DNA of 61,535 nt from a virus, in the IMG/VR virus record IMGVR_UViG_3300035182_000178, positions 1 through 61,535 of that record. One strand, written 5' to 3'. The notes under the pieces were generated by a model. It was not told the origin of the DNA, ran no database searches, and saw only the letters and a program-made list of their open reading frames with translations. A program made the translations under genes and the position numbers. Positions 1 to 61,535 of this stretch are shown here, one piece after another. How positions within the stretch are numbered: the first letter of the stretch is position 1; every line of letters starts with the position of its first letter.

Positions 1-74
1 GCCCACAATAAGCAAGCCCCCTACTGAGCGGCAATATTCCTTCACGAGCCACACTATACAGCTAAGAGCCTACT

Positions 75-782
75 ATGAACGACACACTGAAAGAAAAACT
101 ATTGGATATTGCGGTCGCGCACGGACACATACACAAGCGCACGAAGACCTCAACCTCTGGTACAAGCCTGACAATCTTACGTGACTGGTTTGCAGAGACG
201 GATAACCCTGAAGTAAAAGGCCGACATATGGCTGACTGCCGATGTGCTTGCGGTAACGAGCTGACCTTACCCTGGAACCAAGTCAAAAAGAAAATAATCA
301 CACACTGTGGATGCCTGAAGAAACCAACGAAGGACAGAGTGCTTGCGAAGTACAAAGAAACTCGTGTAGTCGCCCCCAAAGGACACAGGGACTGGACGCG
401 AGCGGGTGTTGATGCTGACGGAGTATTTGGCCTAATGCGTTTTGTTGGATGGGAACGGAGAGCGGACCCCACGTACAGACCAAAACCTGTTCCCAAGGAT
501 CAGCGCAAGCGTAGCGGTGAAAGACGTGGTGTTGAGGGGACGCGGGTGTTTTGGAAGATGGTTTGTGCTTGTGGGAAGGTTGTGTGGGTGCAGAGTATTG
601 ACGTGAACAGGCGCGTGCCGCTGACTTGCGGGGGATCGTTCTGCACGCGCTTCTTAGCGAGTGGGTATAGTCGCAGGCAGGCTATGAAGCACTTCACTAA
701 GATGAGGAACAGGGACAAGGAAATCGTGGAGTCGTTCGATCACGTGACCGAAAACAAAGTTGATGGTGGATATCGCTTGTAA
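75..782 (+). CDS. Zinc-knuckle protein with two CxCG/CGC-type motifs, function unknown
   Basis: 235 residues, first gene of the plus-strand block. It has two related metal-binding signatures: C55-x-C57-x-C59-G with C78-G-C80, and C164-x-C166-G with C185 and C190. The first half resembles the CxCG...SCGC knuckle found in phage AP2/HNH-type DNA-binding proteins, but I see neither an AP2 nor an HNH domain. The protein is basic, which fits nucleic-acid binding (inference). The ribosome-binding site is weak. If the molecule is circular, this gene lies directly downstream of the AT-rich control element near 61.4 kb and would be an early gene. The specific role is unknown. Confidence 0.75.
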   Translation: MNDTLKEKLLDIAVAHGHIHKRTKTSTSGTSLTILRDWFAETDNPEVKGRHMADCRCACGNELTLPWNQVKKKIITHCGCLKKPTKDRVLAKYKETRVVAPKGHRDWTRAGVDADGVFGLMRFVGWERRADPTYRPKPVPKDQRKRSGERRGVEGTRVFWKMVCACGKVVWVQSIDVNRRVPLTCGGSFCTRFLASGYSRRQAMKHFTKMRNRDKEIVESFDHVTENKVDGGYRL

Positions 783-787
783 ATGTA

Positions 788-816
788 TTGCGCTCTGGAA
801 GGTTAGGTGGCATACT
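788..816 (+). promoter_or_regulatory. Sigma-70-like promoter for the DUF932 gene
   Basis: TTGCGC (788-793), a 17-nt spacer and CATACT (811-816). The spacer shares GGAAGG with the promoter-like sequence at 59737. The -10 box falls inside a dyad, GGTTAGG (801-807) with CCTAACC (838-844), which also encloses a GGCAG/CTGCC hairpin. The dyad could be an operator or a structured 5' leader (inference). Confidence 0.5.
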
Positions 817-850
817 GTGTCACATGGCAGTTAGCTGCCTAACCCTCAAT

Positions 851-863
851 CATACAGGAGATA
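851..863 (+). promoter_or_regulatory. Repeated strong RBS leader CATACAGGAGATA
   Basis: This 13-base leader containing a consensus Shine-Dalgarno sequence occurs identically at 851-863, 4320-4332 and 4984-4996, each just upstream of an ATG. A shorter variant, CTCAGGAGATA, is at 6056-6066. Because the identity extends beyond the ribosome-binding core, these appear to be copies of one translation-initiation module in the plus-strand block. Confidence 0.6.
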
Positions 864-867
864 TATC

Positions 868-1836
868 ATGGCACACGAAATCCACCGCGACGCCTCTGGC
901 AAGGCACACTTCGCTTATGTAGGCTCAACCCCTTGGCACGGACTCGGGCAACTGCTGACGCCCGACGCGTCACTCGCTGTCTGGACCCAAGAAGCGGGTT
1001 TCAACTGGCAAATCGAACGCGGCGATGTGATGACCGAACTGGCCGACGGATCCAAGATCGTTATGCCCGAACGTAACCTCCTGTATCGCTCTGATACGAA
1101 GGTTCCGCTGGCAGTTGTTGGTTCCAAGTACAAGATCGTACAACCGACCGAAATCCTGCACTTCTACGAAGACTTGATCGGTGCCGCTGGCTTTACGCTC
1201 GAGACTGCGGGTATGCTGTTCGGTGGTCGGCGTTTCTTCGCAATGGCGCGCACCAACTACTCCGACGAAGTGCTGGCAGGGGACAAGGTTGATCAGTTCC
1301 TGCTCCTGACTACCGCGTGCGACGGCTCTCTGGCCACGACTGCTAAGTTCACGAGCGTTCGTGTCGTGTGTAACAACACCCTGACGATGAGCCTGCATCA
1401 CGACAGCAAGCAGAACACGGTCAAGGTGCCTCACTCCGCTTCGTTTGATCCCAAGAAGGTCAAGGAGACACTGGGCATCGCTGGTGAGACCTTTGATAAC
1501 TTCCTGGTTGACATGCGCAAGCTGGCTGAAACGCCGATGTCCAAGAACGAGGCGATCAACTTCCTGATCGAACTGGTTGGCGATCCGATGGAATCTCTGG
1601 AAGACCAGACTCCGGGCGCGGCCAATCTCATGACTCACTTGTTTAATTTGTGGAATACGGACAGTATCGGCAACGAACTGGCGGGACATACTCATTGGGG
1701 CATGCTGAACGCTGTTACGGAATTCTACGACCATCACACGGGCCACAAAACCCGCGACGCTGCCCTGAACAATACGTGGTTCGGCGAGGGCGAAAAGCTG
1801 AAGCTCCAAGCCTACGACATGCTCGTTGCGGATTAA
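868..1836 (+). CDS. DUF932 family phage/plasmid-like protein
   Basis: 322 residues. The N-terminus, with its PWHGLG motif and the region up to about residue 110, and the overall length match the DUF932 family (phage/plasmid-like protein TIGR03299), common in phages and plasmids and of unproven biochemical function. The start is fixed by a strong AGGAG leader. The gene has its own promoter-like sequence upstream and an intrinsic terminator downstream, so it is probably a separate, highly expressed transcription unit. Its codon use looks more G+C-rich and regular than that of the small genes around it. Confidence 0.85.
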   Translation: MAHEIHRDASGKAHFAYVGSTPWHGLGQLLTPDASLAVWTQEAGFNWQIERGDVMTELADGSKIVMPERNLLYRSDTKVPLAVVGSKYKIVQPTEILHFYEDLIGAAGFTLETAGMLFGGRRFFAMARTNYSDEVLAGDKVDQFLLLTTACDGSLATTAKFTSVRVVCNNTLTMSLHHDSKQNTVKVPHSASFDPKKVKETLGIAGETFDNFLVDMRKLAETPMSKNEAINFLIELVGDPMESLEDQTPGAANLMTHLFNLWNTDSIGNELAGHTHWGMLNAVTEFYDHHTGHKTRDAALNNTWFGEGEKLKLQAYDMLVAD

Positions 1837-1862
1837 CTGATCTGTAGTGCCTCCCCCGCTTT

Positions 1863-1892
1863 CCCTCGGCCTTCGGGTCGGTGGGTCTTTTT
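1863..1892 (+). terminator. Rho-independent terminator after the DUF932 gene
   Basis: Hairpin CTCGGCC-TTCG-GGTCGG with a stable TTCG loop, followed by TCTTTTT. It lies between the DUF932 stop and the next gene, so it separates the two transcription units or attenuates transcription between them. Confidence 0.6.
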
Positions 1893-1910
1893 GTACAGAA
1901 GGATACAGAT

Positions 1911-2321
1911 ATGAGAACACCTCAAGAAATTAGCGATCTACTCGTTGAAAGGGCACGCTCCAATTACCGAAATCCCTGTCAGTACATTTGCGATTGTTTC
2001 TACCACGACGATCCTATGGATCTGACTCAAGACGAGTTAGACATTGCTGTTGATATCGTGGATCGTATCCACGCTTACATTCACCAGACTATCGAAGGAC
2101 ATTGGTCTGTCTTTGAACACCTGCTCATCAAGAACCACAGGGACAAGCTCACTCACCCTGTCGTTGAGTCTATTGAAAAAGGTCTTTGTGTCTACCCGGC
2201 TTTTAGCTTCGCCTTCATAGAAACACTGGAAGATGAGACCAACGCTTTTCGTAAAGACTTGTTGGACACAATCAAATCCATGTCGGCCGACGGCCTTTTC
2301 TGCGAGGATAATCCATCATGA
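1911..2321 (+). CDS. Hypothetical acidic protein
   Basis: 136 residues, not recognised. The start at 1911 is chosen because AGAAGGA lies just upstream; an in-frame codon at 1881 has no such site and would overlap the terminator. The sequence is acidic and predicted mostly helical, without Cys clusters or membrane segments. Its last codons overlap the next start (ATGA-type overlap at 2318-2321), so the two genes are translationally coupled. Confidence 0.7.
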   Translation: MRTPQEISDLLVERARSNYRNPCQYICDCFYHDDPMDLTQDELDIAVDIVDRIHAYIHQTIEGHWSVFEHLLIKNHRDKLTHPVVESIEKGLCVYPAFSFAFIETLEDETNAFRKDLLDTIKSMSADGLFCEDNPS

Positions 2322-2785
2322 CTACTATTGACGAACTCTCCTTAGAACTGTCCATACTAGGTATAGTCTACGACAGGGTCAAGGCCAAGAACTTTGAATA
2401 CCCGTACATTTGCACGATGGTCCACTCTATCATCGCACGTTTGTATCCCGGTGCCGACGAAATGGAAACCAATGCTTTCGGCGATGAAATGAGTCGCCGC
2501 ATCAGAGGCGAAGTGACCGAGATGCTCGACGGGTTCGGTTCTGTCGAAGGCATGCTTTACGGGAACGAGCTTGACCGCTACCTCGTAGAGCAGCATGAAC
2601 GTGAGCCAGTGCACTATTGCGCCGAAGACCTGCTGCAAGATAGCCTTGCAGGGGTTTCCACAGTGGCGTGGCAATACCGCTTGGCTATCCTACGCGTCCT
2701 CATGGCTCGGCGCAGTGCCACCATCGCCAAATTACAAGAAGAACACGCCATGCGCCATGCAGGGTATGGTCCAGGGGGTCTGTGA
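2318..2785 (+). CDS. Hypothetical helical protein
   Basis: 155 residues, not recognised. It overlaps the preceding gene by 4 nt. It is predicted largely alpha-helical with a charged C-terminal helix around the RLAILRVLMARR segment. It is followed immediately by two very small coupled genes, so this is part of a tightly packed cistron series. Confidence 0.7.
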   Translation: MTTIDELSLELSILGIVYDRVKAKNFEYPYICTMVHSIIARLYPGADEMETNAFGDEMSRRIRGEVTEMLDGFGSVEGMLYGNELDRYLVEQHEREPVHYCAEDLLQDSLAGVSTVAWQYRLAILRVLMARRSATIAKLQEEHAMRHAGYGPGGL

Positions 2786-2907
2786 TGAACCTCTCTGTTA
2801 CGGATGCGAAAACAGTTCTTGGTCAACACAGATCCTCGAAGACGCCGCTACAACGGTGCCTCACAGCACTACCTGCCACAGATGAAATGACGGAGGCTTC
2901 ATCGTGA
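2785..2907 (+). CDS. Small hypothetical protein, 40 residues
   Basis: ATG at 2785 follows a G-rich Shine-Dalgarno-like stretch (CAGGGGG) and overlaps the last base of the previous stop. The peptide begins MNLSVTDAK and ends in TEASS; no family is recognised. Support comes from the coupling at both ends, since its stop overlaps the GTG of the following membrane peptide. A similar peptide in related phages would settle its reality. Confidence 0.45.
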   Translation: MNLSVTDAKTVLGQHRSSKTPLQRCLTALPATDEMTEASS

Positions 2908-2996
2908 ACAAGTTTATCGAACAAATGCCTTCCATCGTTTTCTGGGCGGCAATCTTTCTTGTTTCTACCAACCTGTTAGACATCCAATGGGTGTAA
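2904..2996 (+). CDS. 30-residue single-pass membrane peptide
   Basis: GTG start at 2904 after a perfect GGAGG seven bases upstream, overlapping the previous stop (GTGA). The peptide has about 16 consecutive hydrophobic residues (from IVFWAAIFLV) flanked by a charged N-terminus and ends IQWV, typical of a tiny inner-membrane phage peptide. Whether it acts on host membrane functions is unknown. Confidence 0.55.
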   Translation: MNKFIEQMPSIVFWAAIFLVSTNLLDIQWV

Positions 2997-3006
2997 GGAG
3001 AATAAA

Positions 3007-3258
3007 ATGAGTATCGCGGACCGCATCTTTATCGAAGGTCTTTTGGCTGTTGCATCTGAAGACATTCGCGCTCAAACCATCGACCTTACCACCAAGCTGA
3101 TGAAGCTCATCAGCGAGTACCCGAAGCCTGTTATCGCCCTCACCTTGCTTCGTATCAACATGGAAGTCGGTGAAATGGCACACAGCGAACTGGAACGCAT
3201 TATCTACGATCGCAAGCAACCCGCGCCTCCGAAACCCGTCACTTCTGGGATGCACTGA
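3007..3258 (+). CDS. Hypothetical helical protein
   Basis: 83 residues with a strong AAGGAG ribosome-binding site. The body is amphipathic-helical and the C-terminus is Pro-rich (QPAPPKP). No motif is recognised. It lies one base before the next coding start. Confidence 0.65.
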   Translation: MSIADRIFIEGLLAVASEDIRAQTIDLTTKLMKLISEYPKPVIALTLLRINMEVGEMAHSELERIIYDRKQPAPPKPVTSGMH

Positions 3259-3259
3259 C

Positions 3260-3451
3260 ATGGCCGACTTCAAGCATGACGATCTAACCGCGTACGAAGG
3301 GCTGTGGCATCAACGTTGGTCGCTGCCCACCGAGTCGGTTGAAGACAGGATTAAACGCCGCCTCAAAGATAACCACAAGTGTCTGGATCGTGAAGGAATC
3401 GTAGTCTTTAAACAACTGATTGTAGAATCTGCTGAATGGAGAAGGAAATGA
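3260..3451 (+). CDS. Small charged hypothetical protein
   Basis: 63 residues beginning MADFKHDDL. The start was moved to 3260 because the longer in-frame start at 3170 lies deep inside the previous gene. It is rich in Lys, Arg, Glu and Asp. Its stop overlaps the next ATG (ATGA at 3448-3451). Confidence 0.6.
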   Translation: MADFKHDDLTAYEGLWHQRWSLPTESVEDRIKRRLKDNHKCLDREGIVVFKQLIVESAEWRRK

Positions 3452-3687
3452 AAAAAGTATTCTGTGACATCTGCGGCGAGGAAATGGACTACGCCACTAT
3501 GCCGAATTTCATCAGGGGGAAACAGGAACAGGTGACTGTACTCAGCGTCAATCATGAGAAAATCAATGTGTCCCTCTGCGTCAAGGTCGACGAAGCGTAC
3601 GACAAGAATGGCAGTCACACAGATGTTTGTACGGACTGTCGTATGAGCGCCCTTTCTATGCTCAACAAGCGTCCCAAAGCTACTTGA
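3448..3687 (+). CDS. Small zinc-ribbon protein
   Basis: 79 residues with two CxxC pairs, CDIC near residue 6 and CTDC near residue 63, which would form one zinc-binding site. Start 3448 is preferred over 3436 because GGAGAAGGA lies at the right distance before it. Such short ribbons are common in phage early regions, often as DNA- or RNAP-binding proteins; no specific function can be assigned here. Confidence 0.65.
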   Translation: MKKVFCDICGEEMDYATMPNFIRGKQEQVTVLSVNHEKINVSLCVKVDEAYDKNGSHTDVCTDCRMSALSMLNKRPKAT

Positions 3688-3733
3688 GGATAACGGACAC
3701 ACCGAAAATTAAAGATGTCGCTGTTGTCGTAGG

Positions 3734-3780
3734 TTCGTACGAAGGTCACGACATGAATCCAAGTCTCGTCCTTCGTACGA
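3734..3780. repeat. Inverted repeat, 11-bp arms (TCGTACGAAGG)
   Basis: TCGTACGAAGG at 3735-3745 and its exact complement CCTTCGTACGA at 3770-3780, separated by 24 nt. Each arm contains the self-complementary core TCGTACGA. It sits in the 129-nt gap before the 3817 peptide and could be a paired operator or an RNA hairpin controlling the downstream genes (inference). Confidence 0.5.
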
Positions 3781-3816
3781 TGACCTCAGTGACGATGTCC
3801 CTTTCTAAGGTGTGGT

Positions 3817-3885
3817 ATGGTCGCACTCTTTTACATTGTTCTCTTATTCATGGCGTTTATGTGGCTAATCTCAAGAAAATGGTGA
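3817..3885 (+). CDS. 22-residue hydrophobic peptide
   Basis: ATG at 3817 follows AAGG at six bases. The peptide is almost wholly hydrophobic up to the terminal SRKW, giving a membrane segment with a positively charged C-terminus. It overlaps the start of the next gene. It is short, so chance is possible, but the RBS spacing, hydrophobic profile and overlap all agree. Confidence 0.4.
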   Translation: MVALFYIVLLFMAFMWLISRKW

Positions 3886-4097
3886 ACACCGATAACTACT
3901 GGCGTTCGCAGCAAGCATCGAAACCATCAATGCTCGGCGCTTCCATACCACTGAAGAAATGTCGCTGTTGCGGACTCTACAGGACCCCAACAGGATCCAA
4001 GAACGTCGATATCGGTGAACGTCAACGCGCTTTTGTTTGCGCTGACTGCGTTAAGAAAGGGAAACACGATGAGCTACGTGATAGAAGTGTTCGATAA
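3879..4097 (+). CDS. Small zinc-ribbon protein
   Basis: 72 residues with CRCC near residue 28 and CADC near residue 54, a four-Cys metal site. The reading frame stays open upstream to 3627, but that stretch overlaps the previous gene in another frame, so 3879 (or GTG 3882) is the likely start. It overlaps the next gene by 29 nt. Confidence 0.6.
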   Translation: MVNTDNYWRSQQASKPSMLGASIPLKKCRCCGLYRTPTGSKNVDIGERQRAFVCADCVKKGKHDELRDRSVR

Positions 4098-4287
4098 CAC
4101 TGCCCAGCGAATAGGGTATGCGTGGCGCGGTAAATTAACCGTGCGCAACACAGGCCACTACCCACACCCATCCTCAGCAGCTAAAGGCGTGGTGGCATAC
4201 CTTAAAACGCACCCCGAGCACCACTGCTTCGTCAACAGATTCAAAACAATACGACATCGCTTTGGTGTTTGTTTTCCGCCGCGCTAA
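4069..4287 (+). CDS. Small basic hypothetical protein
   Basis: 72 residues, start preceded by AAAGGGAAA. Rich in His, Arg and Lys with no recognised motif. It overlaps the zinc-ribbon gene and is followed by a promoter-like sequence for the next gene. Confidence 0.55.
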   Translation: MSYVIEVFDNTAQRIGYAWRGKLTVRNTGHYPHPSSAAKGVVAYLKTHPEHHCFVNRFKTIRHRFGVCFPPR

Positions 4288-4290
4288 TTG

Positions 4291-4299
4291 TGGTACTAT
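4291..4299 (+). promoter_or_regulatory. Extended -10 promoter candidate
   Basis: TGGTACTAT, an extended -10 (TGnTATAAT-like) box, lies 36 nt before the gene at 4336. The -35 region is poor (TTGTTT at a 19-nt spacer). The following leader contains the repeated CATACAGGAGATA element. Confidence 0.35.
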
Positions 4300-4335
4300 G
4301 TTCCTGTAGTAAATGAACACATACAGGAGATAACC

Positions 4336-4590
4336 ATGTCTGACAATCAACTGAAGTATAATCCTAGCATGTCGCAAGATAAGACGAAGCCTCACCATTT
4401 CTACGCTTCGTCTATTTGCACTTGGCGCACCAACACCAATCTCGAAGAACTGATCGCAGACATGAAGCAAGAAGGCCGAAGTTTCAACGTGTTCTATGTT
4501 CCTCTCGACGAAACGGCAATCTACAAGATCCGGTGCTACGCGCCCGAAGTTGAAGGCGTTATCTACCTCGGTATCTGGAACAAGGAGTAA
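4336..4590 (+). CDS. Hypothetical protein
   Basis: 84 residues, not recognised. The start is defined by the repeated CATACAGGAGATA leader. The compact sequence alternates charged and aromatic residues and ends in a predicted beta-rich segment (GVIYLGIW). It is followed by two coupled small genes. Confidence 0.65.
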   Translation: MSDNQLKYNPSMSQDKTKPHHFYASSICTWRTNTNLEELIADMKQEGRSFNVFYVPLDETAIYKIRCYAPEVEGVIYLGIWNKE

Positions 4591-4593
4591 GTC

Positions 4594-4872
4594 GTGTCCA
4601 ACGTGATCCCCGCTTCTTGTACACTGAACCAAGAGTTCATTGGCAAAGTCAAACCAGCTATTTTGCGAGTCTGGAACAGCGTTGCTGCCGATTTGTGTGA
4701 CGATGATGACGAGATGAGCAACCAGCTTGCGATTGAATACTGTATTGATGCAGATCGACTCTGGTTGTGTGGTGAAGATAAAGACGCCAACGATCTTGTT
4801 CGCGAACAGTGTAAAATTCACGGTCACACCAGAGTTCTCAAGTTTTTGTCCCGTAACATCTCTATTTACTGA
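4594..4872 (+). CDS. Hypothetical acidic protein
   Basis: 92 residues from a GTG start supported by AAGGAG. It contains a DDDDE acidic run near residue 30 and several Cys residues, but no paired metal motif. Not recognised. Confidence 0.6.
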   Translation: MSNVIPASCTLNQEFIGKVKPAILRVWNSVAADLCDDDDEMSNQLAIEYCIDADRLWLCGEDKDANDLVREQCKIHGHTRVLKFLSRNISIY

Positions 4873-4881
4873 GGAGATATT

Positions 4882-5013
4882 GTGAGTAATGAAACACCAG
4901 AACAACGTCGTGAAAAAGAACGATTCACCACTGTTTCATCAACAAGTATCGTAATACACTGCATCGGTTTCACTGCTTCACCACATACAGGAGATAACAA
5001 TGGCAACAATTGA
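4882..5013 (+). CDS. Possible small protein, 43 residues
   Basis: GTG at 4882 has a very good GAGGAG site seven bases upstream. The frame runs 43 codons and ends inside the start of the next gene, crossing its repeated leader. The charged N-terminus (ETPEQRREKERF) looks protein-like, whereas the remainder is low-information. It could be a decayed or regulatory leader ORF. Confidence 0.35.
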   Translation: MSNETPEQRREKERFTTVSSTSIVIHCIGFTASPHTGDNNGNN

Positions 5014-5233
5014 CAAGACAATCGCCGACCGCATCGTTGCTGGCGAGTTTACTGAAGACAACATAAATCGTATCGTTCGTTATATCAATGCGTGGAGCAA
5101 CCCGGCGTATGGTGTGACATTCGGTACTCAGGATAAGTCGCGTTACATGGTCGAGACGCCTTTTGTTCGCAACCCCGTCATCTACTGGGATCCGGCAGAA
5201 GGCATTGACAGATCTGGAGAATTTGACACATAA
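5000..5233 (+). CDS. Hypothetical protein
   Basis: 77 residues, start set by the third copy of the CATACAGGAGATA leader. Helical first half, aromatic-rich second half. Not recognised. Confidence 0.65.
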   Translation: MATIDKTIADRIVAGEFTEDNINRIVRYINAWSNPAYGVTFGTQDKSRYMVETPFVRNPVIYWDPAEGIDRSGEFDT

Positions 5234-5262
5234 GAAATGCGAACTATTCTGTACGTCTCTTG

Positions 5263-5337
5263 ATGGACGGAGATACGGTCAAAGTGCTCGCGCCGTCGAC
5301 TCTGTACCTGAAACCCAAACCAAGGAGCAAGAAATGA
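5263..5337 (+). CDS. Possible 24-residue basic peptide
   Basis: ATG at 5263 opens a 24-codon frame ending in KPKPRSKK, whose stop overlaps the next ATG (ATGA at 5334). Coupling and the basic tail favour a real gene, but there is no clear ribosome-binding site. Weak call. Confidence 0.25.
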   Translation: MDGDTVKVLAPSTLYLKPKPRSKK

Positions 5338-5453
5338 ACACCCAAACTCAAGACACCGCAAGATCAAAGCTAAACCGAAAAAAACTGGTGCAGAAGATCG
5401 CTTCTCTCAACGAAGACATCGAAGCTCTAGTGTCGTATGTAGACGGTTGCTAA
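5334..5453 (+). CDS. Small coiled-coil-like protein
   Basis: 39 residues preceded by AAGGAG. The basic first half is followed by a short heptad-like helix (ASLNEDIEALVSYV). Not recognised. The longer in-frame extension to 5163 is rejected because it overlaps the preceding gene and lacks a ribosome site. Confidence 0.5.
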   Translation: MNTQTQDTARSKLNRKKLVQKIASLNEDIEALVSYVDGC

Positions 5454-5454
5454 C

Positions 5455-5679
5455 ATGCTCCGCGTCAATAATACTGGTTACGAGGAATCTGACCTGATTG
5501 CTGACGCGGTTCGCCGCATTGATCTCTGGGCTCCGGCAGGAGTTCCTAATTGGAAAGCCTTACAGAACGTATTCGGTATCCCGGAGCAAGCTGCTCGCGA
5601 AATCTGCGTCATGTGTGACGTCAACCCTGATCTCTGTGAAGGTGCACGATGTCTATCGTCGAAAAACGCGAAGTCATAA
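5455..5679 (+). CDS. Hypothetical Cys-containing protein
   Basis: 74 residues, with Cys residues clustered in the last third (C51, C54, C62, C67) that could bind a metal. Not recognised. It overlaps the next start by 31 nt in a different frame. Confidence 0.55.
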   Translation: MLRVNNTGYEESDLIADAVRRIDLWAPAGVPNWKALQNVFGIPEQAAREICVMCDVNPDLCEGARCLSSKNAKS

Positions 5680-6560
5680 AACTTTTGAGCAAGTACGTCA
5701 ACTTCGACGATGAGCAAGTTACCGGTCAAGTCGTGTACCTACTCGGCGGCGTTGCGCAAGTTGTGTTCAACTGGCAAGAACTTGAACTGTGGCGTCAAGC
5801 CACTGGCCTTAACAAGAGTTTGTTTAAGACACACGTCTGGCCTATCTTCGAGTACAAGTTTTACAGGTACGACGAACTGCATCGCCTCGTGTCTGATGTA
5901 CCAAAATATTTACGAGAAGGGGTTGCATTGACGCCAAAATCCGGTATAATTCAATCCATACAGAGGGATAATCAACCTCGTATCAATCCGCAAACGCCGA
6001 CCGCCAAATCGTCGTTTGCTTCATCCACACCGCTTCGTGAAAGAAGTGGTTTATCTCAGGAGATAGAGATCATGGCAAAGACCGCAGTGTTTGATTCCGA
6101 AAACGTCCTCGTTGATATCTACGAGTCCAAGAAAGAAGCCAGGGCCCACAACAAGGGCACCGACCTGAAGTTCATCGACGCCAAGTCCTTCCCGAAGGGC
6201 GGTATCGGCGAATACGCCACCGTCGAAACCCTGTTCCCTGCCAAGGAAAAACCGGCCAAACCTGAAGGCGAAAAGACCCGCACCGTGGTCAAGCGCGAAG
6301 GTACTTACCGTGTCGTCAAAGCCGACGGTGCGCGCTTCAACGATGGCGACGAGCGCGGTCTCCTGCACACCGCACTGATGGGTTCCACTTCTGTCGAAGA
6401 ATATCTCGGCAAGGCACCGAAGGAAGCTAAGTTCACCTCTTCGCGTGGCGCTGCTCAAGTCGTTACCGCTGCTGGCTATATGTCCTACGCTTTCAAGCGT
6501 GGTTGGATTTCCCAAGGCGAGGCCAGTGACGATCAGCCGGAAGTGGTCGTCGAAGAATAA
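5649..6560 (+). CDS. Long in-frame ORF: unknown N-terminal part fused to the 6072 protein
   Basis: The start at 5649 has a GAAGGTG ribosome site. The frame stays open for 303 codons, straight through the promoter, leader and start of the gene at 6072. Residues 1 to about 95 look like a real protein. Residues 95-141 (Ser/Thr/Pro/Gln-rich) coincide with the non-coding-looking control sequence. Either an upstream gene has lost its stop and reads into the next one, or the phage makes a long form and, from 6072, a short form. Which product exists cannot be told from sequence. Confidence 0.45.
   Translation: MSIVEKREVIKLLSKYVNFDDEQVTGQVVYLLGGVAQVVFNWQELELWRQATGLNKSLFKTHVWPIFEYKFYRYDELHRLVSDVPKYLREGVALTPKSGIIQSIQRDNQPRINPQTPTAKSSFASSTPLRERSGLSQEIEIMAKTAVFDSENVLVDIYESKKEARAHNKGTDLKFIDAKSFPKGGIGEYATVETLFPAKEKPAKPEGEKTRTVVKREGTYRVVKADGARFNDGDERGLLHTALMGSTSVEEYLGKAPKEAKFTSSRGAAQVVTAAGYMSYAFKRGWISQGEASDDQPEVVVEE
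5923..5950 (+). promoter_or_regulatory. Consensus-like sigma-70 promoter for the 6072 gene
   Basis: TTGCAT (5923-5928), a 16-nt spacer and a perfect TATAAT (5945-5950). It lies inside the long upstream reading frame, about 120 nt before the ATG at 6072, leaving a long 5' leader. Confidence 0.6.
6072..6560 (+). CDS. Basic protein sharing a C-terminal domain with the 59823 gene product
   Basis: 162 residues, preferred product of this locus: it has its own promoter, a strong CAGGAGATA site and a terminator right after it. The C-terminal 80 residues (GTYRVVK...VEEYL..AP...A.KRGWI) align with the C-terminal region of the protein encoded at 59823-60437 (GEYEVVKK...FEEFF..AP...ALKSGWI). The N-terminal half is Lys/Glu-rich. 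Regular G+C-rich codons suggest high expression. Function unknown; a small nucleic-acid-associated protein is a guess. Confidence 0.7.
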   Translation: MAKTAVFDSENVLVDIYESKKEARAHNKGTDLKFIDAKSFPKGGIGEYATVETLFPAKEKPAKPEGEKTRTVVKREGTYRVVKADGARFNDGDERGLLHTALMGSTSVEEYLGKAPKEAKFTSSRGAAQVVTAAGYMSYAFKRGWISQGEASDDQPEVVVEE

Positions 6561-6577
6561 TCTGCACCGCCCAAAAC

Positions 6578-6602
6578 AAACCCGGCCTAGGCCGGGTTTT
6601 TT
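6578..6602 (+). terminator. Bidirectional terminator between converging blocks
   Basis: Perfect stem AAACCCGGCC-TA-GGCCGGGTTT followed by T's on the plus strand. The minus strand reads into TTTGTTTT. It sits between the end of the plus-strand block (6560) and the end of the minus-strand block (6633), so it stops transcription from both sides. Confidence 0.85.
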
Positions 6603-6632
6603 ATTGCTTGTTTTATGGGCCTGAGACTGTTT

Positions 6633-7094
6633 CTACGGCACCTTGGCTGGCTCAACGCGTTGGCCCCTAGGGGCAAGTATAGGCCAACCCAATAGAGTTG
6701 CTGGCGTACTGTCCAAGGGAACTGCATACTCAGTAAGTTCCGTCCTTGTCATGTCGTTAAAGTGTTCAGCTAGGTGGCTCGGAACAATAAACGTTTGCCG
6801 TGCATGGCTTACCCCCACACCACATAAGATAACGCTGCGTAGGCGCTTCTGCGAAGCTGCTATGTGCCATGCTATTTGTTCCACGCGCAGTCCGTCACGA
6901 CCAAACACCTTAGTTGTGTCACGCTTCGGCCATTCTTTCTGTGCTTTCAGTTCTACCCAGCAGTACCAGTCACCTTCGCCGATCCACAGGTCTGGAACAC
7001 CGTCACCAGTACTGGTCTCTATACGTACGTGAAAAAGCCCCGCTTTCTGCAAGCGAGGCTTCAGGGAAGACCAGAGATTATTCTCGGCTGCCAT
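6633..7094 (-). CDS. VRR-NUC / PD-(D/E)xK-type nuclease
   Basis: 153 residues. It shows the PD-(D/E)xK core D35-x12-E48-L-K50 in the context GVPDLWIG...VELKA, with a downstream Q73 in VEQIAWH, as in VRR-NUC and Holliday-junction-resolvase-like phage nucleases that cut branched or damaged DNA. Its start overlaps the stop of the radical SAM gene (TAATG), and AGGGAA provides the ribosome site. It is the last gene of the leftward operon. The role in replication or recombination is inferred from the fold only. Confidence 0.7.
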   Translation of the reverse strand: MAAENNLWSSLKPRLQKAGLFHVRIETSTGDGVPDLWIGEGDWYCWVELKAQKEWPKRDTTKVFGRDGLRVEQIAWHIAASQKRLRSVILCGVGVSHARQTFIVPSHLAEHFNDMTRTELTEYAVPLDSTPATLLGWPILAPRGQRVEPAKVP

Positions 7095-8044
7095 TATTTT
7101 TCCCAGGGACGTTTGACAATTGCCACGCGATTGATGTGATTGTCCTTTATCAGAGCGACGTCAGCGTCGGTGTAGCCCTCGAGCTTGACCTTACCGAATT
7201 TATCTGGTAGCAGACCGATACGGTAAGATGGATGATCACATCGTGAACAGATACCGATCTTATCACGCTCACCTGTGAGAAGGATTCGACGTGCAGCTTT
7301 GAACTTTTCATTGTTCCAGATCGTGTCAATTGCAGTGTGGTTGATGTTACCGAAATCAGTTTCGCGACGCCAGTCAATGCAGCAGATGGAAATATGTCCG
7401 TCCCACTTTACAGCCACCTCGCGGAACACCTTGGCACAACGTGCCTTCACCTTCCTCGGAGGAAGCCCGATTCCAGCGTGGTTGTTCAGTACGCTGTGTG
7501 TGCCTTTGGTTTCACCTGCAATGTCAGTCAGGAACACGAGACGCTGCTTGCGTGAACGCTGGTGCGGATTGGCGTCCTTGTTCGCTGGATAGTTCATTAC
7601 TTCGCGTGAAGCAGGCCAAGCAATCTTTTCGCCGAGGCCGCCGTCATAGTCTTCGATCGCCAGTGTGTTGATGCCAGCATCGAATATTGAATCGATCATC
7701 CCTTCTTTGGTGAACTTGGCGCCGTTACTGAGCATAACCATGTACTGACGCGGCAGGTGACGTCGGAAGGCTTCAATGATCAGGAACACATTGGGATTCA
7801 TAGAAGGCTCGCCGAAGCCAGCGAACAAGAGTTGACTATTCCACCCTGCGATCTTGATCTGCTTTGCTAGCTCCTCCGCCGTTTCCAGCGTCATGAACTT
7901 GTAGTCGCCGACGCCTTCACGAATACCATTGAGACCGCACGCCCAACAAAGTCCTTCGGTGCCGTCTGGTCGTGGAACACGGATATTACAACCTTCTGTC
8001 AGGTCGATCTGGATAGTAAAGGGCGCGTCTTGATTATAACTCAT
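7094..8044 (-). CDS. Radical SAM enzyme with SPASM-like C-terminus, putative DNA-base hypermodification
   Basis: 316 residues. An N-terminal cysteine set C19-x13-C33-x2-C36 (EGCN...CWACG) would hold the SAM-binding [4Fe-4S] cluster. It is an expanded version of the usual Cx3Cx2C. FAGFGEP is the GGE-like SAM-binding motif. The C-terminal part has VKWDGHISICCIDW and CSRC, typical of SPASM/twitch auxiliary clusters. Start 8044 is chosen for its GGAGATC site; it overlaps the GT-like gene by 11 nt. Radical SAM enzymes act in phage thymidine hypermodification (M6-type pathways). Here that role is inferred from co-localisation with hmdU-type genes. Confidence 0.75.
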   Translation of the reverse strand: MSYNQDAPFTIQIDLTEGCNIRVPRPDGTEGLCWACGLNGIREGVGDYKFMTLETAEELAKQIKIAGWNSQLLFAGFGEPSMNPNVFLIIEAFRRHLPRQYMVMLSNGAKFTKEGMIDSIFDAGINTLAIEDYDGGLGEKIAWPASREVMNYPANKDANPHQRSRKQRLVFLTDIAGETKGTHSVLNNHAGIGLPPRKVKARCAKVFREVAVKWDGHISICCIDWRRETDFGNINHTAIDTIWNNEKFKAARRILLTGERDKIGICSRCDHPSYRIGLLPDKFGKVKLEGYTDADVALIKDNHINRVAIVKRPWEK

Positions 8045-8951
8045 TGTAGATCTCCAGGAGTGTGGACTTAAGTTCTGCGACATAGTCTGTCGTCCACAGG
8101 TTACGTTGCTCGTTTCGCATAGCTAGTAGATCGGTGCTGCGATACATATGCTCAAGATCAGCAGCGTTTTCTACTTGCCACTTTTCAGGAACAATAATGT
8201 TGGCTTCGCGCAGCATCTTCACCGACCGTATGTCAAAGAAGATCGGGACACCGGCTGACAGCATTTCATAGAAACGATTGGCTGGCGAATGAAACTCACG
8301 ATGCGAGCGCTCGTCTTCTATGTAGAGCGCAGCATCAAAGCGACATGCTTCCTTGATCACGTTTTCAAACGGCTTGATGAACTTAACGTTCGCACCTATC
8401 GCCTCAAACTTCTTGCGACGAAGCGTCGTGGTGCTGACGGTGATCGGGCAGGTGCCTGTGAAGAACCGCTTGAACGACTCTTGTCGCTTTTCACGGAAGG
8501 CGCCGTAGTAAAGGACACAGTTGTTGCTGAGCATCCTGAACGGATGTGGGTCATAAGTCAGTTGGTTCCAGTTGATGTACCTATCGTCTTCAGTTATGAC
8601 GTTATTACGACATGTGGTCCAGAACACAGGGCGCAGCTTAAGTTCAGCGAAGACCTTACGGAACGGTGATTCGGCGTTACTATTGGCTGACGGCGGCATG
8701 ATCGTATAGTCTTGCTGCACCCAGACTACTTGCTTGCTTCGCCGGACAAGGGTAGCAAGCTCCGGCAGGAAGTCACAAAAGGCCATAGGTCCGTTGACGA
8801 TGATCAATTTTTCAATCGGACCTTTGTCCTTTGCTCGTTCTTTGGTGTCAATGAGACTGAGACCAAGTGTATCGCAAATGAACCGGGCGACACGCGCACT
8901 GGCGATTGTACTGTTCGGCTTACATTCTGTCATATGTACGACGCAGTTCAT
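8034..8951 (-). CDS. Glycosyltransferase-like protein (GT-B C-terminal signature)
   Basis: 305 residues. The segment SPANRFYEMLSAGVPIFFD near residue 225 matches the nucleotide-sugar-binding signature of GT-B glycosyltransferases (xNKxyExLaaGvPvi), including the catalytic-pocket Glu. The N-terminal half looks like a degenerate Rossmann domain. Its start overlaps the preceding stop (ATGA) and its end overlaps the radical SAM gene. Pairing with radical SAM, ThyA and hypermodification genes suggests it may glycosylate a modified base, but a surface or nucleotide sugar substrate is equally possible. Confidence 0.6.
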   Translation of the reverse strand: MNCVVHMTECKPNSTIASARVARFICDTLGLSLIDTKERAKDKGPIEKLIIVNGPMAFCDFLPELATLVRRSKQVVWVQQDYTIMPPSANSNAESPFRKVFAELKLRPVFWTTCRNNVITEDDRYINWNQLTYDPHPFRMLSNNCVLYYGAFREKRQESFKRFFTGTCPITVSTTTLRRKKFEAIGANVKFIKPFENVIKEACRFDAALYIEDERSHREFHSPANRFYEMLSAGVPIFFDIRSVKMLREANIIVPEKWQVENAADLEHMYRSTDLLAMRNEQRNLWTTDYVAELKSTLLEIYNEL

Positions 8952-9169
8952 TCAAACTTCTCCTTTCTTATTTCAAGCGCAGCGTCTGCCATGTTAGCCG
9001 CGAACGCAGCCGCGTCCTTTACTGACACAACATCGGGATTAGCACACATACTGGTCAATGCCGCAATGAAATATCGATCCCATGCCTCCGACCAACGTGG
9101 TTTACGCAACTGCTCAACTCTATCAGCGGCTTTTTCCATTTCGCTCAGCTTATCTATTATGCTACTCAT
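8948..9169 (-). CDS. Small hypothetical protein
   Basis: 73 residues with a GGAAGGAAG ribosome site. All-helical and Ala-rich in the second half, resembling a short dimerisation unit. It overlaps the GT-like gene by 4 nt. Not recognised. The 145 nt upstream, to 9314, contain only short broken frames. Confidence 0.6.
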   Translation of the reverse strand: MSSIIDKLSEMEKAADRVEQLRKPRWSEAWDRYFIAALTSMCANPDVVSVKDAAAFAANMADAALEIRKEKFE

Positions 9170-9314
9170 AGCTTTTCTTCCTTCCTAAAACGCCCTCACA
9201 CCAGAGCATAGTTTCGGCGGACCTACGCAGAGATCACGATTGTTTCTCCGGCATCTTTACATAGGTGCTCACCATAAAACTCTTGCGTTATTGATAGCAC
9301 CAGCCGTACGGTTA

Positions 9315-9668
9315 CTACTCGTCGCAAGCGCCCTTTACCCATCTATATTCGTAACCGCGCTTTCGGTTATAGACCTTTGCGCCATCACGATTCTGCTTCT
9401 CAATAAAACCCATTTTCTCGAGCTTCCGGAGAAAGGGAGTAGATACAGTCGACGCATAGCCGAGACGCTGCTCAATCTGCGCTTGCGTTGACCATGTTTC
9501 AGAAAAAATAACTTTTGAATACCGATCGATAGCTTCTTGGGTATGCTGTTCGCGACCCTTCTGCGCAATCGCTTTCCAGCGTTCGAGTTTGGCATCGTCC
9601 GTACCCTTGTTGCGGTTGAAATGACTGGCAGCTTTACCTGCCGCCTCAATCTGAGCTACGAGACTCAT
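9315..9668 (-). CDS. Putative winged-helix DNA-binding protein
   Basis: 117 residues. The region around 58-95 (WSTQAQIEQRLGYASTVSTP then LRKLEKMGFI) reads like a winged helix-turn-helix: helix, turn, recognition helix and wing. The C-terminus (RKRGYEYRWVK) is basic. It is coupled to the dCTP deaminase gene (ATGA overlap at 9665-9668). It may be a transcription regulator; specific target unknown. Confidence 0.5.
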   Translation of the reverse strand: MSLVAQIEAAGKAASHFNRNKGTDDAKLERWKAIAQKGREQHTQEAIDRYSKVIFSETWSTQAQIEQRLGYASTVSTPFLRKLEKMGFIEKQNRDGAKVYNRKRGYEYRWVKGACDE

Positions 9669-10219
9669 TTTTCTTTCACCTGCTGAGTCGCATGATCGCC
9701 GTTATAGCGACCACGAACAGCGTAAGACTTGTCTTCCGGCACTGGCTCTGAACGCCAGAAGATCATCTGACCGATACGAACATTGTGGTGGAGACGAATC
9801 GTGTGCCAGTTGCAGAAGTTGGTTAGTTCTAGCGTTAGAACACTGTCGTGCCAGCGTGGATCGCACCAAGTAGCCAGCGAATTTTCCAAGCCAACGCGAG
9901 CGCCAGAGCTATTGAGCTTGAACTCACAGCTGATGTCGTTCGGCAAGAAGAACTTCTCGGTCGTCGAAGCAAGGATAAACGCCTTAGGCCGTAGGTCAAA
10001 GTAACTGTTCGTGATGTCGACTTCTTGCATGAACAATTGTTCTTTGTCGCGCAAAGAAATGGTTGGGTTACTTTCCGGGTAGCATTCGAACTGCACCTTC
10101 TGACCTAGGTGAACGTCAATAGACGTGCCGTTGATGTCCTTAGGGTCTACCCCGGTAATGTAACCACGTTCAACAAACTCGCATAATTCGTTATAGCTTA
10201 TTAGACTTTTTTGCTTCAT
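9665..10219 (-). CDS. dcd: dCTP deaminase
   Basis: 184 residues, dUTPase/dCTP-deaminase fold. Motifs: GTSIDVHLG near residue 31, ILASTTEKFFLP, NSSGARVGLE (nucleotide-binding SS-AR-GL motif) and DPRW...LTLELTN containing the catalytic Glu. It converts dCTP to dUTP (some members go on to dUMP), feeding dUMP to the ThyA-family enzyme encoded in the same operon. Start 10219 is supported by AGGAGAAGGA; the upstream in-frame codon at 10261 lies within the previous gene. In hmdU phages such an enzyme supplies the uracil pool. Confidence 0.8.
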   Translation of the reverse strand: MKQKSLISYNELCEFVERGYITGVDPKDINGTSIDVHLGQKVQFECYPESNPTISLRDKEQLFMQEVDITNSYFDLRPKAFILASTTEKFFLPNDISCEFKLNSSGARVGLENSLATWCDPRWHDSVLTLELTNFCNWHTIRLHHNVRIGQMIFWRSEPVPEDKSYAVRGRYNGDHATQQVKEK

Positions 10220-10376
10220 CTTCCTTCTCCTTCTGTGGTTGCAGTTGTTCGTGTTCGACACAAGTGTCAGTCGCTTTGGTCTTCTTGCCGAAGATGCGCT
10301 CGTAGCTGTCGCGTCCTTTTTCAGACAAGATCCCTTTGGTTCTGATCTTGTCCCCTGTTATGTCATTTCTGCTCAT
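10191..10376 (-). CDS. Small charged hypothetical protein
   Basis: 61 residues with a GAGGAAC ribosome site. The very basic/acidic C-terminus (KEKEDEAKKSNK) is probably disordered. It overlaps both neighbours, the 165-residue gene by 4 nt and dcd by 29 nt. Not recognised. Confidence 0.55.
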   Translation of the reverse strand: MSRNDITGDKIRTKGILSEKGRDSYERIFGKKTKATDTCVEHEQLQPQKEKEDEAKKSNKL

Positions 10377-10870
10377 GTTTGTTCCTCAGCGCCTTGGATG
10401 GCTGCTAACTGTTCGTCCATTTCAATAGTCCCAAAACAAAGGTTATCAGCAGAAGGAGTGTGTCCGGTAATACGATCTGGTACGCCGATTTCTTGTAGCA
10501 CCTCGGCCTGCGAAGTAGAGCAGCAAGTAACAACAGGGACGACTTTTCCTTTATGGACATGGCGTCCTACAAGTTCATCGGCTGTCGGTAATCCATTCCT
10601 GGTTGCATTTGTCTCGCAGCGTTCGCATAAAATAGCATCGTCTGAAGGATTTGATGTAAACGTCAGGTGACGATCATGTGATGAGACAACCATACCGCAC
10701 CAGAACTGCACGGCGATGTGAGGGCGCTTGTGGATGCTGTAGGTAGATCCGCTCCGTGGCCGGTGTATCAATACACCACGTGAATTCTCAACAAACGGTA
10801 GACAGGCTTTCCACGGTGCTTGTCTGCTGACAATGTGCTTTGGTTTTTCCAGGTCAATAAGTGTACTCAC
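10373..10870 (-). CDS. Hypothetical protein with CxxC
   Basis: 165 residues from a GTG start with TTGGAG seven bases upstream; the longer in-frame start at 10918 has no such site. It carries ILCERC and, 30 residues later, VTCCS, a possible zinc site, plus a HxH-like basic stretch (GRHVHKGK). Not recognised. Confidence 0.55.
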   Translation of the reverse strand: MSTLIDLEKPKHIVSRQAPWKACLPFVENSRGVLIHRPRSGSTYSIHKRPHIAVQFWCGMVVSSHDRHLTFTSNPSDDAILCERCETNATRNGLPTADELVGRHVHKGKVVPVVTCCSTSQAEVLQEIGVPDRITGHTPSADNLCFGTIEMDEQLAAIQGAEEQT

Positions 10871-10942
10871 GATAATCTCCAAAAAAGACTCCCAGACGAA
10901 ACTCCATCCTTGAAGCAAGGTCAGGCAACTGAAGTTAAGAAG

Positions 10943-11119
10943 CTATGTCTGGGAGTTGGAAACCGTTAGTCGTTTGCATTCGGTCTTCACTCGACCGGCC
11001 TTGACATTGGCGTGAATCTGTCTAGCGTATTCCTTGCACTCGTTGTACGTTTGCATTGGATATTCGTTGACAGAAGTCGTCCCTCTGTACATGTACACCA
11101 CAATAAGGAGGACTTTCAT
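10943..11119 (-). CDS. Small putative exported or membrane-anchored protein
   Basis: 58 residues, ATG at 11119 with AAAGG six bases upstream, filling the gap after the polymerase gene. The N-terminus MKVLLIVVYM is a short hydrophobic signal or anchor, and the rest is polar with two Cys residues. A promoter-like sequence lies just upstream, at the end of the polymerase gene. Small proteins of this layout are frequent in phage early regions; function unknown. Confidence 0.55.
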   Translation of the reverse strand: MKVLLIVVYMYRGTTSVNEYPMQTYNECKEYARQIHANVKAGRVKTECKRLTVSNSQT

Positions 11120-11157
11120 GTAGCACCTTTCTATCTGTATGAATACTTGTTATGGGT

Positions 11158-11187
11158 ATTGTAGCACACTACCCAGCTAACCCCCAA
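11158..11187 (-). promoter_or_regulatory. Internal promoter candidate at the end of the polymerase gene
   Basis: On the minus strand, TTGGGG, an 18-nt spacer and TACAAT, preceded by GTGTGC as at 59753. It would re-initiate transcription for 11119 and the downstream dcd, GT-like and radical SAM genes. Confidence 0.35.
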
Positions 11188-13076
11188 TTGGCACCGCGAC
11201 CATCAGACACCAAAACAGGAACTACCAGCTTGTAGGCAGAAGTCATGATGTGTTTCATGTGCAAAGCTGCTTCCTCGTGACGCGGATTACCTGTCTCTAT
11301 ACTCATGCCTAACTCGTCATACACCGTGTTATGGTACATACCAAGAACGTCGGTGACTCCGTCTTGTACGCCCATAACCATCGCTTTCTTGATCCAATCA
11401 GCATTAGCCCCCTGCATGATAGCGTTCGCGGCTTTGTGCGTATGTGCGCGTTTGACCGCACCCCATGCCCTAATGGCAGCTTCTTTGTCTCTGGTGGGTT
11501 TCCATTTGTCTGGGTCTTTGGCTCGCTCTTCGGGACTAACCCACTTCGCACACTCCCAGGACTCAAATCTACGGCGGCGACCCCCTATGGTCATCACCCA
11601 ACCACGCGCCTGAGCGCGTTCCATGGCCTTATTGGACATTGCTTTTACGAACGGAGCGCGTTCATGATACTGGTTAAGAATCACCAAAGATTCTTTCTTG
11701 CTCAGCCCCAAAGACGAGGCCAATTTCTCTACGCCCATCCCGTACGCAAGACCAAAGTTAATGTTCTTCGCTTGCTTCCGGGTAAGCCCGGTGAGCTGAG
11801 CACACATTTCGTGGAAATCTGTTGCTGGATCTTCTTGGTACATTCGGAGCGCTGCTTCCACACCGCTGCGAGGAATTGTACTCGCAAAATGTACCATGAG
11901 GCGATATTCCATTTGGCTAAGGTCATAGCGAAGCCATTCGCACCCAACTTCAGGAAGGAACATCCCACGACACTTTTGAGAAAAATACGGATCTTTCTCT
12001 GGATTCGGAATGTTCGCAAGATTGGGGTGCGCGGTTGAAGTGCGACCTGTAACAGTTCCATATTCGTCTCCTTTGAGTTGATTGAAAATCGCATGAACAC
12101 GTCCGTTGACGTGCGAATTAAGGATATATCCTTGAATAAACGTATTTAGGAAATGTCGGTACTTCTTTGCATCCCTGATTGCACCAAGGAACGGTACTTG
12201 GTCTTCAAGTGTTGCGAGGACTTTACTGTTGAGTTTGGGATTACCGATTATAATGCCCTTCTTGAGCATCGCTGACGTCGGGGGATGGCGAGGATACGAC
12301 ACACCGAGCTTGTCAAGCTCTGCGGCAATCTGAGTAGAAGAACCAGCGTTAATTCCCGCGAATGACTTTTCCAGTTCTCGAAGTTTCTCGGCCCACTCAG
12401 CTTGAAGTGTTTCGGCATATTGAACATCGACGCGTACTCCTGTTAGATGCATACGAACAAGGATGGGGAGCAGGGCACATTCTACTTTCCAAATGTCTAG
12501 CAGACCTTGTTCTTCAAGAAGCGGTAACTGCTTGTCAAGTATTCGTATAGGTAAGTCGACGTCGCCTTTGGCGTAAGGTTCGACGATGTGAGCCGGACAT
12601 TTCCAGATGAATTTCTTTTCATGACCCGGCTTCGCTTTGAAGTGCTGACGGATATAGGTCAGCATTTCGTCTTCTACTTTACCTTCGCCGAGGTATTCTT
12701 GAGCCAGTGTTTCGAGTGCGTAACTGAACCTCTCTTCGTCGATAAGAGGTTCCGCAACTTGGATGTCGAAGAACGGGCCTTCCACTTGCACACCTTCAGA
12801 CCATAGGAACATAAGGTCGTATGCAAGGTTGGCACCACATTTAGGTATAGGTGTGGAGAGTTGTTCACTGAGCCAGCGTAGAACGGTATTCCTGTCAAGG
12901 TTTCCGCCTCCTTCATGGCGGATAGGAAAGTACCAGCGAGCTGTGCGCGTCCCGATAGCGACACCGGCAATATACCCGTCACGAACTGCTCCCGGCCCTT
13001 TTTCCTTGAGGTCAGGGTCGTAGGTTTCACAGTCAATGGAGATAATGTCTGCATTTTGTAGGTTTGGAAACATCAT
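11169..13076 (-). CDS. polA: Family A DNA polymerase with 3'-5' exonuclease domain
   Basis: 635 residues. The exonuclease domain shows D15-x-E17 (IDCETYD), N83-x3-D87 and D172 (YAKGD). Polymerase motif A is D385 in YDLSQMEYR, motif B is K434QAKNINFGLAYG446, and motif C is VYDE with D587. There is no 5'-nuclease domain, as usual in phages. Length and architecture fit the replicative polymerases of T7-like and related phages. It probably works with the AEP primase and helicases of the same operon. Adjacent ATGs at 13076 and 13073 are both possible starts. Confidence 0.93.
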   Translation of the reverse strand: MMFPNLQNADIISIDCETYDPDLKEKGPGAVRDGYIAGVAIGTRTARWYFPIRHEGGGNLDRNTVLRWLSEQLSTPIPKCGANLAYDLMFLWSEGVQVEGPFFDIQVAEPLIDEERFSYALETLAQEYLGEGKVEDEMLTYIRQHFKAKPGHEKKFIWKCPAHIVEPYAKGDVDLPIRILDKQLPLLEEQGLLDIWKVECALLPILVRMHLTGVRVDVQYAETLQAEWAEKLRELEKSFAGINAGSSTQIAAELDKLGVSYPRHPPTSAMLKKGIIIGNPKLNSKVLATLEDQVPFLGAIRDAKKYRHFLNTFIQGYILNSHVNGRVHAIFNQLKGDEYGTVTGRTSTAHPNLANIPNPEKDPYFSQKCRGMFLPEVGCEWLRYDLSQMEYRLMVHFASTIPRSGVEAALRMYQEDPATDFHEMCAQLTGLTRKQAKNINFGLAYGMGVEKLASSLGLSKKESLVILNQYHERAPFVKAMSNKAMERAQARGWVMTIGGRRRRFESWECAKWVSPEERAKDPDKWKPTRDKEAAIRAWGAVKRAHTHKAANAIMQGANADWIKKAMVMGVQDGVTDVLGMYHNTVYDELGMSIETGNPRHEEAALHMKHIMTSAYKLVVPVLVSDGRGANWGLAG

Positions 13077-13124
13077 AGATAAATGAGTCCTCTGTTACAG
13101 GTCCGAAGAACCAGGTGTGAATGA

Positions 13125-13221
13125 TTACCGATCACGCAAGGTAAACATCATGAGATACCTGACCGAAACCCGCTGCGTGGTCTTCACTTCAACACCCAGA
13201 ACCTCGTACAGATTCTTTCAT
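13125..13221 (-). pseudogene. Possible frameshifted small gene
   Basis: ATG at 13221 has an AAGGA site at good distance but its frame closes after ten codons. Skipping one base after ATGAAA joins it to a frame reading NLYEVLGVEVKTTQ... of 29 codons ending at 13125, which looks protein-like. It could be a decayed gene, a sequencing error or a +1 frameshift. Otherwise the polymerase leader holds no gene. Confidence 0.3.
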
Positions 13222-13230
13222 GTCAGTTCC

Positions 13231-13620
13231 TTACTTTTCAATCTTCTTACATTCTATGAAGACACGAAGACCTTCGGTGGCGGCGATCAGTTGGGAGACA
13301 CTTTTCCAGTGCATAATGCAGTCGATCAAGTAAATCTCTTCTTGAGGAAGACTGTTACTTACACAGAACCTCTGGAAAAGTGTTTCGTTCTTACGCGCCC
13401 CGCGAATGATTCCAGTGTAGCTGTGGATACATTCCAGGCGCTTAACAACGTACGAAAGCGCCTTTTCAAGATCAATGACACCGTTTTTCTTCCGCCAACG
13501 AGTGATATATTTCGTCGCCGCGTATTCCAGATTGGGTACATTGACTTCTACGCAGTAGTCCCAGTGTTGGTAGTCTGCCTTGTAATGCGTCCCCGCGACC
13601 TGTTTGCTGTCACTTATCAT
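13231..13620 (-). CDS. DUF3310 family protein (T7 gp1.7-like putative nucleotide kinase)
   Basis: 129 residues. The first 60 match DUF3310: GTHYK near residue 11, an HWDY segment, then ATKYITRWRKKNG...DLEKALSYV. The T7 member, gp1.7, is a nucleotide kinase acting on dTMP and dGMP. Placement between polA and the HD/ThyA genes suggests a deoxynucleotide-kinase role, possibly on a modified dUMP (inference). It overlaps the HD gene by 11 nt. Confidence 0.7.
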   Translation of the reverse strand: MISDSKQVAGTHYKADYQHWDYCVEVNVPNLEYAATKYITRWRKKNGVIDLEKALSYVVKRLECIHSYTGIIRGARKNETLFQRFCVSNSLPQEEIYLIDCIMHWKSVSQLIAATEGLRVFIECKKIEK

Positions 13621-14128
13621 ATGTGCTTTCTACGCTACGAAGAGATGAGACGACTGAATCCAGAAGTATCTTGGCTTTCGCTGGTAATTCCGACAGTTCG
13701 AATGAATCAAAGAACTGAACACCGTTTCGAAGAGGTTCGATGGCGTTCTTGTTGCCCATGTTGATTTCGTCAATACAGAACTGGCACAGTTCCATCATGT
13801 CAGCGAACTTCAGCTCCCGGGTTTCTTCTGCTGTCAGGTTCTGAGTCAGGTTATAACGCTTGTCAAATTCTGCTTCTTGAAGCGAGAGCTGACGCCGTAA
13901 TTCAGGCGAACGCCACTTCGTTGTGGCCGGGATATCACCTGTTTCCAGTTCGGCGAGATCGTGATAAAGAGCCGCTTTCAGAAGTTCTGGACGCACGTTT
14001 CCTTCGTAGATGTGAAGAAGAATCACAGCCACACCGTAGGAATGCTCGGCGAGACTCTGATCACGAGTAGTGGGTATGGTGTGAAAACGCTTCACACGAC
14101 TTGCAAAACGAAGACTATTGTAGCTCAT
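13610..14128 (-). CDS. HD-domain 5'-deoxynucleotidase (YfbR-like)
   Basis: 172 residues. Metal ligands of the HD superfamily are visible: H29 in AEHS, H56-D57 in LYHD, and a late Asp in FADMMEL. The GDIPATTK motif after HD matches the GDxPxPVK signature of YfbR 5'-deoxynucleotidases, which dephosphorylate dNMPs. With ThyA directly upstream (ATGA overlap at 14125-14128), it may remove a canonical nucleotide such as dTMP so that a modified one is used. That substrate is inferred. Confidence 0.75.
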   Translation of the reverse strand: MSYNSLRFASRVKRFHTIPTTRDQSLAEHSYGVAVILLHIYEGNVRPELLKAALYHDLAELETGDIPATTKWRSPELRRQLSLQEAEFDKRYNLTQNLTAEETRELKFADMMELCQFCIDEINMGNKNAIEPLRNGVQFFDSFELSELPAKAKILLDSVVSSLRSVESTYDK

Positions 14129-15096
14129 TTCTTGTCCTTGTTATAACGACGCTCAAGCCATTCGGTTGTGTACAAGCGCCAGTCGTCGGCACGAATGTTG
14201 TTGACGAAATCAAGACCGTTGCGGTAGTGCTTGTGGGCAATGAAGACTTCCCACATAGGCTTGACTACTTCCACAAAGAACGGGGTATCGAAGGAAACGC
14301 GTTCGTAGTTTTCGAAGAAGTTAATGAGATCAGAATTGAACTTATCGCGTGTAGTTTCCTTGAACAGGGGATAGAATGTCACAGCTCCTTCTCGGTATGG
14401 GTCTGTGATGTGAACATGGTGGTTCTTTACTTTTTCCCATTTATCGTTCAATTCCGTGTAGACATGCATGGAGTCGGTAGTCTGGTGATAGACGCCTACT
14501 TCGCAACCGATACACCCGGCCATGTATTCTTGAAGGATGCTGAACTGAGGCATGTTGGCCCCGGTCATACCCCAGATGAAATCATTACTACGATTGAACA
14601 CGTGGATATTCAAAGCACCATTGCGAATTTTGCAAGCGATCGCGGTGTTACACGGTTGATCTTTACCGGAATACCACATATCGTCCGGTTTACGAATCTG
14701 TAAAACAACGCGACGATCATCTGGATTTTGCTTGAGAATCTCAATCGCTTTCTCAATCTGGTCATTCGGGTGGCGCATACGATGCCCGTAAGCACCGTAG
14801 AAGACATCGCCGTTGTCACTATACTCTTTGAATGTAGAAACAATGTCTGCCAGGAACTCTACATCTTGTTGGCCAGCGAGAATCCACAGTGGTTCGAAGA
14901 AGTGTAAGAACGGGTTGATGTCACGAACTTTGTCAAACAGTACTCGCTCTTGTGGGCGTGTGTATGAGATACTGACGGGGTTCTCGTATTCAATAACAGG
15001 TCCATTACGACTTGCCCGTCGTTCACCACGACAATTCAAGAACAAGATTCCTCTCGGGAATGCATCGTTCACATTTCTGGCTTTGATTGTGTCCAT
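14125..15096 (-). CDS. Thymidylate synthase family enzyme (TS or dUMP hydroxymethylase)
   Basis: 323 residues. ThyA fold: LWILAGQQD near residue 70, GAYGHRMR, DDRRVVLQIRKPDD (phosphate-binding Arg), catalytic C149 in DQPCN, NRSND, and N181 in TGANMPQFS, the Asn that selects uracil over cytosine. This argues against a dCMP hydroxymethylase. Thymidylate synthase and dUMP hydroxymethylase cannot be separated by eye. The residue after the catalytic Cys is Asn, not the His of bacterial ThyA. Start 15096 (not 15144) is chosen because GGAGGAAAG lies just upstream and it gives a TAATG junction with the preceding gene. Confidence 0.85.
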   Translation of the reverse strand: MDTIKARNVNDAFPRGILFLNCRGERRASRNGPVIEYENPVSISYTRPQERVLFDKVRDINPFLHFFEPLWILAGQQDVEFLADIVSTFKEYSDNGDVFYGAYGHRMRHPNDQIEKAIEILKQNPDDRRVVLQIRKPDDMWYSGKDQPCNTAIACKIRNGALNIHVFNRSNDFIWGMTGANMPQFSILQEYMAGCIGCEVGVYHQTTDSMHVYTELNDKWEKVKNHHVHITDPYREGAVTFYPLFKETTRDKFNSDLINFFENYERVSFDTPFFVEVVKPMWEVFIAHKHYRNGLDFVNNIRADDWRLYTTEWLERRYNKDKK

Positions 15097-15278
15097 TAAC
15101 GCTTTCCTCCAGTTTTGTGGTAGTTCTCCCACCACACTTTGCATTTACGATACTGGCTGACTGCTGCTTCCACAGAAACGCACCAACCATTAGGGTCACC
15201 TTTGACACGGAACATTTCTTTACCGGAAATCGCCCCGTGTTTCTTGGCTACAACAATCTTTTCAGCCTCGGCCATCAT
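15096..15278 (-). CDS. Small basic hypothetical protein
   Basis: 60 residues starting at 15278 (GCGGAG site). Trp-rich C-terminal half (WCVS...KVWWENYHK) with a Lys-rich N-terminus. It lies between the hypermodification gene and ThyA and overlaps both, so it could be a small partner of one of them. Not recognised. Confidence 0.55.
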   Translation of the reverse strand: MMAEAEKIVVAKKHGAISGKEMFRVKGDPNGWCVSVEAAVSQYRKCKVWWENYHKTGGKR

Positions 15279-16104
15279 ACTTACTCCGCACCTTACCGCC
15301 ATCATACTTCAAACGCATGTACTTGTCAAACTCACACATACAGTTCTGTATGTCGTGAAGCGCAATGTCTTCTCCAAGGCGGCTATTGACTATTTTCTGT
15401 ATGTCCAGTAGTTCACGCGTCCCCTGCTGTTGTTTAATTGTACCACCCAAGGGGCGTCCGTATAAACGGTTCAAGCCACGAGTAGATCCTGGGCCGAGGG
15501 GTGCGAACGTGTTCCAGTCTGCGGCTGCGATGAGCGGGTGTGTGTACTTCAAATCCGCAATAACTTGACCAGCCATAAACGAAGAGAAGCCCTGAAACTG
15601 CTGAAGATAATTCCAATATTCTTCGAGTGACTGACCGACCACCGGGTTCTTGATCGTACTCAAGAGGGGTTTGAATACGACATCACACACGTAGTCAATC
15701 TTGTCCATAGAAAGACCGCAGGTTGATACCGTATAGGCACCAGTGAAAATCTTGTGCCCACCGACATCGCGACGACATTTCAACTTATCACGAACTTTAT
15801 TGAGGTCCGGTGATTCAGAAAATATTTCGTCTTGTATAGCGTGCAAGGTATCTGGCCAGTTGAAAATACGCGCGACGCACATGGCAAAGGCGAGGTTCTT
15901 GTGCGTGCTGAACATGTTCATCCAGTTTTCTTGGATCCAAATACTGACGCGGTCATCGTTTCGGCGTACGTTACAAAACTTGTAGTCGCGAAGGATCGGG
16001 TCTTTCGTCCAAGGTTTCGGGGAACCGAGTACGTCTTTCTGGATACGAATTGCTTCGCGTTCCGTGATCCAGTGAAGCAACTCAGAAAGGGCAGTTTCCA
16101 CCAT
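15262..16104 (-). CDS. DNA-base hypermodification protein (5-hmdU DNA kinase helical-domain / aGPT-PPlase type)
   Basis: 280 residues. The N-terminal signature EREAIRI...PWTKDPILRDYKFCNV (about residues 15-46) followed by RRNDDRV is characteristic of the helical, DNA-glycosylase-like domain family of phage base-hypermodification proteins (alpha-glutamyl/putrescinyl thymine pyrophosphorylases and the helical domain of 5-hmdU DNA kinases). No P-loop is visible, so it is the helical enzyme alone. Family knowledge: these proteins act on 5-hydroxymethyl-dU in DNA. Start 16104 is set by GGGAG. Neighbouring ThyA, HD and radical SAM genes support the role. Confidence 0.75.
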   Translation of the reverse strand: MVETALSELLHWITEREAIRIQKDVLGSPKPWTKDPILRDYKFCNVRRNDDRVSIWIQENWMNMFSTHKNLAFAMCVARIFNWPDTLHAIQDEIFSESPDLNKVRDKLKCRRDVGGHKIFTGAYTVSTCGLSMDKIDYVCDVVFKPLLSTIKNPVVGQSLEEYWNYLQQFQGFSSFMAGQVIADLKYTHPLIAAADWNTFAPLGPGSTRGLNRLYGRPLGGTIKQQQGTRELLDIQKIVNSRLGEDIALHDIQNCMCEFDKYMRLKYDGGKVRSKYDGRG

Positions 16105-16345
16105 TATATTTCTCCCAGTAAAGTTTCCCGTCAATCGGGTCACGAATATAACGACCTTTTTCGCCACGGTATTCAAAATACGCAGTGGTGAGGCTGTGAG
16201 ACTCGAACTTCAGTCCTGAAAGAAACACTGTCTCACCTTTCCAAGGGCCGTCTGCGCAAATAAAATCTGACTTAATATTGATACCCGTACCTTCCTTGCG
16301 GTAGCACGATGGTGACGTCTTGCTTGCTTCTTGTGACTGCGACAT
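16082..16345 (-). CDS. Small hypothetical protein, start uncertain
   Basis: 87 residues if started at ATG 16345, but that codon lacks a ribosome site and the first 25 codons lie inside the helicase gene. The part that looks conserved begins near 16290 (INIKSDFICADGPWKGE). A GGAAGG sits seven bases before an ATC codon there, so a non-standard start is possible. Beta-rich with YFEYRGEKGRYI; the 3' end overlaps the hypermodification gene. Not recognised. Confidence 0.5.
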   Translation of the reverse strand: MSQSQEASKTSPSCYRKEGTGINIKSDFICADGPWKGETVFLSGLKFESHSLTTAYFEYRGEKGRYIRDPIDGKLYWEKYNGGNCPF

Positions 16346-17798
16346 AGGCGCATCTGTGTTCGGAACATGGGTCACGCTGCATCTCCTCATAAGTTTTTCG
16401 TGACATATCAGACAAAATGATCACGTGGTCGGCTTCACCACCCTTGACACCGTGGATCGTGTTAACGTGAACACGGGCTTCTCCGGAAAGACGCTGTCTG
16501 CGCCTGAGCATACCGATATAAAATTCTCTCTTTTCGAGCGGTATTCCCAGTAGTGCTTTGTGCCACACGGGTTTATCAAGAAGTCCGTAATGATCTCGGA
16601 GAGTTTCCCATGTGAAATACTCGTCGGACTTGTCGATGTCGTTAAGTAAGGATTTCCCTCCACGCTGGAGTATAGTACCAACCCGTAAAAACTCGTAGAC
16701 AAGTTGGGCGGATTCAAGAGGTATGGCCTCACCACGCCTAAGAGATTCCCAGGCACTGATCGCACGAACATGCTCTTGATCGACTGCTCTTGTATCATTT
16801 CGCCCAGTGTAGTTGAATCCTCGTAGCTTGAGAAATTCGTATACTTCCTTCAGCAAATAGACATTGCGAACAAGGATGAGCGTACTTTGCTCAGGGTTAA
16901 TCTTAACTGCATCTAAAGTGCTAACGTAAGCCAGTTTGCCGGGGTGGCCTGCGGGTGTAAAAGGCTTGTCGAAGCGTTGCCTGACGCGGCCTATTAGGCT
17001 CGCGGCCTTATTGTATGCTGCCATAGGCAAGCGGTAACTGTGAGCTAGCACAGTAACTTCCCCGGCAAGGCTAAGGAACGTATTTAAGTCGGCACCAGAC
17101 CACTTGAAAATAGATTGGTCGTCGTCTCCGGCTATAGTGACTTTCTCGCAGTCCTGGAAACAACGTTGCAAAACTTCCCATTGAATACGAGACAAGTCCT
17201 GTGCTTCGTCAATGTACGCATAACGCACACTGATAGGATTACCTGATTCAATGTACCTGTCTAGTAGATCTGTAAAGTCTAGCTTACCGTTCCGTTTTTT
17301 ATATTCCCTGTATGCATTTGAAAATCTTTCTACTTCTGCGAACATTGTGTTGCTGTCTGAGTCTTTCCAGACGTCTCGCAAAGGTTTTCGCATCACCCTC
17401 GCCAAGTTATCTATAAACAGAAACTTGGCTCCTTTGTCTTGATCTGGGAGAACCAAAGCGCCGTCTTCAATGTTGATTGAAGCATTAAGTTCGTAACCCA
17501 GTAAAGCGCCTAGTTCAGCGTAGTTTTCTCTGGACATCAGATCACTACGCTGACAGCTCAGTTGTCTATAACAAAGTGCGTGGATAGTCTGGAAAAACGG
17601 CAGTCGGTCTTTGGTAAAGCCGAAACGCTCACTGACACGCTGTACAGCTTCACCGACGGCTTTCTTTGTAAAACTGACGAGCGCTATTTCGTTAGGTTCG
17701 ACGGAAACCAAATCCTGTTCGATTCTATTCAGAATCTCAGTTGTCTTACCAGTGCCAGGAGGACCTAGTAAGACAAACTGGTTAGACGCTATCTGCAT
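16272..17798 (-). CDS. UvrD/Rep-like SF1 helicase
   Basis: 508 residues. Motif I (Walker A) GPPGTGKTT is at about residues 12-20. Further motifs are SFTKKAV (Ia), IDEAQDLS (II), GDDDQSIFKWSGA (III), a motif V-like VNTIHGVKGGEADHV and VAVTRSK (VI). It is a superfamily 1A 3'-5' DNA helicase, shorter than cellular UvrD (about 720). It probably unwinds the phage replication fork or repairs ends. ATG 17798 is preferred to the TTG at 17801 because GGAGG is seven bases away; it forms a TGATG junction with the primase gene. Confidence 0.9.
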   Translation of the reverse strand: MQIASNQFVLLGPPGTGKTTEILNRIEQDLVSVEPNEIALVSFTKKAVGEAVQRVSERFGFTKDRLPFFQTIHALCYRQLSCQRSDLMSRENYAELGALLGYELNASINIEDGALVLPDQDKGAKFLFIDNLARVMRKPLRDVWKDSDSNTMFAEVERFSNAYREYKKRNGKLDFTDLLDRYIESGNPISVRYAYIDEAQDLSRIQWEVLQRCFQDCEKVTIAGDDDQSIFKWSGADLNTFLSLAGEVTVLAHSYRLPMAAYNKAASLIGRVRQRFDKPFTPAGHPGKLAYVSTLDAVKINPEQSTLILVRNVYLLKEVYEFLKLRGFNYTGRNDTRAVDQEHVRAISAWESLRRGEAIPLESAQLVYEFLRVGTILQRGGKSLLNDIDKSDEYFTWETLRDHYGLLDKPVWHKALLGIPLEKREFYIGMLRRRQRLSGEARVHVNTIHGVKGGEADHVIILSDMSRKTYEEMQRDPCSEHRCAYVAVTRSKQDVTIVLPQGRYGYQY

Positions 17799-19339
17799 CA
17801 AAATGCCTCCGCACCAAGATCAGCTTCTGGTAGGTCTTCGTTAACAACAACCTTTTCAGCTTTCACAAACCACGTTTGAACAACTGATTTACCAATGCCG
17901 AGTTGACGATGCTGCGTACCAGATTCACGGAGAGAAGCCCAGATCTTACGTGGCTCTATGCGCAACCCATTGTTCTCTAGGAAACGAATAAGATCGTTAC
18001 CACGGAAATACACGAATCCGTCTTCTTGGTTGTGCCAAGGGCGACCCAGCAACAGTTCTTCTCGTGTTTCTCCGAGTGGTGTGTTGATCAGGTACTGATG
18101 AACGTACTGGTTGACTCGTGTACCGACTCTAGTTTCGAGCGGCGCTTCGAGCAGTTCTACATTTTCCAGTTTCTCACGAATCATGCGCTCCCAAGGGATA
18201 CGTTTCATCAGTGGAGGTAGCTTGTTAATTGCCATCATACAGGCGCGACGAAACCTGTTTTGGTCCATCAGTTCTTCGGTGTCTAACTGAAGACGCACAC
18301 CCTCTACGTCAATAATCCAGATCGGTGGTTCAGTGTTTATCTTGCACAATGAACCAACGTTTAAGGTGAATTCTTCTTCAAGATCTCCGATACCAAAGAC
18401 ACGCTTTTTACATAAGTCTTTATTACAGTGTTCTTGTATCGGCGACTTACCGCACGGGTAGAAATATTCTTTGCGACCTAATGACTTGACAATAGTGCTG
18501 ACTTCTCTGGATTTCAGTGGGACTTCCAAAAAGTCCACATTCATCTCTTCTACTTTTTCTTGCCAGCCGTCCTCCCATTTTTTCCGGCAATATACACCCA
18601 AGGCAAAAAGCGCATTGTTACGCGAGCCTTCCGGGATTTTACCACTTTTTGTCAGAAGTTGGAGACACGGTGGGCCGTCGTCAAAGTTGCCTTCTGTGCT
18701 GACCGTGATGTCCATGAACGTTTCTTCGTCTACTTTGATACGTTCTGCCAACATCAAAAACTGCTCTATGTTGAGCGGCTTACCTCTGAAAATCGCGTAC
18801 CGTTTCGTGTTTTTGTACTCGAAATACGGCATGTTCAACCAGTTACCAACATCGCGTTTACTGGCGAGCGACGACTGCTTCGGGAAAATTTCTACGCCAC
18901 CGTGTCCAAGAGCAATAGAGAATTCGTACAGTTTGGCACGAACTTTCTTGCACGAAATAGGCTCAGAGAAGTAACACGTTAGGTGCGCGCCACCAGACTT
19001 AGTACGCAGAAGAAGTAACGGAAGGTTGAGTTCCCTTACCTTATTCTCGAGCTCGTCAAGATCGAGATCATATTTGTCAATATCAATCGCGCCCCAAGAA
19101 CAATTGGCATCATCAGTGATCGGAATAACGCCAAGACCGGCTGCCCCGTGCAGGTGTCCAACCCACAAATCAGCCTTGTATTTTCCTAGTTCAGTGGAAG
19201 CCCGTCCTTGTGTTTTCTTTCCATCTACGCCTTGTTTTGTGACGGTGTATTTTCCGTACGCACGATCTAATCCCTTGTACAGATCGAACAGAAGGTTTGC
19301 ATACTTCTGTTCGTCTGTTAGCTCGAAATCTTCAGCCAC
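17798..19339 (-). CDS. Archaeo-eukaryotic-type primase (AEP/PrimPol superfamily)
   Basis: 513 residues, GTG start. The N-terminal 200 residues carry the AEP core: D85-I-D87 in WGAIDIDKY (metal ligands), SGGAHL near 115 and HGGVEIFPKQ near 146, as in TOTE-type and phage AEP primases. A central Cys/His cluster (PCG...HCNKDLC) may bind zinc, followed by a C-terminal helical region. It would synthesise primers for the family A polymerase, since no DnaG-like primase is present. Overlaps the Cas4-like gene by 8 nt. Confidence 0.8.
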   Translation of the reverse strand: MAEDFELTDEQKYANLLFDLYKGLDRAYGKYTVTKQGVDGKKTQGRASTELGKYKADLWVGHLHGAAGLGVIPITDDANCSWGAIDIDKYDLDLDELENKVRELNLPLLLLRTKSGGAHLTCYFSEPISCKKVRAKLYEFSIALGHGGVEIFPKQSSLASKRDVGNWLNMPYFEYKNTKRYAIFRGKPLNIEQFLMLAERIKVDEETFMDITVSTEGNFDDGPPCLQLLTKSGKIPEGSRNNALFALGVYCRKKWEDGWQEKVEEMNVDFLEVPLKSREVSTIVKSLGRKEYFYPCGKSPIQEHCNKDLCKKRVFGIGDLEEEFTLNVGSLCKINTEPPIWIIDVEGVRLQLDTEELMDQNRFRRACMMAINKLPPLMKRIPWERMIREKLENVELLEAPLETRVGTRVNQYVHQYLINTPLGETREELLLGRPWHNQEDGFVYFRGNDLIRFLENNGLRIEPRKIWASLRESGTQHRQLGIGKSVVQTWFVKAEKVVVNEDLPEADLGAEAF

Positions 19340-20015
19340 GTTTAAATTCCCCGTTATGTTCGCAGTGTGTTACAGGGCAATATTTTTTGCACAGACCTGA
19401 AGGTTTCTTATACCAAGTGTCTGTGGCGAGAGCATGCTGGAGACGATCAACGCGCTTGATGAAACGCTCCCAAATCGGTTGATAGAAGTCTCGAAACACT
19501 TTAGACGGTGTAGTGTCTTTATGGCGGAGCCACACATACTCGTTATGAACGGTCGTGATGTGCGGATAGTGCGCAAAAACCAGTGCGGAGTTAGCTTTCA
19601 GTTGTTCGCTGTAAGCGTTCGGTTTTCCGTTTTTCCAGTCGAAAATCGCGCCCGTAGAGTTTTCTGGATTAACGTACATGACGTCAAGAATACCACGATA
19701 ATAGCAATCGTTTTTATCGTAGTAGTCACATGGTTGCAGATCTTTTGTAACGCCAAGTTTATGTTCAAACTTCATGAACTTAACTTCGCGACCACGAAGA
19801 GCTGTATCCACCATTGCTTTGACAGTGGCATCAGGGAGAGGTTTATTTTCCGTAAGATGCAGTTCGATTACCTTGTGGATATCGATGCCGTTGGCGGCTT
19901 CTTGATACTGCTTCTTCTGTACGGTTTTATGGATTCGCTCAGCGGCAAAGCGAAAACCACAGTTCTCATAAGACGTGAGAGAACTATATGACCAAGGTAT
20001 GACTTGTGCGCTCAT
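19332..20015 (-). CDS. Cas4/RecB-like PD-(D/E)xK exonuclease
   Basis: 227 residues. N-terminal SYENCGFRF with C19, H48, D111 in GILDVMYV and D126-x-K128 in FDWKNGK form the RecB-type nuclease site. The C-terminal CKKYCPVTHC, together with C19, would bind a [4Fe-4S] cluster as in Cas4. No cas genes are present, so this is a phage recombination or end-processing nuclease. GGTGATAA ribosome site. Confidence 0.8.
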   Translation of the reverse strand: MSAQVIPWSYSSLTSYENCGFRFAAERIHKTVQKKQYQEAANGIDIHKVIELHLTENKPLPDATVKAMVDTALRGREVKFMKFEHKLGVTKDLQPCDYYDKNDCYYRGILDVMYVNPENSTGAIFDWKNGKPNAYSEQLKANSALVFAHYPHITTVHNEYVWLRHKDTTPSKVFRDFYQPIWERFIKRVDRLQHALATDTWYKKPSGLCKKYCPVTHCEHNGEFKRG

Positions 20016-20057
20016 TTATCACCTGTATGGGTTGTTGTAGGTGGGTAACTAGTATAA

Positions 20058-20076
20058 CCCCGGCACGTAACCGGGG
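20058..20076. terminator. CCCCGG/CCGGGG hairpin, possible weak terminator
   Basis: A 6-bp G+C stem with a 7-nt loop in the leader of the Cas4-like gene. On the minus strand it is followed by TTAT only, so it may be an attenuator or an RNA-processing site rather than a full terminator. Confidence 0.3.
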
Positions 20077-20106
20077 CAATTAGGAACCCTTTGACCAACA
20101 GTTCAA

Positions 20107-20115
20107 AGTATACCA
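20107..20115 (-). promoter_or_regulatory. Extended -10 promoter candidate for the Cas4/primase genes
   Basis: On the minus strand TGGTATACT, an extended -10 box, lies between the tRNA and the Cas4-like gene. No good -35 is present. It would allow separate expression of the genes downstream of the tRNA. Confidence 0.3.
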
Positions 20116-20172
20116 CACTCCGGCAACTGCTTGGGTTCTGGACAAGTTAAGAAACCAGAATGCGATTTAGTT

Positions 20173-20246
20173 TGGTGCCTCCGAACGGAATCGAACCGCT
20201 ACCTGATGATTACAAATCAACTGCACGACCTTCATGCTACGGGGGC
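20173..20246 (-). tRNA. tRNA-Thr (anticodon TGT), encoded CCA
   Basis: A complete cloverleaf can be drawn on the minus strand. Acceptor GCCCCCG/CGGAGGC has one C-A mismatch. The D-stem is GCAT/GTGC. The anticodon stem GTTGA/TCATC has one T-T mismatch around loop TTTGTAA (anticodon TGT). The T-arm is AGCGG-TTCGATT-CCGTT, with discriminator A followed by CCA. It lies inside the replication operon, between the ssDNA-binding-like gene and the Cas4-like gene. The two mismatches may mean it is decaying or edited. Confidence 0.85.
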
Positions 20247-20251
20247 TTTGT

Positions 20252-20274
20252 CCTCCGCACTTACCCGGCGGAGG
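20252..20274. repeat. Hairpin CCTCCGC/GCGGAGG just upstream of the tRNA
   Basis: A 7-bp G+C stem with a 9-nt loop immediately 5' of the tRNA on the minus strand and just after the stop of the 20287 gene. There is no U-tract, so it is more likely an RNA-processing or mRNA-stability structure than a terminator. Confidence 0.4.
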
Positions 20275-20286
20275 TTAGGACGTTAA

Positions 20287-21087
20287 TTAAAACGCAGCGT
20301 TGTCGTGATCACTGGATTGATCTTCAGCTTGTTCGTGCTTAACCTGCGCAGTACCGGAGCGTACGGCATTCCGGAAATCCATGGCCGCATTGTATTCGGC
20401 CACATCTTCAACGATGCCGATCAGCTCAACATTCGGCACGAACCACGAACCCTTGTCATTGGACTTGGGAACAGTGGTGATCTTGTACTTGCGGCTGGAC
20501 ATCGGAGCAGTAACAAACACACCAGCAGCGTTCTTGATCTTGATGCCTTGCATCTTCGACATCCACTGGCGCGAGACCTTGGAAGCCGTAGAAGAAAGGG
20601 CGATCAGGGCCGGAGACAACATGCCGTCTTGGCCAACGATCAGAACGTAATGGTTGCGCGTATCGACAAGGACGTTCCCGTTCGGCAGCATGTCACGACC
20701 TTTGTCGTCTTTACTTGTGGTATTGACGATGTCGTCGGAAGGCAGGTGCTCAGCTACGAAACCGCCGCCAGATTCACGGGTCTTCCACTCGACGAAACGT
20801 TGAGTGTAGTGACACGGAATGACGACGATACCGTCTTCGCCGGAAAAGATCTCTTGCGTGACGGTGTTGTAGAACATGCCTTCTTCAGCGCCTTTGATGT
20901 AAGCGCCATCAGACTTCTTGCATTGCGGGGAACCAGACTGCAAAACTTGCAGGAACGGGATAGCGTAAGCTGATGCACCAGCTTCCTCGAAGCCTGCGTT
21001 TGCGTCTTCGGCGAACTGTTGCTGCATGGCGGCGACAGCGGTTGCTTCTGCATCCTTCTTAACGACTTCAGTTTCGGACTTTGCCAT
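20287..21087 (-). CDS. Conserved phage protein, probable ssDNA-binding protein
   Basis: 266 residues from 21087 (CAGGAG site; the extension to 21210 is rejected). After an Ala/Glu-rich N-terminus comes a conserved-looking core beginning IPFLQVLQSGSPQC, then EGMFYNTVTQEIF and VIPCHYTQRFVEW. The C-terminus is acidic (EQAEDQSSDHDNAAF), as in single-strand-binding proteins. Similar proteins sit in replication operons of polA-type phages and are often annotated as ssDNA-binding. That assignment here rests on context and the acidic tail. The codons are clean and the protein is likely abundant. Confidence 0.55.
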   Translation of the reverse strand: MAKSETEVVKKDAEATAVAAMQQQFAEDANAGFEEAGASAYAIPFLQVLQSGSPQCKKSDGAYIKGAEEGMFYNTVTQEIFSGEDGIVVIPCHYTQRFVEWKTRESGGGFVAEHLPSDDIVNTTSKDDKGRDMLPNGNVLVDTRNHYVLIVGQDGMLSPALIALSSTASKVSRQWMSKMQGIKIKNAAGVFVTAPMSSRKYKITTVPKSNDKGSWFVPNVELIGIVEDVAEYNAAMDFRNAVRSGTAQVKHEQAEDQSSDHDNAAF

Positions 21088-21181
21088 TTTGAAAACTCCT
21101 GAATTTAAATAATGAAATTGACTGTCTTTCCGGTCTGTCAAGTCCTTTATCGAGAGAACCAGTACGACCCTTCGTAGACAT

Positions 21182-21304
21182 TTAGAGACCGTCTTGAAGG
21201 ATGAAGTCATCCAGTCTTAACTTAAACTCGGTCTTTGGTACGGAATCCAAACCACCGCGCTCGATGAAACATGTTACTACACCTAGGAAACAGTGTGGGT
21301 GCAT
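21182..21304 (-). CDS. Small conserved-looking peptide, 40 residues
   Basis: ATG at 21304 within GGTGTATAATG, where GGTG can serve as ribosome site. It encodes MHPHCFLGVVTCFIERGG... ending LQDGL. Amino-acid composition and placement between two real genes of the operon support it. Function unknown. Confidence 0.5.
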   Translation of the reverse strand: MHPHCFLGVVTCFIERGGLDSVPKTEFKLRLDDFILQDGL

Positions 21305-21327
21305 TATACACCGGCCACGCACAAACA

Positions 21328-21717
21328 CTAATGGACTTCTTGTGTCTTGGTTGTGCTTCCGTTCTCAGCGCAGTTCAGTTTAACCTTCAAGAGTTCGTTC
21401 TGGAGCTGTTGGTACAGATTGTACCCCTCCAGCTCCCACAGTCGGTTTCGCGCCAGTGCGGCCGCACTGTCAAAAGCCATACGACGACCAATGCCTTCAT
21501 CGAAGTTCTCTGGGGACACACACGCACTGTGTCCAGTCGCCAGGAAGAACTTGTCGTGCAGGAAAGCATGACAGAATGTACTGGTGTTGACTATGTTATA
21601 GTGATAGCTAACCTGAGCCATCAGTGAATTGATGCGGTCGTTTGTAATGCGTGGAGCAACGAGGTTCTTCTCCACGATCTCTTGTTCGTATTCACTGTCT
21701 TGACGGGCAGTCGTCAT
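21328..21717 (-). CDS. Gp49/66 family phage protein
   Basis: 129 residues. The centre and C-terminal part, FFLATGHSACVSPENFDEGIG followed by AFDSAAALARNRLWELEGY, match the phage Gp49/Gp66 family, small proteins of unknown function common in phage early regions. It has a strong AGGAGG ribosome site. Confidence 0.8.
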   Translation of the reverse strand: MTTARQDSEYEQEIVEKNLVAPRITNDRINSLMAQVSYHYNIVNTSTFCHAFLHDKFFLATGHSACVSPENFDEGIGRRMAFDSAAALARNRLWELEGYNLYQQLQNELLKVKLNCAENGSTTKTQEVH

Positions 21718-21833
21718 TTGTGTTTCCTCCTAAGTCATTTGATAAATCGTGTCATGGGTGTCGGAGCTCGAAATATTCTTAAGAAAAGAATCGTCCAAAG
21801 ATACTGTGATGAAATCGAATTTCGAGTTCGTGT

Positions 21834-22355
21834 CTACTTCTTTACAAGCGTGACCTTGGTTTCGTTCACAGCTCCAGCGCCGAACAAGTCCATAGGAAAT
21901 TCAACACCGCGTTCGATCAGATCTTTGACGAAAGACTTGAGCGTCATAGGATGTATATTCATATCCTGAACTGGTCTGAACCCGAGGGAGATCAATTCGC
22001 GCATAGCTTCCTTGGCTTGCTCATTTTCCCCCTTAGCGAAATCGCATTTGACCGTATTCTTGATAATCGAATCGTAATTATGTGAAGTAAGCCAATCAAA
22101 GGCTTTTTGACGTTGCTCCACGGGAATGGAAGCATAGTACTTCTGCTTCACTTCAATCTTGGAACCGTCCTCCAGTTTTACGAGTTCAACCCCCAGTTCA
22201 GCCATAGCATTAGGAAGTTCTACCTGACTGATATAGTTCAGGTGCTCTTTGGCTTGCTTCAGCTGAACTTCTAGGTCAGCGACAACTGCTTCTTGTTCGA
22301 CTTGTCTCTTGCACAAGGTAGAAACAAGTTGAAGTTCTGTGTCAGTTAGCTTCAT
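21834..22355 (-). CDS. Hypothetical early protein with N-terminal coiled coil
   Basis: 173 residues from 22355 (AAGGAG site). Residues 1-45 form a likely coiled coil (LCKRQVEQEAVVADLEVQLK), followed by a mixed alpha/beta region with KYYASIPVEQRQKAFDWL. Proteins of this shape occur next to recombination and exonuclease genes in phages, but no function is known to me. It overlaps the DnaQ-like gene by 14 nt. Confidence 0.6.
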   Translation of the reverse strand: MKLTDTELQLVSTLCKRQVEQEAVVADLEVQLKQAKEHLNYISQVELPNAMAELGVELVKLEDGSKIEVKQKYYASIPVEQRQKAFDWLTSHNYDSIIKNTVKCDFAKGENEQAKEAMRELISLGFRPVQDMNIHPMTLKSFVKDLIERGVEFPMDLFGAGAVNETKVTLVKK

Positions 22356-22965
22356 TGTGGTACTCCTTGCATCCGAAATAAACCTCGATACAGGCATCTA
22401 CGTCTGCCATAGCTGTGTGCGCGTTCTCGAAGGCCGCGCCCTTGAAAAAGGTGTATGCTTCAGTCAAGTTGGGTTTCTTGTACTTGTTGAAACCGGCGCG
22501 AATCATGCGAGGGGTCGGAGGGCACTTGACAATGTCCGTAGACATGTCGGCGGTACATTCTGCAACACCTGTTTTCCAGGCGTCCGCTACTTCGCGATCA
22601 AAGTGACGCAAAAGAGCGATTCTGAGAAGTTTGGCGTCGAAACCTTCATTATGAGCGATTCGCGTGTTAGCCTTGCGCCACAGGCTGAGGAAGTTACCGA
22701 ATACGTCCTTGGCATCAATTCCCTCGGTAATGGCTCGTTCAGTTGAAATACCGTGAATTTTTGCAACGACTTCAGGAACAACCCAGCCGTCCGGCTTCAC
22801 AATCGCTTCATACGAATCTAGTACGACGCGGGTATTCAAGTCGACCAACTTCGCGGCGATCTGAACAACGTGCGGTTGATGCACTGCATCGGACGGAGAT
22901 TTAAAGTCCGGAAGCCCTGAAGTTTCGGTATCGTAAAAGAGACCGATGATGGGTTGTCCCCTCAC
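22342..22965 (-). CDS. DnaQ-like 3'-5' exonuclease (DEDDh)
   Basis: 207 residues from a GTG start at 22965 with CAGGAG upstream and a GTGA overlap. Exo I is D-x-E in LFYDTETSG, then KIHGIS, Exo II in RIAHNEGFDAKLL, and Exo III H-x4-D in AHTAMADVDA. This is a DEDDh exonuclease, distinct from the exonuclease domain of the polymerase. It may proofread or process recombination ends. Confidence 0.85.
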   Translation of the reverse strand: MRGQPIIGLFYDTETSGLPDFKSPSDAVHQPHVVQIAAKLVDLNTRVVLDSYEAIVKPDGWVVPEVVAKIHGISTERAITEGIDAKDVFGNFLSLWRKANTRIAHNEGFDAKLLRIALLRHFDREVADAWKTGVAECTADMSTDIVKCPPTPRMIRAGFNKYKKPNLTEAYTFFKGAAFENAHTAMADVDACIEVYFGCKEYHNEAN

Positions 22966-23297
22966 TGTGCTGCTCCTGATGTGTCTACTTGGATAACAAG
23001 GTATCGTCGTTGTAGACGATCCCACTTAAGAAACTTCACACGACCGTTGTTCTTTTCCCCGGCGACCATAGCGACGGTACTCATCAGTACCGGGTCGCCG
23101 ACCGGGAGAAGGTAGTCTTCGTCACCGAAATTTTCAAGATCGTTGCGAAGTTTACGAACAGTTGGCACCGGGGCAAGAAGAGATTGAGTGTGCTTCATAA
23201 GCACAACCAGTTCTCCGTACTCAGTGGCTGGAGAGAAGTCCATCTTTGAACCGCCGCTTTGAGACACTGGTTCGCAGACAATAAATACTTTTGGCAT
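22962..23297 (-). CDS. Hypothetical conserved protein
   Basis: 111 residues with an AAGGAAA ribosome site. The beta-rich N-terminus (MPKVFIVCEPV) and the sequence DYLLPVGDPVLMSTVAMVAGE near the centre look conserved, but I recognise no family. It sits between the helicase and the exonuclease, coupled to the latter. Confidence 0.65.
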   Translation of the reverse strand: MPKVFIVCEPVSQSGGSKMDFSPATEYGELVVLMKHTQSLLAPVPTVRKLRNDLENFGDEDYLLPVGDPVLMSTVAMVAGEKNNGRVKFLKWDRLQRRYLVIQVDTSGAAQ

Positions 23298-23336
23298 ATT
23301 TTTCCTTGTTGGTTTTATAGCAGTATAGCGCCCATT

Positions 23337-24824
23337 TTACACAATATTTTGCCCAGAATTACTGAGATCAAGCATAAAGGCACTAAGATCTTTTTTGTTG
23401 CTCAAGGACAAAAGAATTTTCTTGTCGATCGTACTTTCAGCTTCAAGATCGATGTACAAAACCTTGTCCGCTTCTTGACCAATACGATGACAACGATCTT
23501 CGGATTGCCAACGATGACTGGCGCTGAAAGAATTACTGTAGTAAATAGCAGTTGCTGCGCGAGTAAGGTTAAGACCAATACCGCCAGAAGAAGGCGTGCC
23601 AAGGAGATATTTCACCTCGCCGTTACGAAATCTCTGAAGATTTAGCGAGCGTTCGTCTTTACTGACTTCTCCGTAGTACTCGACACAGTCGTCTCCGAAC
23701 ACTTTGCTGAGAATACGAATATCCTCCTGAAAACGACACCAGATAATCACGCTACCTTCTATATCTTCCACAGTTTCAAGAAGAGCCGCTACACGCGGGT
23801 TTTCCTTGGGATCGTGTTTGAATAGGTCGATGAAATTGTTGTCTTGATCAACGAGGTATCCGCAAGTCAATTGTTGTAACCGAAGCATAAGTGTCAGTTT
23901 ATGAAGAACTGGAACACTCACGTCGTTAAGTTCAAACCTACATTCGTCCTCCAACTGATTGTACAGTTTTCGTTGGTAGTCAGAAAGTTTGAAGTAGCGT
24001 TTCTCGTAGATCTTCGGCGGAAGATCCAAACACTCTTCTTTTGTCACGCGCATACTGTAAGGTGCAATTTTAGCTTTCAGTTGGTCCAGGTTACGGTATC
24101 GCTGCGATCCGTCCGGGTTTTTCGCCGCAATTTGTGGAGCGTGACGCAAGTTGTTCTTGCGCATGATCGCTGTGACCATCGGATGGTCTTTGGGCAGCAT
24201 CTCCGCATAATCGGCTTTGAATGCCGGGTAGGAATCGCCAAGGATAGACTCATCTAGGAAAGCGAACTGGGAGAACACATCAAACGGACTATTGACCACA
24301 GCGTCGCCAGCGAGGATACGGCGATACTTCATGAGCGGTTTGAGTTTCATCAAACGTTTCGTTCGCATAGCAGTCGGAGACTTGATTCGCGTAGATTCGT
24401 CAACAACGACCATAGCGTCCGTTGCAAGGAGAAGACGTTTCAGAAATTTCGGAAGTGCGTCGTAGCTCATACCTTCGATGTTCGCACACAAGATACGAAG
24501 ATGCTCCCCTGTATCAAGGAGTTTCTCGCACGCAAGCATGGAATTCTTGTTCCCCGCTTCCCAGACGGCTGCTTTGAATTCGATGTGGTCTGGAAGACTC
24601 AGCGGGAAGTCTTCTTCCAACCACTTTTTATGAACACCGTTCGGTGCTAGGATGACCACACAGTTAATGCGCCCAAGTGAATACAAGTACGCAGCGGTGT
24701 CTACCGTGGGCTTTGACTTACCGGCCCCCATTTCAAACAGGATGGCGAATATTTCTGCTGTCCGAGAAAGCATAAAACATTCGTGCTGGTGTTCGTACGG
24801 TTTAGATTTGTACTGATATTCCAT
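23337..24824 (-). CDS. SNF2-like SF2 DNA helicase/translocase
   Basis: 495 residues. Motif I MGAGKS at 32-37, VVVDES (motif II, DEST variant), then the C-terminal helicase domain with IIWCRFQEDIRIL, GTPSSGGIGLNL and the SNF2 motif VI HRWQSEDRCHRIGQ. This is the first gene of the leftward operon, immediately downstream of the AT-rich control region. Phage members of this family serve in replication initiation, fork remodelling or recombination. The ribosome site is weak. Confidence 0.85.
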   Translation of the reverse strand: MEYQYKSKPYEHQHECFMLSRTAEIFAILFEMGAGKSKPTVDTAAYLYSLGRINCVVILAPNGVHKKWLEEDFPLSLPDHIEFKAAVWEAGNKNSMLACEKLLDTGEHLRILCANIEGMSYDALPKFLKRLLLATDAMVVVDESTRIKSPTAMRTKRLMKLKPLMKYRRILAGDAVVNSPFDVFSQFAFLDESILGDSYPAFKADYAEMLPKDHPMVTAIMRKNNLRHAPQIAAKNPDGSQRYRNLDQLKAKIAPYSMRVTKEECLDLPPKIYEKRYFKLSDYQRKLYNQLEDECRFELNDVSVPVLHKLTLMLRLQQLTCGYLVDQDNNFIDLFKHDPKENPRVAALLETVEDIEGSVIIWCRFQEDIRILSKVFGDDCVEYYGEVSKDERSLNLQRFRNGEVKYLLGTPSSGGIGLNLTRAATAIYYSNSFSASHRWQSEDRCHRIGQEADKVLYIDLEAESTIDKKILLSLSNKKDLSAFMLDLSNSGQNIV

Positions 24825-24969
24825 GATGTGCGCTTATGAAGGTATTGCGCTAGTGTAACGCAAAACACCACGCCCATAGCAACACAACACAGATACTACA
24901 CAGCGGCGCACCGGGGGTGTATAATGGCACCCTATACAGGTCATAAAGCGCAAAAAGAAAGACAAATAT

Positions 24970-25092
24970 GTAAACGGTATAGCTAGCTAGCCCTAGCAGA
25001 TACCCAGCACCTCTTTTGCCATTACAAAACAGCAACATAGCAGCACTAGCAGCTATATACGCTCGAAAAAACAAAAAAATTTTTTTTATTTT
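24970..25092 (-). promoter_or_regulatory. Duplicated control element, copy 1 (faces the leftward operon)
   Basis: Read on the minus strand: A8-T7-G-T6, then CGAGCGTATATAGCTGC and TAGTGCTGCTATGT, then 28 nt of unrelated sequence, then TGGGTATCTGCT and a GGCTAGC-type box. The same blocks in the same order and with the same 28-nt spacing occur on the plus strand at 61397-61505. TATATA could act as a -10 box, with the A/T tracts as an UP-like or bent-DNA element. Confidence 0.75.
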
Positions 25093-25093
25093 T

Positions 25094-25121
25094 TTGGCTA
25101 GCCGCTATGTGCTAGCCAAAT
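25094..25121. repeat. Inverted repeat TTTGGCTAGC / GCTAGCCAAA
   Basis: Perfect 10-bp arms separated by 8 nt, immediately beside the A/T tract of copy 1. Orientation relative to the T-run does not make a standard terminator for the late operon, so a protein-binding site or cruciform is more likely. Confidence 0.6.
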
Positions 25122-25272
25122 ACACGTAAGCCATGTGGCACAAGCAAACCCAGCTAGCACCTTACCTGCTAGTAGCTGCTAAGCTAGCAGCTAAATAGCA
25201 TATTTTGGCGCGTGCGTGCGTCTTATGAAAGACAATTATTTAATACGCATACACACGTATTTGGTGTTTTTG

Positions 25273-27117
25273 CTATTTACCTGTCCTTGTACGAAGACCA
25301 CGAAGTGTTTCTTCCGCGTCTTGTTGAGGATACTGAAGAACTGACCATGCGGCTCGCCCCGGTACGTTCAGGTTTTTGAGCTGTCCAAGGCCACCGCTTG
25401 AAGGCACTTCTTCGCGCAAAAGATTACGACCCATCATGAAACGCTGAACGGCAGGACTGGTTGTCGCACCTTCAAATCCCGGCATGTGTCCGGCTAAACC
25501 GAACACTATATCTTTAGGGTTTTTGGCGACAATACCTGAAGCAACACGAAGATTACCGACACCGTTGGCAGTCAGATTGTTGCCGGGATTTTTCAGAACA
25601 CGGGACAGTTCAGGAATCAGTTGGAATGTGTTAACCATGTCCTGGCCGTTTTGTGACATATACGGATGCAACCAACTCAGCTCTGTGGGCTTGTTTGCCA
25701 AATCAGAGTAGAATCGGTGAGCTTCCTTATACGCATTGTCCTTAGCACCGTAAGTACCACGATTCGCTTTCATGAACAAATCATTGTTGATTGTACCCGG
25801 TACAACATTCTCACGCCAGAAGTTCTTGGCTTCCGTGACCATTTTCATGGCTGTCGGATTGGTGACGCCCCAGCGATCAACGTCGGCAGATATTGAAGCA
25901 TACATGCTGTCCAGTTCACGAACAGCCATTTTAGCCGCCGCTTTCTGGTCAGAAGATTCTGCTGCTTGGCGAGCAAGTTCTTTCGCACGACCAATGACCG
26001 ATTGCAATTCATGCAAGGATGTAAAGTCTGCGTGACTGATACCCTTAGCGGTCGCCATGTCACGGAAGGCTTTCATCCCCGTACCTGAAGCGTCATCTGC
26101 TTCCTTGATGTAATACAGTGCGTTATTCTGACTAGGTAGCTGCTGTGCAGTTCGACCACGCGGCGCTTGACCGTATTGGTTCAGTATAGTACGTGCAGTG
26201 TTCTGAGAATCTGGAGTCAATACGTTCGGCAAATTGTTGGACGTGATGTAGTCGTCAACACCCTTCCAGAGTTCAGAGCCTTTTCCTTTAAGAGCCTCGC
26301 CAGCACCGACGATTTCTTGGCGAATATTATCACCATGCAGAACACGTGATTCAGGTTGACCGATAACCCCGGTAGGAGCATTCACTGTTCTGTCAGCGGC
26401 GGTCTCAAAAGCCTTCAATTGCTTGGCTGTCATTTTCGGAGTACCGGCGTAACCCGCTTCTATCGTATGGAATACGGAAAGAGGATCAACTGAACCCATT
26501 GTCGGATCAATACCGAGTCGACGAGCAGAATCTGCCAGCGGCATAGTTTCCTTGCCCATGTCGTTATAGCGTCGAAAGACACCACCAGCGGTTTTCCCTG
26601 TGGCGGCGATCGGCAGACCCATTACCCCTGTTGTCACACCACTTTCAAGACCTCTCATACCACGAGTACCGAGCATCACACCATCGATGTCACCTTCTGT
26701 GGGAGACATTGCGGCCTGAAGCCCGGCGGTGCCCATCTGTGCGCCAATGCGAGCAGGGGTTGAAAGTGCCAGCGCAGCGTCAAAACCGAACCCTCCCATG
26801 TTGGCAGGCCAGTTTTTCATCAGACGACTGTCAATAGCACGTTTTTCTTTCTTAGCAGCATTAGAAGCAGCAATCTCTTCCTTGGTGCCAAATGCGCCAA
26901 CGCCGATTTCCTTGAGACCCTGGATTATGTCATCGGCTTTTTTACCGACACCGGCGAGCGCAAGCTGTGGGCCAGACATACCAGCGGTGTAATCTTCGTT
27001 GTCTACAGGGGTATTCTGACGAGCCTTCGCGGCCTTTACCGCAGGCGCAATGACCATCTGACTAAGTTCTTTTTCCAAGTCCTCGTCAGTCATCAGAGAA
27101 TAACGATCATCAGACAT
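25273..27117 (-). CDS. Putative virion/DNA-ejection protein
   Basis: 614 residues, last gene of the late operon. No catalytic motif is recognised. The N-terminal 170 residues are Gly/Ala-rich with amphipathic stretches (e.g. FDAALALSTPARIGAQ), followed by a long helical region. In short-tailed phages the 3' end of the structural operon usually encodes large internal proteins ejected with the DNA; this gene and the next four fit that position and composition. Confidence 0.5.
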   Translation of the reverse strand: MSDDRYSLMTDEDLEKELSQMVIAPAVKAAKARQNTPVDNEDYTAGMSGPQLALAGVGKKADDIIQGLKEIGVGAFGTKEEIAASNAAKKEKRAIDSRLMKNWPANMGGFGFDAALALSTPARIGAQMGTAGLQAAMSPTEGDIDGVMLGTRGMRGLESGVTTGVMGLPIAATGKTAGGVFRRYNDMGKETMPLADSARRLGIDPTMGSVDPLSVFHTIEAGYAGTPKMTAKQLKAFETAADRTVNAPTGVIGQPESRVLHGDNIRQEIVGAGEALKGKGSELWKGVDDYITSNNLPNVLTPDSQNTARTILNQYGQAPRGRTAQQLPSQNNALYYIKEADDASGTGMKAFRDMATAKGISHADFTSLHELQSVIGRAKELARQAAESSDQKAAAKMAVRELDSMYASISADVDRWGVTNPTAMKMVTEAKNFWRENVVPGTINNDLFMKANRGTYGAKDNAYKEAHRFYSDLANKPTELSWLHPYMSQNGQDMVNTFQLIPELSRVLKNPGNNLTANGVGNLRVASGIVAKNPKDIVFGLAGHMPGFEGATTSPAVQRFMMGRNLLREEVPSSGGLGQLKNLNVPGRAAWSVLQYPQQDAEETLRGLRTRTGK

Positions 27118-28706
27118 TACTTGTCCTCCTTGACACCCATGATCTTGTTGTAGGCATCGCGCAAACGAAGCGTTTCGATCTTGCCGTAACGTTCCTTCAT
27201 CTTCAACCAGTCAGAAGACAAGAGGCCATTTTTGTCAGTGTGTTCACTGGCTTTTTGTGCCAGTCGCATATTGGATTGCGCTACAGCGATCATCATCTGC
27301 ATGAGCTTCATGTTGCCTTCACGCGTCCCAGAAAGACCAGGAGCCATTGACTGTAACAACTGGTCTTCGTAGTTGGACATCGCACCCGGTAACAAGTTCT
27401 GACCGTCAGCCGATTTCATACCTAACGCAAGTTTCTTAGCGAGCGCATCAAACACCTGTGTGTCAGGCGTACCTGCATCCACCTCAATTCCCAGAGACTT
27501 AAGACCACTACGGAAATTCTGGATGTGTGGGCCAAGTTCGCCTTCAGGCATTGTCGGATTATTTTCAAGGAGTGCAGTCATGGCAGACAGATTGTTGACC
27601 AGACCAGAATTCTTGGAGAACAGCTCTGACATAGCGACGCGTTCCTTGGAAAGAGCCTTCCCAGCTTCTGGTTTCTGTGCCTCTTGAACTTTGTCCTTAA
27701 AAGGCACACCCGTAGGCGCATTTGCGGGGGCTTGCGGGGCGCTAGGTTTGCCCGGTACGGCCATTTCTGCCTGTGTAGGCGGACTCGCAGTAGGCTGGGT
27801 AGTACCAGTGCCTTGCCCGCTTTGCCCGAGTTGCAAGTTTTGGCGCACAGGATCTATACCGTACGAAGAAATCAGCTCCTGACGAGCCAGTGCCATGTTG
27901 CGCAGACCTTCCTGATACATGCGGCTTTCCGGTTGTCCGCGAGAATTCTCTACTTGTTGCTTCGCTGCGTTGAATTCGTCAAAGACGATTTTTGCCCGAT
28001 CATTGGCCGTCAGTGGCCCCTTTTCGTCTTGCGACACAGGGACAGTGACTCGGTTCGGTTCAAGTTGCGTCTGCGAAAGAGGAGCTTGCGGCTGCATAGA
28101 ACCTTGCGGTGCTTCATTGCCTCGCGGACCAGTGGGTTGCGTGGCGAACTGTTCGATGTAGTTCTTCACGGCGTTATCAGCTTGAGCACGAATCCATGTC
28201 ATACGCTGCTCGCCATCAGGGAAGTCCATTTCCTTGGCAACTTGCGCGGCGCTATTCATCGCACCGTTATAAACAGTCCGAAGCTGTTCCGGAGAAGGCA
28301 TCTTACCAAGAGCTCCGCGACCAAGCAATGACTTGTCGAAGCTATCTGCTTCACGCACAGCATTTTCAGCCATACGTACTTCTTCTTGATCGGCTTTCTG
28401 TGCACGAATCAGCTGTGCGTTCGCCATATCTGTTGTACGCTGACCTTCAGAACCGATGGCCTGAGCAGCGGCATCCCACGAACGCTTACGCGGGTCTGCA
28501 CCATAGCGAACAAGGTAGTCACTAACCATCCGACTAACAGATCCTTGATCAGCTAGAGGAAGGCGCATTGTGTCAAGAGCTTGTGCTTGTGAGTCATCTC
28601 GCCACTCGCGCATGTTCTGACGCTCAGCTGGGTTGTAGTTGTCCTCATTCAACAACTTAGACAACACACCTTGTACAGAATTCGGATCAGGTTGAATACC
28701 AGCCAT
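27117..28706 (-). CDS. Putative virion/DNA-ejection protein
   Basis: 529 residues, Gln/Ala/Pro-rich, with a low-complexity middle (about residues 190-345) between two helical regions. It abuts both neighbours. No enzymatic motif. Assigned as an internal virion protein from position and composition only. Confidence 0.5.
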   Translation of the reverse strand: MAGIQPDPNSVQGVLSKLLNEDNYNPAERQNMREWRDDSQAQALDTMRLPLADQGSVSRMVSDYLVRYGADPRKRSWDAAAQAIGSEGQRTTDMANAQLIRAQKADQEEVRMAENAVREADSFDKSLLGRGALGKMPSPEQLRTVYNGAMNSAAQVAKEMDFPDGEQRMTWIRAQADNAVKNYIEQFATQPTGPRGNEAPQGSMQPQAPLSQTQLEPNRVTVPVSQDEKGPLTANDRAKIVFDEFNAAKQQVENSRGQPESRMYQEGLRNMALARQELISSYGIDPVRQNLQLGQSGQGTGTTQPTASPPTQAEMAVPGKPSAPQAPANAPTGVPFKDKVQEAQKPEAGKALSKERVAMSELFSKNSGLVNNLSAMTALLENNPTMPEGELGPHIQNFRSGLKSLGIEVDAGTPDTQVFDALAKKLALGMKSADGQNLLPGAMSNYEDQLLQSMAPGLSGTREGNMKLMQMMIAVAQSNMRLAQKASEHTDKNGLLSSDWLKMKERYGKIETLRLRDAYNKIMGVKEDK

Positions 28707-28708
28707 GA

Positions 28709-29632
28709 TTAGGCTCCAGAGCCAGTGATATTGAAACCAAGATCACCAAGCAGAGCCTGGATAGACGAGTCGTTCAAGCCAGACTGCATAGCTTGAAGAG
28801 CAGCAAGCACCTTGGAAACGTTGTCAGGTTGCGCAACAGGGGTAGAGATATTTGGTTGAACACCCCTGGATATATTGCCAATAGCGGACGAAATAGAATT
28901 GAGACCAGAAATAGGGAACTGCTGCTGTTGCAACCAATCCTGATAACCCTTGTCCAGTGTGGTCTGCTGAAGTTGCTGACCAGTATTCGCCGCTGTGAGT
29001 TGGTTCGTAATGTCCTGCTGCGTGAGTTGAGAGCCAGTACCAGACACACCAGTGAGACCGCTGGCAGACTGATTACCCTGTTGCGCCCAGTTCAAGTAGT
29101 TCTGGTTAGCTTGCGTGAAGTCAGCCGCATTCTGTTTCGCCAGTGCGGAATCAAGACCCATCTGCTGATCGCGGATAGCTCGAGCAGTGAAGTCAGCATT
29201 GCGACTAGAGCCGAATTGACCAGCACCCGTGAACGTACTATTCACATTAGGCAAAATATTCTCAAACAAGTTGCGATTAGATGCATCGATCGTTGCTTGA
29301 TTGGCGTCCTGAGTGTAAGGATTCAGGAACTGCGTCATCTTATTCGGATCGTAGTTGGCGTTCTGTTGATACAGACCAGAGGCCTGAGACAACCCACCGC
29401 CCCAAGTACCGACAGCATTGTTCCCGCTCATCGTATTGAAAGCGTTCTGTTGGTCAGGGGTGATCCCAGTGCTCAGCGGCTGATTGTACCAGTTCTGGTA
29501 AACTTGTTCTGTCCAGTTAGGGAAACCGGCAGCGTAGTTAGAACCTGTATCTGTCAGGTTTGTCCAGGTATCTGGATACAAGTACTCGACGTTCTGGGTG
29601 TTGGGGCTGCTTGTCGTTGAGAGAGCACTCAT
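28709..29632 (-). CDS. Putative internal virion protein
   Basis: 307 residues, very rich in Asn, Gln, Ser and Thr. Around residues 105-160 (FLNPYTQDANQATIDASNRN then GQFGSSRNADF) it resembles a family of phage structural/ejection proteins found downstream of tail genes in podoviruses. No enzyme motif. Confidence 0.5.
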   Translation of the reverse strand: MSALSTTSSPNTQNVEYLYPDTWTNLTDTGSNYAAGFPNWTEQVYQNWYNQPLSTGITPDQQNAFNTMSGNNAVGTWGGGLSQASGLYQQNANYDPNKMTQFLNPYTQDANQATIDASNRNLFENILPNVNSTFTGAGQFGSSRNADFTARAIRDQQMGLDSALAKQNAADFTQANQNYLNWAQQGNQSASGLTGVSGTGSQLTQQDITNQLTAANTGQQLQQTTLDKGYQDWLQQQQFPISGLNSISSAIGNISRGVQPNISTPVAQPDNVSKVLAALQAMQSGLNDSSIQALLGDLGFNITGSGA

Positions 29633-29633
29633 G

Positions 29634-30413
29634 TTAGTTCTTCCTGTACAGAGTCAGAGGAGCCTTGGAACCTGTAGCACCTGTCTTGATATTCGCGACA
29701 GTGCTGTCACGTTTGGACACCTTGGCAGTTGGGTTGTTGCGCAAAGCCTGAGCCATCATCAGAGCGGCACTGGCGGCAGCGAGGCCTCGCCCAAGCCCAG
29801 AATTCTGAGCGTTCTGTTGCGCTTGATATTTTTGAAGCGCATTTGTTGCCTGTGCCTCGGCCAGACGCTGAAGCGCAGATTTACCGCCAGAGCCAGAACT
29901 CTTAACACCAGATTCATCTTGAACAGCAGCGTTGGCGATATCTGAGTAATACTCGTTCTGACCAGTTTCGTCGAGATACCCAACAATGTTACCTTGCTCG
30001 TCCAAGATATAATCTTGACCGTTCAGATTGACGACATGTTGATCTAACGGCAGACCTGTCGCTTGACTGTAGGCATTGTCCATGTCCGTGTATGTATCTT
30101 GGAACGGTACAAGATTCATACCGTCGAAGACACTGGTCGGCAGTGTGCCGCCCATCATCAGAGAACTCGTATCCAGAGTCGGACTGGTGAAATTCAAGAT
30201 ACCCGGAATCTGGGTGAGATCAGTGACACCACTGAAATCTCCACCGAGAGCCTGCGTCAAAAGAGCACCGAGGTCAGGACTAGCCAGATTGGTGTAGTAC
30301 GACGGATCGTACGACGTGGCGTCATTGTACGCTGCGTCTGACAAGTAGCTATTGTCTGAGATACCGTAAGCGTTGGGATCGTCGACAGGGTCGTAGTCAA
30401 GAATGTCGCTCAA
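29634..30413 (-). CDS. Putative virion protein
   Basis: 259 residues. Acidic, Asp/Tyr/Ser-rich N-terminal half (YDPVDDPNAYGISDN) followed by an Ala/Gln-rich helical part with AAASAALMMAQAL. Overlaps the next upstream gene by 4 nt. Not recognised. Confidence 0.5.
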   Translation of the reverse strand: MSDILDYDPVDDPNAYGISDNSYLSDAAYNDATSYDPSYYTNLASPDLGALLTQALGGDFSGVTDLTQIPGILNFTSPTLDTSSLMMGGTLPTSVFDGMNLVPFQDTYTDMDNAYSQATGLPLDQHVVNLNGQDYILDEQGNIVGYLDETGQNEYYSDIANAAVQDESGVKSSGSGGKSALQRLAEAQATNALQKYQAQQNAQNSGLGRGLAAASAALMMAQALRNNPTAKVSKRDSTVANIKTGATGSKAPLTLYRKN

Positions 30414-32080
30414 TTTTTACCTCCATACAACTTGTTCGCGAGAAGAGTCTTGGCAACACCGTTCGTCACACCAGAAAGCGGACCACTGTTTAGACCAAGG
30501 CCATTACTGATCGCATTAGCTGCGATCCCAGATGCAGAATTCAAAGCGCCTAGCTTCATCCCGTTTGTGAAGTTCCCACCTCGTGCAAGGCTACTGAGAC
30601 CACCGGCGAGGCTATTATAGCCCAAACTCGTAGCTGCCTTACCGAGTGAACCGAAATCACTTGCAAAATTACCTGCGAGATTTCCGCCGTATGTCCCAAG
30701 ACCTGACATCAACGCTGAAGTCAGAATCTGATTACCGTCTTGTCCACGGGCAGCAGCTACAGCAGCACTCAGTAATGCCTGGTTGGCCGCAGCATTGGCT
30801 GCATTACTACCGAGGCTTACGCCAGTACCCGCCACGCTGCCGGTAGGCACATTGCTACTTGCATACGAAGCTAGGCCGTTGATAGCGTTACGCCCAACCG
30901 CGTTCCAGTCGCCTGTAGAAGCGTTCTGCGCTGCCATGAGGATAGACCCCCACGGGACACCTCCTGAGAAAACAGCTCCCAGAATGTTGCCGACAGGCTC
31001 GCCTATCTTACTGACCATGTCTAGGCGATTATCGAATCCAGCATTTTTGGCGTCTGTGTTCGTCACAAAATTTCCGATAGGGTCGTACTTTTCAGTGAGG
31101 TTATTCAGGAAACCCAGAATGCCGCCACCGCTCTTTCGTTCGGCGAACTGACTATTATTACGCTCAGGAGTCCAACTCAAGTTAGTCTTACTTGGATCAA
31201 ACACGAGCCCGTCTTGACCATTGTAGTTGTATCCGTACAAACCTTCCGTAGACGCAGGAGAGTACCAAGTGTTCGCAGTACCGGAGCGTGTCGCGTCGAA
31301 GTTACTTTTTGGAATGAAGTAGTACGGTGTCCCCTTCACACGCTGCGTTTCGTGCGCATAACCCCAAGGATCAGAATAGTACGTGTGTCCAGCCACCACG
31401 CCACGTGGATCTTGGAACCCGTTACCACCTCCTGGCTGGAGAATAGCTGGGAGAGCACCGATGACCTTGACGCCGTTGATGTCTTGACCAACATCAGGTA
31501 GTGCGTCGTACACGCCGCTCAATGCGTCTTTGTCGTAAAAATTGGTACCCTTGGCACTAGCCAGTTTATCAACTGACATATTGGCACGTTTGAATAAGTC
31601 CTGAGCCTCAGTGTCGGTCAAGGCGCCGTAACGACTAAGTGTTTCGCCCAGTTTCGTTTTGTCGTAGAAATTCAGGCCTTTATTTTGTCCGATAGAAGTC
31701 AGACCGCCGAGTAAGGGTGACAGAGAAGAAACTGTGTCTGTGTCAAGAGCGGATAGACCAGACGCCAGTTTATCCATGTCACCTGCCTTGAAATACAACT
31801 TGTTCCCAAGACCAGAAGTGTCCTTCATGTAGCTTGACCCGAGCCCAACAGTGGAAGCTGCGGCCTTGTCCTTGAAGTAGTCGTACATACCACCGAGATC
31901 ATTCTTGTCGAATGTCTGGTATCCATTCAAAGCTGTCTTTATTGCATCGTAGTCTCCAGAAGCTGTTGCACGACTATAGCTGTTCAGTGGTACGTTGTAC
32001 GTCAGCTTATTGTCACCGAGCAAAGGAGACAGCTTTTCCAACACGGCTGTCTGCTGCGGATTGAAATTTGTGATTGCCAT
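30410..32080 (-). CDS. Large virion protein, putative ejection protein
   Basis: 556 residues. The first half contains repeated motifs of about 35-60 residues around (K)GLNFYDKTKLGETLSRYGAL, TNFYDKDALSGVYDAL and similar, suggesting internal duplication. The C-terminal 180 residues are Gly/Ala/Ser-rich (SLGSNAANAAANQALLSAAV), as in membrane-active ejection proteins. Confidence 0.5.
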   Translation of the reverse strand: MAITNFNPQQTAVLEKLSPLLGDNKLTYNVPLNSYSRATASGDYDAIKTALNGYQTFDKNDLGGMYDYFKDKAAASTVGLGSSYMKDTSGLGNKLYFKAGDMDKLASGLSALDTDTVSSLSPLLGGLTSIGQNKGLNFYDKTKLGETLSRYGALTDTEAQDLFKRANMSVDKLASAKGTNFYDKDALSGVYDALPDVGQDINGVKVIGALPAILQPGGGNGFQDPRGVVAGHTYYSDPWGYAHETQRVKGTPYYFIPKSNFDATRSGTANTWYSPASTEGLYGYNYNGQDGLVFDPSKTNLSWTPERNNSQFAERKSGGGILGFLNNLTEKYDPIGNFVTNTDAKNAGFDNRLDMVSKIGEPVGNILGAVFSGGVPWGSILMAAQNASTGDWNAVGRNAINGLASYASSNVPTGSVAGTGVSLGSNAANAAANQALLSAAVAAARGQDGNQILTSALMSGLGTYGGNLAGNFASDFGSLGKAATSLGYNSLAGGLSSLARGGNFTNGMKLGALNSASGIAANAISNGLGLNSGPLSGVTNGVAKTLLANKLYGGKN

Positions 32081-33816
32081 TATGATCTCACATCACCGGG
32101 TTCGAGGTGCAGAAGTGTGCGTCCGCCTTCGTAATTACCGTCAAGACTGTTGCTCGTAATACGTAAACGAATCAGTCTACGCTGTTCGCGCATGTCAACT
32201 TTTTCTGTGGCTCTGCTAAACACGTAATCGTCGCTGATCTTATCTACACCGTTAGGGAATTCTCTTCCGATGACGTTAAGTGTCAAATCGCCTACCTGAT
32301 TAAAGTCGGGCTCAACTCTGACCAGTCGCGTGAAACGGTTAAGACCTTCCTGCTGATTAGGCTGTGCGCCGCCAGTAGGAAACCCAAAATCAGCAGTTTC
32401 AAAGAAACTCATGATCGCCGTTTCTTCTTCTCCGACTATTTTGTTGTACCCTTTTTCGTGCACATAGGCGGAGTAGTTAAGAGTAACGTCTGTACAAGTA
32501 CCGACACCACCAGATGTCAAATTAGACAACCCTTCACCAATAGTCGGTGTCTGAGTATTGTCATGCAACACGCAACGAAAAATGTTACTGCCGAACGTTT
32601 CGGCTAATGTGAACGACACCTTGGACGTCACACCAACGATATTATCACCAACAGAGAATGTCCCTGAACCAACGGTCAGAGTTACTGTCGCGTATGTCTT
32701 GTCGGACTCAGAATCTATCATCACAGGTTTTGTGAAAACCTGAGAGTAGAATCCGGCTGCACGAGGATTTGCGTTGTCATACCAGCATTTTTCACGAACA
32801 TTGTATATGACACAATGGGTGCATTCCGTGGCATCACCGAACGGGAAATACCAGTGGATTTCTCCGAAGCGCGGTACTTTCATAGCCCATACTTTTTGAC
32901 GTTGTTCGTAATTCAGGTTATCGAAGAACCAGTTCTGATTACTGTTGTTGGCTAGTTCTTGTACACGACCACTAGAATACACCAAGAAACGATCTACACC
33001 AGCCCAGAAATAGTCTCCGTCGTATTCTATCACTGAATTCTGCGACAGAATAGACGTCTGGGAAGAGATGGTTGTGAAACGGAAGATTGCACTACCTCCG
33101 ACCCACTGCATAGCGATCAATGAGTCAAGTGACCACAACAAAGCGGCTGGGCCACTAGAAGATCTGATCGGGAGACCTTTGACAACTTTTGCACCAGTTA
33201 CTCGATCAAAACCAGCATCCCCTGAACTCAACGTCTGCGGCTGATTAACATCAGACCAACCTACGAGACCATCTGAGCCAAAGTAAACGAGATAAGGATC
33301 AATACAAACAACCCCGCCGCTAACGGAAAGACCAGTGATCGGAACAAATTGCGACGTTTGATCTGCGAGCCCATAATACACCTGTTTCGTAGTTTCGTCG
33401 TCGATATTGACGAGCGCATTCGTGGCAACAGCAACAACAATTGTACCCTTGCTCCCGGCAGCGTCGTCATACATTGTATCAACAGACCAAATATGGTCAG
33501 GATTAACTGTAAATCCCGCCGGAGTACGATCTACGACGTAACCACCGAGGCCGTTCTTATCCATCGAAACCATCTCGATGAAACCAGAAGAAAATGCGTA
33601 CAGATTATTCATCAAGCCTCTAGACCACACCAGTGTCTGACGAACGGGGCCACGGAGACGACCAGTGATCTGCTGGAAACCTCCCATTTTACGAGGGCGA
33701 CCACGTTGAAAACGCACCCATTGTCCGTCACAAAAGACATCGGAATCCAGATTCGTACCGTCACGCTGGATTCCGGGCTTTGAGACTAATTGAAAGAGTT
33801 CTTTGATTTCAGCCAC
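32080..33816 (-). CDS. Tail hub/head-completion protein (P22 gp10-like candidate)
   Basis: 578 residues from GTG 33816, just after the previous stop; a TTG at 33828 is the alternative. Near residue 25 it has DGQWVRFQRGRPRKMGGFQQ, a segment seen at the start of many podoviral hub or packaged-DNA-stabilising proteins. The rest is repetitive beta structure with Trp-rich segments. Following the fibre and adaptor genes, it probably caps the portal/tail axis. Confidence 0.55.
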   Translation of the reverse strand: MAEIKELFQLVSKPGIQRDGTNLDSDVFCDGQWVRFQRGRPRKMGGFQQITGRLRGPVRQTLVWSRGLMNNLYAFSSGFIEMVSMDKNGLGGYVVDRTPAGFTVNPDHIWSVDTMYDDAAGSKGTIVVAVATNALVNIDDETTKQVYYGLADQTSQFVPITGLSVSGGVVCIDPYLVYFGSDGLVGWSDVNQPQTLSSGDAGFDRVTGAKVVKGLPIRSSSGPAALLWSLDSLIAMQWVGGSAIFRFTTISSQTSILSQNSVIEYDGDYFWAGVDRFLVYSSGRVQELANNSNQNWFFDNLNYEQRQKVWAMKVPRFGEIHWYFPFGDATECTHCVIYNVREKCWYDNANPRAAGFYSQVFTKPVMIDSESDKTYATVTLTVGSGTFSVGDNIVGVTSKVSFTLAETFGSNIFRCVLHDNTQTPTIGEGLSNLTSGGVGTCTDVTLNYSAYVHEKGYNKIVGEEETAIMSFFETADFGFPTGGAQPNQQEGLNRFTRLVRVEPDFNQVGDLTLNVIGREFPNGVDKISDDYVFSRATEKVDMREQRRLIRLRITSNSLDGNYEGGRTLLHLEPGDVRS

Positions 33817-33817
33817 A

Positions 33818-34141
33818 TCACACCCCAATGAAGCCGATGCCTTTCAGTGCCTTCAGACGAAGAGGAGCATAGCTGGAAGAAATAACTACTGACGCTGCAC
33901 CGTTGATGGTCTCTCCAGACTGCGGTGTTATGGTGACGTTGTTTGCGCCGAGTGTCCGAATAATTATAACACGCTTACCGCCCGATGCAAATGGTAAGGT
34001 GAGACTCACTGCACCGGAGGTAGCGTCTACCAGAACAATGTCGTCATTCTTGTTGATACCACCTGAAGTAGACACATTACGAACTCTCTCAAGGTCGTCT
34101 AGCAAGTGTCTGTCATCAGATGTCAATCCCGCGTCGCTCAT
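33818..34141 (-). CDS. Small beta-rich virion protein related to fibre modules
   Basis: 107 residues from 34141 (ATGA overlap with the previous gene). The second half (AVSLTLPFASGGKRVIII...NNVTITPQSGETINGAASV) is the same kind of beta module as in the N-terminal third of the long tail fibre (ITLSLTAV...GTATIDPNGSEQIDG). Likely an accessory fibre or hub protein. Confidence 0.6.
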   Translation of the reverse strand: MSDAGLTSDDRHLLDDLERVRNVSTSGGINKNDDIVLVDATSGAVSLTLPFASGGKRVIIIRTLGANNVTITPQSGETINGAASVVISSSYAPLRLKALKGIGFIGV

Positions 34142-34668
34142 ATTTTTGTCTTCAACCGAAATGACGACGTAAATTTTGCCCGTCCGTACTTTGCTCCCGG
34201 CAAGTTCCAGCCGATAAACAAGTCGATGAAGCGTGTCTTGGTGATCCAAATTGGGCGACGGTAAAGCCAGTACCCGAAGATATTTTGCCAGTAGTATTCA
34301 CCTTCCTTGATAAAGTGCGAATCACGACACCCGAACGCACCGTAGCTGATTTTGTTACCACCGTTCCGAATCAACCAACGAGTACGGTTGATGTAAGCGT
34401 AGGGGTCCGATCCAATTAGATGCTCTTCCTTCCAGCCTGAGTCACCGCCAAGATCGTTATCGATAGTGTCAAGCCATTGAAACGGTGAGAGCAGGAATCG
34501 ACGATCATAGGTGACGAACAGTGCCGCTACCGGGGAAACGATCACACATAGAATCGAGAAGATCAGATTGATCGGAAAGAGAAAGAGCCAGAGGAGTTTT
34601 TTCATCGCTCGTGTAGGAGGTTTACGGGACAAGAACGAAGCGAGAAGGTAGATCAGGTGACGCATCAT
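34138..34668 (-). CDS. Membrane-associated phage protein of unknown function
   Basis: 176 residues with a strongly hydrophobic N-terminal region (two membrane segments between residues 4 and 53) and a soluble C-terminal part rich in Trp, Tyr and Arg (GCRDSHFIKEGEYYWQNIFG). Proteins of this shape are common beside phage structural genes and have no proven role. Confidence 0.6.
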   Translation of the reverse strand: MMRHLIYLLASFLSRKPPTRAMKKLLWLFLFPINLIFSILCVIVSPVAALFVTYDRRFLLSPFQWLDTIDNDLGGDSGWKEEHLIGSDPYAYINRTRWLIRNGGNKISYGAFGCRDSHFIKEGEYYWQNIFGYWLYRRPIWITKTRFIDLFIGWNLPGAKYGRAKFTSSFRLKTKI

Positions 34669-35129
34669 AGCGTAGAAGCATACTGGATCATTTGTGTCGT
34701 TTCGGCTTCTGTCTTGTTGATACTGGCCCCAAGGGCGATAACAAAAGGATCGTCAGACCGAAACTCAGTAGCAAACGCCCAACCGTCCTTAAGTGTTTGG
34801 TTGCTTGACGACGCCACGACATCTTCAACAACTTGCCGCAAGCCCCATGCATTTAGCGCCTTGCGAATCTGCCAAGAGGTGCAACTGAACACAACAGTCT
34901 GAGGCGCTACGTAGACTGGCAGTTGCGGGGCTACGACATCTGGAAAGTCTGCACGTGTAAAACCGAAACGTTCGATTGTGGTGTTATCCTCGACAGCGCG
35001 CCACGTTTGCGCCACGTCGTCTTTTTCCAAGCGCCACAAACTGCCTGCAAGCATCGCCATAAAAGAGGCATGCGCCGGTGTCCCAGCAATTGCGTCCAGA
35101 TCAGAGCGTGTATTAATAATCTGCATCAT
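34665..35129 (-). CDS. Putative tail fibre assembly protein/chaperone
   Basis: 154 residues directly downstream of the fibre gene. The N-terminal segment SDLDAIAGTPAHASFMAMLAG with W..VEDNTTIERFGFTRADF resembles a small family encoded next to phage tail fibres. A chaperone or fibre-attachment role is inferred from position. Confidence 0.5.
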   Translation of the reverse strand: MMQIINTRSDLDAIAGTPAHASFMAMLAGSLWRLEKDDVAQTWRAVEDNTTIERFGFTRADFPDVVAPQLPVYVAPQTVVFSCTSWQIRKALNAWGLRQVVEDVVASSSNQTLKDGWAFATEFRSDDPFVIALGASINKTEAETTQMIQYASTL

Positions 35130-35134
35130 TCATC

Positions 35135-35275
35135 TCAATTAATAATCAGGTGGTCACAGACGCCCCGCGCACCTACTGAGTTGTACGAGGCTGTAGGGGA
35201 ACTATTCCAACTAGAACAACGAGAGCCCGGCTCGGTTGAATAGCCCCAGCTACAACCAAAGGTGGCGACGTTTTC
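35135..35275 (-). other. Mtd-like variable-region sequence at the fibre 3' end
   Basis: The 3'-terminal coding stretch ends with GCGCGGGGCGTCTGTGACCA followed by CCTG, strongly G+C-biased like the IMH end of diversity-generating-retroelement variable regions. The codons corresponding to BPP-1's variable positions encode Cys, Ser, Gly, Tyr, Glu, Pro, Asn, Thr and Val. By eye I found no second copy (template repeat) in the window. Confidence 0.5.
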
Positions 35276-38152
35276 CATTTGATACGTGGAACCACGCCCG
35301 CCAGTGTTGGCTGTCCAGCCGCTGGCCGCTCCTCCGCCGAAGTTGCCGCCCCAAACCCACATACAGCCAGTGGCTTGGATGACACCCCAGCGTGAAGTAA
35401 ATTTGTTCCAGGGGTTTGTCGCCCCTGTTCCGCTCACACCAGTGGTCGGTACGTCGCTGCCACCACTGGATGTTGCCTCGGTTGTACCATAAGCCAGCGC
35501 GGCGAACTCATCATAAGTCGGAGAACGTTTACCCCAAGATTGAAGCACCTCATTGGCTTCCCACCAAGTAAGCGTAGAGTACGTCGTGCTACCGTTACCG
35601 CCGAACTTGGCAGGAATTTTCGGAGGACTTGAACCGTCCGCGATGGTCACGTTATACTTACTAGTGCCATTAGTTAGGTGATCCACGCCAAGCAGGTAGA
35701 TGTCAGCCCAAAACGAATCGGCTACAAGAACCATACCACGTGGGTCTACAGCGGCCGGGCGGAAATTCAAGTCCCAGAATGAGTAGGCATTGATTGCTGG
35801 CGTAGCGTCTCCCCCGGACATGGCCGTAGCGTTTCCGCCGGGGGCGTAGTGGAAACCACCAATCTTTCGCCAGTTGCCGGCACTAGGCGGTGAGACGAAA
35901 TCGGTAGTCGCCTGAATCGTGGCATCGTCCTTGACCCAAATCGCGTAATCAGTACCGGATGTCAGGCTAGGCATGGTGATGGTGGTGTCACTGGCAAAGG
36001 TTATAGCAGTACCACCGACGACAATCTTAGTGCCGGATTTGATTGTTGCCGCACCTGCTCCGGTCTTGGTGAAAGCTACGGTAGTCGGATCAGTCTTGTA
36101 GAACAAGGTTTCCGAAGCAAGTGCGGGAAGCTGCGCCGTAGGTACCTTACCGCTTGCGTCGAGTATAGCCATCGCAGTCCACGATGATCCGTTCCACCAT
36201 TCTATTGCATTTGTTGTGCTGTTTGCCCGAGTGTCACCGAATGAAGGAGACCCCGGTCGCTGACCCGTCGTACCGCTCGGCATATGGGCTGCTCCAGTTG
36301 CAGAGTCTTTCACAACACCTGTAGAAGGACTTAAGAAGTCAGTACCAGCGGCGGCAAGCGACCATACTCCAGCAGATACTTTCGGAATACCAGACCAAGC
36401 AGAAGAGTTCTGACCCGTACCGCCGTACACGTTTCCGATCACGGAACCGTTCCACGTAGACCCTGTACCGAGCGTTTTGTTGGTGAGCGTTTCAACTCCC
36501 GTCAAGGAAGCGAAGTCGGCGTCAGAACAAGCCGTATTAAACTGCGCCAATGTCCCTGTAAGTGTGTTACTTGTCAGGTCGAGTGTCTTATTGGTGAGCG
36601 TATGAGCGGAGGAAACAGACGGTATAGTCGTTTGTCCTAATCCGTTACCTACCAAAAGGAAAAATCCGTCGCTATCCCACTGAATATCTCCGTTGACCGT
36701 GGGAGTCGGGGATACACTTTGCTTCAGGGTCAGCGTCGGAGTGGTCAGTGTCTTATTGGTCAGTGTCTCTGTCCCCGTGAGAGAGACAAAGTTATCGTCG
36801 GAAAGTGCTGTATTAAACTGAGCTAACGTTCCTGTAAGCGTGTTGCTTGTCAGGTTGAATGTTTTATTGGTCAGTGTCTGAGTGGCTGCGATGAGGGCTA
36901 GTGTGTCCGCACTGACAGCCGGGATAGTATGCTGCTGAATAGTCGAAGGACCAATCTTCGCGGATACGACCGGCGATGTGCCGTTAAAAGTAGTCCCGGT
37001 GCTCTGGACATCAACGAGAGCACTGCCAGCGACCGCTATTCCCAGTCCTGTCCCAGACTTGAACAAGCCAGTGTTGGTCTGCGAAGAAAAGTTAAGAGAC
37101 GGAGAAGCAGCAGCGCCGTCAACGATTGATATCGTTGTCGAAGCCTGAACAGACTGTGCAGAAACAACGTTTGTTCCGTTACACAGGGCAATAATACGAG
37201 ACGATTGCGGAACAGAAACCCCTGTGCCACTTGAAGTTTTCAAGGTGATAGCCTGTGTCGTTGACAACTGACTGTCAACATAGTACACTGAAACCACAGC
37301 AGGGACATTAACTGTCACAGGGGTTGCTGGATTACCGACAAAGGTCAGAAGTTTGTTCGCCACTTCTGCACTAGAGAGCGTGAATGTGCCACCTGCGGAC
37401 ACGTCTTTGACTAGTTGACTGAATTGGTAGATCGTACTCCGACCGTAACCAACTGAATACCACTCCGCACCTGAGCAGAAAAGACCGAGGGATTCGCCGG
37501 GTTGAACAGTGATTGTACTTTGACCATCGATCTGTTCGGAGCCATTTGGATCAATCGTGGCCGTACCGCTTCCTGCGTTACGGAAGAACACAAAGAAGTC
37601 ATCACCGAGGGTTGCCACTGCGGTCAACGACAATGTGATATTACCGCCGTTGTTCACCAACAGGGAGGCGCGGTGAGAAGACGTAACCGTCGTGTTTGTG
37701 CTAATGAGAGCAACAGGGTGTGATTGATTCAGAGAAGCACCAAGAGCTTTGATACCATAACCGATCAGTTGTGCTGCGCTAACAGAAGAAGCCCCAGCTC
37801 CAAACGCGATGAAACTCCACTGCCCATTATCCGTAGTATTGTCGGATAAATAGAAGTAACCGGCTGTACCTGCTGAGACAGTACCGACCGTGTTACCACC
37901 TAGATCCTTTAATGTGACAGTATTTGCGCCGACGTTCTGGACCAAGAAATCTTCGCCTACACCAGCTTCACTTGCACTTGGGAGCGTGAGATTTGCTGCT
38001 ACACCGGAAACCTTGATGATCTTCGCAACAGAAAGACTTGCACTGTCCGAATTCCAAGGCCACTCAAAAGAAACGTCGCCGGTCAATACCAGCGACAAGT
38101 AAGTGTTCTGAGAAGGCGGCACCGTACTGGAACCGAATACGTCGTTGTACAT
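35135..38152 (-). CDS. Tail fibre with Mtd-like C-type-lectin receptor-binding tip
   Basis: 1005 residues. The N-terminus resembles a virion-attachment segment. Residues 60-440 have repeated beta modules; at 430-590 the shaft has several TLTNKT-type repeats found in many fibres; then a Ser/Gly-rich stretch. The last ~50 residues (FGCSWGY, GSR, SSW, then VGARGVCDHLII) align position by position with the variable region of BPP-1 Mtd (FGG.WN.T...GSR...W...VCDHLIL). This is the C-type-lectin fold used for receptor binding and, in BPP-1, diversified by a retroelement. No reverse transcriptase is visible here. Confidence 0.85.
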   Translation of the reverse strand: MYNDVFGSSTVPPSQNTYLSLVLTGDVSFEWPWNSDSASLSVAKIIKVSGVAANLTLPSASEAGVGEDFLVQNVGANTVTLKDLGGNTVGTVSAGTAGYFYLSDNTTDNGQWSFIAFGAGASSVSAAQLIGYGIKALGASLNQSHPVALISTNTTVTSSHRASLLVNNGGNITLSLTAVATLGDDFFVFFRNAGSGTATIDPNGSEQIDGQSTITVQPGESLGLFCSGAEWYSVGYGRSTIYQFSQLVKDVSAGGTFTLSSAEVANKLLTFVGNPATPVTVNVPAVVSVYYVDSQLSTTQAITLKTSSGTGVSVPQSSRIIALCNGTNVVSAQSVQASTTISIVDGAAASPSLNFSSQTNTGLFKSGTGLGIAVAGSALVDVQSTGTTFNGTSPVVSAKIGPSTIQQHTIPAVSADTLALIAATQTLTNKTFNLTSNTLTGTLAQFNTALSDDNFVSLTGTETLTNKTLTTPTLTLKQSVSPTPTVNGDIQWDSDGFFLLVGNGLGQTTIPSVSSAHTLTNKTLDLTSNTLTGTLAQFNTACSDADFASLTGVETLTNKTLGTGSTWNGSVIGNVYGGTGQNSSAWSGIPKVSAGVWSLAAAGTDFLSPSTGVVKDSATGAAHMPSGTTGQRPGSPSFGDTRANSTTNAIEWWNGSSWTAMAILDASGKVPTAQLPALASETLFYKTDPTTVAFTKTGAGAATIKSGTKIVVGGTAITFASDTTITMPSLTSGTDYAIWVKDDATIQATTDFVSPPSAGNWRKIGGFHYAPGGNATAMSGGDATPAINAYSFWDLNFRPAAVDPRGMVLVADSFWADIYLLGVDHLTNGTSKYNVTIADGSSPPKIPAKFGGNGSTTYSTLTWWEANEVLQSWGKRSPTYDEFAALAYGTTEATSSGGSDVPTTGVSGTGATNPWNKFTSRWGVIQATGCMWVWGGNFGGGAASGWTANTGGRGSTYQMENVATFGCSWGYSTEPGSRCSSWNSSPTASYNSVGARGVCDHLIIN

Positions 38153-38155
38153 GAA

Positions 38156-38773
38156 TCAACCTCGTACAGAAGAAGCGTTGATGAAACGTTCTTGGTCTTC
38201 CGATACGATGTTATTCAGAGCGGCCATGTAGAGACCTTGAAATTCCTGCATACGTTCGGAAGTCTTCAAGAACGGCATAGCTTCTATCAACGAAGCGTAA
38301 AGAAGAAGTTGTGGTGCATACTGCGTCAGCCAGTTTGTCTGATTGCTTTTGTCCAAAGGCTCTGGCCGCTCGTAGTATTGTAGCTCGAATTGGTACGCTT
38401 GTGCAGGTGTCGGCACAACAAAGAAATGTTCGTAGTCGTAGTCGGCGAAGTACACGGGGACGTCAATCTTGGATGGATCGGGCCAATAGGCACGACAATA
38501 TTCGTAACCGCGTAACTTCAACGTCACTCGACCTGTTGAAGTGATCAATGTGATGTTCTTTGTTTTGCGCCAGCGAACAGGTTTTTGCATCACGTTACCG
38601 TTCATGACCCCCGTTACGGTACGCAAGAGACCGAAAGATTTTTTCTCACTGGCAATACGGTTCTCCGCCATCATAATGAAACGCGGGATTTGGGAAACAA
38701 ACGGGTCATCGCTTCGCTCACAGTAAGTTTGAATATCAGTAGTGAGCGAATCATACGTCATTACTTCAGCCAT
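38156..38773 (-). CDS. Head-tail adaptor (SU10-type phage adaptor family)
   Basis: 205 residues. Conserved features: MTYDSLTTDIQTYCERSDDPF, IPRFIMMAENRI, the VPYF-like DVPVYFADYDYEHFFVVPTP block and YYERPEPL followed by NWLTQYAP and LLLYASLIEA. This pattern is typical of SU10-like adaptor proteins that join portal to tail. Located between fibre and zinc-ribbon genes. Confidence 0.75.
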   Translation of the reverse strand: MAEVMTYDSLTTDIQTYCERSDDPFVSQIPRFIMMAENRIASEKKSFGLLRTVTGVMNGNVMQKPVRWRKTKNITLITSTGRVTLKLRGYEYCRAYWPDPSKIDVPVYFADYDYEHFFVVPTPAQAYQFELQYYERPEPLDKSNQTNWLTQYAPQLLLYASLIEAMPFLKTSERMQEFQGLYMAALNNIVSEDQERFINASSVRG

Positions 38774-38775
38774 GA

Positions 38776-39003
38776 TTACACCAGTTCTTCGTCAGGGCGC
38801 GGGTGGCGCAGGGTAATAACCTCTGTCTTACGCGCAGGGAGCTTGTATGGATCTTTGTTGTCTTTGCAATCAGGACAGACGCGTAATCCAGGGAAATTTG
38901 GGTCTGGTGAGAGTGAGTCGTAATCAACTTTAAAACGACAACGGTCGCACATTGCAACAGCGACCGTGTTCCCACCTAGCTTGACCGGGCGGTAGAGAGA
39001 CAT
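38776..39003 (-). CDS. Small zinc-ribbon virion-region protein
   Basis: 75 residues with CDRC near residue 19 and CPDC near residue 43, a single zinc site. A protein with the same CDRC...CPDC layout is often found between adaptor and neck genes in podoviruses; its role is unknown. Confidence 0.7.
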   Translation of the reverse strand: MSLYRPVKLGGNTVAVAMCDRCRFKVDYDSLSPDPNFPGLRVCPDCKDNKDPYKLPARKTEVITLRHPRPDEELV

Positions 39004-39005
39004 TG

Positions 39006-39995
39006 TCAGCCTCCTGTGTATCCGCGAATATTGGGTGCGATAAATACAGGGGAACCGTCGACTTCCGAAGAGCCAGCAGTGAGTGTAAATCTGTCCGCCA
39101 TTTCTCCGATTTCTTTACGGCGAGCTGGATCAACGTTCGGTACTTCAAATGACGCACGTAAAGCGAGTTGCCAGTTCACGGCTTCAAGCCATCGTGTCGG
39201 AATCTCGATCTCGTTGGTCAAGTCCCCGATGTCTTGAATCTGTCTGTAGCGAAACAGCTTTAGGTAGTTCGTATCTTCGTTGGGCACCGGCCACAGTGAA
39301 ATGCGCGGGGCAATGAGTTTCTCGAAAAAGAAATTCAGACTCACAGAACTCTGTGATTCTTTATTCGGAAGTGCGGAATAGTCGTCGCGATTGAATGCAG
39401 ACATCGGCACTTCACGCGCAGAAGAGGCGAGCAAGATATTGTTCACAGCGACAGCCGCCGTAGAAGAAACACGGAACTGCAAAACAGAGATCACTGGATC
39501 AACTTCGAACCAGTTATAGAAACCTGTCGGTTCCAAATTTGCGACCTGCACTGTTTTCAGGTTATTCCAGCTAATGCCGTCCGTCGAGTACTCGACGAGA
39601 ATAGGTTGTGTTGGAACAGAATCTAGACGAAAAGCGTACCGAACGATCGAAGCATTCGCAGCAAGCACTGCCGTCTTAGACGTTGCATTCGAAGAGAATG
39701 AGTCTACAGCGACCAAGCTGGGTACGCAAAACAACAAGTTAAGAACGTCTGTTGTGCCGATGGGCGTATCGTAAGTCTTTTTGCCGGAGAACACTGGGAG
39801 CAGATTCTGCTCTACGCACCAAAGATTAAGCCCTTCGTTACTCAGGGATACCAGGAACATGAACAAGGATTCGCGTAACGAATCAGATATTTCTGGCGTG
39901 AGCGTTTCAGGTGCAATCCCGCAACGACGAAGCGCCTTGGACATCATCTTGTCGATGTCCATAACAGTTAGGCCGACTGTGCCGGATGTAGCCAT
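39006..39995 (-). CDS. Neck/tail accessory protein
   Basis: 329 residues. The helical N-terminus (MDIDKMMSKALRRCGI and following) and the beta-rich centre, then RWLEAVNWQLALRASFEVPN near residue 275, resemble P22 gp4-like / neck proteins of podoviruses. No lysozyme motif is seen. Position next to the adaptor supports a connector role. Confidence 0.55.
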   Translation of the reverse strand: MATSGTVGLTVMDIDKMMSKALRRCGIAPETLTPEISDSLRESLFMFLVSLSNEGLNLWCVEQNLLPVFSGKKTYDTPIGTTDVLNLLFCVPSLVAVDSFSSNATSKTAVLAANASIVRYAFRLDSVPTQPILVEYSTDGISWNNLKTVQVANLEPTGFYNWFEVDPVISVLQFRVSSTAAVAVNNILLASSAREVPMSAFNRDDYSALPNKESQSSVSLNFFFEKLIAPRISLWPVPNEDTNYLKLFRYRQIQDIGDLTNEIEIPTRWLEAVNWQLALRASFEVPNVDPARRKEIGEMADRFTLTAGSSEVDGSPVFIAPNIRGYTGG

Positions 39996-40004
39996 GAGAC
40001 CCTC

Positions 40005-40286
40005 TTAGGTGTAGAGGACGTTCACTGTCGCGGTGCCGCCGACTACGACGTAGATACCATTCTGAGCCGCCATACCGATGCCACTGAAAACTAGGTCAGC
40101 ACCCTGAGCTAGAGAGGCTTTCGCGTACAGAATGTTACCTGTGGGAGTACCTGTATCTGTGTCGTAAATGGTGATTGAACCCGAAGTGGAGTTAACTACA
40201 ATCAAGCCAAATAGACCAGCAGGTCCAGTTTTGACTTGCACCCCCGCAGTTTGGTCAACCTTCTTGTAGCCAATCTTATCAGCCAT
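40005..40286 (-). CDS. Small beta-rich virion protein
   Basis: 93 residues, alternating hydrophobic and Gly/Thr residues as in capsid decoration or spike proteins. GLFGLIVVNSTSGSITIYDT suggests a beta-sandwich. Flanked by head genes. Specific function unknown. Confidence 0.55.
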   Translation of the reverse strand: MADKIGYKKVDQTAGVQVKTGPAGLFGLIVVNSTSGSITIYDTDTGTPTGNILYAKASLAQGADLVFSGIGMAAQNGIYVVVGGTATVNVLYT

Positions 40287-40297
40287 GATAACCTCAA

Positions 40298-40326
40298 TGC
40301 AAGTTGGGGGGACCGAAGCCCCCCCC
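40298..40326 (-). repeat. G-run/C-run hairpin with CTTCGG loop
   Basis: Minus strand: a run of nine G's, then CTTCGG, then T and six C's, between two head genes. No U-tract follows, so it is probably an mRNA-stabilising or attenuating hairpin. It matches the hairpin after the capsid gene in design. Confidence 0.45.
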
Positions 40327-40332
40327 CAGTTG

Positions 40333-40767
40333 TTACAGCTTCGGTGAGAAGAGCAATACCGCTTTCGTGAGACCTACAGAAGTAGGTGTACCGAGAGCGA
40401 GTCGCAGATACACCGGGGTATCCGACTGACCACTGGTGTGAACCAAAGACTGCATGGACGTCAGTTGAGCAGCGGTGAAAGTCGGGCGAACCCGACCGCC
40501 GCTGACCACACTGGTAGCCGGAGCGATTTCCGTACCGCCCAGTGTCGTACCAACAGACAACGTAGCTGACGCCGAGGTATGCGCGGTGACGGTATCCATG
40601 AGGATATCGACAATCTCACAGCCATCGGGAAGGTACGCGGTGAAGTCGGCAGAGGCTTGGCCTCCAGCCTGAATATCAACAGCCTTGGCATAGATAGCGA
40701 ACCCAGAATCACGGCTGTCGCCGGGAGTAGAGCCAGCTTTCTGAGCGCCTTGAGCGTAAGAGCCCAT
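40333..40767 (-). CDS. Head structural protein
   Basis: 144 residues, Ala/Thr/Ser-rich and beta-predicted, with the segment PDGCEIVDILMDTVTAHTSA. Directly downstream of the major capsid gene and separated from it by a hairpin. Likely a minor head or decoration protein. Confidence 0.55.
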   Translation of the reverse strand: MGSYAQGAQKAGSTPGDSRDSGFAIYAKAVDIQAGGQASADFTAYLPDGCEIVDILMDTVTAHTSASATLSVGTTLGGTEIAPATSVVSGGRVRPTFTAAQLTSMQSLVHTSGQSDTPVYLRLALGTPTSVGLTKAVLLFSPKL

Positions 40768-40781
40768 GATTTTCTCCTTAA

Positions 40782-40805
40782 AAAGGAAGGGGCCGAAGCC
40801 CCCTC
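40782..40805 (-). terminator. Terminator/attenuator after the major capsid gene
   Basis: Minus strand AGGGGGCTTCGGCCCCTT followed by CCTTTTT: a stable TTCG-loop hairpin with a U-tract. Placed directly after the major capsid stop, it would reduce expression of downstream genes relative to capsid, a common phage arrangement. Confidence 0.65.
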
Positions 40806-40812
40806 ACAGGGC

Positions 40813-41724
40813 TTAGACGCCTTGGTTGCCGAACATGGCACGCCAGTCGGTCCAGCCGGAACCGAAACGCATGGTGGCCTTGTAACGAACCGAGTCGGTT
40901 TCGAAGTCGCCTTCCATGGCCTTTTCCAACTTACGACGCCACAGAACCTTCAGGCCATTGCGAGCATCGGTTTGGATGAACCAAGCGGTCGGAGAGGTCA
41001 GACGCGAAAGAGTGACAACATCATTGATAGAACCCGAAGACTTGATGGGGTTCAGATCATTGTTGTTGGTGCCCGTACGCAGAACCGACTTCAGGAGGAC
41101 TTCGGCAGTCAGCATGTTGGACGGATGGACGACCAGTTTCTTGCCGGTCAAGCGGATGCGCTTGCCACGGGAATCCTGGGCTTGACGCAGTGTGATCAGA
41201 GCCTGTTCCAGCGAGGTCTGGGACAGAGCAGCCGACGTCAGGACGTTGGACTGAGTGCCACCGATGACCGGGTGGGAAGCGGAGCAGAGAGCGACACCAT
41301 CGCCGCCGTTGTAGCCGGAAGTGAAGGCGCGGTTGATGTGGTTGGCGGTCACGGTTTCCAGAGTCTCGTCCATGGCTTGGGCGAGGTGTTTGGACATCGT
41401 GGTGCCGAGACGGATGTGATCACCGTCTTCAACAAGAACCTTGGTCAAGGCGAAGGCCAGACCGTAGACGTCATAGGTGTAACGCTTGACGTACAGTTGA
41501 CCGCCTTCGTCGTAGGTGATGGGCTGACCGTCCGGGAGGATCGGTGCAGCGCCCATGCCGTACAACATGACTTCTTCATGGTAGCCGCGGGCCGTGCCAG
41601 TTTCGGTCGCGAAAATTTGCTTGTACTCGTCGGTGCGCTGGTCGTAAACACCGTCGAACGACTGATTGAGGATCGGTTCGACGATATTCTTGAACTGAGT
41701 ACTGCGCATAATGGTGCCGGACAT
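40813..41724 (-). CDS. Major capsid protein
   Basis: 303 residues. Composition and layout fit an HK97-fold major head protein: N-terminal FKNIVEPILNQSFDGVYDQ, a central ALTKVLVEDGDHIRLG helix region, LCSASHPVIGG, and a C-terminal domain with KLVVHPSNMLTAEVLL and a GWTDWRAMFG end. Codon use is the most regular in the window, with a long open antisense frame as by-product. The gene is bounded by a hairpin terminator downstream and scaffold genes upstream. Confidence 0.8.
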   Translation of the reverse strand: MSGTIMRSTQFKNIVEPILNQSFDGVYDQRTDEYKQIFATETGTARGYHEEVMLYGMGAAPILPDGQPITYDEGGQLYVKRYTYDVYGLAFALTKVLVEDGDHIRLGTTMSKHLAQAMDETLETVTANHINRAFTSGYNGGDGVALCSASHPVIGGTQSNVLTSAALSQTSLEQALITLRQAQDSRGKRIRLTGKKLVVHPSNMLTAEVLLKSVLRTGTNNNDLNPIKSSGSINDVVTLSRLTSPTAWFIQTDARNGLKVLWRRKLEKAMEGDFETDSVRYKATMRFGSGWTDWRAMFGNQGV

Positions 41725-41736
41725 TTATCGGTCTCC

Positions 41737-42306
41737 TTAAATGGCAGTCTTCGCAGACACGAACTGGTGACGAGCATTCTGCACCAGTACAGTCGGGAAG
41801 GGGTTGAGTGTGGCGTCATAGACACCGTCGTTGCCGAAACCGACAATACGGAACTGACCCTGGACACCGGCACCCTTGAGCGTGGCATTCAGAGCTTGCG
41901 CGCTTTGGCCTGTGGCAGCGTTGACTGTGCCAGTGACGAGGTCGGCTTGGTCGCCGATTGCAGCTTGAACATAGCCAGAGCCGCCGGAAGCGACCTGGAC
42001 TTCGTAGATTTCGTCCGGGTTGTCGTAGACGTAGCACTCGATGTTGGTTGCGACAGTGCCAGCAGGCCAGTTCTTCTGGAAGCACGGCTTGCCTGTAGCG
42101 TCTGTGAAACGAACACCGGCGAATTGACCGATAGTATCGGAGTTGGCGGCACCTGCGACGATTGTACCGTTCGTGTTCAGGATGACGAAGTCACCGTAAC
42201 CGATATCAGTACCGTAGCCGGAGGCGATTGTGTAGGCACTCGCACGCGATTGACCAGAAGGGTTTTTGCGCAGTGCGAAGCCGAAGGGAGAAGCAACAAG
42301 GCTCAT
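41737..42306 (-). CDS. Head-associated (decoration-like) protein
   Basis: 189 residues, immediately upstream of the capsid gene. Gly/Ala/Val-rich beta sequence beginning MSLVASPFGFALRKNPSGQS; YDNPDEIYEVQVASGGSGY is notable. Proteins at this position in related gene orders are virion structural. Function otherwise unknown. Confidence 0.6.
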   Translation of the reverse strand: MSLVASPFGFALRKNPSGQSRASAYTIASGYGTDIGYGDFVILNTNGTIVAGAANSDTIGQFAGVRFTDATGKPCFQKNWPAGTVATNIECYVYDNPDEIYEVQVASGGSGYVQAAIGDQADLVTGTVNAATGQSAQALNATLKGAGVQGQFRIVGFGNDGVYDATLNPFPTVLVQNARHQFVSAKTAI

Positions 42307-42317
42307 TCTTCAGATCC

Positions 42318-42875
42318 TCAGGAGAAAGTTGTTGGTTTGACACGCCGAGCCAGAGCATCAAAGCCTTCGGCTTCAACAAGCTCACGACCCTTGCTGTCTT
42401 CTTGTTTCACGTTGTCGACGGCGTTGTTGCGCAGAATCTCTTCTTCTTCCATGGGACGTTCGTAGTGAAAAATCCGCATGATTTCCTGATAAATTTTTTC
42501 AGGGACTTTGAACAGAAGCATTTCGTTGCAAGCAATACAACCCTCGAATTCCCCCTGTGTAACCTTGTACTGCGCGAAGCCCGGAACATCGCTAGCGCGA
42601 ACAGGCTCGTAGCCTTTCTGCACGCGCTTGAAAATCGGGTCAGCGGAGTTCGTGGTAGAAAGCCAGCAGGTATGCCAGCCTTCAATCTTCGGGGGAGTAG
42701 GAAGCACTTCCTGATTCCATTCCGAACGAATCATAGCAATTCGCTCAGCAATGGACAGAGCAGTACCGTCCTTTTGGGTGCGTTCAGCATCACCCTCAAC
42801 GCGATCACCGCGAACATTTGTGGACTCGACAGACTTTTTCAGTTTGTCGTCGCCAGTGGATTTAATTTCGCTCAT
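42318..42875 (-). CDS. Hypothetical head-module protein
   Basis: 185 residues. Charged N-terminus, then a core with GWHTCWLSTTNSADPIFKRV and FEGCIACNEMLLFKVPEKI, and an acidic tail. Common between scaffold and capsid genes in podovirus-like phages, but of unknown function. Confidence 0.55.
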   Translation of the reverse strand: MSEIKSTGDDKLKKSVESTNVRGDRVEGDAERTQKDGTALSIAERIAMIRSEWNQEVLPTPPKIEGWHTCWLSTTNSADPIFKRVQKGYEPVRASDVPGFAQYKVTQGEFEGCIACNEMLLFKVPEKIYQEIMRIFHYERPMEEEEILRNNAVDNVKQEDSKGRELVEAEGFDALARRVKPTTFS

Positions 42876-42887
42876 TCTGATCGCTCC

Positions 42888-43865
42888 TTATGCCTTAGAC
42901 TTCTTGTCGGATTCTTGATAACGCTTAATCATCGCGGCCCGTTGTTTCGGGTCGTCCCACATACCTGCTTCCTTCAGCGCAGAAACGCGCTCAGGAGAGA
43001 GGCGGAAGACGCCCTTGTTCTGGGTCGGAGTACTTTCGCGTCCGGAACCGGCAACGACAGACTTCGGCTTATTGGGTGACACTTTACCACGAGGTGTGCG
43101 ATGTGGCAAGTATTTTTTGATACGGCTGTTAAGTTCGTCCCAGTATTCTTGCGTACGAGGGTTCCAACCTTCACGATGCATAGCATCGTCAATCTGACGA
43201 GCGATCTGGGAATCCAGGTCTGCACCATTGGGGTCGTACCAAGAATTCTTGGAAACCCACTCGTCGGCACGAATACGCACTTGCGGATCAATCGGAGAAA
43301 CTTGCTGCTGACGTTGCGCGTACGCAGTCTTAACGTTGACAAGCTGTTGATGACGCTGGTTCAGTTGGTATAGTTTTTCAGTGGCTTCAGCGACTGCCTT
43401 ACCGTCACCGGCCTGAGTAGCTGTTGCGATCTGTTCCTTAAAGAAACGTTGACCTTGTTCTGTCTGATTGATCGCCGAATCAAGCTGAGCCAGTTGATTA
43501 GCACTATTGTTACGCTCGATTGACTCAAGACGCTGGCGCATCTCGTTCAGTTGTGCTTGGCTAGCGGAAAGTTCTCGCTTGAGCGTGTCTTCACGCTCAC
43601 GTTGCGCTTCCTTGCGATGACGACGTTCTTCGCGACGACGCTGGCGAATGGCCTCGCGCTCTTCGTCACTGTCACCTTCACCGGAACCCTCGTTGGAACC
43701 TTCACCGGAACCCTCGTTGGGACCTTCACCGGAACCCTCGTTGGAACCTTCACCGGAACCCTCGCTGGAACCTTCGTCGTCTTCGTCGTCGAGGGATTCC
43801 GTGTTGGTTTCTAGTACAGGGTTCTCGACAATTTCACCTTCTTCATTGACGTAAATATCAGACAT
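42888..43865 (-). CDS. Scaffolding protein candidate
   Basis: 325 residues from 43865 (AAGGGAAAG site). The acidic Ser/Gly/Glu/Asn repeat region (about residues 32-64) is followed by a long Arg/Glu coiled coil (EEREAIRQRRREERR...) and a basic C-terminus. This acidic-coiled-basic design plus position before the capsid gene is typical of internal scaffolds. The repeat is encoded by a 24-bp tandem array. Confidence 0.65.
   Translation of the reverse strand: MSDIYVNEEGEIVENPVLETNTESLDDEDDEGSSEGSGEGSNEGSGEGPNEGSGEGSNEGSGEGDSDEEREAIRQRRREERRHRKEAQREREDTLKRELSASQAQLNEMRQRLESIERNNSANQLAQLDSAINQTEQGQRFFKEQIATATQAGDGKAVAEATEKLYQLNQRHQQLVNVKTAYAQRQQQVSPIDPQVRIRADEWVSKNSWYDPNGADLDSQIARQIDDAMHREGWNPRTQEYWDELNSRIKKYLPHRTPRGKVSPNKPKSVVAGSGRESTPTQNKGVFRLSPERVSALKEAGMWDDPKQRAAMIKRYQESDKKSKA
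43683..43778. repeat. 24-bp tandem repeat, four copies, in the scaffold gene
   Basis: Four consecutive copies of a 24-bp unit (plus-strand GGAACCCTCGTTGGAACCTT followed by CACC), the last one diverged. On the coding strand it gives the eight-residue repeat GEGSNEGS. Copy number may vary between isolates. Confidence 0.8.
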
Positions 43866-44028
43866 TTTCTTTCCCTTCAGTTTGTTGCATGAGAGCAGCT
43901 TGCTCACTGACCTGCGTTTGGATCTTCTGGATCGCGGAGAGTGAAACCTTGGCGGGGAGTTCTAGTAGACCAGACAGGACAAGATTAACGTCGTCCACTT
44001 CCAGTGTAAGTACGAATTGATTTTTCAC
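43858..44028 (-). CDS. Small conserved-looking phage protein
   Basis: 56 residues. The GTG start overlaps the stop of the GroES-like gene (TGTGA), and the stop overlaps the scaffold ATG, so the three genes are coupled. The sequence FVLTLEVDDVNLVLSGLLEL then PAKVSLSAIQKIQTQV is like small phage proteins containing a LGELPAK..I.KIQ motif. Function unknown, but the reading frame fits the operon exactly. Confidence 0.65.
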   Translation of the reverse strand: MKNQFVLTLEVDDVNLVLSGLLELPAKVSLSAIQKIQTQVSEQAALMQQTEGKENV

Positions 44029-44432
44029 AGGAGCTCATCCAGTTCTTCGAAAGCCTCGGGATCAACAGAAGCAATGATTTCGTGATCCTGAAAAATACAG
44101 AAAAGAGCTGTGTCTTCGCTTCCCGGAATCTTACGCTCGAAGCGATCTCCGCCGTAACGTGGAACACGAATCAAATCACCAATCTTTGCCCAGACACCTT
44201 CCGGCCACAACTGACCAGTGTCGCGATTATGAAAGGCGATGGGGCCGATAGCAATGAGTTTGCCTACCTGCGAAATTGCTTTGTTGAACTGCTTGGTCTC
44301 GTCAACAATGACAATACCAGATGCCGTTTTGGTACGAACGGTACGCAGTTGGACAATTACGCGGGTGCCCAGTGGTTTGACACCGGGAGCAACTTGAGGG
44401 AAGGCTTCTTCCAAACGAGCAGCAGGAATCAT
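44025..44432 (-). CDS. GroES-like co-chaperonin
   Basis: 135 residues from 44432 (TGGAGAATC site). The GroES/Cpn10 pattern is visible: GVKPLGTRVIVQLRTV at the N-terminus, TASGIVIVDET (mobile-loop region), VGKLIAIGPIAF and GDLIRVPRYGG, with a C-terminal beta strand. Phage GroES homologues such as T4 gp31 help host GroEL fold the capsid protein. Location in the head-gene cluster fits that role. Confidence 0.8.
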   Translation of the reverse strand: MIPAARLEEAFPQVAPGVKPLGTRVIVQLRTVRTKTASGIVIVDETKQFNKAISQVGKLIAIGPIAFHNRDTGQLWPEGVWAKIGDLIRVPRYGGDRFERKIPGSEDTALFCIFQDHEIIASVDPEAFEELDELL

Positions 44433-44455
44433 AACGATTCTCCATAAAGTCTCCA

Positions 44456-44516
44456 TAAAAAGCTACCGCGTGAAGCCGGAGACTGACTTCCTTCACCGTC
44501 GTGAAGTGCGGTAGCT
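44456..44516 (-). terminator. Large stem-loop with U-tract upstream of the GroES-like gene
   Basis: Outer arms AGCTACCGC/GCGGTAGCT (9 bp) enclose a second hairpin CTTCAC-GACG-GTGAAG. On the minus strand the structure is followed by TTTTT. It lies between the small genes at 44.5-44.9 kb and the head genes, so it probably terminates or regulates read-through into the head operon. Confidence 0.6.
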
Positions 44517-44520
44517 GAAC

Positions 44521-44709
44521 TTATTCGTCGATGTTTTCTTCTATGATACGTTCAAGTCTGCGAAGTGAACTGATCAGTTCACGGGCACGACCTTGAAGAA
44601 TACCGACTTGAGTGAGGCTTTCAAAGTTCGTGGAGACAAAGGCTTCCTTGATAACACGCAATTCTTCGCGTGTTTCTGCTACGAACTGTGAAAGCTGGCG
44701 GTCGCTCAC
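44521..44709 (-). CDS. Small helical protein
   Basis: 62 residues, charged and predicted fully helical with heptad spacing (LRVIKEAFVSTNFESL then ELISSLRRLERIIEE). Not recognised; ends just before the large stem-loop. Confidence 0.55.
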   Translation of the reverse strand: MSDRQLSQFVAETREELRVIKEAFVSTNFESLTQVGILQGRARELISSLRRLERIIEENIDE

Positions 44710-44720
44710 TTATTTTTAGC

Positions 44721-44912
44721 CTACGAAGTTTTCGCGGTCGCTTTCACTTCAGGCTTCGATTCTTCTTTTTCTTCTACCAAGGCGACTGTCGCTTTTTCCG
44801 GGTTGAATGTGTCACCGAAACGACTGGAAATGTATTGTTCTACCGTATCGCAGTCGTGCTTGTTGACGATTTCTTTTTCGTCTCCTAGCCACGTGATTTC
44901 AAACTTTGCCAT
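44721..44912 (-). CDS. Small acidic hypothetical protein
   Basis: 63 residues. MAKFEITWLGDE at the start suggests a small beta/alpha domain, with a Lys/Glu-rich tail (EEKEESKPEVK). Similar small proteins occur near head genes in phages; function unknown. Confidence 0.55.
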   Translation of the reverse strand: MAKFEITWLGDEKEIVNKHDCDTVEQYISSRFGDTFNPEKATVALVEEKEESKPEVKATAKTS

Positions 44913-44921
44913 AACAATCTC

Positions 44922-45395
44922 CTATGTGAGTAATAAAAGCAACAGTTCATCGTCTTGACGTTGCCTACGACGCTTTTCAGATACGAGCTCCAAGTTTAGC
45001 GCAACCGGGGCATAACTTGCAAGCAGTTGGCGCAGGTACAAAGTAGCCTGCCACGCTGCGTCGAGCACTGTATGGCGCACCTCGGGCGCTTGCACATGTG
45101 TGGTAGGCTTAGGCTGCGGTACGGTTTTTACACTGAGTTGCTCTTTGACAGGTTGCTTTTTCGTAATAACAGGTTTCTGTACGCGCTTTTTCGCTTTAGA
45201 AATGACTATTTCTTGTTCCGTTACTTCTTGTTCTTTCTTATCTTCTCTCAGTGCTTCTTCCTGCATCTGATAAAAGAAAAGACGCCAGTAACCTGAGCGA
45301 GCCTGACCGCCTCCATCTGCAAGACCTAGACGAGCAGTGTGTTGAACCCCGAAACCTACGCCAATCTTAGCGATGGAGTCAGCAATGATGTTCAT
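44922..45395 (-). CDS. Hypothetical protein with disordered Lys/Gln middle
   Basis: 157 residues. The Gly-rich start (IGVGFGVQHTARLGLADGGG) is followed by a helix, a long Lys/Gln/Pro/Val disordered stretch and a Leu-rich C-terminus ending in a run of leucines. Coupled to the gene upstream by a 4-nt overlap. Confidence 0.55.
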   Translation of the reverse strand: MNIIADSIAKIGVGFGVQHTARLGLADGGGQARSGYWRLFFYQMQEEALREDKKEQEVTEQEIVISKAKKRVQKPVITKKQPVKEQLSVKTVPQPKPTTHVQAPEVRHTVLDAAWQATLYLRQLLASYAPVALNLELVSEKRRRQRQDDELLLLLLT

Positions 45396-46399
45396 TGACG
45401 GGTCACCGTTACTGTACCACTAGACTCAGTTACCACACACTGAATCCCCCCGAACTGAATACTGGTGGGAGTCTGAACCAACGGGTTAGCTGCATCCAAA
45501 CCCAGACGCTGCCAGATTTCTAGTATCATGGTAGAAGGATCATTATTAGAAGGAAGCAAGGAACCCGTACGGGTAGATCCTCCATCCGATAGGGTTTGGT
45601 GAATAGTTCCGGTGTCCAATGTAGTAGTTGTGATAGACACAGGATTGTTGACATCTAGTTCTAGCCTTGTCCAGATTTCCGTTAGCATCTGTAGGTCAGA
45701 GGCACTAATCGTGATATTATTATCGACGATGTAGGTGTTAAGAGCCACAGACAAGGTAGAAGCAGCACTAATGGCTGAGTTCAGACTGGTCAGTACTGAT
45801 TGCTGAGCTGAGATCGCGGAGCTAAGGGAAGAGACCTTCGACTGTGGTACAGCTACGCCCGCGCTTAGTGAGCTGGTGACATTCTGCTGAGTCTGTACTA
45901 CCGCGGACAGGGAAGTAGCTGCGTTCCCCGAGTCCTGCACTGCCGCAGATAGAGAAACAGATACCGTTGCTCCCGCTTGGATGTAAGTGTCTAGTGACGC
46001 TGACACCTGCGAGGATGCCTGAATAGCCGCAGATAGAGAGGCACTGACGCTGAAAGCCTGTTGAACTGCCGCAGACAGTGAAGACTGGGATAAGGCGTCG
46101 ACCTGAATGGCGGAGTCTAGCGACAGCGTAGCAGTACGTGCCGACTGGATGGCGGAGTTTAAGCTAACTGAGACTTGAGAAGCCGACTGGATGGCTGCAT
46201 TCAGTTCGGTAGCCTGACTCCCTCCGGTCTGGATAGCGGAGTTTAAGCTAGCAGTAGCTACCGCTGCTTGCTGAATTGCAACACTTAGGCTAGAAGTAGC
46301 CGTTAGTGATTGTTGAACCGCCGCATCTAGGGACGAGGGGACGGTTCGGGTAACGGGGCCACCCCCACTACTCTGGTTGAACAGAAGTAGTAGGGACAT
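45392..46399 (-). CDS. Virion protein with about fourteen 14-residue repeats
   Basis: 335 residues. From about residue 22 to 235 the sequence repeats every 14 residues with the pattern S-L-x-x-A-[IV]-Q followed by seven variable residues (e.g. SLNSAIQSARTATL, SLSAAIQASSQVSA). The C-terminal 100 residues are not repetitive and contain two copies of an E-I-W-x-R-L-x-L-D motif. Such regular repeats suggest a fibrous rod built from a trimeric helix or beta-solenoid. Position between lysis and head genes suggests a virion appendage. Confidence 0.65.
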   Translation of the reverse strand: MSLLLLFNQSSGGGPVTRTVPSSLDAAVQQSLTATSSLSVAIQQAAVATASLNSAIQTGGSQATELNAAIQSASQVSVSLNSAIQSARTATLSLDSAIQVDALSQSSLSAAVQQAFSVSASLSAAIQASSQVSASLDTYIQAGATVSVSLSAAVQDSGNAATSLSAVVQTQQNVTSSLSAGVAVPQSKVSSLSSAISAQQSVLTSLNSAISAASTLSVALNTYIVDNNITISASDLQMLTEIWTRLELDVNNPVSITTTTLDTGTIHQTLSDGGSTRTGSLLPSNNDPSTMILEIWQRLGLDAANPLVQTPTSIQFGGIQCVVTESSGTVTVTRQ

Positions 46400-46402
46400 A
46401 GA

Positions 46403-46729
46403 TTACCCTTGAGCGATGATCTGGTATTGACGAACCAAAGCGAGGACAGCCAACATAGCTTGATTCAGGTTAGTGTCCGTGCCCAGAGGTTCGGCATTTT
46501 CTGGGCTGATAAGAGGGACCGGATCGTTCCCGTGCTTAGAGAAGTCTAGTTCCACTTCGATCGGAGACATCTCCTCCAACGTTCGAATCGTACCGTCCGC
46601 CAGTTTAACGGCCAAGGACTGTTCGATCGTAGCATGAGGCAAGGGTCGTTCGATAGAGTCCGGCCACACCAACGTAACCCGATGAGCTCGGACATATGGA
46701 ACTCCTACCTGTGAAGGATCATAGTTCAT
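46403..46729 (-). CDS. Hypothetical virion-region protein
   Basis: 108 residues. Mixed sequence with PYVRAHRVTLVWPDSIERPL at the N-terminus and a helical end (LNQAMLAVLALVRQYQII). Located between the repeat protein and a beta-rich protein; not recognised. Confidence 0.5.
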   Translation of the reverse strand: MNYDPSQVGVPYVRAHRVTLVWPDSIERPLPHATIEQSLAVKLADGTIRTLEEMSPIEVELDFSKHGNDPVPLISPENAEPLGTDTNLNQAMLAVLALVRQYQIIAQG

Positions 46730-46738
46730 GGCAACTCC

Positions 46739-47401
46739 TTAGATTGGAACTTCTTCCCACATCAATGCTGATGCCACGTTAACTGTGGTAGTGCTGACAG
46801 TATTGAGTAGTGCAAGAACACCCCCAGGAGGAACAATAAGCCCGCCGTCGAATTCCTCTACTCCGTCACCAGAGATAATTGGGGATGCAGTAGCGCCTTG
46901 AGCAGCTATGAGCGTACCAAATGCGGACGACATTTGAATAGTCAGGTTATTAGTTAGCCCGGTAAGTGCGGTTGTGATATTGAAGCCTTTAGCAACAGAA
47001 CCAGAAGATTGCAGTGTAGAACGATTCATCGGAGTAAGCCCATTGGAGATAGCTCCGTTACCAACGGACGTAGCCCACACAAAGCCTCCGGGAGCCACTG
47101 CAGAGTTGCCCGCTGCGGTGATAAGACACTTACTCTTCAGAATAACCAAGTTCTTACCTGATCCCGTAGGATTCCACACGCCAATAATGGGAGTAGTCGT
47201 GGCGGTTAGTGTGACGGTGTTTGCGGACAAGGCTGTGCTAGTCATACCAACAGAATACAGGTTTCCCTGTTTATTCTGTTCATAGTAACGACCATGCAGT
47301 TCAGAAACAATGAGATCTCCGAGTTGACCCATACGTGCGCTAGGAGTTGAACCGGCGGAAAGTGAGTTGGCTGGCGCCCCAACGATGCCTTGAATTTGCA
47401 T
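46739..47401 (-). CDS. Beta-rich virion-region protein
   Basis: 220 residues, rich in Gly, Ser, Thr, Asn and Val with low Lys/Glu, typical of fibre or baseplate-like surface proteins. It contains STPSARMGQLGDLIVSELHG and a Gly-rich VPPGGVLALLN segment. Not recognised. Confidence 0.55.
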   Translation of the reverse strand: MQIQGIVGAPANSLSAGSTPSARMGQLGDLIVSELHGRYYEQNKQGNLYSVGMTSTALSANTVTLTATTTPIIGVWNPTGSGKNLVILKSKCLITAAGNSAVAPGGFVWATSVGNGAISNGLTPMNRSTLQSSGSVAKGFNITTALTGLTNNLTIQMSSAFGTLIAAQGATASPIISGDGVEEFDGGLIVPPGGVLALLNTVSTTTVNVASALMWEEVPI

Positions 47402-47410
47402 GATATCTCC

Positions 47411-49126
47411 TTAAATGTAAGTCGTTGCTACTTTGACTTGACTTGCAGTCACAGCAGTAGTGTCACTGTCAGCCGCTAGGTTAGTAATAGCGAGAGCTAT
47501 GCCGGTAGCGAACCTCTGCCCCATTGCACCACACTCTACAGAAACTGATCCGGAAGCCGGAATAGAAATGGTCATAACCGGAACATCCGTACCGACTGTT
47601 GGCGCTGAAGCCTTGTTGTAGAACTTGACAAATGCAGCAGCACTTCCGGTATTAGTAACGTTAACACAGTATAGCGTGCCAGCAGATGCCTTTATACTAG
47701 TTGCATTAGTCGTAGCGGCCGAGTTAGTGAATGTGGTTGTGGGAGTCGTTGGGGTGACATTAACAGTCCCGGCGACCTGTGTAGTCTGCCCGAATGCGGT
47801 AAACACACCCACGCTATGCTGAACAAACTGAGCTGAGAGGCGCATTGTGATCGGAACGTTCAGACCTGCAGATGAACTAGACACCCTAATTCGTATACGT
47901 TCTGCACCATATAGACTTAGTACATGAAACTGTGCTGAGGTCAGGGCTCCGTTAGAAATTGAAGCCACTGCTCCGCCGAAACCAGTCAACGCCTTCCATC
48001 CGTCAGCATAAAGCCCCTCAGCGGTTATAGTTCCGCTACCGTATGTGCCTGTGGCAACGAAGGCACTTTGATACTGGTCGCAAGGCACATCAAACAAAAC
48101 ATTACCTACCGAGGTAAGGCTAATAACCCCTTTAAAACGCGGGCTGAAGGAATTGGTAAATAAGGAGCCACTTCCAGGTTCCTGCGGAAAGACTCTTCCT
48201 AAATCCCCAGTAGGCCTAACATTAAGCTCCATGCCTGATGTCTTGTCCGTAACCAAGGACAAGACATCAAGAGAGTCAACTCCTACCCCAGAACGCCCAA
48301 GAATACTAATTGAAGCTGTTCCAGTGATACTAATGGTAGTCGCACGGAGATATCTACCAGAGGGTTTTATCGTGTATATGCCGTTGCAATTGACGATATC
48401 CTGAACACCATATGAGCTTCGTTGAATGACAGGGATTAGTTCCCAGTTAGTGAGATCATTGCTGTGCTCAAAGTAAATATTCCCACTCCAGATACCGGAT
48501 AATTGCATCACTATGCTCAAGTAGCCAAGTGTATCTACCACTGAAGTAGACCCGGTGTTCGTTATAGATGCACTGAGAAGTTGAACACCGTCGGGAGAGA
48601 CCACAGGCACGGACGCCTGAGCTGGAACAAGGCCTGCGGGTTGAATAGTTCCGTAGTAGGTGTTTATATTCAGGCGTGTTGTAGCAGCAGTACCTACGTT
48701 CTGGGCAATGAGTCTAAAATAATTACCATTTAGGGTAAATGATTGAGCAAAACCTTGATTAGCTTGAAAACTAAACACCCAAGAACTAACTTGATTTACC
48801 CCTGTGGCATCAATAAACTGCTGAACAGTAACTTGTAGAGGTTGATCAGAGTTAATCAGGAGAGAGCAGGTGGGCTGACTAAGAACATCTTCAATTGTTC
48901 CGGTGAAGGTGGCCCCGGCAGAAAGATTTGCGGTAGAAGTGTTTCCTGATCCAGCAATGTAGTATGCAGCGGCAGGCTGTATTGGTAGAGGGTTAAGCTG
49001 GTCGACATCTCCATCATATGCCCCATCAACCCCAAATCCCAGTTTAATGCGCTGGTACTTTACTCCGCTGATATCGTCAGAGGCAATTACATCACCAGTA
49101 CCAGGAAGAGTTGTATTGTCAGACAT
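47411..49126 (-). CDS. Large beta-rich virion-surface protein
   Basis: 571 residues dominated by Ser, Thr, Gly, Val and Asn. Multiple beta-sandwich-like blocks, including IYFEHSNDLTNWELIPV (an F5/8-discoidin or carbohydrate-module-like pattern) around residue 220. A receptor- or polysaccharide-binding role is plausible but unproven. Confidence 0.55.
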   Translation of the reverse strand: MSDNTTLPGTGDVIASDDISGVKYQRIKLGFGVDGAYDGDVDQLNPLPIQPAAAYYIAGSGNTSTANLSAGATFTGTIEDVLSQPTCSLLINSDQPLQVTVQQFIDATGVNQVSSWVFSFQANQGFAQSFTLNGNYFRLIAQNVGTAATTRLNINTYYGTIQPAGLVPAQASVPVVSPDGVQLLSASITNTGSTSVVDTLGYLSIVMQLSGIWSGNIYFEHSNDLTNWELIPVIQRSSYGVQDIVNCNGIYTIKPSGRYLRATTISITGTASISILGRSGVGVDSLDVLSLVTDKTSGMELNVRPTGDLGRVFPQEPGSGSLFTNSFSPRFKGVISLTSVGNVLFDVPCDQYQSAFVATGTYGSGTITAEGLYADGWKALTGFGGAVASISNGALTSAQFHVLSLYGAERIRIRVSSSSAGLNVPITMRLSAQFVQHSVGVFTAFGQTTQVAGTVNVTPTTPTTTFTNSAATTNATSIKASAGTLYCVNVTNTGSAAAFVKFYNKASAPTVGTDVPVMTISIPASGSVSVECGAMGQRFATGIALAITNLAADSDTTAVTASQVKVATTYI

Positions 49127-49134
49127 GCCTCACC

Positions 49135-49365
49135 TCAAGGATTCAGATCTTGCGTAGTAACGATGACATGCGCACCTTGCTGGTAGACTCGAACACCGTT
49201 AAGCTCGGTTACCAACCAACACTCTTCTCGTGCCTGTTCAGTACCCACGCCCTTAATAGCTCGACGTTTGAACATCGTACCCTCTTCCAGTAGGGAGACG
49301 GTTATAGTTCCGTCCGTTCCATGCTTAACCCCGTTCTCAACTCTGATGTCATGGACTACACACAT
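49135..49365 (-). CDS. Small hypothetical protein
   Basis: 76 residues, beta-rich, with ELNGVRVYQQGAHVIVTTQD at the C-terminus. Adjacent to structural genes and abutting its neighbours. Not recognised. Confidence 0.5.
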   Translation of the reverse strand: MCVVHDIRVENGVKHGTDGTITVSLLEEGTMFKRRAIKGVGTEQAREECWLVTELNGVRVYQQGAHVIVTTQDLNP

Positions 49366-49856
49366 TAGATTTCATCCCAGGCAAGTGTCAGTGTTTCGGA
49401 TGGAGTTACTCCCCCAGTCGCTGAGGTTCCTACCGTGAGCATCATTACTAGGTGATCCCCTTTTTCACCAGTGGATGTATAAGGACCAGCGCCGAGGACC
49501 AGTGGAGATCCAGAGGTATAAGTAAAGAAGTCGGTGTATCCCGTGGTAGCGGTGGCTTCAGCCGGGGTTGCGTAAGCCGTCACAGTTTTCGCGTACAAAC
49601 TTACCCCTGTACCCAGTCCATTAGCGCCATCGGAGTAAACCCTGATATTCGTAATCTGCGTGTAAGTGCCGCCGGACACGTTCATGCGAAGCCACTTCTC
49701 GAATGAGTAATCCACACCGGCACCGGGCTTGACCATCGGATTGACAAGGTCTACAGTGGAATTGTCTGCATTCTTGAAACGGATGTTACCGGAAGTTTTG
49801 TCGGTCTGAGTGCCCCCAGCACCATTCTTCTCGACGATTTGGACGGTTGCGGCCAT
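49365..49856 (-). CDS. Beta-rich virion-region protein
   Basis: 163 residues. FEKWLRMNVSGGTYTQITNI and YAKTVTAYATPAEATATTGY are typical of surface beta-sandwich proteins found near phage tail genes. Function unknown. Confidence 0.55.
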   Translation of the reverse strand: MAATVQIVEKNGAGGTQTDKTSGNIRFKNADNSTVDLVNPMVKPGAGVDYSFEKWLRMNVSGGTYTQITNIRVYSDGANGLGTGVSLYAKTVTAYATPAEATATTGYTDFFTYTSGSPLVLGAGPYTSTGEKGDHLVMMLTVGTSATGGVTPSETLTLAWDEI

Positions 49857-49865
49857 GATGGCTCC

Positions 49866-50321
49866 TTACTTAACGATTGCCCTAACTTGTTCCGGGGAAG
49901 TAACCTTGTCGTCGTGTATGTGCATACGCATTTCCGCGACAGCTTTGACTTGGTCGTCTATAATAGCATTCACGCGATAACCGACCGCCGACCAGAAGAC
50001 GCTAATAGCAATGACAAATCCGGTGGCTGTGTAAAGCCACTTGTCATACCCGTGATGCGCACTCTCGTCTATCTTGATGTGTTCTTCGAGTTCTCGCTGG
50101 CTTTTTTCAATGGACTTGAAAGCTCGTTCAATAGCCGCATTGCTATTGTTGTGATTGACCTCAAGTACCGCGAGACGGGACAAGGCTTTTGTATTTTCGT
50201 CAACGACTGTTGTGAGTCGCTCCACGTTACTGTTCAGGGCATCGAGCTTGGCTTGCAAAGTTCCACCTTGATCGGACATTCCCATTCTCCGTTCATTGCC
50301 GTCCCAAATAGGTTCACTCAT
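49866..50321 (-). CDS. Coiled-coil membrane protein in the lysis cassette
   Basis: 151 residues from 50321 (AAAGGGG site; ATGA overlap with the HNH gene). Residues 20-85 form a coiled coil (NSNVERLTTVVDENTKALSR). One membrane segment lies at about 103-120 (WLYTATGFVIAISVFWSAVG), and the C-terminal tail is soluble. Next to holin and endolysin genes it may be a spanin-like or holin-associated protein, but no lipoprotein signal is seen. Confidence 0.55.
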   Translation of the reverse strand: MSEPIWDGNERRMGMSDQGGTLQAKLDALNSNVERLTTVVDENTKALSRLAVLEVNHNNSNAAIERAFKSIEKSQRELEEHIKIDESAHHGYDKWLYTATGFVIAISVFWSAVGYRVNAIIDDQVKAVAEMRMHIHDDKVTSPEQVRAIVK

Positions 50322-50641
50322 TTGTTCGCCCCTTTGCAACGTACATTATCTAATTTTGTTTTTTCACGATGCTGCGCAATGGTCAACCATTGCATGTTCG
50401 TGGCTACGTCTTTACCGCAGCATTCCAGTGCATCGATGTGATCGATCTGATATCCCGGACAAGACCCTGTTTTACGCCCTGTGGCAGGACAAGGGTTCAG
50501 TTTTTTGAACTTCGCCACTTGGTACGAAGAACGCTTAATTTTACCATGAGTTGTACGCTCGATGGTACATTCAGCACCAAAAGCATAGCCGCCTGCAACG
50601 AGCGAAGCGGCTACGAATAGTGAGATGAAAAATTGCTTCAT
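50318..50641 (-). CDS. Signal-peptide-bearing HNH endonuclease
   Basis: 107 residues. The N-terminal signal peptide (basic start, hydrophobic ISLFVAASLVAGGYAFGA) is followed by an HNH domain: C-x-G-Y-x-I-D-H in SCPGYQIDHIDAL, then CCGKDVATNMQWLT with the conserved Asn. Export suggests it cuts DNA in the periplasm or outside the cell, or is carried on the virion. It sits in the lysis cassette. Confidence 0.7.
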   Translation of the reverse strand: MKQFFISLFVAASLVAGGYAFGAECTIERTTHGKIKRSSYQVAKFKKLNPCPATGRKTGSCPGYQIDHIDALECCGKDVATNMQWLTIAQHREKTKLDNVRCKGANK

Positions 50642-51171
50642 TTCGTCACCAGTTTGTCGATCGTTGAGTCTTTGTTCTGACTACCCCGAGTAGTACCGAA
50701 CTCGAACGAGTAAATGTTGTCGAGATAACCAAGGAATCGTCCAAGTACCAGTGTCACGATTCCTTTCATGAACTCGTTGATAGATGGGTCTTTCCAGATC
50801 GCATAAACAAGAGCGCAGATAACACCGACAGCCAGAACAAACATCACGTCAGCTCGGTAGTTCCTATTACCTGAAGACTGAATCGCAGAGTCTCGTACCC
50901 GCGCAGAGTCACGATCCTTAAACTCCAGCTCAGCATAACGAAATCCTCGCTCAGCCTCTTCGTCCTTGTACTTCAGCTCTAGCTGTCGAAGCGCAGAGAC
51001 CTGCTCACTGGTTAGTGAACCATTCTCAATGGCAACCTTGATCTGGTCCTGAGTCGCATCAGGAATACCCAGAAGTTCACCGATAGCAGTAACAGCAGCG
51101 CCAGCGAGGGGACCGCCAAGAGCAGTTGCAACAGTCGGTGCGAGTTTAGCAAGTGTATCCTTCCAGTTCAT
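50638..51171 (-). CDS. Holin (3TM-type candidate)
   Basis: 177 residues: an amphipathic Ala/Gly-rich N-terminal helix (KLAPTVATALGGPLAGAAVT), a charged middle domain and two clear membrane segments at about 108-126 (DVMFVLAVGVICALVYAIW) and 134-150. Architecture and position beside the endolysin match 3TM phage holins. It would control timing of lysis from the inner membrane. Confidence 0.7.
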   Translation of the reverse strand: MNWKDTLAKLAPTVATALGGPLAGAAVTAIGELLGIPDATQDQIKVAIENGSLTSEQVSALRQLELKYKDEEAERGFRYAELEFKDRDSARVRDSAIQSSGNRNYRADVMFVLAVGVICALVYAIWKDPSINEFMKGIVTLVLGRFLGYLDNIYSFEFGTTRGSQNKDSTIDKLVTK

Positions 51172-51584
51172 TGAAGTTTAGCCCCAGCTTGAAGTTGTTC
51201 GAGCGTCAATCCGTTTGAGAACTGACAATGTGCAGTTTCGCGGAGTTTACCGGCCCAACGCCCAGCCCACTCAAGCCCGACTGATTCCGCGATGATACCA
51301 GCCTTAAGGTAGAGATCTGCGTTTTTCCATGCAGGTTTTCCACCCACAAGCGGAACAAAGTCGAATGCACAGTGATAATTATGGAAAGATTGGCCGCCGC
51401 GAGCATTAGTGACAACGTCACCGGGTTTGGTGCGACCTTGTGCAAAGAGTTCATCTTGCTCTTCCTTCGAACGATAGGTGCAGTAAATCAGGATGTCGAT
51501 TCCGGATTCGGCGCAACGTTGTATGAACAATTGTGCTTTGGCTTTAACCGACGGCACGAGATCTTCTAAAGAACGACTAGCCAT
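51168..51584 (-). CDS. Endolysin, M15-family peptidase (VanY/CwlK-like)
   Basis: 138 residues. Zinc ligands of the M15 family: H68-x6-D75 in SFHNYHCAFD and H119 in ETAHC, with YRSKEEQDELFAQGR as the usual substrate-side segment. It cleaves peptidoglycan stem peptides (L-Ala-D-Glu or D-Ala-D-Ala endopeptidase). No signal peptide, so it depends on the holin. ATGA overlaps link it to both neighbours. Confidence 0.85.
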   Translation of the reverse strand: MASRSLEDLVPSVKAKAQLFIQRCAESGIDILIYCTYRSKEEQDELFAQGRTKPGDVVTNARGGQSFHNYHCAFDFVPLVGGKPAWKNADLYLKAGIIAESVGLEWAGRWAGKLRETAHCQFSNGLTLEQLQAGAKLQ

Positions 51585-54313
51585 TATTCGCTCCTAGCAC
51601 CGATGGTCTCGCCTTTTGCATCCTTGACCAAGGTGGTGACTTTTGGTTTAGAAAGGTGTGTGATCGTTTCACGCAGTCCATTCATGATCTCAGATAATGC
51701 GTCATTTGTCTGCTGTCTACCGATTTGGTCCAGCATTGTCTGGAGTTTTTCCAGGTTTGGACCTAGTTCGGGCTGACGTTCACCAACTTGACTCATAGAC
51801 GCTTGCATACTGGTCAGTTGTTGCTGCATCTGTGCGATTGCCATCTTCGTGTCGTTGTCGTCGCGATTCTTGAGCAAGTCAGTAACCTGCTTTTGATGAT
51901 TGTCAGCTTCGTTCTTCATCAGTTCAACTTGCTGACGCAGTTGCTCTGCTTGGTCTTCAGAACGAAGACGCATCGTTTCTATCATCTGTTCAAACTGATG
52001 CTGCGCGGTTTGAAGTTGCTGTTCAAACTGAACGCGATTCTGTTCGATAGCTTGACGATTCTGTTCCAGCTGATTTTCAGCTTGCATCTTGGCTTGCTGA
52101 TTAGCGAGCGTAGCCTTGTCGTACTCAGACTTACGCTGGGTGTCCATTTTGGCAATCTCCAGAGAGGCCTGGACTTCAGGAGGCATAGGCGGTGTCGGCA
52201 TCCGTTGCTGAAGTTGCTGCTGAACCTGCGAAATCGTCTGAATAACCGGAGCAAGATCCTGTTGAAGAATCAGCATGGCTTTCTGGTATCCGGCAACGAT
52301 GCCTTGCTCAGACATACCGTGATCTGCTGCAAATGTCAACGTGACACGCGTCTGATGCATCTGGATATGTTCGCCGATATGCTGCAATAATTGCATCAGT
52401 AATTGAGGCTGCACCAGAGGATTCATCATCTGGACTGGAGATGTCAAGAACATCAGGTGGCCGTGAATATGCGTCAGGTGATCCTGCTCAGGCTGAGCCT
52501 TTAGTGGATTACCTTGCATAATCATTGTGTTTTCAGAAAGCAGGTCGGAGCTGATAGGTTCCTTGGGCGCAGGGAGAAGCTCGTCGATATTCTCAATGCG
52601 CATCTGACGAAGCATGCGGCGGCGAACTGCGATCTGATTCCAAGGTATGTTCGGGTTTTGCGCGTCTCCGCCGGCCATTTGAAGAATGGCTTGAGACTGT
52701 GCAAATCGTTGAGCTTCGGAGAAGATTGTCGGATCTGAGACAGGTACAACATCCATCGAACCAGTGAAATCTTCGATAGAAATCTGATCTTCGTATCCTT
52801 CGTCGTCGTCCAGATACTGCGAATTCAACCTGTGTAAGATTTGCAGAACACGTTTCTGTGACTCGTGGAGACGTGCGTGGATAGCTGCGTACGTATTGCT
52901 GCCCTGCTCAACGAGCGCCATTGTGGTGCCGACAGGTGTGCGGTCACCAACTTGACCGATCTTTTCTTCTGCTGTAGCGACGACGCCCTTTGCCAGACTG
53001 TAAAGTTTATCCATCAAGTCCGCGAGGACAGGTGACGGAGGATTGAACGGCATCGGCATTGCCAGCTTGCGAATATCGTCAACGCCAGCAGGTCCTTCTA
53101 TTTCACAGACTTGTGTGATGTCTACCTGTGTATTTTGACCGTTGGCACGGGAAGCACCGCGCAACTTCAGCATCGTCGCGGCATTGTTGATGTGCGCAGA
53201 ATCAAGAAGCGCACGCAACGAACCTGTCAGAGCGGCGCTTAGGCCGCCGATAAGATGCGGGAGACCGAGAGCATACGCACCGCGCCACGGGATAAACTTG
53301 AACTCAACGATCCAGTCCAAACGCTCCATCGACGGGTCTTTTTCGTCCCAGTTGCGATAGATGGAAAGAACTTGCTCAGAGTAAGCGTCTACTGTGACGA
53401 TGTAAGGAGCGTAGTCGCCTCCGCTTACCGAGTCTTGTCCTTCTTCAAGGTACGTGTAGATTTCGTAGATTTCACGAAGTCCGTCTTCGTTAAATCCGTC
53501 TTCTTCTCGGCCTTCGATTTTATCGTTTGCTTCACCTGAAGCTGATTGATCAGGGATGGAGCTACTGACAATAGGATCAGAAACATCGCGGTACAAGCCA
53601 GAAGCCACTCGACGATTGTACTCGTCACGTGTGATGAGTTGGCGATGTGTGGCGCGTTGCGCTGTGTAGAAACTTGTTGCAGCATACGGAAGGAAAATGT
53701 CATCAACAGGGACGAACTCCACTCTGGCTCGACGCAACCGATCATCACGCCAAACCTTCATGTATTGCGAACCGCCCATCGGGACTTGTGTCAGCAACTG
53801 CTCGAGCTCTTCGCGGTATTCCTTGATACGAGTCGTAAGTTGCCAATTCATGTAGCGCGTCTTTCGTTGCGCCTTTTCCATCTTGTCCGGAGTGGTTTCT
53901 CCGGCGACCCAAGGTTTTACAGGACCAGTGGCCGGGAATAGCTCTTTGATTGCTCGACTGGCAAAATCCACGCAGGCTTCGGCCAACACTGGATGAACCA
54001 CTTTGTTAGCGCCAGCGAAATCAGCACCGCCCGGAGCATCGTCTCCTAGACCAGAGCGGCGAATACCTTCTTGATATTGTTCGTCTCGTTTTTCGCGGCT
54101 TTTCTGGTCTTTTTCAACAAGTTCAACAAGGTCGCCGCCGATGACTGAGAGAGTGTCTTCATCCCACACTTCAGCCAAGTTTTGCTGGAACGGTGTTTCT
54201 TCTAGCTCTTCCGCTTCCTCTCCGAGAAGAACATCGACTGAACCGTCCTCATTCTCGACCATGTTTTCCGGCATCTCGCCGAGAGTAAGGGGGTTCAGTT
54301 CATCTTCGTCCAT
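51584..54313 (-). CDS. Portal protein
   Basis: 909 residues, larger than most portals. Residues 90-640 have the expected portal pattern: early GAN(K)VVHPVLAEACVDFASR, TRYMNWQLTTRIKEYREELE, VPMGGSQYMKVW, FVPVDDIFLPYAA and RRMLRQMRIENIDELLP. The C-terminal 250 residues form a long Gln-rich coiled coil (barrel-like extension, as in P22-type portals). It follows two polyvalent genes and TerL and would form the 12-subunit DNA gate. Confidence 0.85.
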   Translation of the reverse strand: MDEDELNPLTLGEMPENMVENEDGSVDVLLGEEAEELEETPFQQNLAEVWDEDTLSVIGGDLVELVEKDQKSREKRDEQYQEGIRRSGLGDDAPGGADFAGANKVVHPVLAEACVDFASRAIKELFPATGPVKPWVAGETTPDKMEKAQRKTRYMNWQLTTRIKEYREELEQLLTQVPMGGSQYMKVWRDDRLRRARVEFVPVDDIFLPYAATSFYTAQRATHRQLITRDEYNRRVASGLYRDVSDPIVSSSIPDQSASGEANDKIEGREEDGFNEDGLREIYEIYTYLEEGQDSVSGGDYAPYIVTVDAYSEQVLSIYRNWDEKDPSMERLDWIVEFKFIPWRGAYALGLPHLIGGLSAALTGSLRALLDSAHINNAATMLKLRGASRANGQNTQVDITQVCEIEGPAGVDDIRKLAMPMPFNPPSPVLADLMDKLYSLAKGVVATAEEKIGQVGDRTPVGTTMALVEQGSNTYAAIHARLHESQKRVLQILHRLNSQYLDDDEGYEDQISIEDFTGSMDVVPVSDPTIFSEAQRFAQSQAILQMAGGDAQNPNIPWNQIAVRRRMLRQMRIENIDELLPAPKEPISSDLLSENTMIMQGNPLKAQPEQDHLTHIHGHLMFLTSPVQMMNPLVQPQLLMQLLQHIGEHIQMHQTRVTLTFAADHGMSEQGIVAGYQKAMLILQQDLAPVIQTISQVQQQLQQRMPTPPMPPEVQASLEIAKMDTQRKSEYDKATLANQQAKMQAENQLEQNRQAIEQNRVQFEQQLQTAQHQFEQMIETMRLRSEDQAEQLRQQVELMKNEADNHQKQVTDLLKNRDDNDTKMAIAQMQQQLTSMQASMSQVGERQPELGPNLEKLQTMLDQIGRQQTNDALSEIMNGLRETITHLSKPKVTTLVKDAKGETIGARSE

Positions 54314-54373
54314 TGACGTGACCTCGGAAAATTTGGTTTATTGTACAATAAAGCCGACTGAAAATAAAGTGTC

Positions 54374-56344
54374 TCAGTAGTTAAACGAGTCTTTCAGTAA
54401 CTGATCAAAACTAGACATTTGACCAGCGATGTTCTCTTCGTGCAGCCCTAGGTCTCGGAGAGCTTTTTCGGCCTGTGTCCTGTTCATCAGGCCTTTCACC
54501 AGACCATCAGTAAACATATTCATATCAACAAGACCGGCGTTACTGTGATCTGCTTTGACTGGATAATTATTCTCTTGTATTAAGCGTTGAATATATGGCT
54601 GAAACGATTTATCAGGTGCTTGATTGGAATTACCTTTGATTTGAGTAATCACCCATCGTGGTTGTGTGACGTCAGGGTGATCACCAAATTTGTTCATCAA
54701 TGTGTCTATCACATTAGAATCTGAAGGATCTATACCATTGTCAACAAGGTGTTTTGTGAGTGCCTTGTCTAACTCTGGTGTGTTGTCTAGCCTATCCATA
54801 ACATCGTAAAATTGAGAACGATATTTGTCAGTAGCACGTTCTTCAAACTGCTCTTGTGTGAGGCCGTATTCGCTGTTAAAATAGCTGCGCCAGTAATCCA
54901 ACGGTAGAACACCGTCATTGCGCATTTCAATTGTTGCTTTTGGTTTTCCGTGGTTATCCACAAGTGACAAAACTCTGGCGCGACCATGTTTGATCGCATC
55001 CCAACCGCCGTGACCATAGTCAAGGAAACCGTCCTGCCCAGAGTCTTCAGTCCAATCAGGTGAACCGTATTCCGGCTCGTAGCCACGCACTGAATGACCC
55101 ATCGCATCAGACTCAGAAGCGAATGAACCAGGTTTGTTGAGTTCGATGAAACGATAACCGTCGCCGAAGTCTTGCACTGTCGGAAGACCTTCTCGCATAG
55201 CACGCTTCAATGCGCCTTCGTGCTCACGAATGGAATAAAGATGACGGATCATCTTCTCCATACCCATGTTTTGAAGGTCTTCTGGAGCGAGTTTCAGGTG
55301 AGCAGGGAGCTTCTCATCCGTCATCGCTTTCTTGACGTCTTCGAACATTTGTTCGAATCCGGAATCACCCAAGAAATGTCTGGGTTCAGATATTCCATAG
55401 ATTTTTTCTTCAGGTGGTAGAGTCTTTATCCATGGTTCATGGAAAAACTTCTGTGATTTACCTTCCTTATCCATCTGAACAGCTTGAGCGTGTGTCAGCG
55501 CATTTTCGTAAGTAGCTTCGTCGAGAAGTCTTCTTCCCCTGTGATCAACACTCCAGGTGCCGTCGTGTGGTGATTGTCGCAGGGTCGTACCGAAACCACT
55601 GTTGTCAAAACCATAGACAGGCATACCTGTATCAGCCGACTTGTAGAGTTCAACAGGTTCCGGAGGTAAGTACTCGCGTGCAGGGTGGTCGTGGATCACG
55701 CTATCAGCATATCCCTCCCAGAGTTTAGACTGAGGTGTTTTGGCTTCCCAAGTCTGTCCAGGACGCCAGTCATTACCCCATTGACGCGTGTCGAAGTTAA
55801 TGCGCTCCATCTCCGGAACATGGTAGATGCCTTGGTCTGCCAACAGACGAACAGGGTCTTTCATCGTCCCCATGTCATTTTTGATGTATCTGCTGAAAGG
55901 ACCATCGACCCATTTGTTGAGCGCTTCTTCGTGCGGTTGGGCTGGAGCGGGTGTTTTTCTTTCAAGAACAAGTGCTTCAGCGCGACGAGGATCCATGCCG
56001 GGGTACGCTCGCACCATCGCATTGATAGCGTTTGCTAGAGGACCGCGCTTTGCCTTCATAACAGCTTGTGCGACTTCGCTAGTCAGCCAGTTGCCTCCCT
56101 TGTTCTTTATAACGCCCAAAGCGCCAAGACCACCAGAACCGAAGTTGTCAAGAGCGCCTTGTATCATCTGCTCGGCTCGCTCATTGGTAGAAAGAGTACG
56201 GTAGCCGAGAGCGCCGCCTTTCGCCTCGGCTACACGACCCTTGTTGAAATTGTCCAGATTATCAACCAACTGCGCGAGTACGCCTTTAGGATCATCATAG
56301 ATTTCACGTAAGCGGCGAAGGACACCTTGAGAAATATCTGCCAT
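54374..56344 (-). CDS. Polyvalent-type protein with PcfJ-like domain
   Basis: 656 residues between TerL and portal. A C-terminal-half block (LPTVQDFGDGYRFIEL, then ASESDAMGHSVRGY and RVLSLVDNHGKPKATIEM) follows the PcfJ-like pattern (E-G-x-M-x-H-C-V-x-x-Y ... sL.d..gkp..TiE), although the usual Cys is Ser here. An earlier segment, NKWVDGPFSRYIKNDMGTMK, resembles large-polyvalent-protein-associated domains. Such domains occur in proteins injected with phage or plasmid DNA. Function here is inferred only. Confidence 0.55.
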   Translation of the reverse strand: MADISQGVLRRLREIYDDPKGVLAQLVDNLDNFNKGRVAEAKGGALGYRTLSTNERAEQMIQGALDNFGSGGLGALGVIKNKGGNWLTSEVAQAVMKAKRGPLANAINAMVRAYPGMDPRRAEALVLERKTPAPAQPHEEALNKWVDGPFSRYIKNDMGTMKDPVRLLADQGIYHVPEMERINFDTRQWGNDWRPGQTWEAKTPQSKLWEGYADSVIHDHPAREYLPPEPVELYKSADTGMPVYGFDNSGFGTTLRQSPHDGTWSVDHRGRRLLDEATYENALTHAQAVQMDKEGKSQKFFHEPWIKTLPPEEKIYGISEPRHFLGDSGFEQMFEDVKKAMTDEKLPAHLKLAPEDLQNMGMEKMIRHLYSIREHEGALKRAMREGLPTVQDFGDGYRFIELNKPGSFASESDAMGHSVRGYEPEYGSPDWTEDSGQDGFLDYGHGGWDAIKHGRARVLSLVDNHGKPKATIEMRNDGVLPLDYWRSYFNSEYGLTQEQFEERATDKYRSQFYDVMDRLDNTPELDKALTKHLVDNGIDPSDSNVIDTLMNKFGDHPDVTQPRWVITQIKGNSNQAPDKSFQPYIQRLIQENNYPVKADHSNAGLVDMNMFTDGLVKGLMNRTQAEKALRDLGLHEENIAGQMSSFDQLLKDSFNY

Positions 56345-56346
56345 GA

Positions 56347-57681
56347 TTATCTCACGCTATGAAGGAATTCCGGCGGAAACGGGAAATCCTCAAAGAATGG
56401 GGTTGTTCGTTTGGAAGCATCGGAAGCGTGCTGAAGCGGAAGGGTTAGACGCTCAGCGACCTGATCAGCTTGTGCTTCGCCAGCATTGGCTCGGTATAGG
56501 GTGTAAAGATCGGCCACCTGCTCCTGAGAGAGACCCTTCATTGGATTATCTTGTCCGAAGCCTTTGGCGCTGGTCTTGACTTCGTATGGCGCGGCGTATG
56601 AAATACCCTTATCCAAAAGACCCTGTAGTGTGTCTCGTTTTTCCATGCTACGCATGATACGATTGGCGAAATCCGTATTGATCTGAGACAATTCCATCAT
56701 ATCGACAGGGTCTTCTTTGTGCGCATTCTGAATAATTCGCTGAATCCCTCGCCAATTGTCCTTACTCATACCGAGTTCGCCGTAAGTACGAAGCAGTTCC
56801 AACGGGTCTTTACCCTCAGAAAGATCGCGATAAACACCGGCTTTCATTAGGTACTTTTCAAACTGCGAGTCAATATTCTTGTCGTGGAGAATATCGCGCA
56901 TATATTCAGGCGTGGTGCCCCCGATCGCACCTTCAGCACCTTGTCCTAGATGGGTCAACTCGTGCGCCATCGCAGAGCGAACCCGTTGATCCGCCGCCAT
57001 TGGGTACTGACGGAAAAATTCTTGGTGCTCAGGTTTCAGGTGACCGACACCGTATCCGAGACCCATTTCATTCGCGCTGCGGGCGTAGAAACCTGTGCCG
57101 AGCGGTTCTGTCAGAGAATTTTCAAGTCGCGTGGCTGCGAGTTCAGGTTCATACGCCTTGAAAAATTTGTCAGGAATACGCCACTGATCCAAGAGAGGAA
57201 CGGGTTTCCCCCATTGCGTATTGCCTTTGCGCGGAAGCAGGTCTGCATCACCGACCTCGAACCAAGGTTTCCCATCAAATCCAGTATGGACGCGCAAGTC
57301 GCCTGAGTTGTGTTGATTGCGGTACTCTTGACCTGCTCGCTTGGCTTGAGAAGCGAACTCATGCTCCTTAGACAACGCGTCCAGGATCATGTTACTACCA
57401 ATTCGTTCTGCACCACGCATACCGACTAACACACCGAGCGCACCGCCGCCGAGTGCCTTGGTTCCAGCCAACTTGGACAATACACCCACGACTTTACTCG
57501 GGACACCTGTGCCGATAAGATCATCGGGAGACACCATCGGTTGCTCAAGCGCGTGACCACCTTTGCGCTCATAGTCAGACTGCCAAGTTTCTGACGGACG
57601 CGACATAACACTATCCCGCATTGGGTCATTGCGGTCTTTTGTGCGTCGTTGCGACCGAACATAGTCTTCAAGTGCGCCCAT
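56347..57681 (-). CDS. Polyvalent-type protein with zincin-like HELTH motif
   Basis: 444 residues. RSAMAHELTHLGQG carries an HExxH metallopeptidase signature near residue 240. A second conserved-looking stretch, YRANAGEAQADQVAERL near residue 410, matches the YRxxxGExxA pattern of large-polyvalent-protein-associated domains that accompany zincins and supplies an acidic third-ligand candidate. It lies directly after TerL. It could be a virion-borne protease, processing head proteins or acting in the host; neither is shown. Confidence 0.6.
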   Translation of the reverse strand: MGALEDYVRSQRRTKDRNDPMRDSVMSRPSETWQSDYERKGGHALEQPMVSPDDLIGTGVPSKVVGVLSKLAGTKALGGGALGVLVGMRGAERIGSNMILDALSKEHEFASQAKRAGQEYRNQHNSGDLRVHTGFDGKPWFEVGDADLLPRKGNTQWGKPVPLLDQWRIPDKFFKAYEPELAATRLENSLTEPLGTGFYARSANEMGLGYGVGHLKPEHQEFFRQYPMAADQRVRSAMAHELTHLGQGAEGAIGGTTPEYMRDILHDKNIDSQFEKYLMKAGVYRDLSEGKDPLELLRTYGELGMSKDNWRGIQRIIQNAHKEDPVDMMELSQINTDFANRIMRSMEKRDTLQGLLDKGISYAAPYEVKTSAKGFGQDNPMKGLSQEQVADLYTLYRANAGEAQADQVAERLTLPLQHASDASKRTTPFFEDFPFPPEFLHSVR

Positions 57682-57699
57682 TTTCTAAGCTCAAGTGGG

Positions 57700-57732
57700 T
57701 TAGGTGTAGGCCGCAGCCTACACCTAATTTTT
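57700..57732 (+). terminator. Perfect 12-bp hairpin with T-tract, plus-strand terminator
   Basis: TTAGGTGTAGGC-CGCA-GCCTACACCTAA followed by TTTTT on the plus strand, just downstream of TerL, whose operon runs on the minus strand. In plus orientation it is a textbook intrinsic terminator that would block antisense transcripts. In minus orientation it is a stable mRNA hairpin without a U-tract. Confidence 0.65.
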
Positions 57733-57736
57733 GAGT

Positions 57737-59239
57737 TTAGCAAGCGTAAGGGTTATGCCTCGTCCGAGGCGTATCGGCATACTCTTCGTCGTACTCAACA
57801 GGGTCAACAGAAAGAAATGACTGATCCCGAAGCAGAGCCAGTGTCTGTGTGAATGCATCGACTTGGTCATCGTGCAAACTATTCGGAAACATGCAGATTT
57901 CCGAAATAAATTCCGTCGCCCAAGTGCGAAACTCCCCCGGCACCTTCGTAGATTCCGGGATATAACAACGTTCATTCGCCACCAAATGCGAAACTGCATG
58001 AAGCCGTTGAATCTTATCCATCTTACCGGGGTTGTAAGACCGCACTGGAAGACCAGCTCGTCCCAAATCCTGGAGCAATGTGATGCCAGAACCCTTTTCT
58101 TCAATTAGAATCAGGTCGGCTGGCTGACCTTTGTCAAAGGGATCATTTGGATTACCGCCGTACCGAGTTGTTTTGAACTCATGCGTCACTTTTTCCCGCA
58201 AATCCGGATACTTGAGGTGATCAGTCCAACAATCGAGCAGCATCACACAGAAAGGTGAGTCAGATGTTGGTCTGAAAACGCCCCAAGTCTGGTGAGCAGT
58301 GGGATCGTTGTGTGTTTTTTCCGTGAAAGCCGTATCGTAAGACTGAATAATATAGTCAAAACGAGGCAATTCCTTGTTCGCAGGCCAAAGTTTGAACCAA
58401 GAACGCTTCACAATCCCCTGTTCTTCCAAGTTAAGTACTTCAGCGTGAATTTCTTGTCGTCCAAGGAGGGTTCCTTCATATTGAACGAGTTGTTGGAAGA
58501 AGGTGCCGGCCAGATTTGTCCTGTTTTCGTAGCTGGAACCCGTGGTCAACAAGATTCGACCTTCTATCGGTTTCCCTTTTTCCATGTCATTGATCTGTTG
58601 TTTGATCTTTTTGATGAATTCTTGGACCAACGGGACAGGTTTGGGTGTGGTTGTCACGATCACTTGCGGGTTGTGACCGAGTCGTAGACCGAACATCGCC
58701 ATGTCCCATGCACGTTGCATGATTTCAGGGCTACTAAAGCCAGCAAGTTCATCCAACCAGAGTGCATCGTGCTGTGGTCCACGGAGTCGCTCTGGCTCTT
58801 CTCCTGAGTACAATGACGCGATTGCTCCGTTTGACCAAGTGATTCTTCGCTTCGTCGGTTCGTAGATTGGCCGGTTCCATGGCGGAAACACATTGATAAT
58901 ACCAGACTCGCCTTCAACAATAACGTCTCGGAGGTCGGCCGTTGTCGGTGAAATGATGCCAATACGCTTCTTCCCACACTTCTCCACCCAGTGTCGAACT
59001 TTCTCGGCCCCAGTGCGAGTTTTGCCGAACCCTCGTCCAGCAAGAATTAACCAAAGGAACCAGTTCTGGTTTTCGATTCCCTCTAGCTGTTTGGGTCGTC
59101 CGTTAAACTCCCAGTCGTAGAGCAAGGCTTCCGCTTCTTGGTCTGTCAACTTTTGCAAGAACTCTATGCGAGCTTCTTCTGGGAGAAGATTTAGTCGCTC
59201 TTTCTTGGACAAGAGCTTGGTGTCTGGTTTATCACTCAT
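57737..59239 (-). CDS. terL: Terminase large subunit (TerL)
   Basis: 500 residues. Walker A is AGRGFGKT at 67-74, Walker B ALWLDE with the catalytic pair D163-E164, and coupling motif VIVTTTPKP near 194. The RNase-H-like nuclease domain shows SYDTAFTEK and, at the end, HDDQVDAF. It translocates DNA into the procapsid and cuts the concatemer. First gene of the long minus-strand late operon; TerS is 1.4 kb upstream with a plus-strand gene in between. Confidence 0.92.
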   Translation of the reverse strand: MSDKPDTKLLSKKERLNLLPEEARIEFLQKLTDQEAEALLYDWEFNGRPKQLEGIENQNWFLWLILAGRGFGKTRTGAEKVRHWVEKCGKKRIGIISPTTADLRDVIVEGESGIINVFPPWNRPIYEPTKRRITWSNGAIASLYSGEEPERLRGPQHDALWLDELAGFSSPEIMQRAWDMAMFGLRLGHNPQVIVTTTPKPVPLVQEFIKKIKQQINDMEKGKPIEGRILLTTGSSYENRTNLAGTFFQQLVQYEGTLLGRQEIHAEVLNLEEQGIVKRSWFKLWPANKELPRFDYIIQSYDTAFTEKTHNDPTAHQTWGVFRPTSDSPFCVMLLDCWTDHLKYPDLREKVTHEFKTTRYGGNPNDPFDKGQPADLILIEEKGSGITLLQDLGRAGLPVRSYNPGKMDKIQRLHAVSHLVANERCYIPESTKVPGEFRTWATEFISEICMFPNSLHDDQVDAFTQTLALLRDQSFLSVDPVEYDEEYADTPRTRHNPYAC

Positions 59240-59436
59240 GGGTCGTCACCCTTGGTTGGTTAGGAGCACACAGTGTAGCACGGGTTGGAGTAGGAAACTT
59301 GGTTGGTTGAGGGGAGTATGTAAATGGCATATGTAAATTTTTTGAACATTCAAAAATTTCGACTGCGGGTGAGTGGGCAGGGAGGCCGATGCACTCATCC
59401 AAATGGGGGTCTCTCGGTCATCAATCGACGAAGAAC

Positions 59437-59628
59437 GTTGTCCCGTTGTCCCGTTGTCCCGTTGTCCCGTTGTCCCGTTGCCCCGTTGTCCCGTTGCCCC
59501 GTTGCCCCGTTGCCCCGTTGTCCCGTTGCCCCGTTGTCCCGTTGCCCCGTTGTCCCGTTGCCCCGTTGTCCCGTTGTCCCGTTGTCCCGTTGCCCCGTTG
59601 CCCCGTTGCCCCGTTGCCCCGTTGCCCC
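59437..59628. repeat. 8-bp tandem array GTTGYCCC, 24 copies
   Basis: 24 perfectly phased copies of GTTGTCCC or GTTGCCCC, differing only at base 5 (T or C). The order of that base is TTTTTCTCCCTCTCTCTTTCCCCC. It lies between TerL and the 59823 gene. It could be a protein-binding array (packaging, partition or replication iterons) or a slippage-prone minisatellite. The unit is too short and lacks spacers, so it is not CRISPR. Confidence 0.95.
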
Positions 59629-59736
59629 ACGATCCGAGGTCAAGCGCCTGTCTCCGTTGTATGCATATGCACGGGAGGCATTAGCTAAACTTATGGGGCA
59701 ATAAAAATATTTATGGTACAGGTCACAAAAAAAGTA

Positions 59737-59764
59737 TTGCCACGGAAGGAAAGTGTGCTATAGT
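59737..59764 (+). promoter_or_regulatory. Sigma-70-like promoter for the 59823 gene
   Basis: TTGCCA (59737-59742), a 16-nt spacer and TATAGT (59759-59764). It shares GTATTGC and GGAAGG with the promoter at 788, suggesting a common class. The ATG is 58 nt downstream, with AAGGAG before it. Confidence 0.6.
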
Positions 59765-59822
59765 TCAGTCATGGTCAGCGCAGTGCTGGCCTCTCAACCA
59801 TACAGTCATAAGGAGCAAGACC

Positions 59823-60437
59823 ATGAAAGCCACTCTTAAGAATCTGCATGTTACCCGTGACCTGCTACTGTCTGCTGACTTCACTCGCGATATGCTACTG
59901 GAATTGTCCGTCGGCACTGGCGCATACACCATACAAGGTGCCACCCAAATGGCCGACGCCAAGATGAGCAGGCCGAGCAAGATCCTTGCCGGTCTGGACT
60001 ACCCGAAGCTGCGCACTGCCTTGATCCAGAAGTTCGAGGTGATGTACCCCGACTTCACCGAGAAAGGTTTCATGTACAATGAGCAGAATGTTGAAGAAGA
60101 CCTGGACATCGGGAAGGCTGGTGCCAACAACAAGCGCAAGTCTGGCGGTCGTGCCAGCTCTCTAAAAGGTGAGTATGAGGTTGTAAAGAAGTCCGGCAAT
60201 GCCGAGTCGGACGAAGGCAAGTGGGCTATTTGGCAACACGTCTGGGCGTGCAAGTCGTTCGAAGAATTCTTCGCCGTGGCACCTGTCAAGAGCATCACGA
60301 AAACTGGCCGCGTTATTACCGCCAGTAGCGAGATTCAGTGGGCGCTCAAGTCAGGTTGGATCAAACCGAAGGCCGCCGAACAACAGGCCGCCGAACAACA
60401 GGCCGCCGAACAACAGGGCGAGGACAGCGCCCAGTAA
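59823..60437 (+). CDS. Lone plus-strand protein sharing a domain with the 6072 gene product
   Basis: 204 residues, strong promoter, AAGGAG site and own terminator: a monocistronic gene embedded between TerL and TerS on the opposite strand. Residues 110-185 align with the C-terminal half of the protein at 6072-6560. The N-terminal part contains a Lys/Arg-rich stretch (GKAGANNKRKSGGRAS) that could bind nucleic acid. The C-terminus is three AAEQQ repeats encoded by a 15-bp tandem repeat. Regular codon use suggests high expression. Function unknown. Confidence 0.7.
   Translation: MKATLKNLHVTRDLLLSADFTRDMLLELSVGTGAYTIQGATQMADAKMSRPSKILAGLDYPKLRTALIQKFEVMYPDFTEKGFMYNEQNVEEDLDIGKAGANNKRKSGGRASSLKGEYEVVKKSGNAESDEGKWAIWQHVWACKSFEEFFAVAPVKSITKTGRVITASSEIQWALKSGWIKPKAAEQQAAEQQAAEQQGEDSAQ
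60372..60416 (+). repeat. 15-bp tandem repeat, three copies
   Basis: GCCGCCGAACAACAG repeated three times at the 3' end of the 59823 gene, giving AAEQQ x3. A probable slippage site with variable copy number. Confidence 0.85.
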
Positions 60438-60459
60438 CCCAGAACCAACCCACCACGCC

Positions 60460-60487
60460 AAAGGCCTCCCAGCTGGGAGGCCTTTTT
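60460..60487 (+). terminator. Terminator of the 59823 gene
   Basis: Stem AGGCCTCCC-AGCT-GGGAGGCCT followed by TTTT, 23 nt after the stop codon. Strong intrinsic terminator on the plus strand. Confidence 0.9.
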
Positions 60488-60501
60488 GCATTTGAGGGAC
60501 A

Positions 60502-60600
60502 GGCTTGCGTGGCGGAGCCATAGGCGCTCGTAGCAGCTTTGCCGCTACGCTGGTACTAGCTGGCGTATATTGGCGCCTTGGCGGCTCCGCCACGCAAGCC
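60502..60600. repeat. Large inverted repeat with internal hairpin (cruciform candidate)
   Basis: Outer arms: GGCTTGCGTGGCGGAGCC (60502-60519) pairs with 60583-60600. After a small bulge the pairing continues with AGGCGC/GCGCCT. Inside is a second hairpin, CGTAGC (60529-60534) with GCTACG (60544-60549). It lies between two converging terminators, so it belongs to no gene. Candidates are a packaging (pac/cos) recognition site, an origin or a structured RNA. Confidence 0.85.
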
Positions 60601-60640
60601 ACAGAGGTATTGCTATACGGTGCAGCCCGCACCAAAAACA

Positions 60641-60665
60641 AAAGGCCAGCATTATGCTGGCCTTT
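60641..60665 (-). terminator. Terminator of the terS gene
   Basis: Stem AAAGGCCAGCAT/ATGCTGGCCTTT; on the minus strand it is followed by TGTTTTTGG. It ends terS transcription 18 nt after the stop, so terS is not co-transcribed with terL. Confidence 0.85.
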
Positions 60666-60682
60666 GTCCGTGCAGAGTTCGC

Positions 60683-61165
60683 CTAAGGCAGTGGCGTACC
60701 CAGCGCCTGAGCAAGTTTATCACGGGCAGACACCACTTCCACCGGGCCACCGTCCTTGCCGGTGAGTTCTATGCCACTCGTTTCCTTCCACCCAGCCTGC
60801 GACTTGAGCCAGAACTTAGTCATGTCTGGGAATCGGCCCGAGGACGCCATTTCAAGCGCCTTACGGGCGACAACAAGGTTGCTGATCTTACCGGCAACTG
60901 ACAGTTCACGCGAATAGAATTGCTTGAGCAGTTTCTGGTCGATGTTGAGCACGAGGGCTATCTCGTCTGGCTTCAGGCCAAGCGCCGCCATAACACTGAC
61001 TTCACGCGACTGAGCAATAGAGAGGTTAAATCCAGGAGATCCACGCTCAGGTTTCGTGCTGATGCCGATCTCTTTCAGTTGCTGAGCGTACAGATCATCC
61101 AGACGTTTCTTCGTGGCCTCAGGAGAGTCAATCTCCGGCAGATTCAAGTCTTCCCAATTAAACAT
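60683..61165 (-). CDS. terS: Terminase small subunit (TerS) candidate
   Basis: 160 residues from 61165 (TTGGAG site; the in-frame TTG at 61177 is rejected). After an acidic start there is a DNA-binding-like helix-turn-helix, MAALGLKPDEIALVLNIDQ, near residue 65. A helical region follows with ARKALEMASSGRFPDMTKFW and KSQAGWKE, typical of small terminases that recognise the packaging site. Isolated on its own transcription unit beside the large inverted repeat, which may be its target. Confidence 0.75.
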   Translation of the reverse strand: MFNWEDLNLPEIDSPEATKKRLDDLYAQQLKEIGISTKPERGSPGFNLSIAQSREVSVMAALGLKPDEIALVLNIDQKLLKQFYSRELSVAGKISNLVVARKALEMASSGRFPDMTKFWLKSQAGWKETSGIELTGKDGGPVEVVSARDKLAQALGTPLP

Positions 61166-61535
61166 AATCGGCTCCAATCACCAATCAAATCAATATACAC
61201 ATACTACCATTCAACAATCAAAAAAAGCAAGATTCACGCGCACGCGCCAATGAACAGTTATCAAAAAATAGTTTTGAACCTCGTAAAAAAAGACCTGCTA
61301 TTCACTAGCAGCACAATACTATCCAAAATAAACACCAGATACCCTTACACAGCAATAACTTACAGCATAGTTCCCTGTTATAGCAGGTCGCCAATTTTTT
61401 AAAAAAAATTTTTTTTGTTTTTTCGAGCGTATATAGCTGCTAGTGCTGCTATGTAATTGTATCCAAAGGTAAAAAAACCTAATGGGTATCTGCTTGGCTA
61501 GCACTAGTTTGTAGCCACATTGCATAAATTTTTTA
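61166..61535. other. 370-bp AT-rich non-coding right end
   Basis: No supported gene. It holds copy 2 of the duplicated control element on the plus strand, an A8-T8 tract, and on the minus strand a GGGTATCTG box (near 61336) that faces terS. It is likely a divergent control region: plus strand toward the left-end early genes if the ends join, minus strand toward terS. Confidence 0.65.
61397..61505 (+). promoter_or_regulatory. Duplicated control element, copy 2 (faces rightward)
   Basis: A8-T8-G-T6, CGAGCGTATATAGCTGC, TAGTGCTGCTATGT, 28 nt, then TGGGTATCTGCT and GGCTAGC: the same blocks and spacing as copy 1 at 24970-25092, but on the opposite strand. If position 61535 joins position 1, it lies about 130 nt before the first plus-strand gene at 75 and would drive that early block. 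Confidence 0.75.

Follow-up and report, generated by a model that had tools for sequence, protein, structure and literature searches.

Genes and features of the terminase locus

The window (the whole stretch of viral DNA analyzed, 61,535 bases) is a record of linear class without end repeats. Its two terminase genes, terL and terS, are separated by an orphan gene, here called gene X (Table 1). TerL matches PF03237 (Terminase_6N; E 3e-24) and PHROG 38/2, and the putative TerS matches the terminase small subunit family PHROG 309 (E 3e-4) in a region confined to residues 115-147; its structure model was of too poor a quality to be used. The gene X protein has no Pfam or PHROG match, and its structure model is of low confidence and gave no fold match. 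DNA polymerase, primase, helicases, thymidylate synthase, exonuclease, portal, and endolysin are also encoded in the window, and no integrase, the criterion for an attP site, was found among 25 proteins scanned against PHROGs. The record probably represents a nearly complete genome whose opening (61535/1) appears to fall in non-coding DNA between terS and the rightward genes, because the sequence of a relative (L004) continues unbroken from terS into a counterpart of window positions 868-1836.

TABLE 1 Features of the terminase region and of the inverted repeat between terS and gene X
Feature	Position	Strand	Basis
terL, terminase large subunit, 500 aa	57737..59239	-	PF03237; PHROG 38/2
Gene X, orphan protein, 204 aa	59823..60437	+	Convergent with terS; kept beside terS in L004-L006
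Gene X terminator, intrinsic, 13-bp palindrome then TTTTT	60460..60485	+	Repeat search and terminator scan
Left arm, 18-bp perfect inverted repeat, GGCTTGCGTGGCGGAGCC	60502..60519	+	Repeat search and own-record search
Hairpin interior, 63 nt	60520..60582	none	Predicted fold: nested stem and two small hairpins
Right arm, 18-bp perfect inverted repeat, GGCTCCGCCACGCAAGCC	60583..60600	-	Repeat search and own-record search
terS terminator, intrinsic, 12-bp stem then TTTTGTTTTT on the - strand	60641..60665	-	Repeat search and terminator scan
terS, putative terminase small subunit, 160 aa	60683..61165	-	PHROG 309; synteny with terL; relatives L004-L006

Several other repeats were observed. The 3' end of gene X contains three 15-nt repeats (AAEQQ; 60370-60420) that are missing from gene X of L004, L005, and L006. 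Between terL and gene X, about 23 copies of the octamer CGTTGTCC/CGTTGCCC occupy 59396-59640, and the same gap holds other short repeats in the relatives (GTTGAAAAATTT in L006 and GAACCGTGCCA-like repeats in L004 and L005). Upstream of terS lies an inverted pair, GACCTGCTAT/ATAGCAGGTC (61292-61301 and 61380-61389), which is a possible candidate for an operator or binding sites; AGCAGGT recurs upstream of terS in L004. A 12-nt tandem repeat, ACCTTCACCGGA/ACCCTCGTTGGA, lies at 43650-43793 within the open reading frame 42888-43907.

A 96-nt AT-rich block, composed of A/T runs followed by CGAGCGTATATAGCTGCTAGTGCTGCTATGT, occurs twice in inverted orientation (24992-25087 and 61402-61497; 82% identical), and a related block is found in L004 (5674-5759) and in L005. 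The block is likely a duplicated promoter/leader or an origin, since its copies stand ahead of the rightward early genes and of the leftward replication genes.

Structure of the element between terS and gene X

The preliminary description had reported a 99-bp repeat, with an 18-bp perfect outer stem enclosing a further hairpin, between the terminators of terS and the gene at 59823. The repeat search recovered it at exactly 60502-60600, 82 bp downstream of terS and beyond the terminators of both convergent genes, each of which is canonical in the terminator scan. The arms are 100% complementary across their 18 bp and are spaced 63 nt apart. In the predicted fold, an internal loop (2 nt against 4 nt) separates the outer stem from a nested stem of 7 pairs (60522-60528/60572-60578), which encloses small hairpins at 60530-60548 and 60549-60564. 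The earlier count of 24 or more pairs with a bulge was therefore right in substance, the fold having 25 pairs and an internal loop instead of a bulge.

The element is a real and extreme structure. Its folding energy is -68 kcal/mol as RNA (z about -7 on either strand) and -38.7 as DNA (z -5.6), neither of which was equaled in 200 shuffles. When the window was shuffled 60 times by a Markov model, perfect stems (loop up to 100) reached at most 13 bp, and a GC-corrected sliding scan of 110-nt stretches ranked 60501-60610 first for folding in the 61.5 kb (z -5.8). Across 947 kb of fetched loci, all but one of the looped repeats (loops of 15-100) are shorter than the 18-bp stem. The element is probably a selected structure. 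Searches with Rfam covariance models and for tRNAs gave nothing above the gathering score at the element, nor does it resemble an intrinsic terminator: it lacks a T-tract, its interior spans 63 nt, and the terminator scan called the flanking terminators instead.

The runner-up in the fold scan (57681-57790; z -4.9) lies immediately 3' of the terL stop codon and consists of a hairpin, TTAGGTGTAGGC...GCCTACACCTAA, lengthened by outer pairs.

Search for other copies

Mobile, MITE-like copies at other sites, the outcome named in the preliminary description as evidence against its proposal, were found neither in the record itself nor in the phages, plasmids, viral contigs, and bacterial genomes searched. 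The window contains no third copy of the arm within 3 mismatches, so that the element is single copy in its own record; the exact arm is absent from the viral contigs searched, and no phage or plasmid matched the element. Paired 13-nt arms spaced 48-78 nt apart were absent from 84,980 bacterial and archaeal genomes. All of these searches are insensitive to diverged copies, to longer-interior elements in bacterial genomes, and to an unsequenced host. One relaxed viral match (L139) was rejected, as it shares only an 11-bp core of the arm, GTGGCGGAGCC, in an unrelated contig with an unrelated interior, at about chance level.

Conservation in related phages

Relatives of TerS and gene X were found in L004, L005, L006, and a partial locus, L035, a set too small for covariation statistics. 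TerS is 69-70% identical in L004 and L005 and 57-59% identical in L006; gene X, which faces terS in all three, is 42-44% identical to that of the window. In L004 and L005 the most structured site is a hairpin in the interval between terS and gene X, 81 nt long, paired almost throughout and closed by a 13-bp outer stem, whose sequence bears no similarity to that of the window element. The L005 hairpin folds as that of L004 with DNA parameters, whereas RNA parameters favor another arrangement.

The preliminary description had looked to compensatory changes in relatives for conservation of the stem. The L004 and L005 hairpins differ in 3 of 84 columns, two of which form one compensatory A-U to G-C change while the third breaks a pair. 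Neighboring columns differ more often (7 of 64), although not significantly so (p 0.10). L004 and L005 are close kin, on separate contigs of one metagenome, and are counted as one lineage; the compensatory change happened once and carries little statistical weight. L006 has no significant hairpin from terS to the next terminator, and the strongest fold of its locus is an 18-bp terminator-like palindrome in the interval between terS and gene X.

The gene X terminator precedes the hairpin in the window, L004, and L005. The claim that the element is shielded from transcription holds for the window, where it lies beyond both terminators, but not for L004 and L005, in which the hairpin starts 2 nt past the terS stop codon with no terS terminator ahead of it. 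Nor does it follow from such shielding that the element acts in cis or as DNA structure, as the preliminary description concluded, since the L004 and L005 hairpin would be transcribed.

A second clade (L037-L041) has TerS proteins of 35-37% identity, with terS upstream of terL and no gene X between them. Upstream of terS, L037 carries a 13-bp hairpin (558-618) and a 19-bp inverted repeat (904-962); in L039 and L040, the left arm is kept and the right arm is shortened. A conserved terS leader, GACCT..TTATAAAG..GATGGGTCCCA..CTCCTA, is present at 640-1063 of L037 and in the matching stretch of L038-L041, and is possibly a cis element or an RNA. The gene upstream of terS in L037 and L038 was discarded as a counterpart of gene X, as the gene X profile does not recognize it, and the 7-mer TTGCGTG common to the arms of the window and L037 was judged too short for use.

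Genome ends of the nearest cultured relatives

Among cultured phages with annotated ends, those closest in TerL are the Caulobacter phages RW, RLK, KcrB, and GB2A (40% identity over 93%). RW has an exact terminal repeat of 2,940 bp, and identical terminal repeats are annotated in GB2A; the passages on these phages consulted in PMC11053796 do not state how the repeats were determined. In both phages the start of the repeat falls between terS and terL, some 500 bp downstream of the former and on the same side of terS as the window element. The earlier candidacy of the element as a pac/cos site, made from its proximity to terS, is partly supported, in that the nearness is real and the Caulobacter repeat boundary falls in the terS-terL interval; L006 lacks a comparable hairpin.

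A perfect 18-bp palindrome in RW, GCTTGCTCGCGAGCAAGC (59381-59398; L114 19382-19399), lies 24 bp outside the boundary of the 2,940-bp repeat; the 22 kb of RW scanned holds no other 9+9 bp palindrome with zero loop. The palindrome was noticed after the fact and serves as a lead only. The resemblance between the TerS proteins of RW and the window is confined to a 12-residue C-terminal motif, so that carrying the packaging argument over from RW to the window phage is uncertain.

Possible functions of the element

How terminases select their cut sites has been worked out, to our knowledge, in just a few model phages, and most uncultured phages are not known to have mapped ends. From its position and structure, the best single reading, a tentative one, is that the element acts at the DNA level in genome-end processing by the terminase. 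It would be a single-copy, non-coding DNA hairpin, capable of forming a cruciform, within the processing site, and would mark or help to form the junction at which TerS/TerL recognizes and cuts the replicated phage concatemer. A presumed direct terminal repeat, which would carry terS, would have its boundary at this junction or close to it. Such a role supposes that the window phage, by analogy with RW and GB2A, packages from a concatemer with terminal repeats, that the repeat boundary is near the hairpin, and that structure matters rather than nearby sequence alone. Genome-end processing is favored by an element that is the strongest fold of the window, is single copy, has a structural counterpart in L004 and L005, lies past the gene X terminator there as in the window, and adjoins the terminase genes, where the ends of RW and GB2A lie; the presence of DNA polymerase, primase, helicase, and portal genes, with no integrase among the proteins scanned, points the same way. 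Against it stand the absence of a significant hairpin at this place in L006 (TerS 57%) and a hairpin sequence lacking the conservation typical of cos/pac sites. In addition, the RW boundary offers a short palindrome only, and the T7 right end has no comparable perfect repeat. Reading of the cruciform or hairpin by shape, by TerS or by the orphan protein X, would suit a sequence that turns over fully between relatives while the hairpin stays put, and is considered quite improbable.

A close rival to genome-end processing, though itself doubtful, is a transcription barrier or RNA-level element between the convergent genes. A hairpin in read-through RNA could limit antisense transcription, or the structure could serve processing or stability of the terS 3' end, the two variants sharing this one modest likelihood. 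Gene X and terS are indeed convergent, the L004 and L005 hairpin would be co-transcribed with terS, and the strongest fold of the L006 locus is terminator-like and in the same interval; however, both window genes have canonical terminators ahead of the hairpin, and the element lacks a T-tract, a short interior, and an Rfam match above threshold. An RNA-only role in terS mRNA misfits the window and one in gene X mRNA fits neither the window nor L004 and L005, so that a DNA-level role or a read-through barrier appears to fit them best. A replication element (an origin, a terminus, or a hairpin-priming site) is unlikely: the strong dyad in non-coding DNA and the hairpin priming and inverted repeats at the DNA ends of phage N4 (PMC3896407) speak for it, whereas there is no GC-skew switch at 60.5 kb and the duplicated AT-rich block is the better origin candidate.

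Insertion of a MITE-like element with 18-bp terminal inverted repeats is about as unlikely as a replication role. The size of about 99 bp and perfect terminal repeats beginning with GG would be in keeping with such an element, and the ACA on either side (60499-60501 and 60601-60603) could be a target duplication, although it is only 3 bp long, with a coincidence chance of about 1/64. The element is, however, single copy, dispersed copies are absent from the collections searched, and L004 and L005 carry an unrelated hairpin at the same place. That the element has no sequence-specific function, being a chance or drifting palindrome or an assembly artifact, is very unlikely. Its sequence was found in no other record and L006 has no counterpart, but its stem length and folding energy are far outside those of shuffled sequences, its stem exceeds all but one looped repeat in the 947 kb, and the separate L004 and L005 contigs both keep a hairpin there.

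Should the hairpin prove to mark the place of cutting, genome ends could be located by means of it in a group known almost exclusively from metagenomes, and recognition by DNA shape would be suggested; as a transcription barrier alone, it would be ordinary.

Comparison with known systems

Intrinsic terminators and the hairpins between convergent genes are, like the element, GC-rich hairpins at convergent 3' ends; the element differs from them in its missing T-tract, its long interior, and its position beyond both real terminators. Hairpin structures are formed in T7 concatemers during genome-end replication or processing. The analogy with T7 did not hold up in a simple comparison, as positions 37000-39937 of T7 contain no perfect repeat of at least 9 bp (loop up to 120). 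Both T7 and N4, the latter with inverted repeats and hairpin priming at its DNA ends (PMC3896407), parallel the proposed role of the element in having hairpin structures at genome-end replication or processing, but their ends have no homology to it.

The cos/pac sites of tailed phages are, like the element, single-copy non-coding DNA adjoining terS. Known sites are recognized by sequence or intrinsic bend, whereas the window and L004 share the presence of a hairpin and not its sequence. The Caulobacter phages RW, RLK, KcrB, and GB2A (proposed Riverwalkvirus) differ from the window in having no gene X and, in place of a long hairpin, only the 9+9 bp palindrome near the boundary, but they resemble it in genome size (62 kb) and in having terS and terL toward the right end on the - strand.
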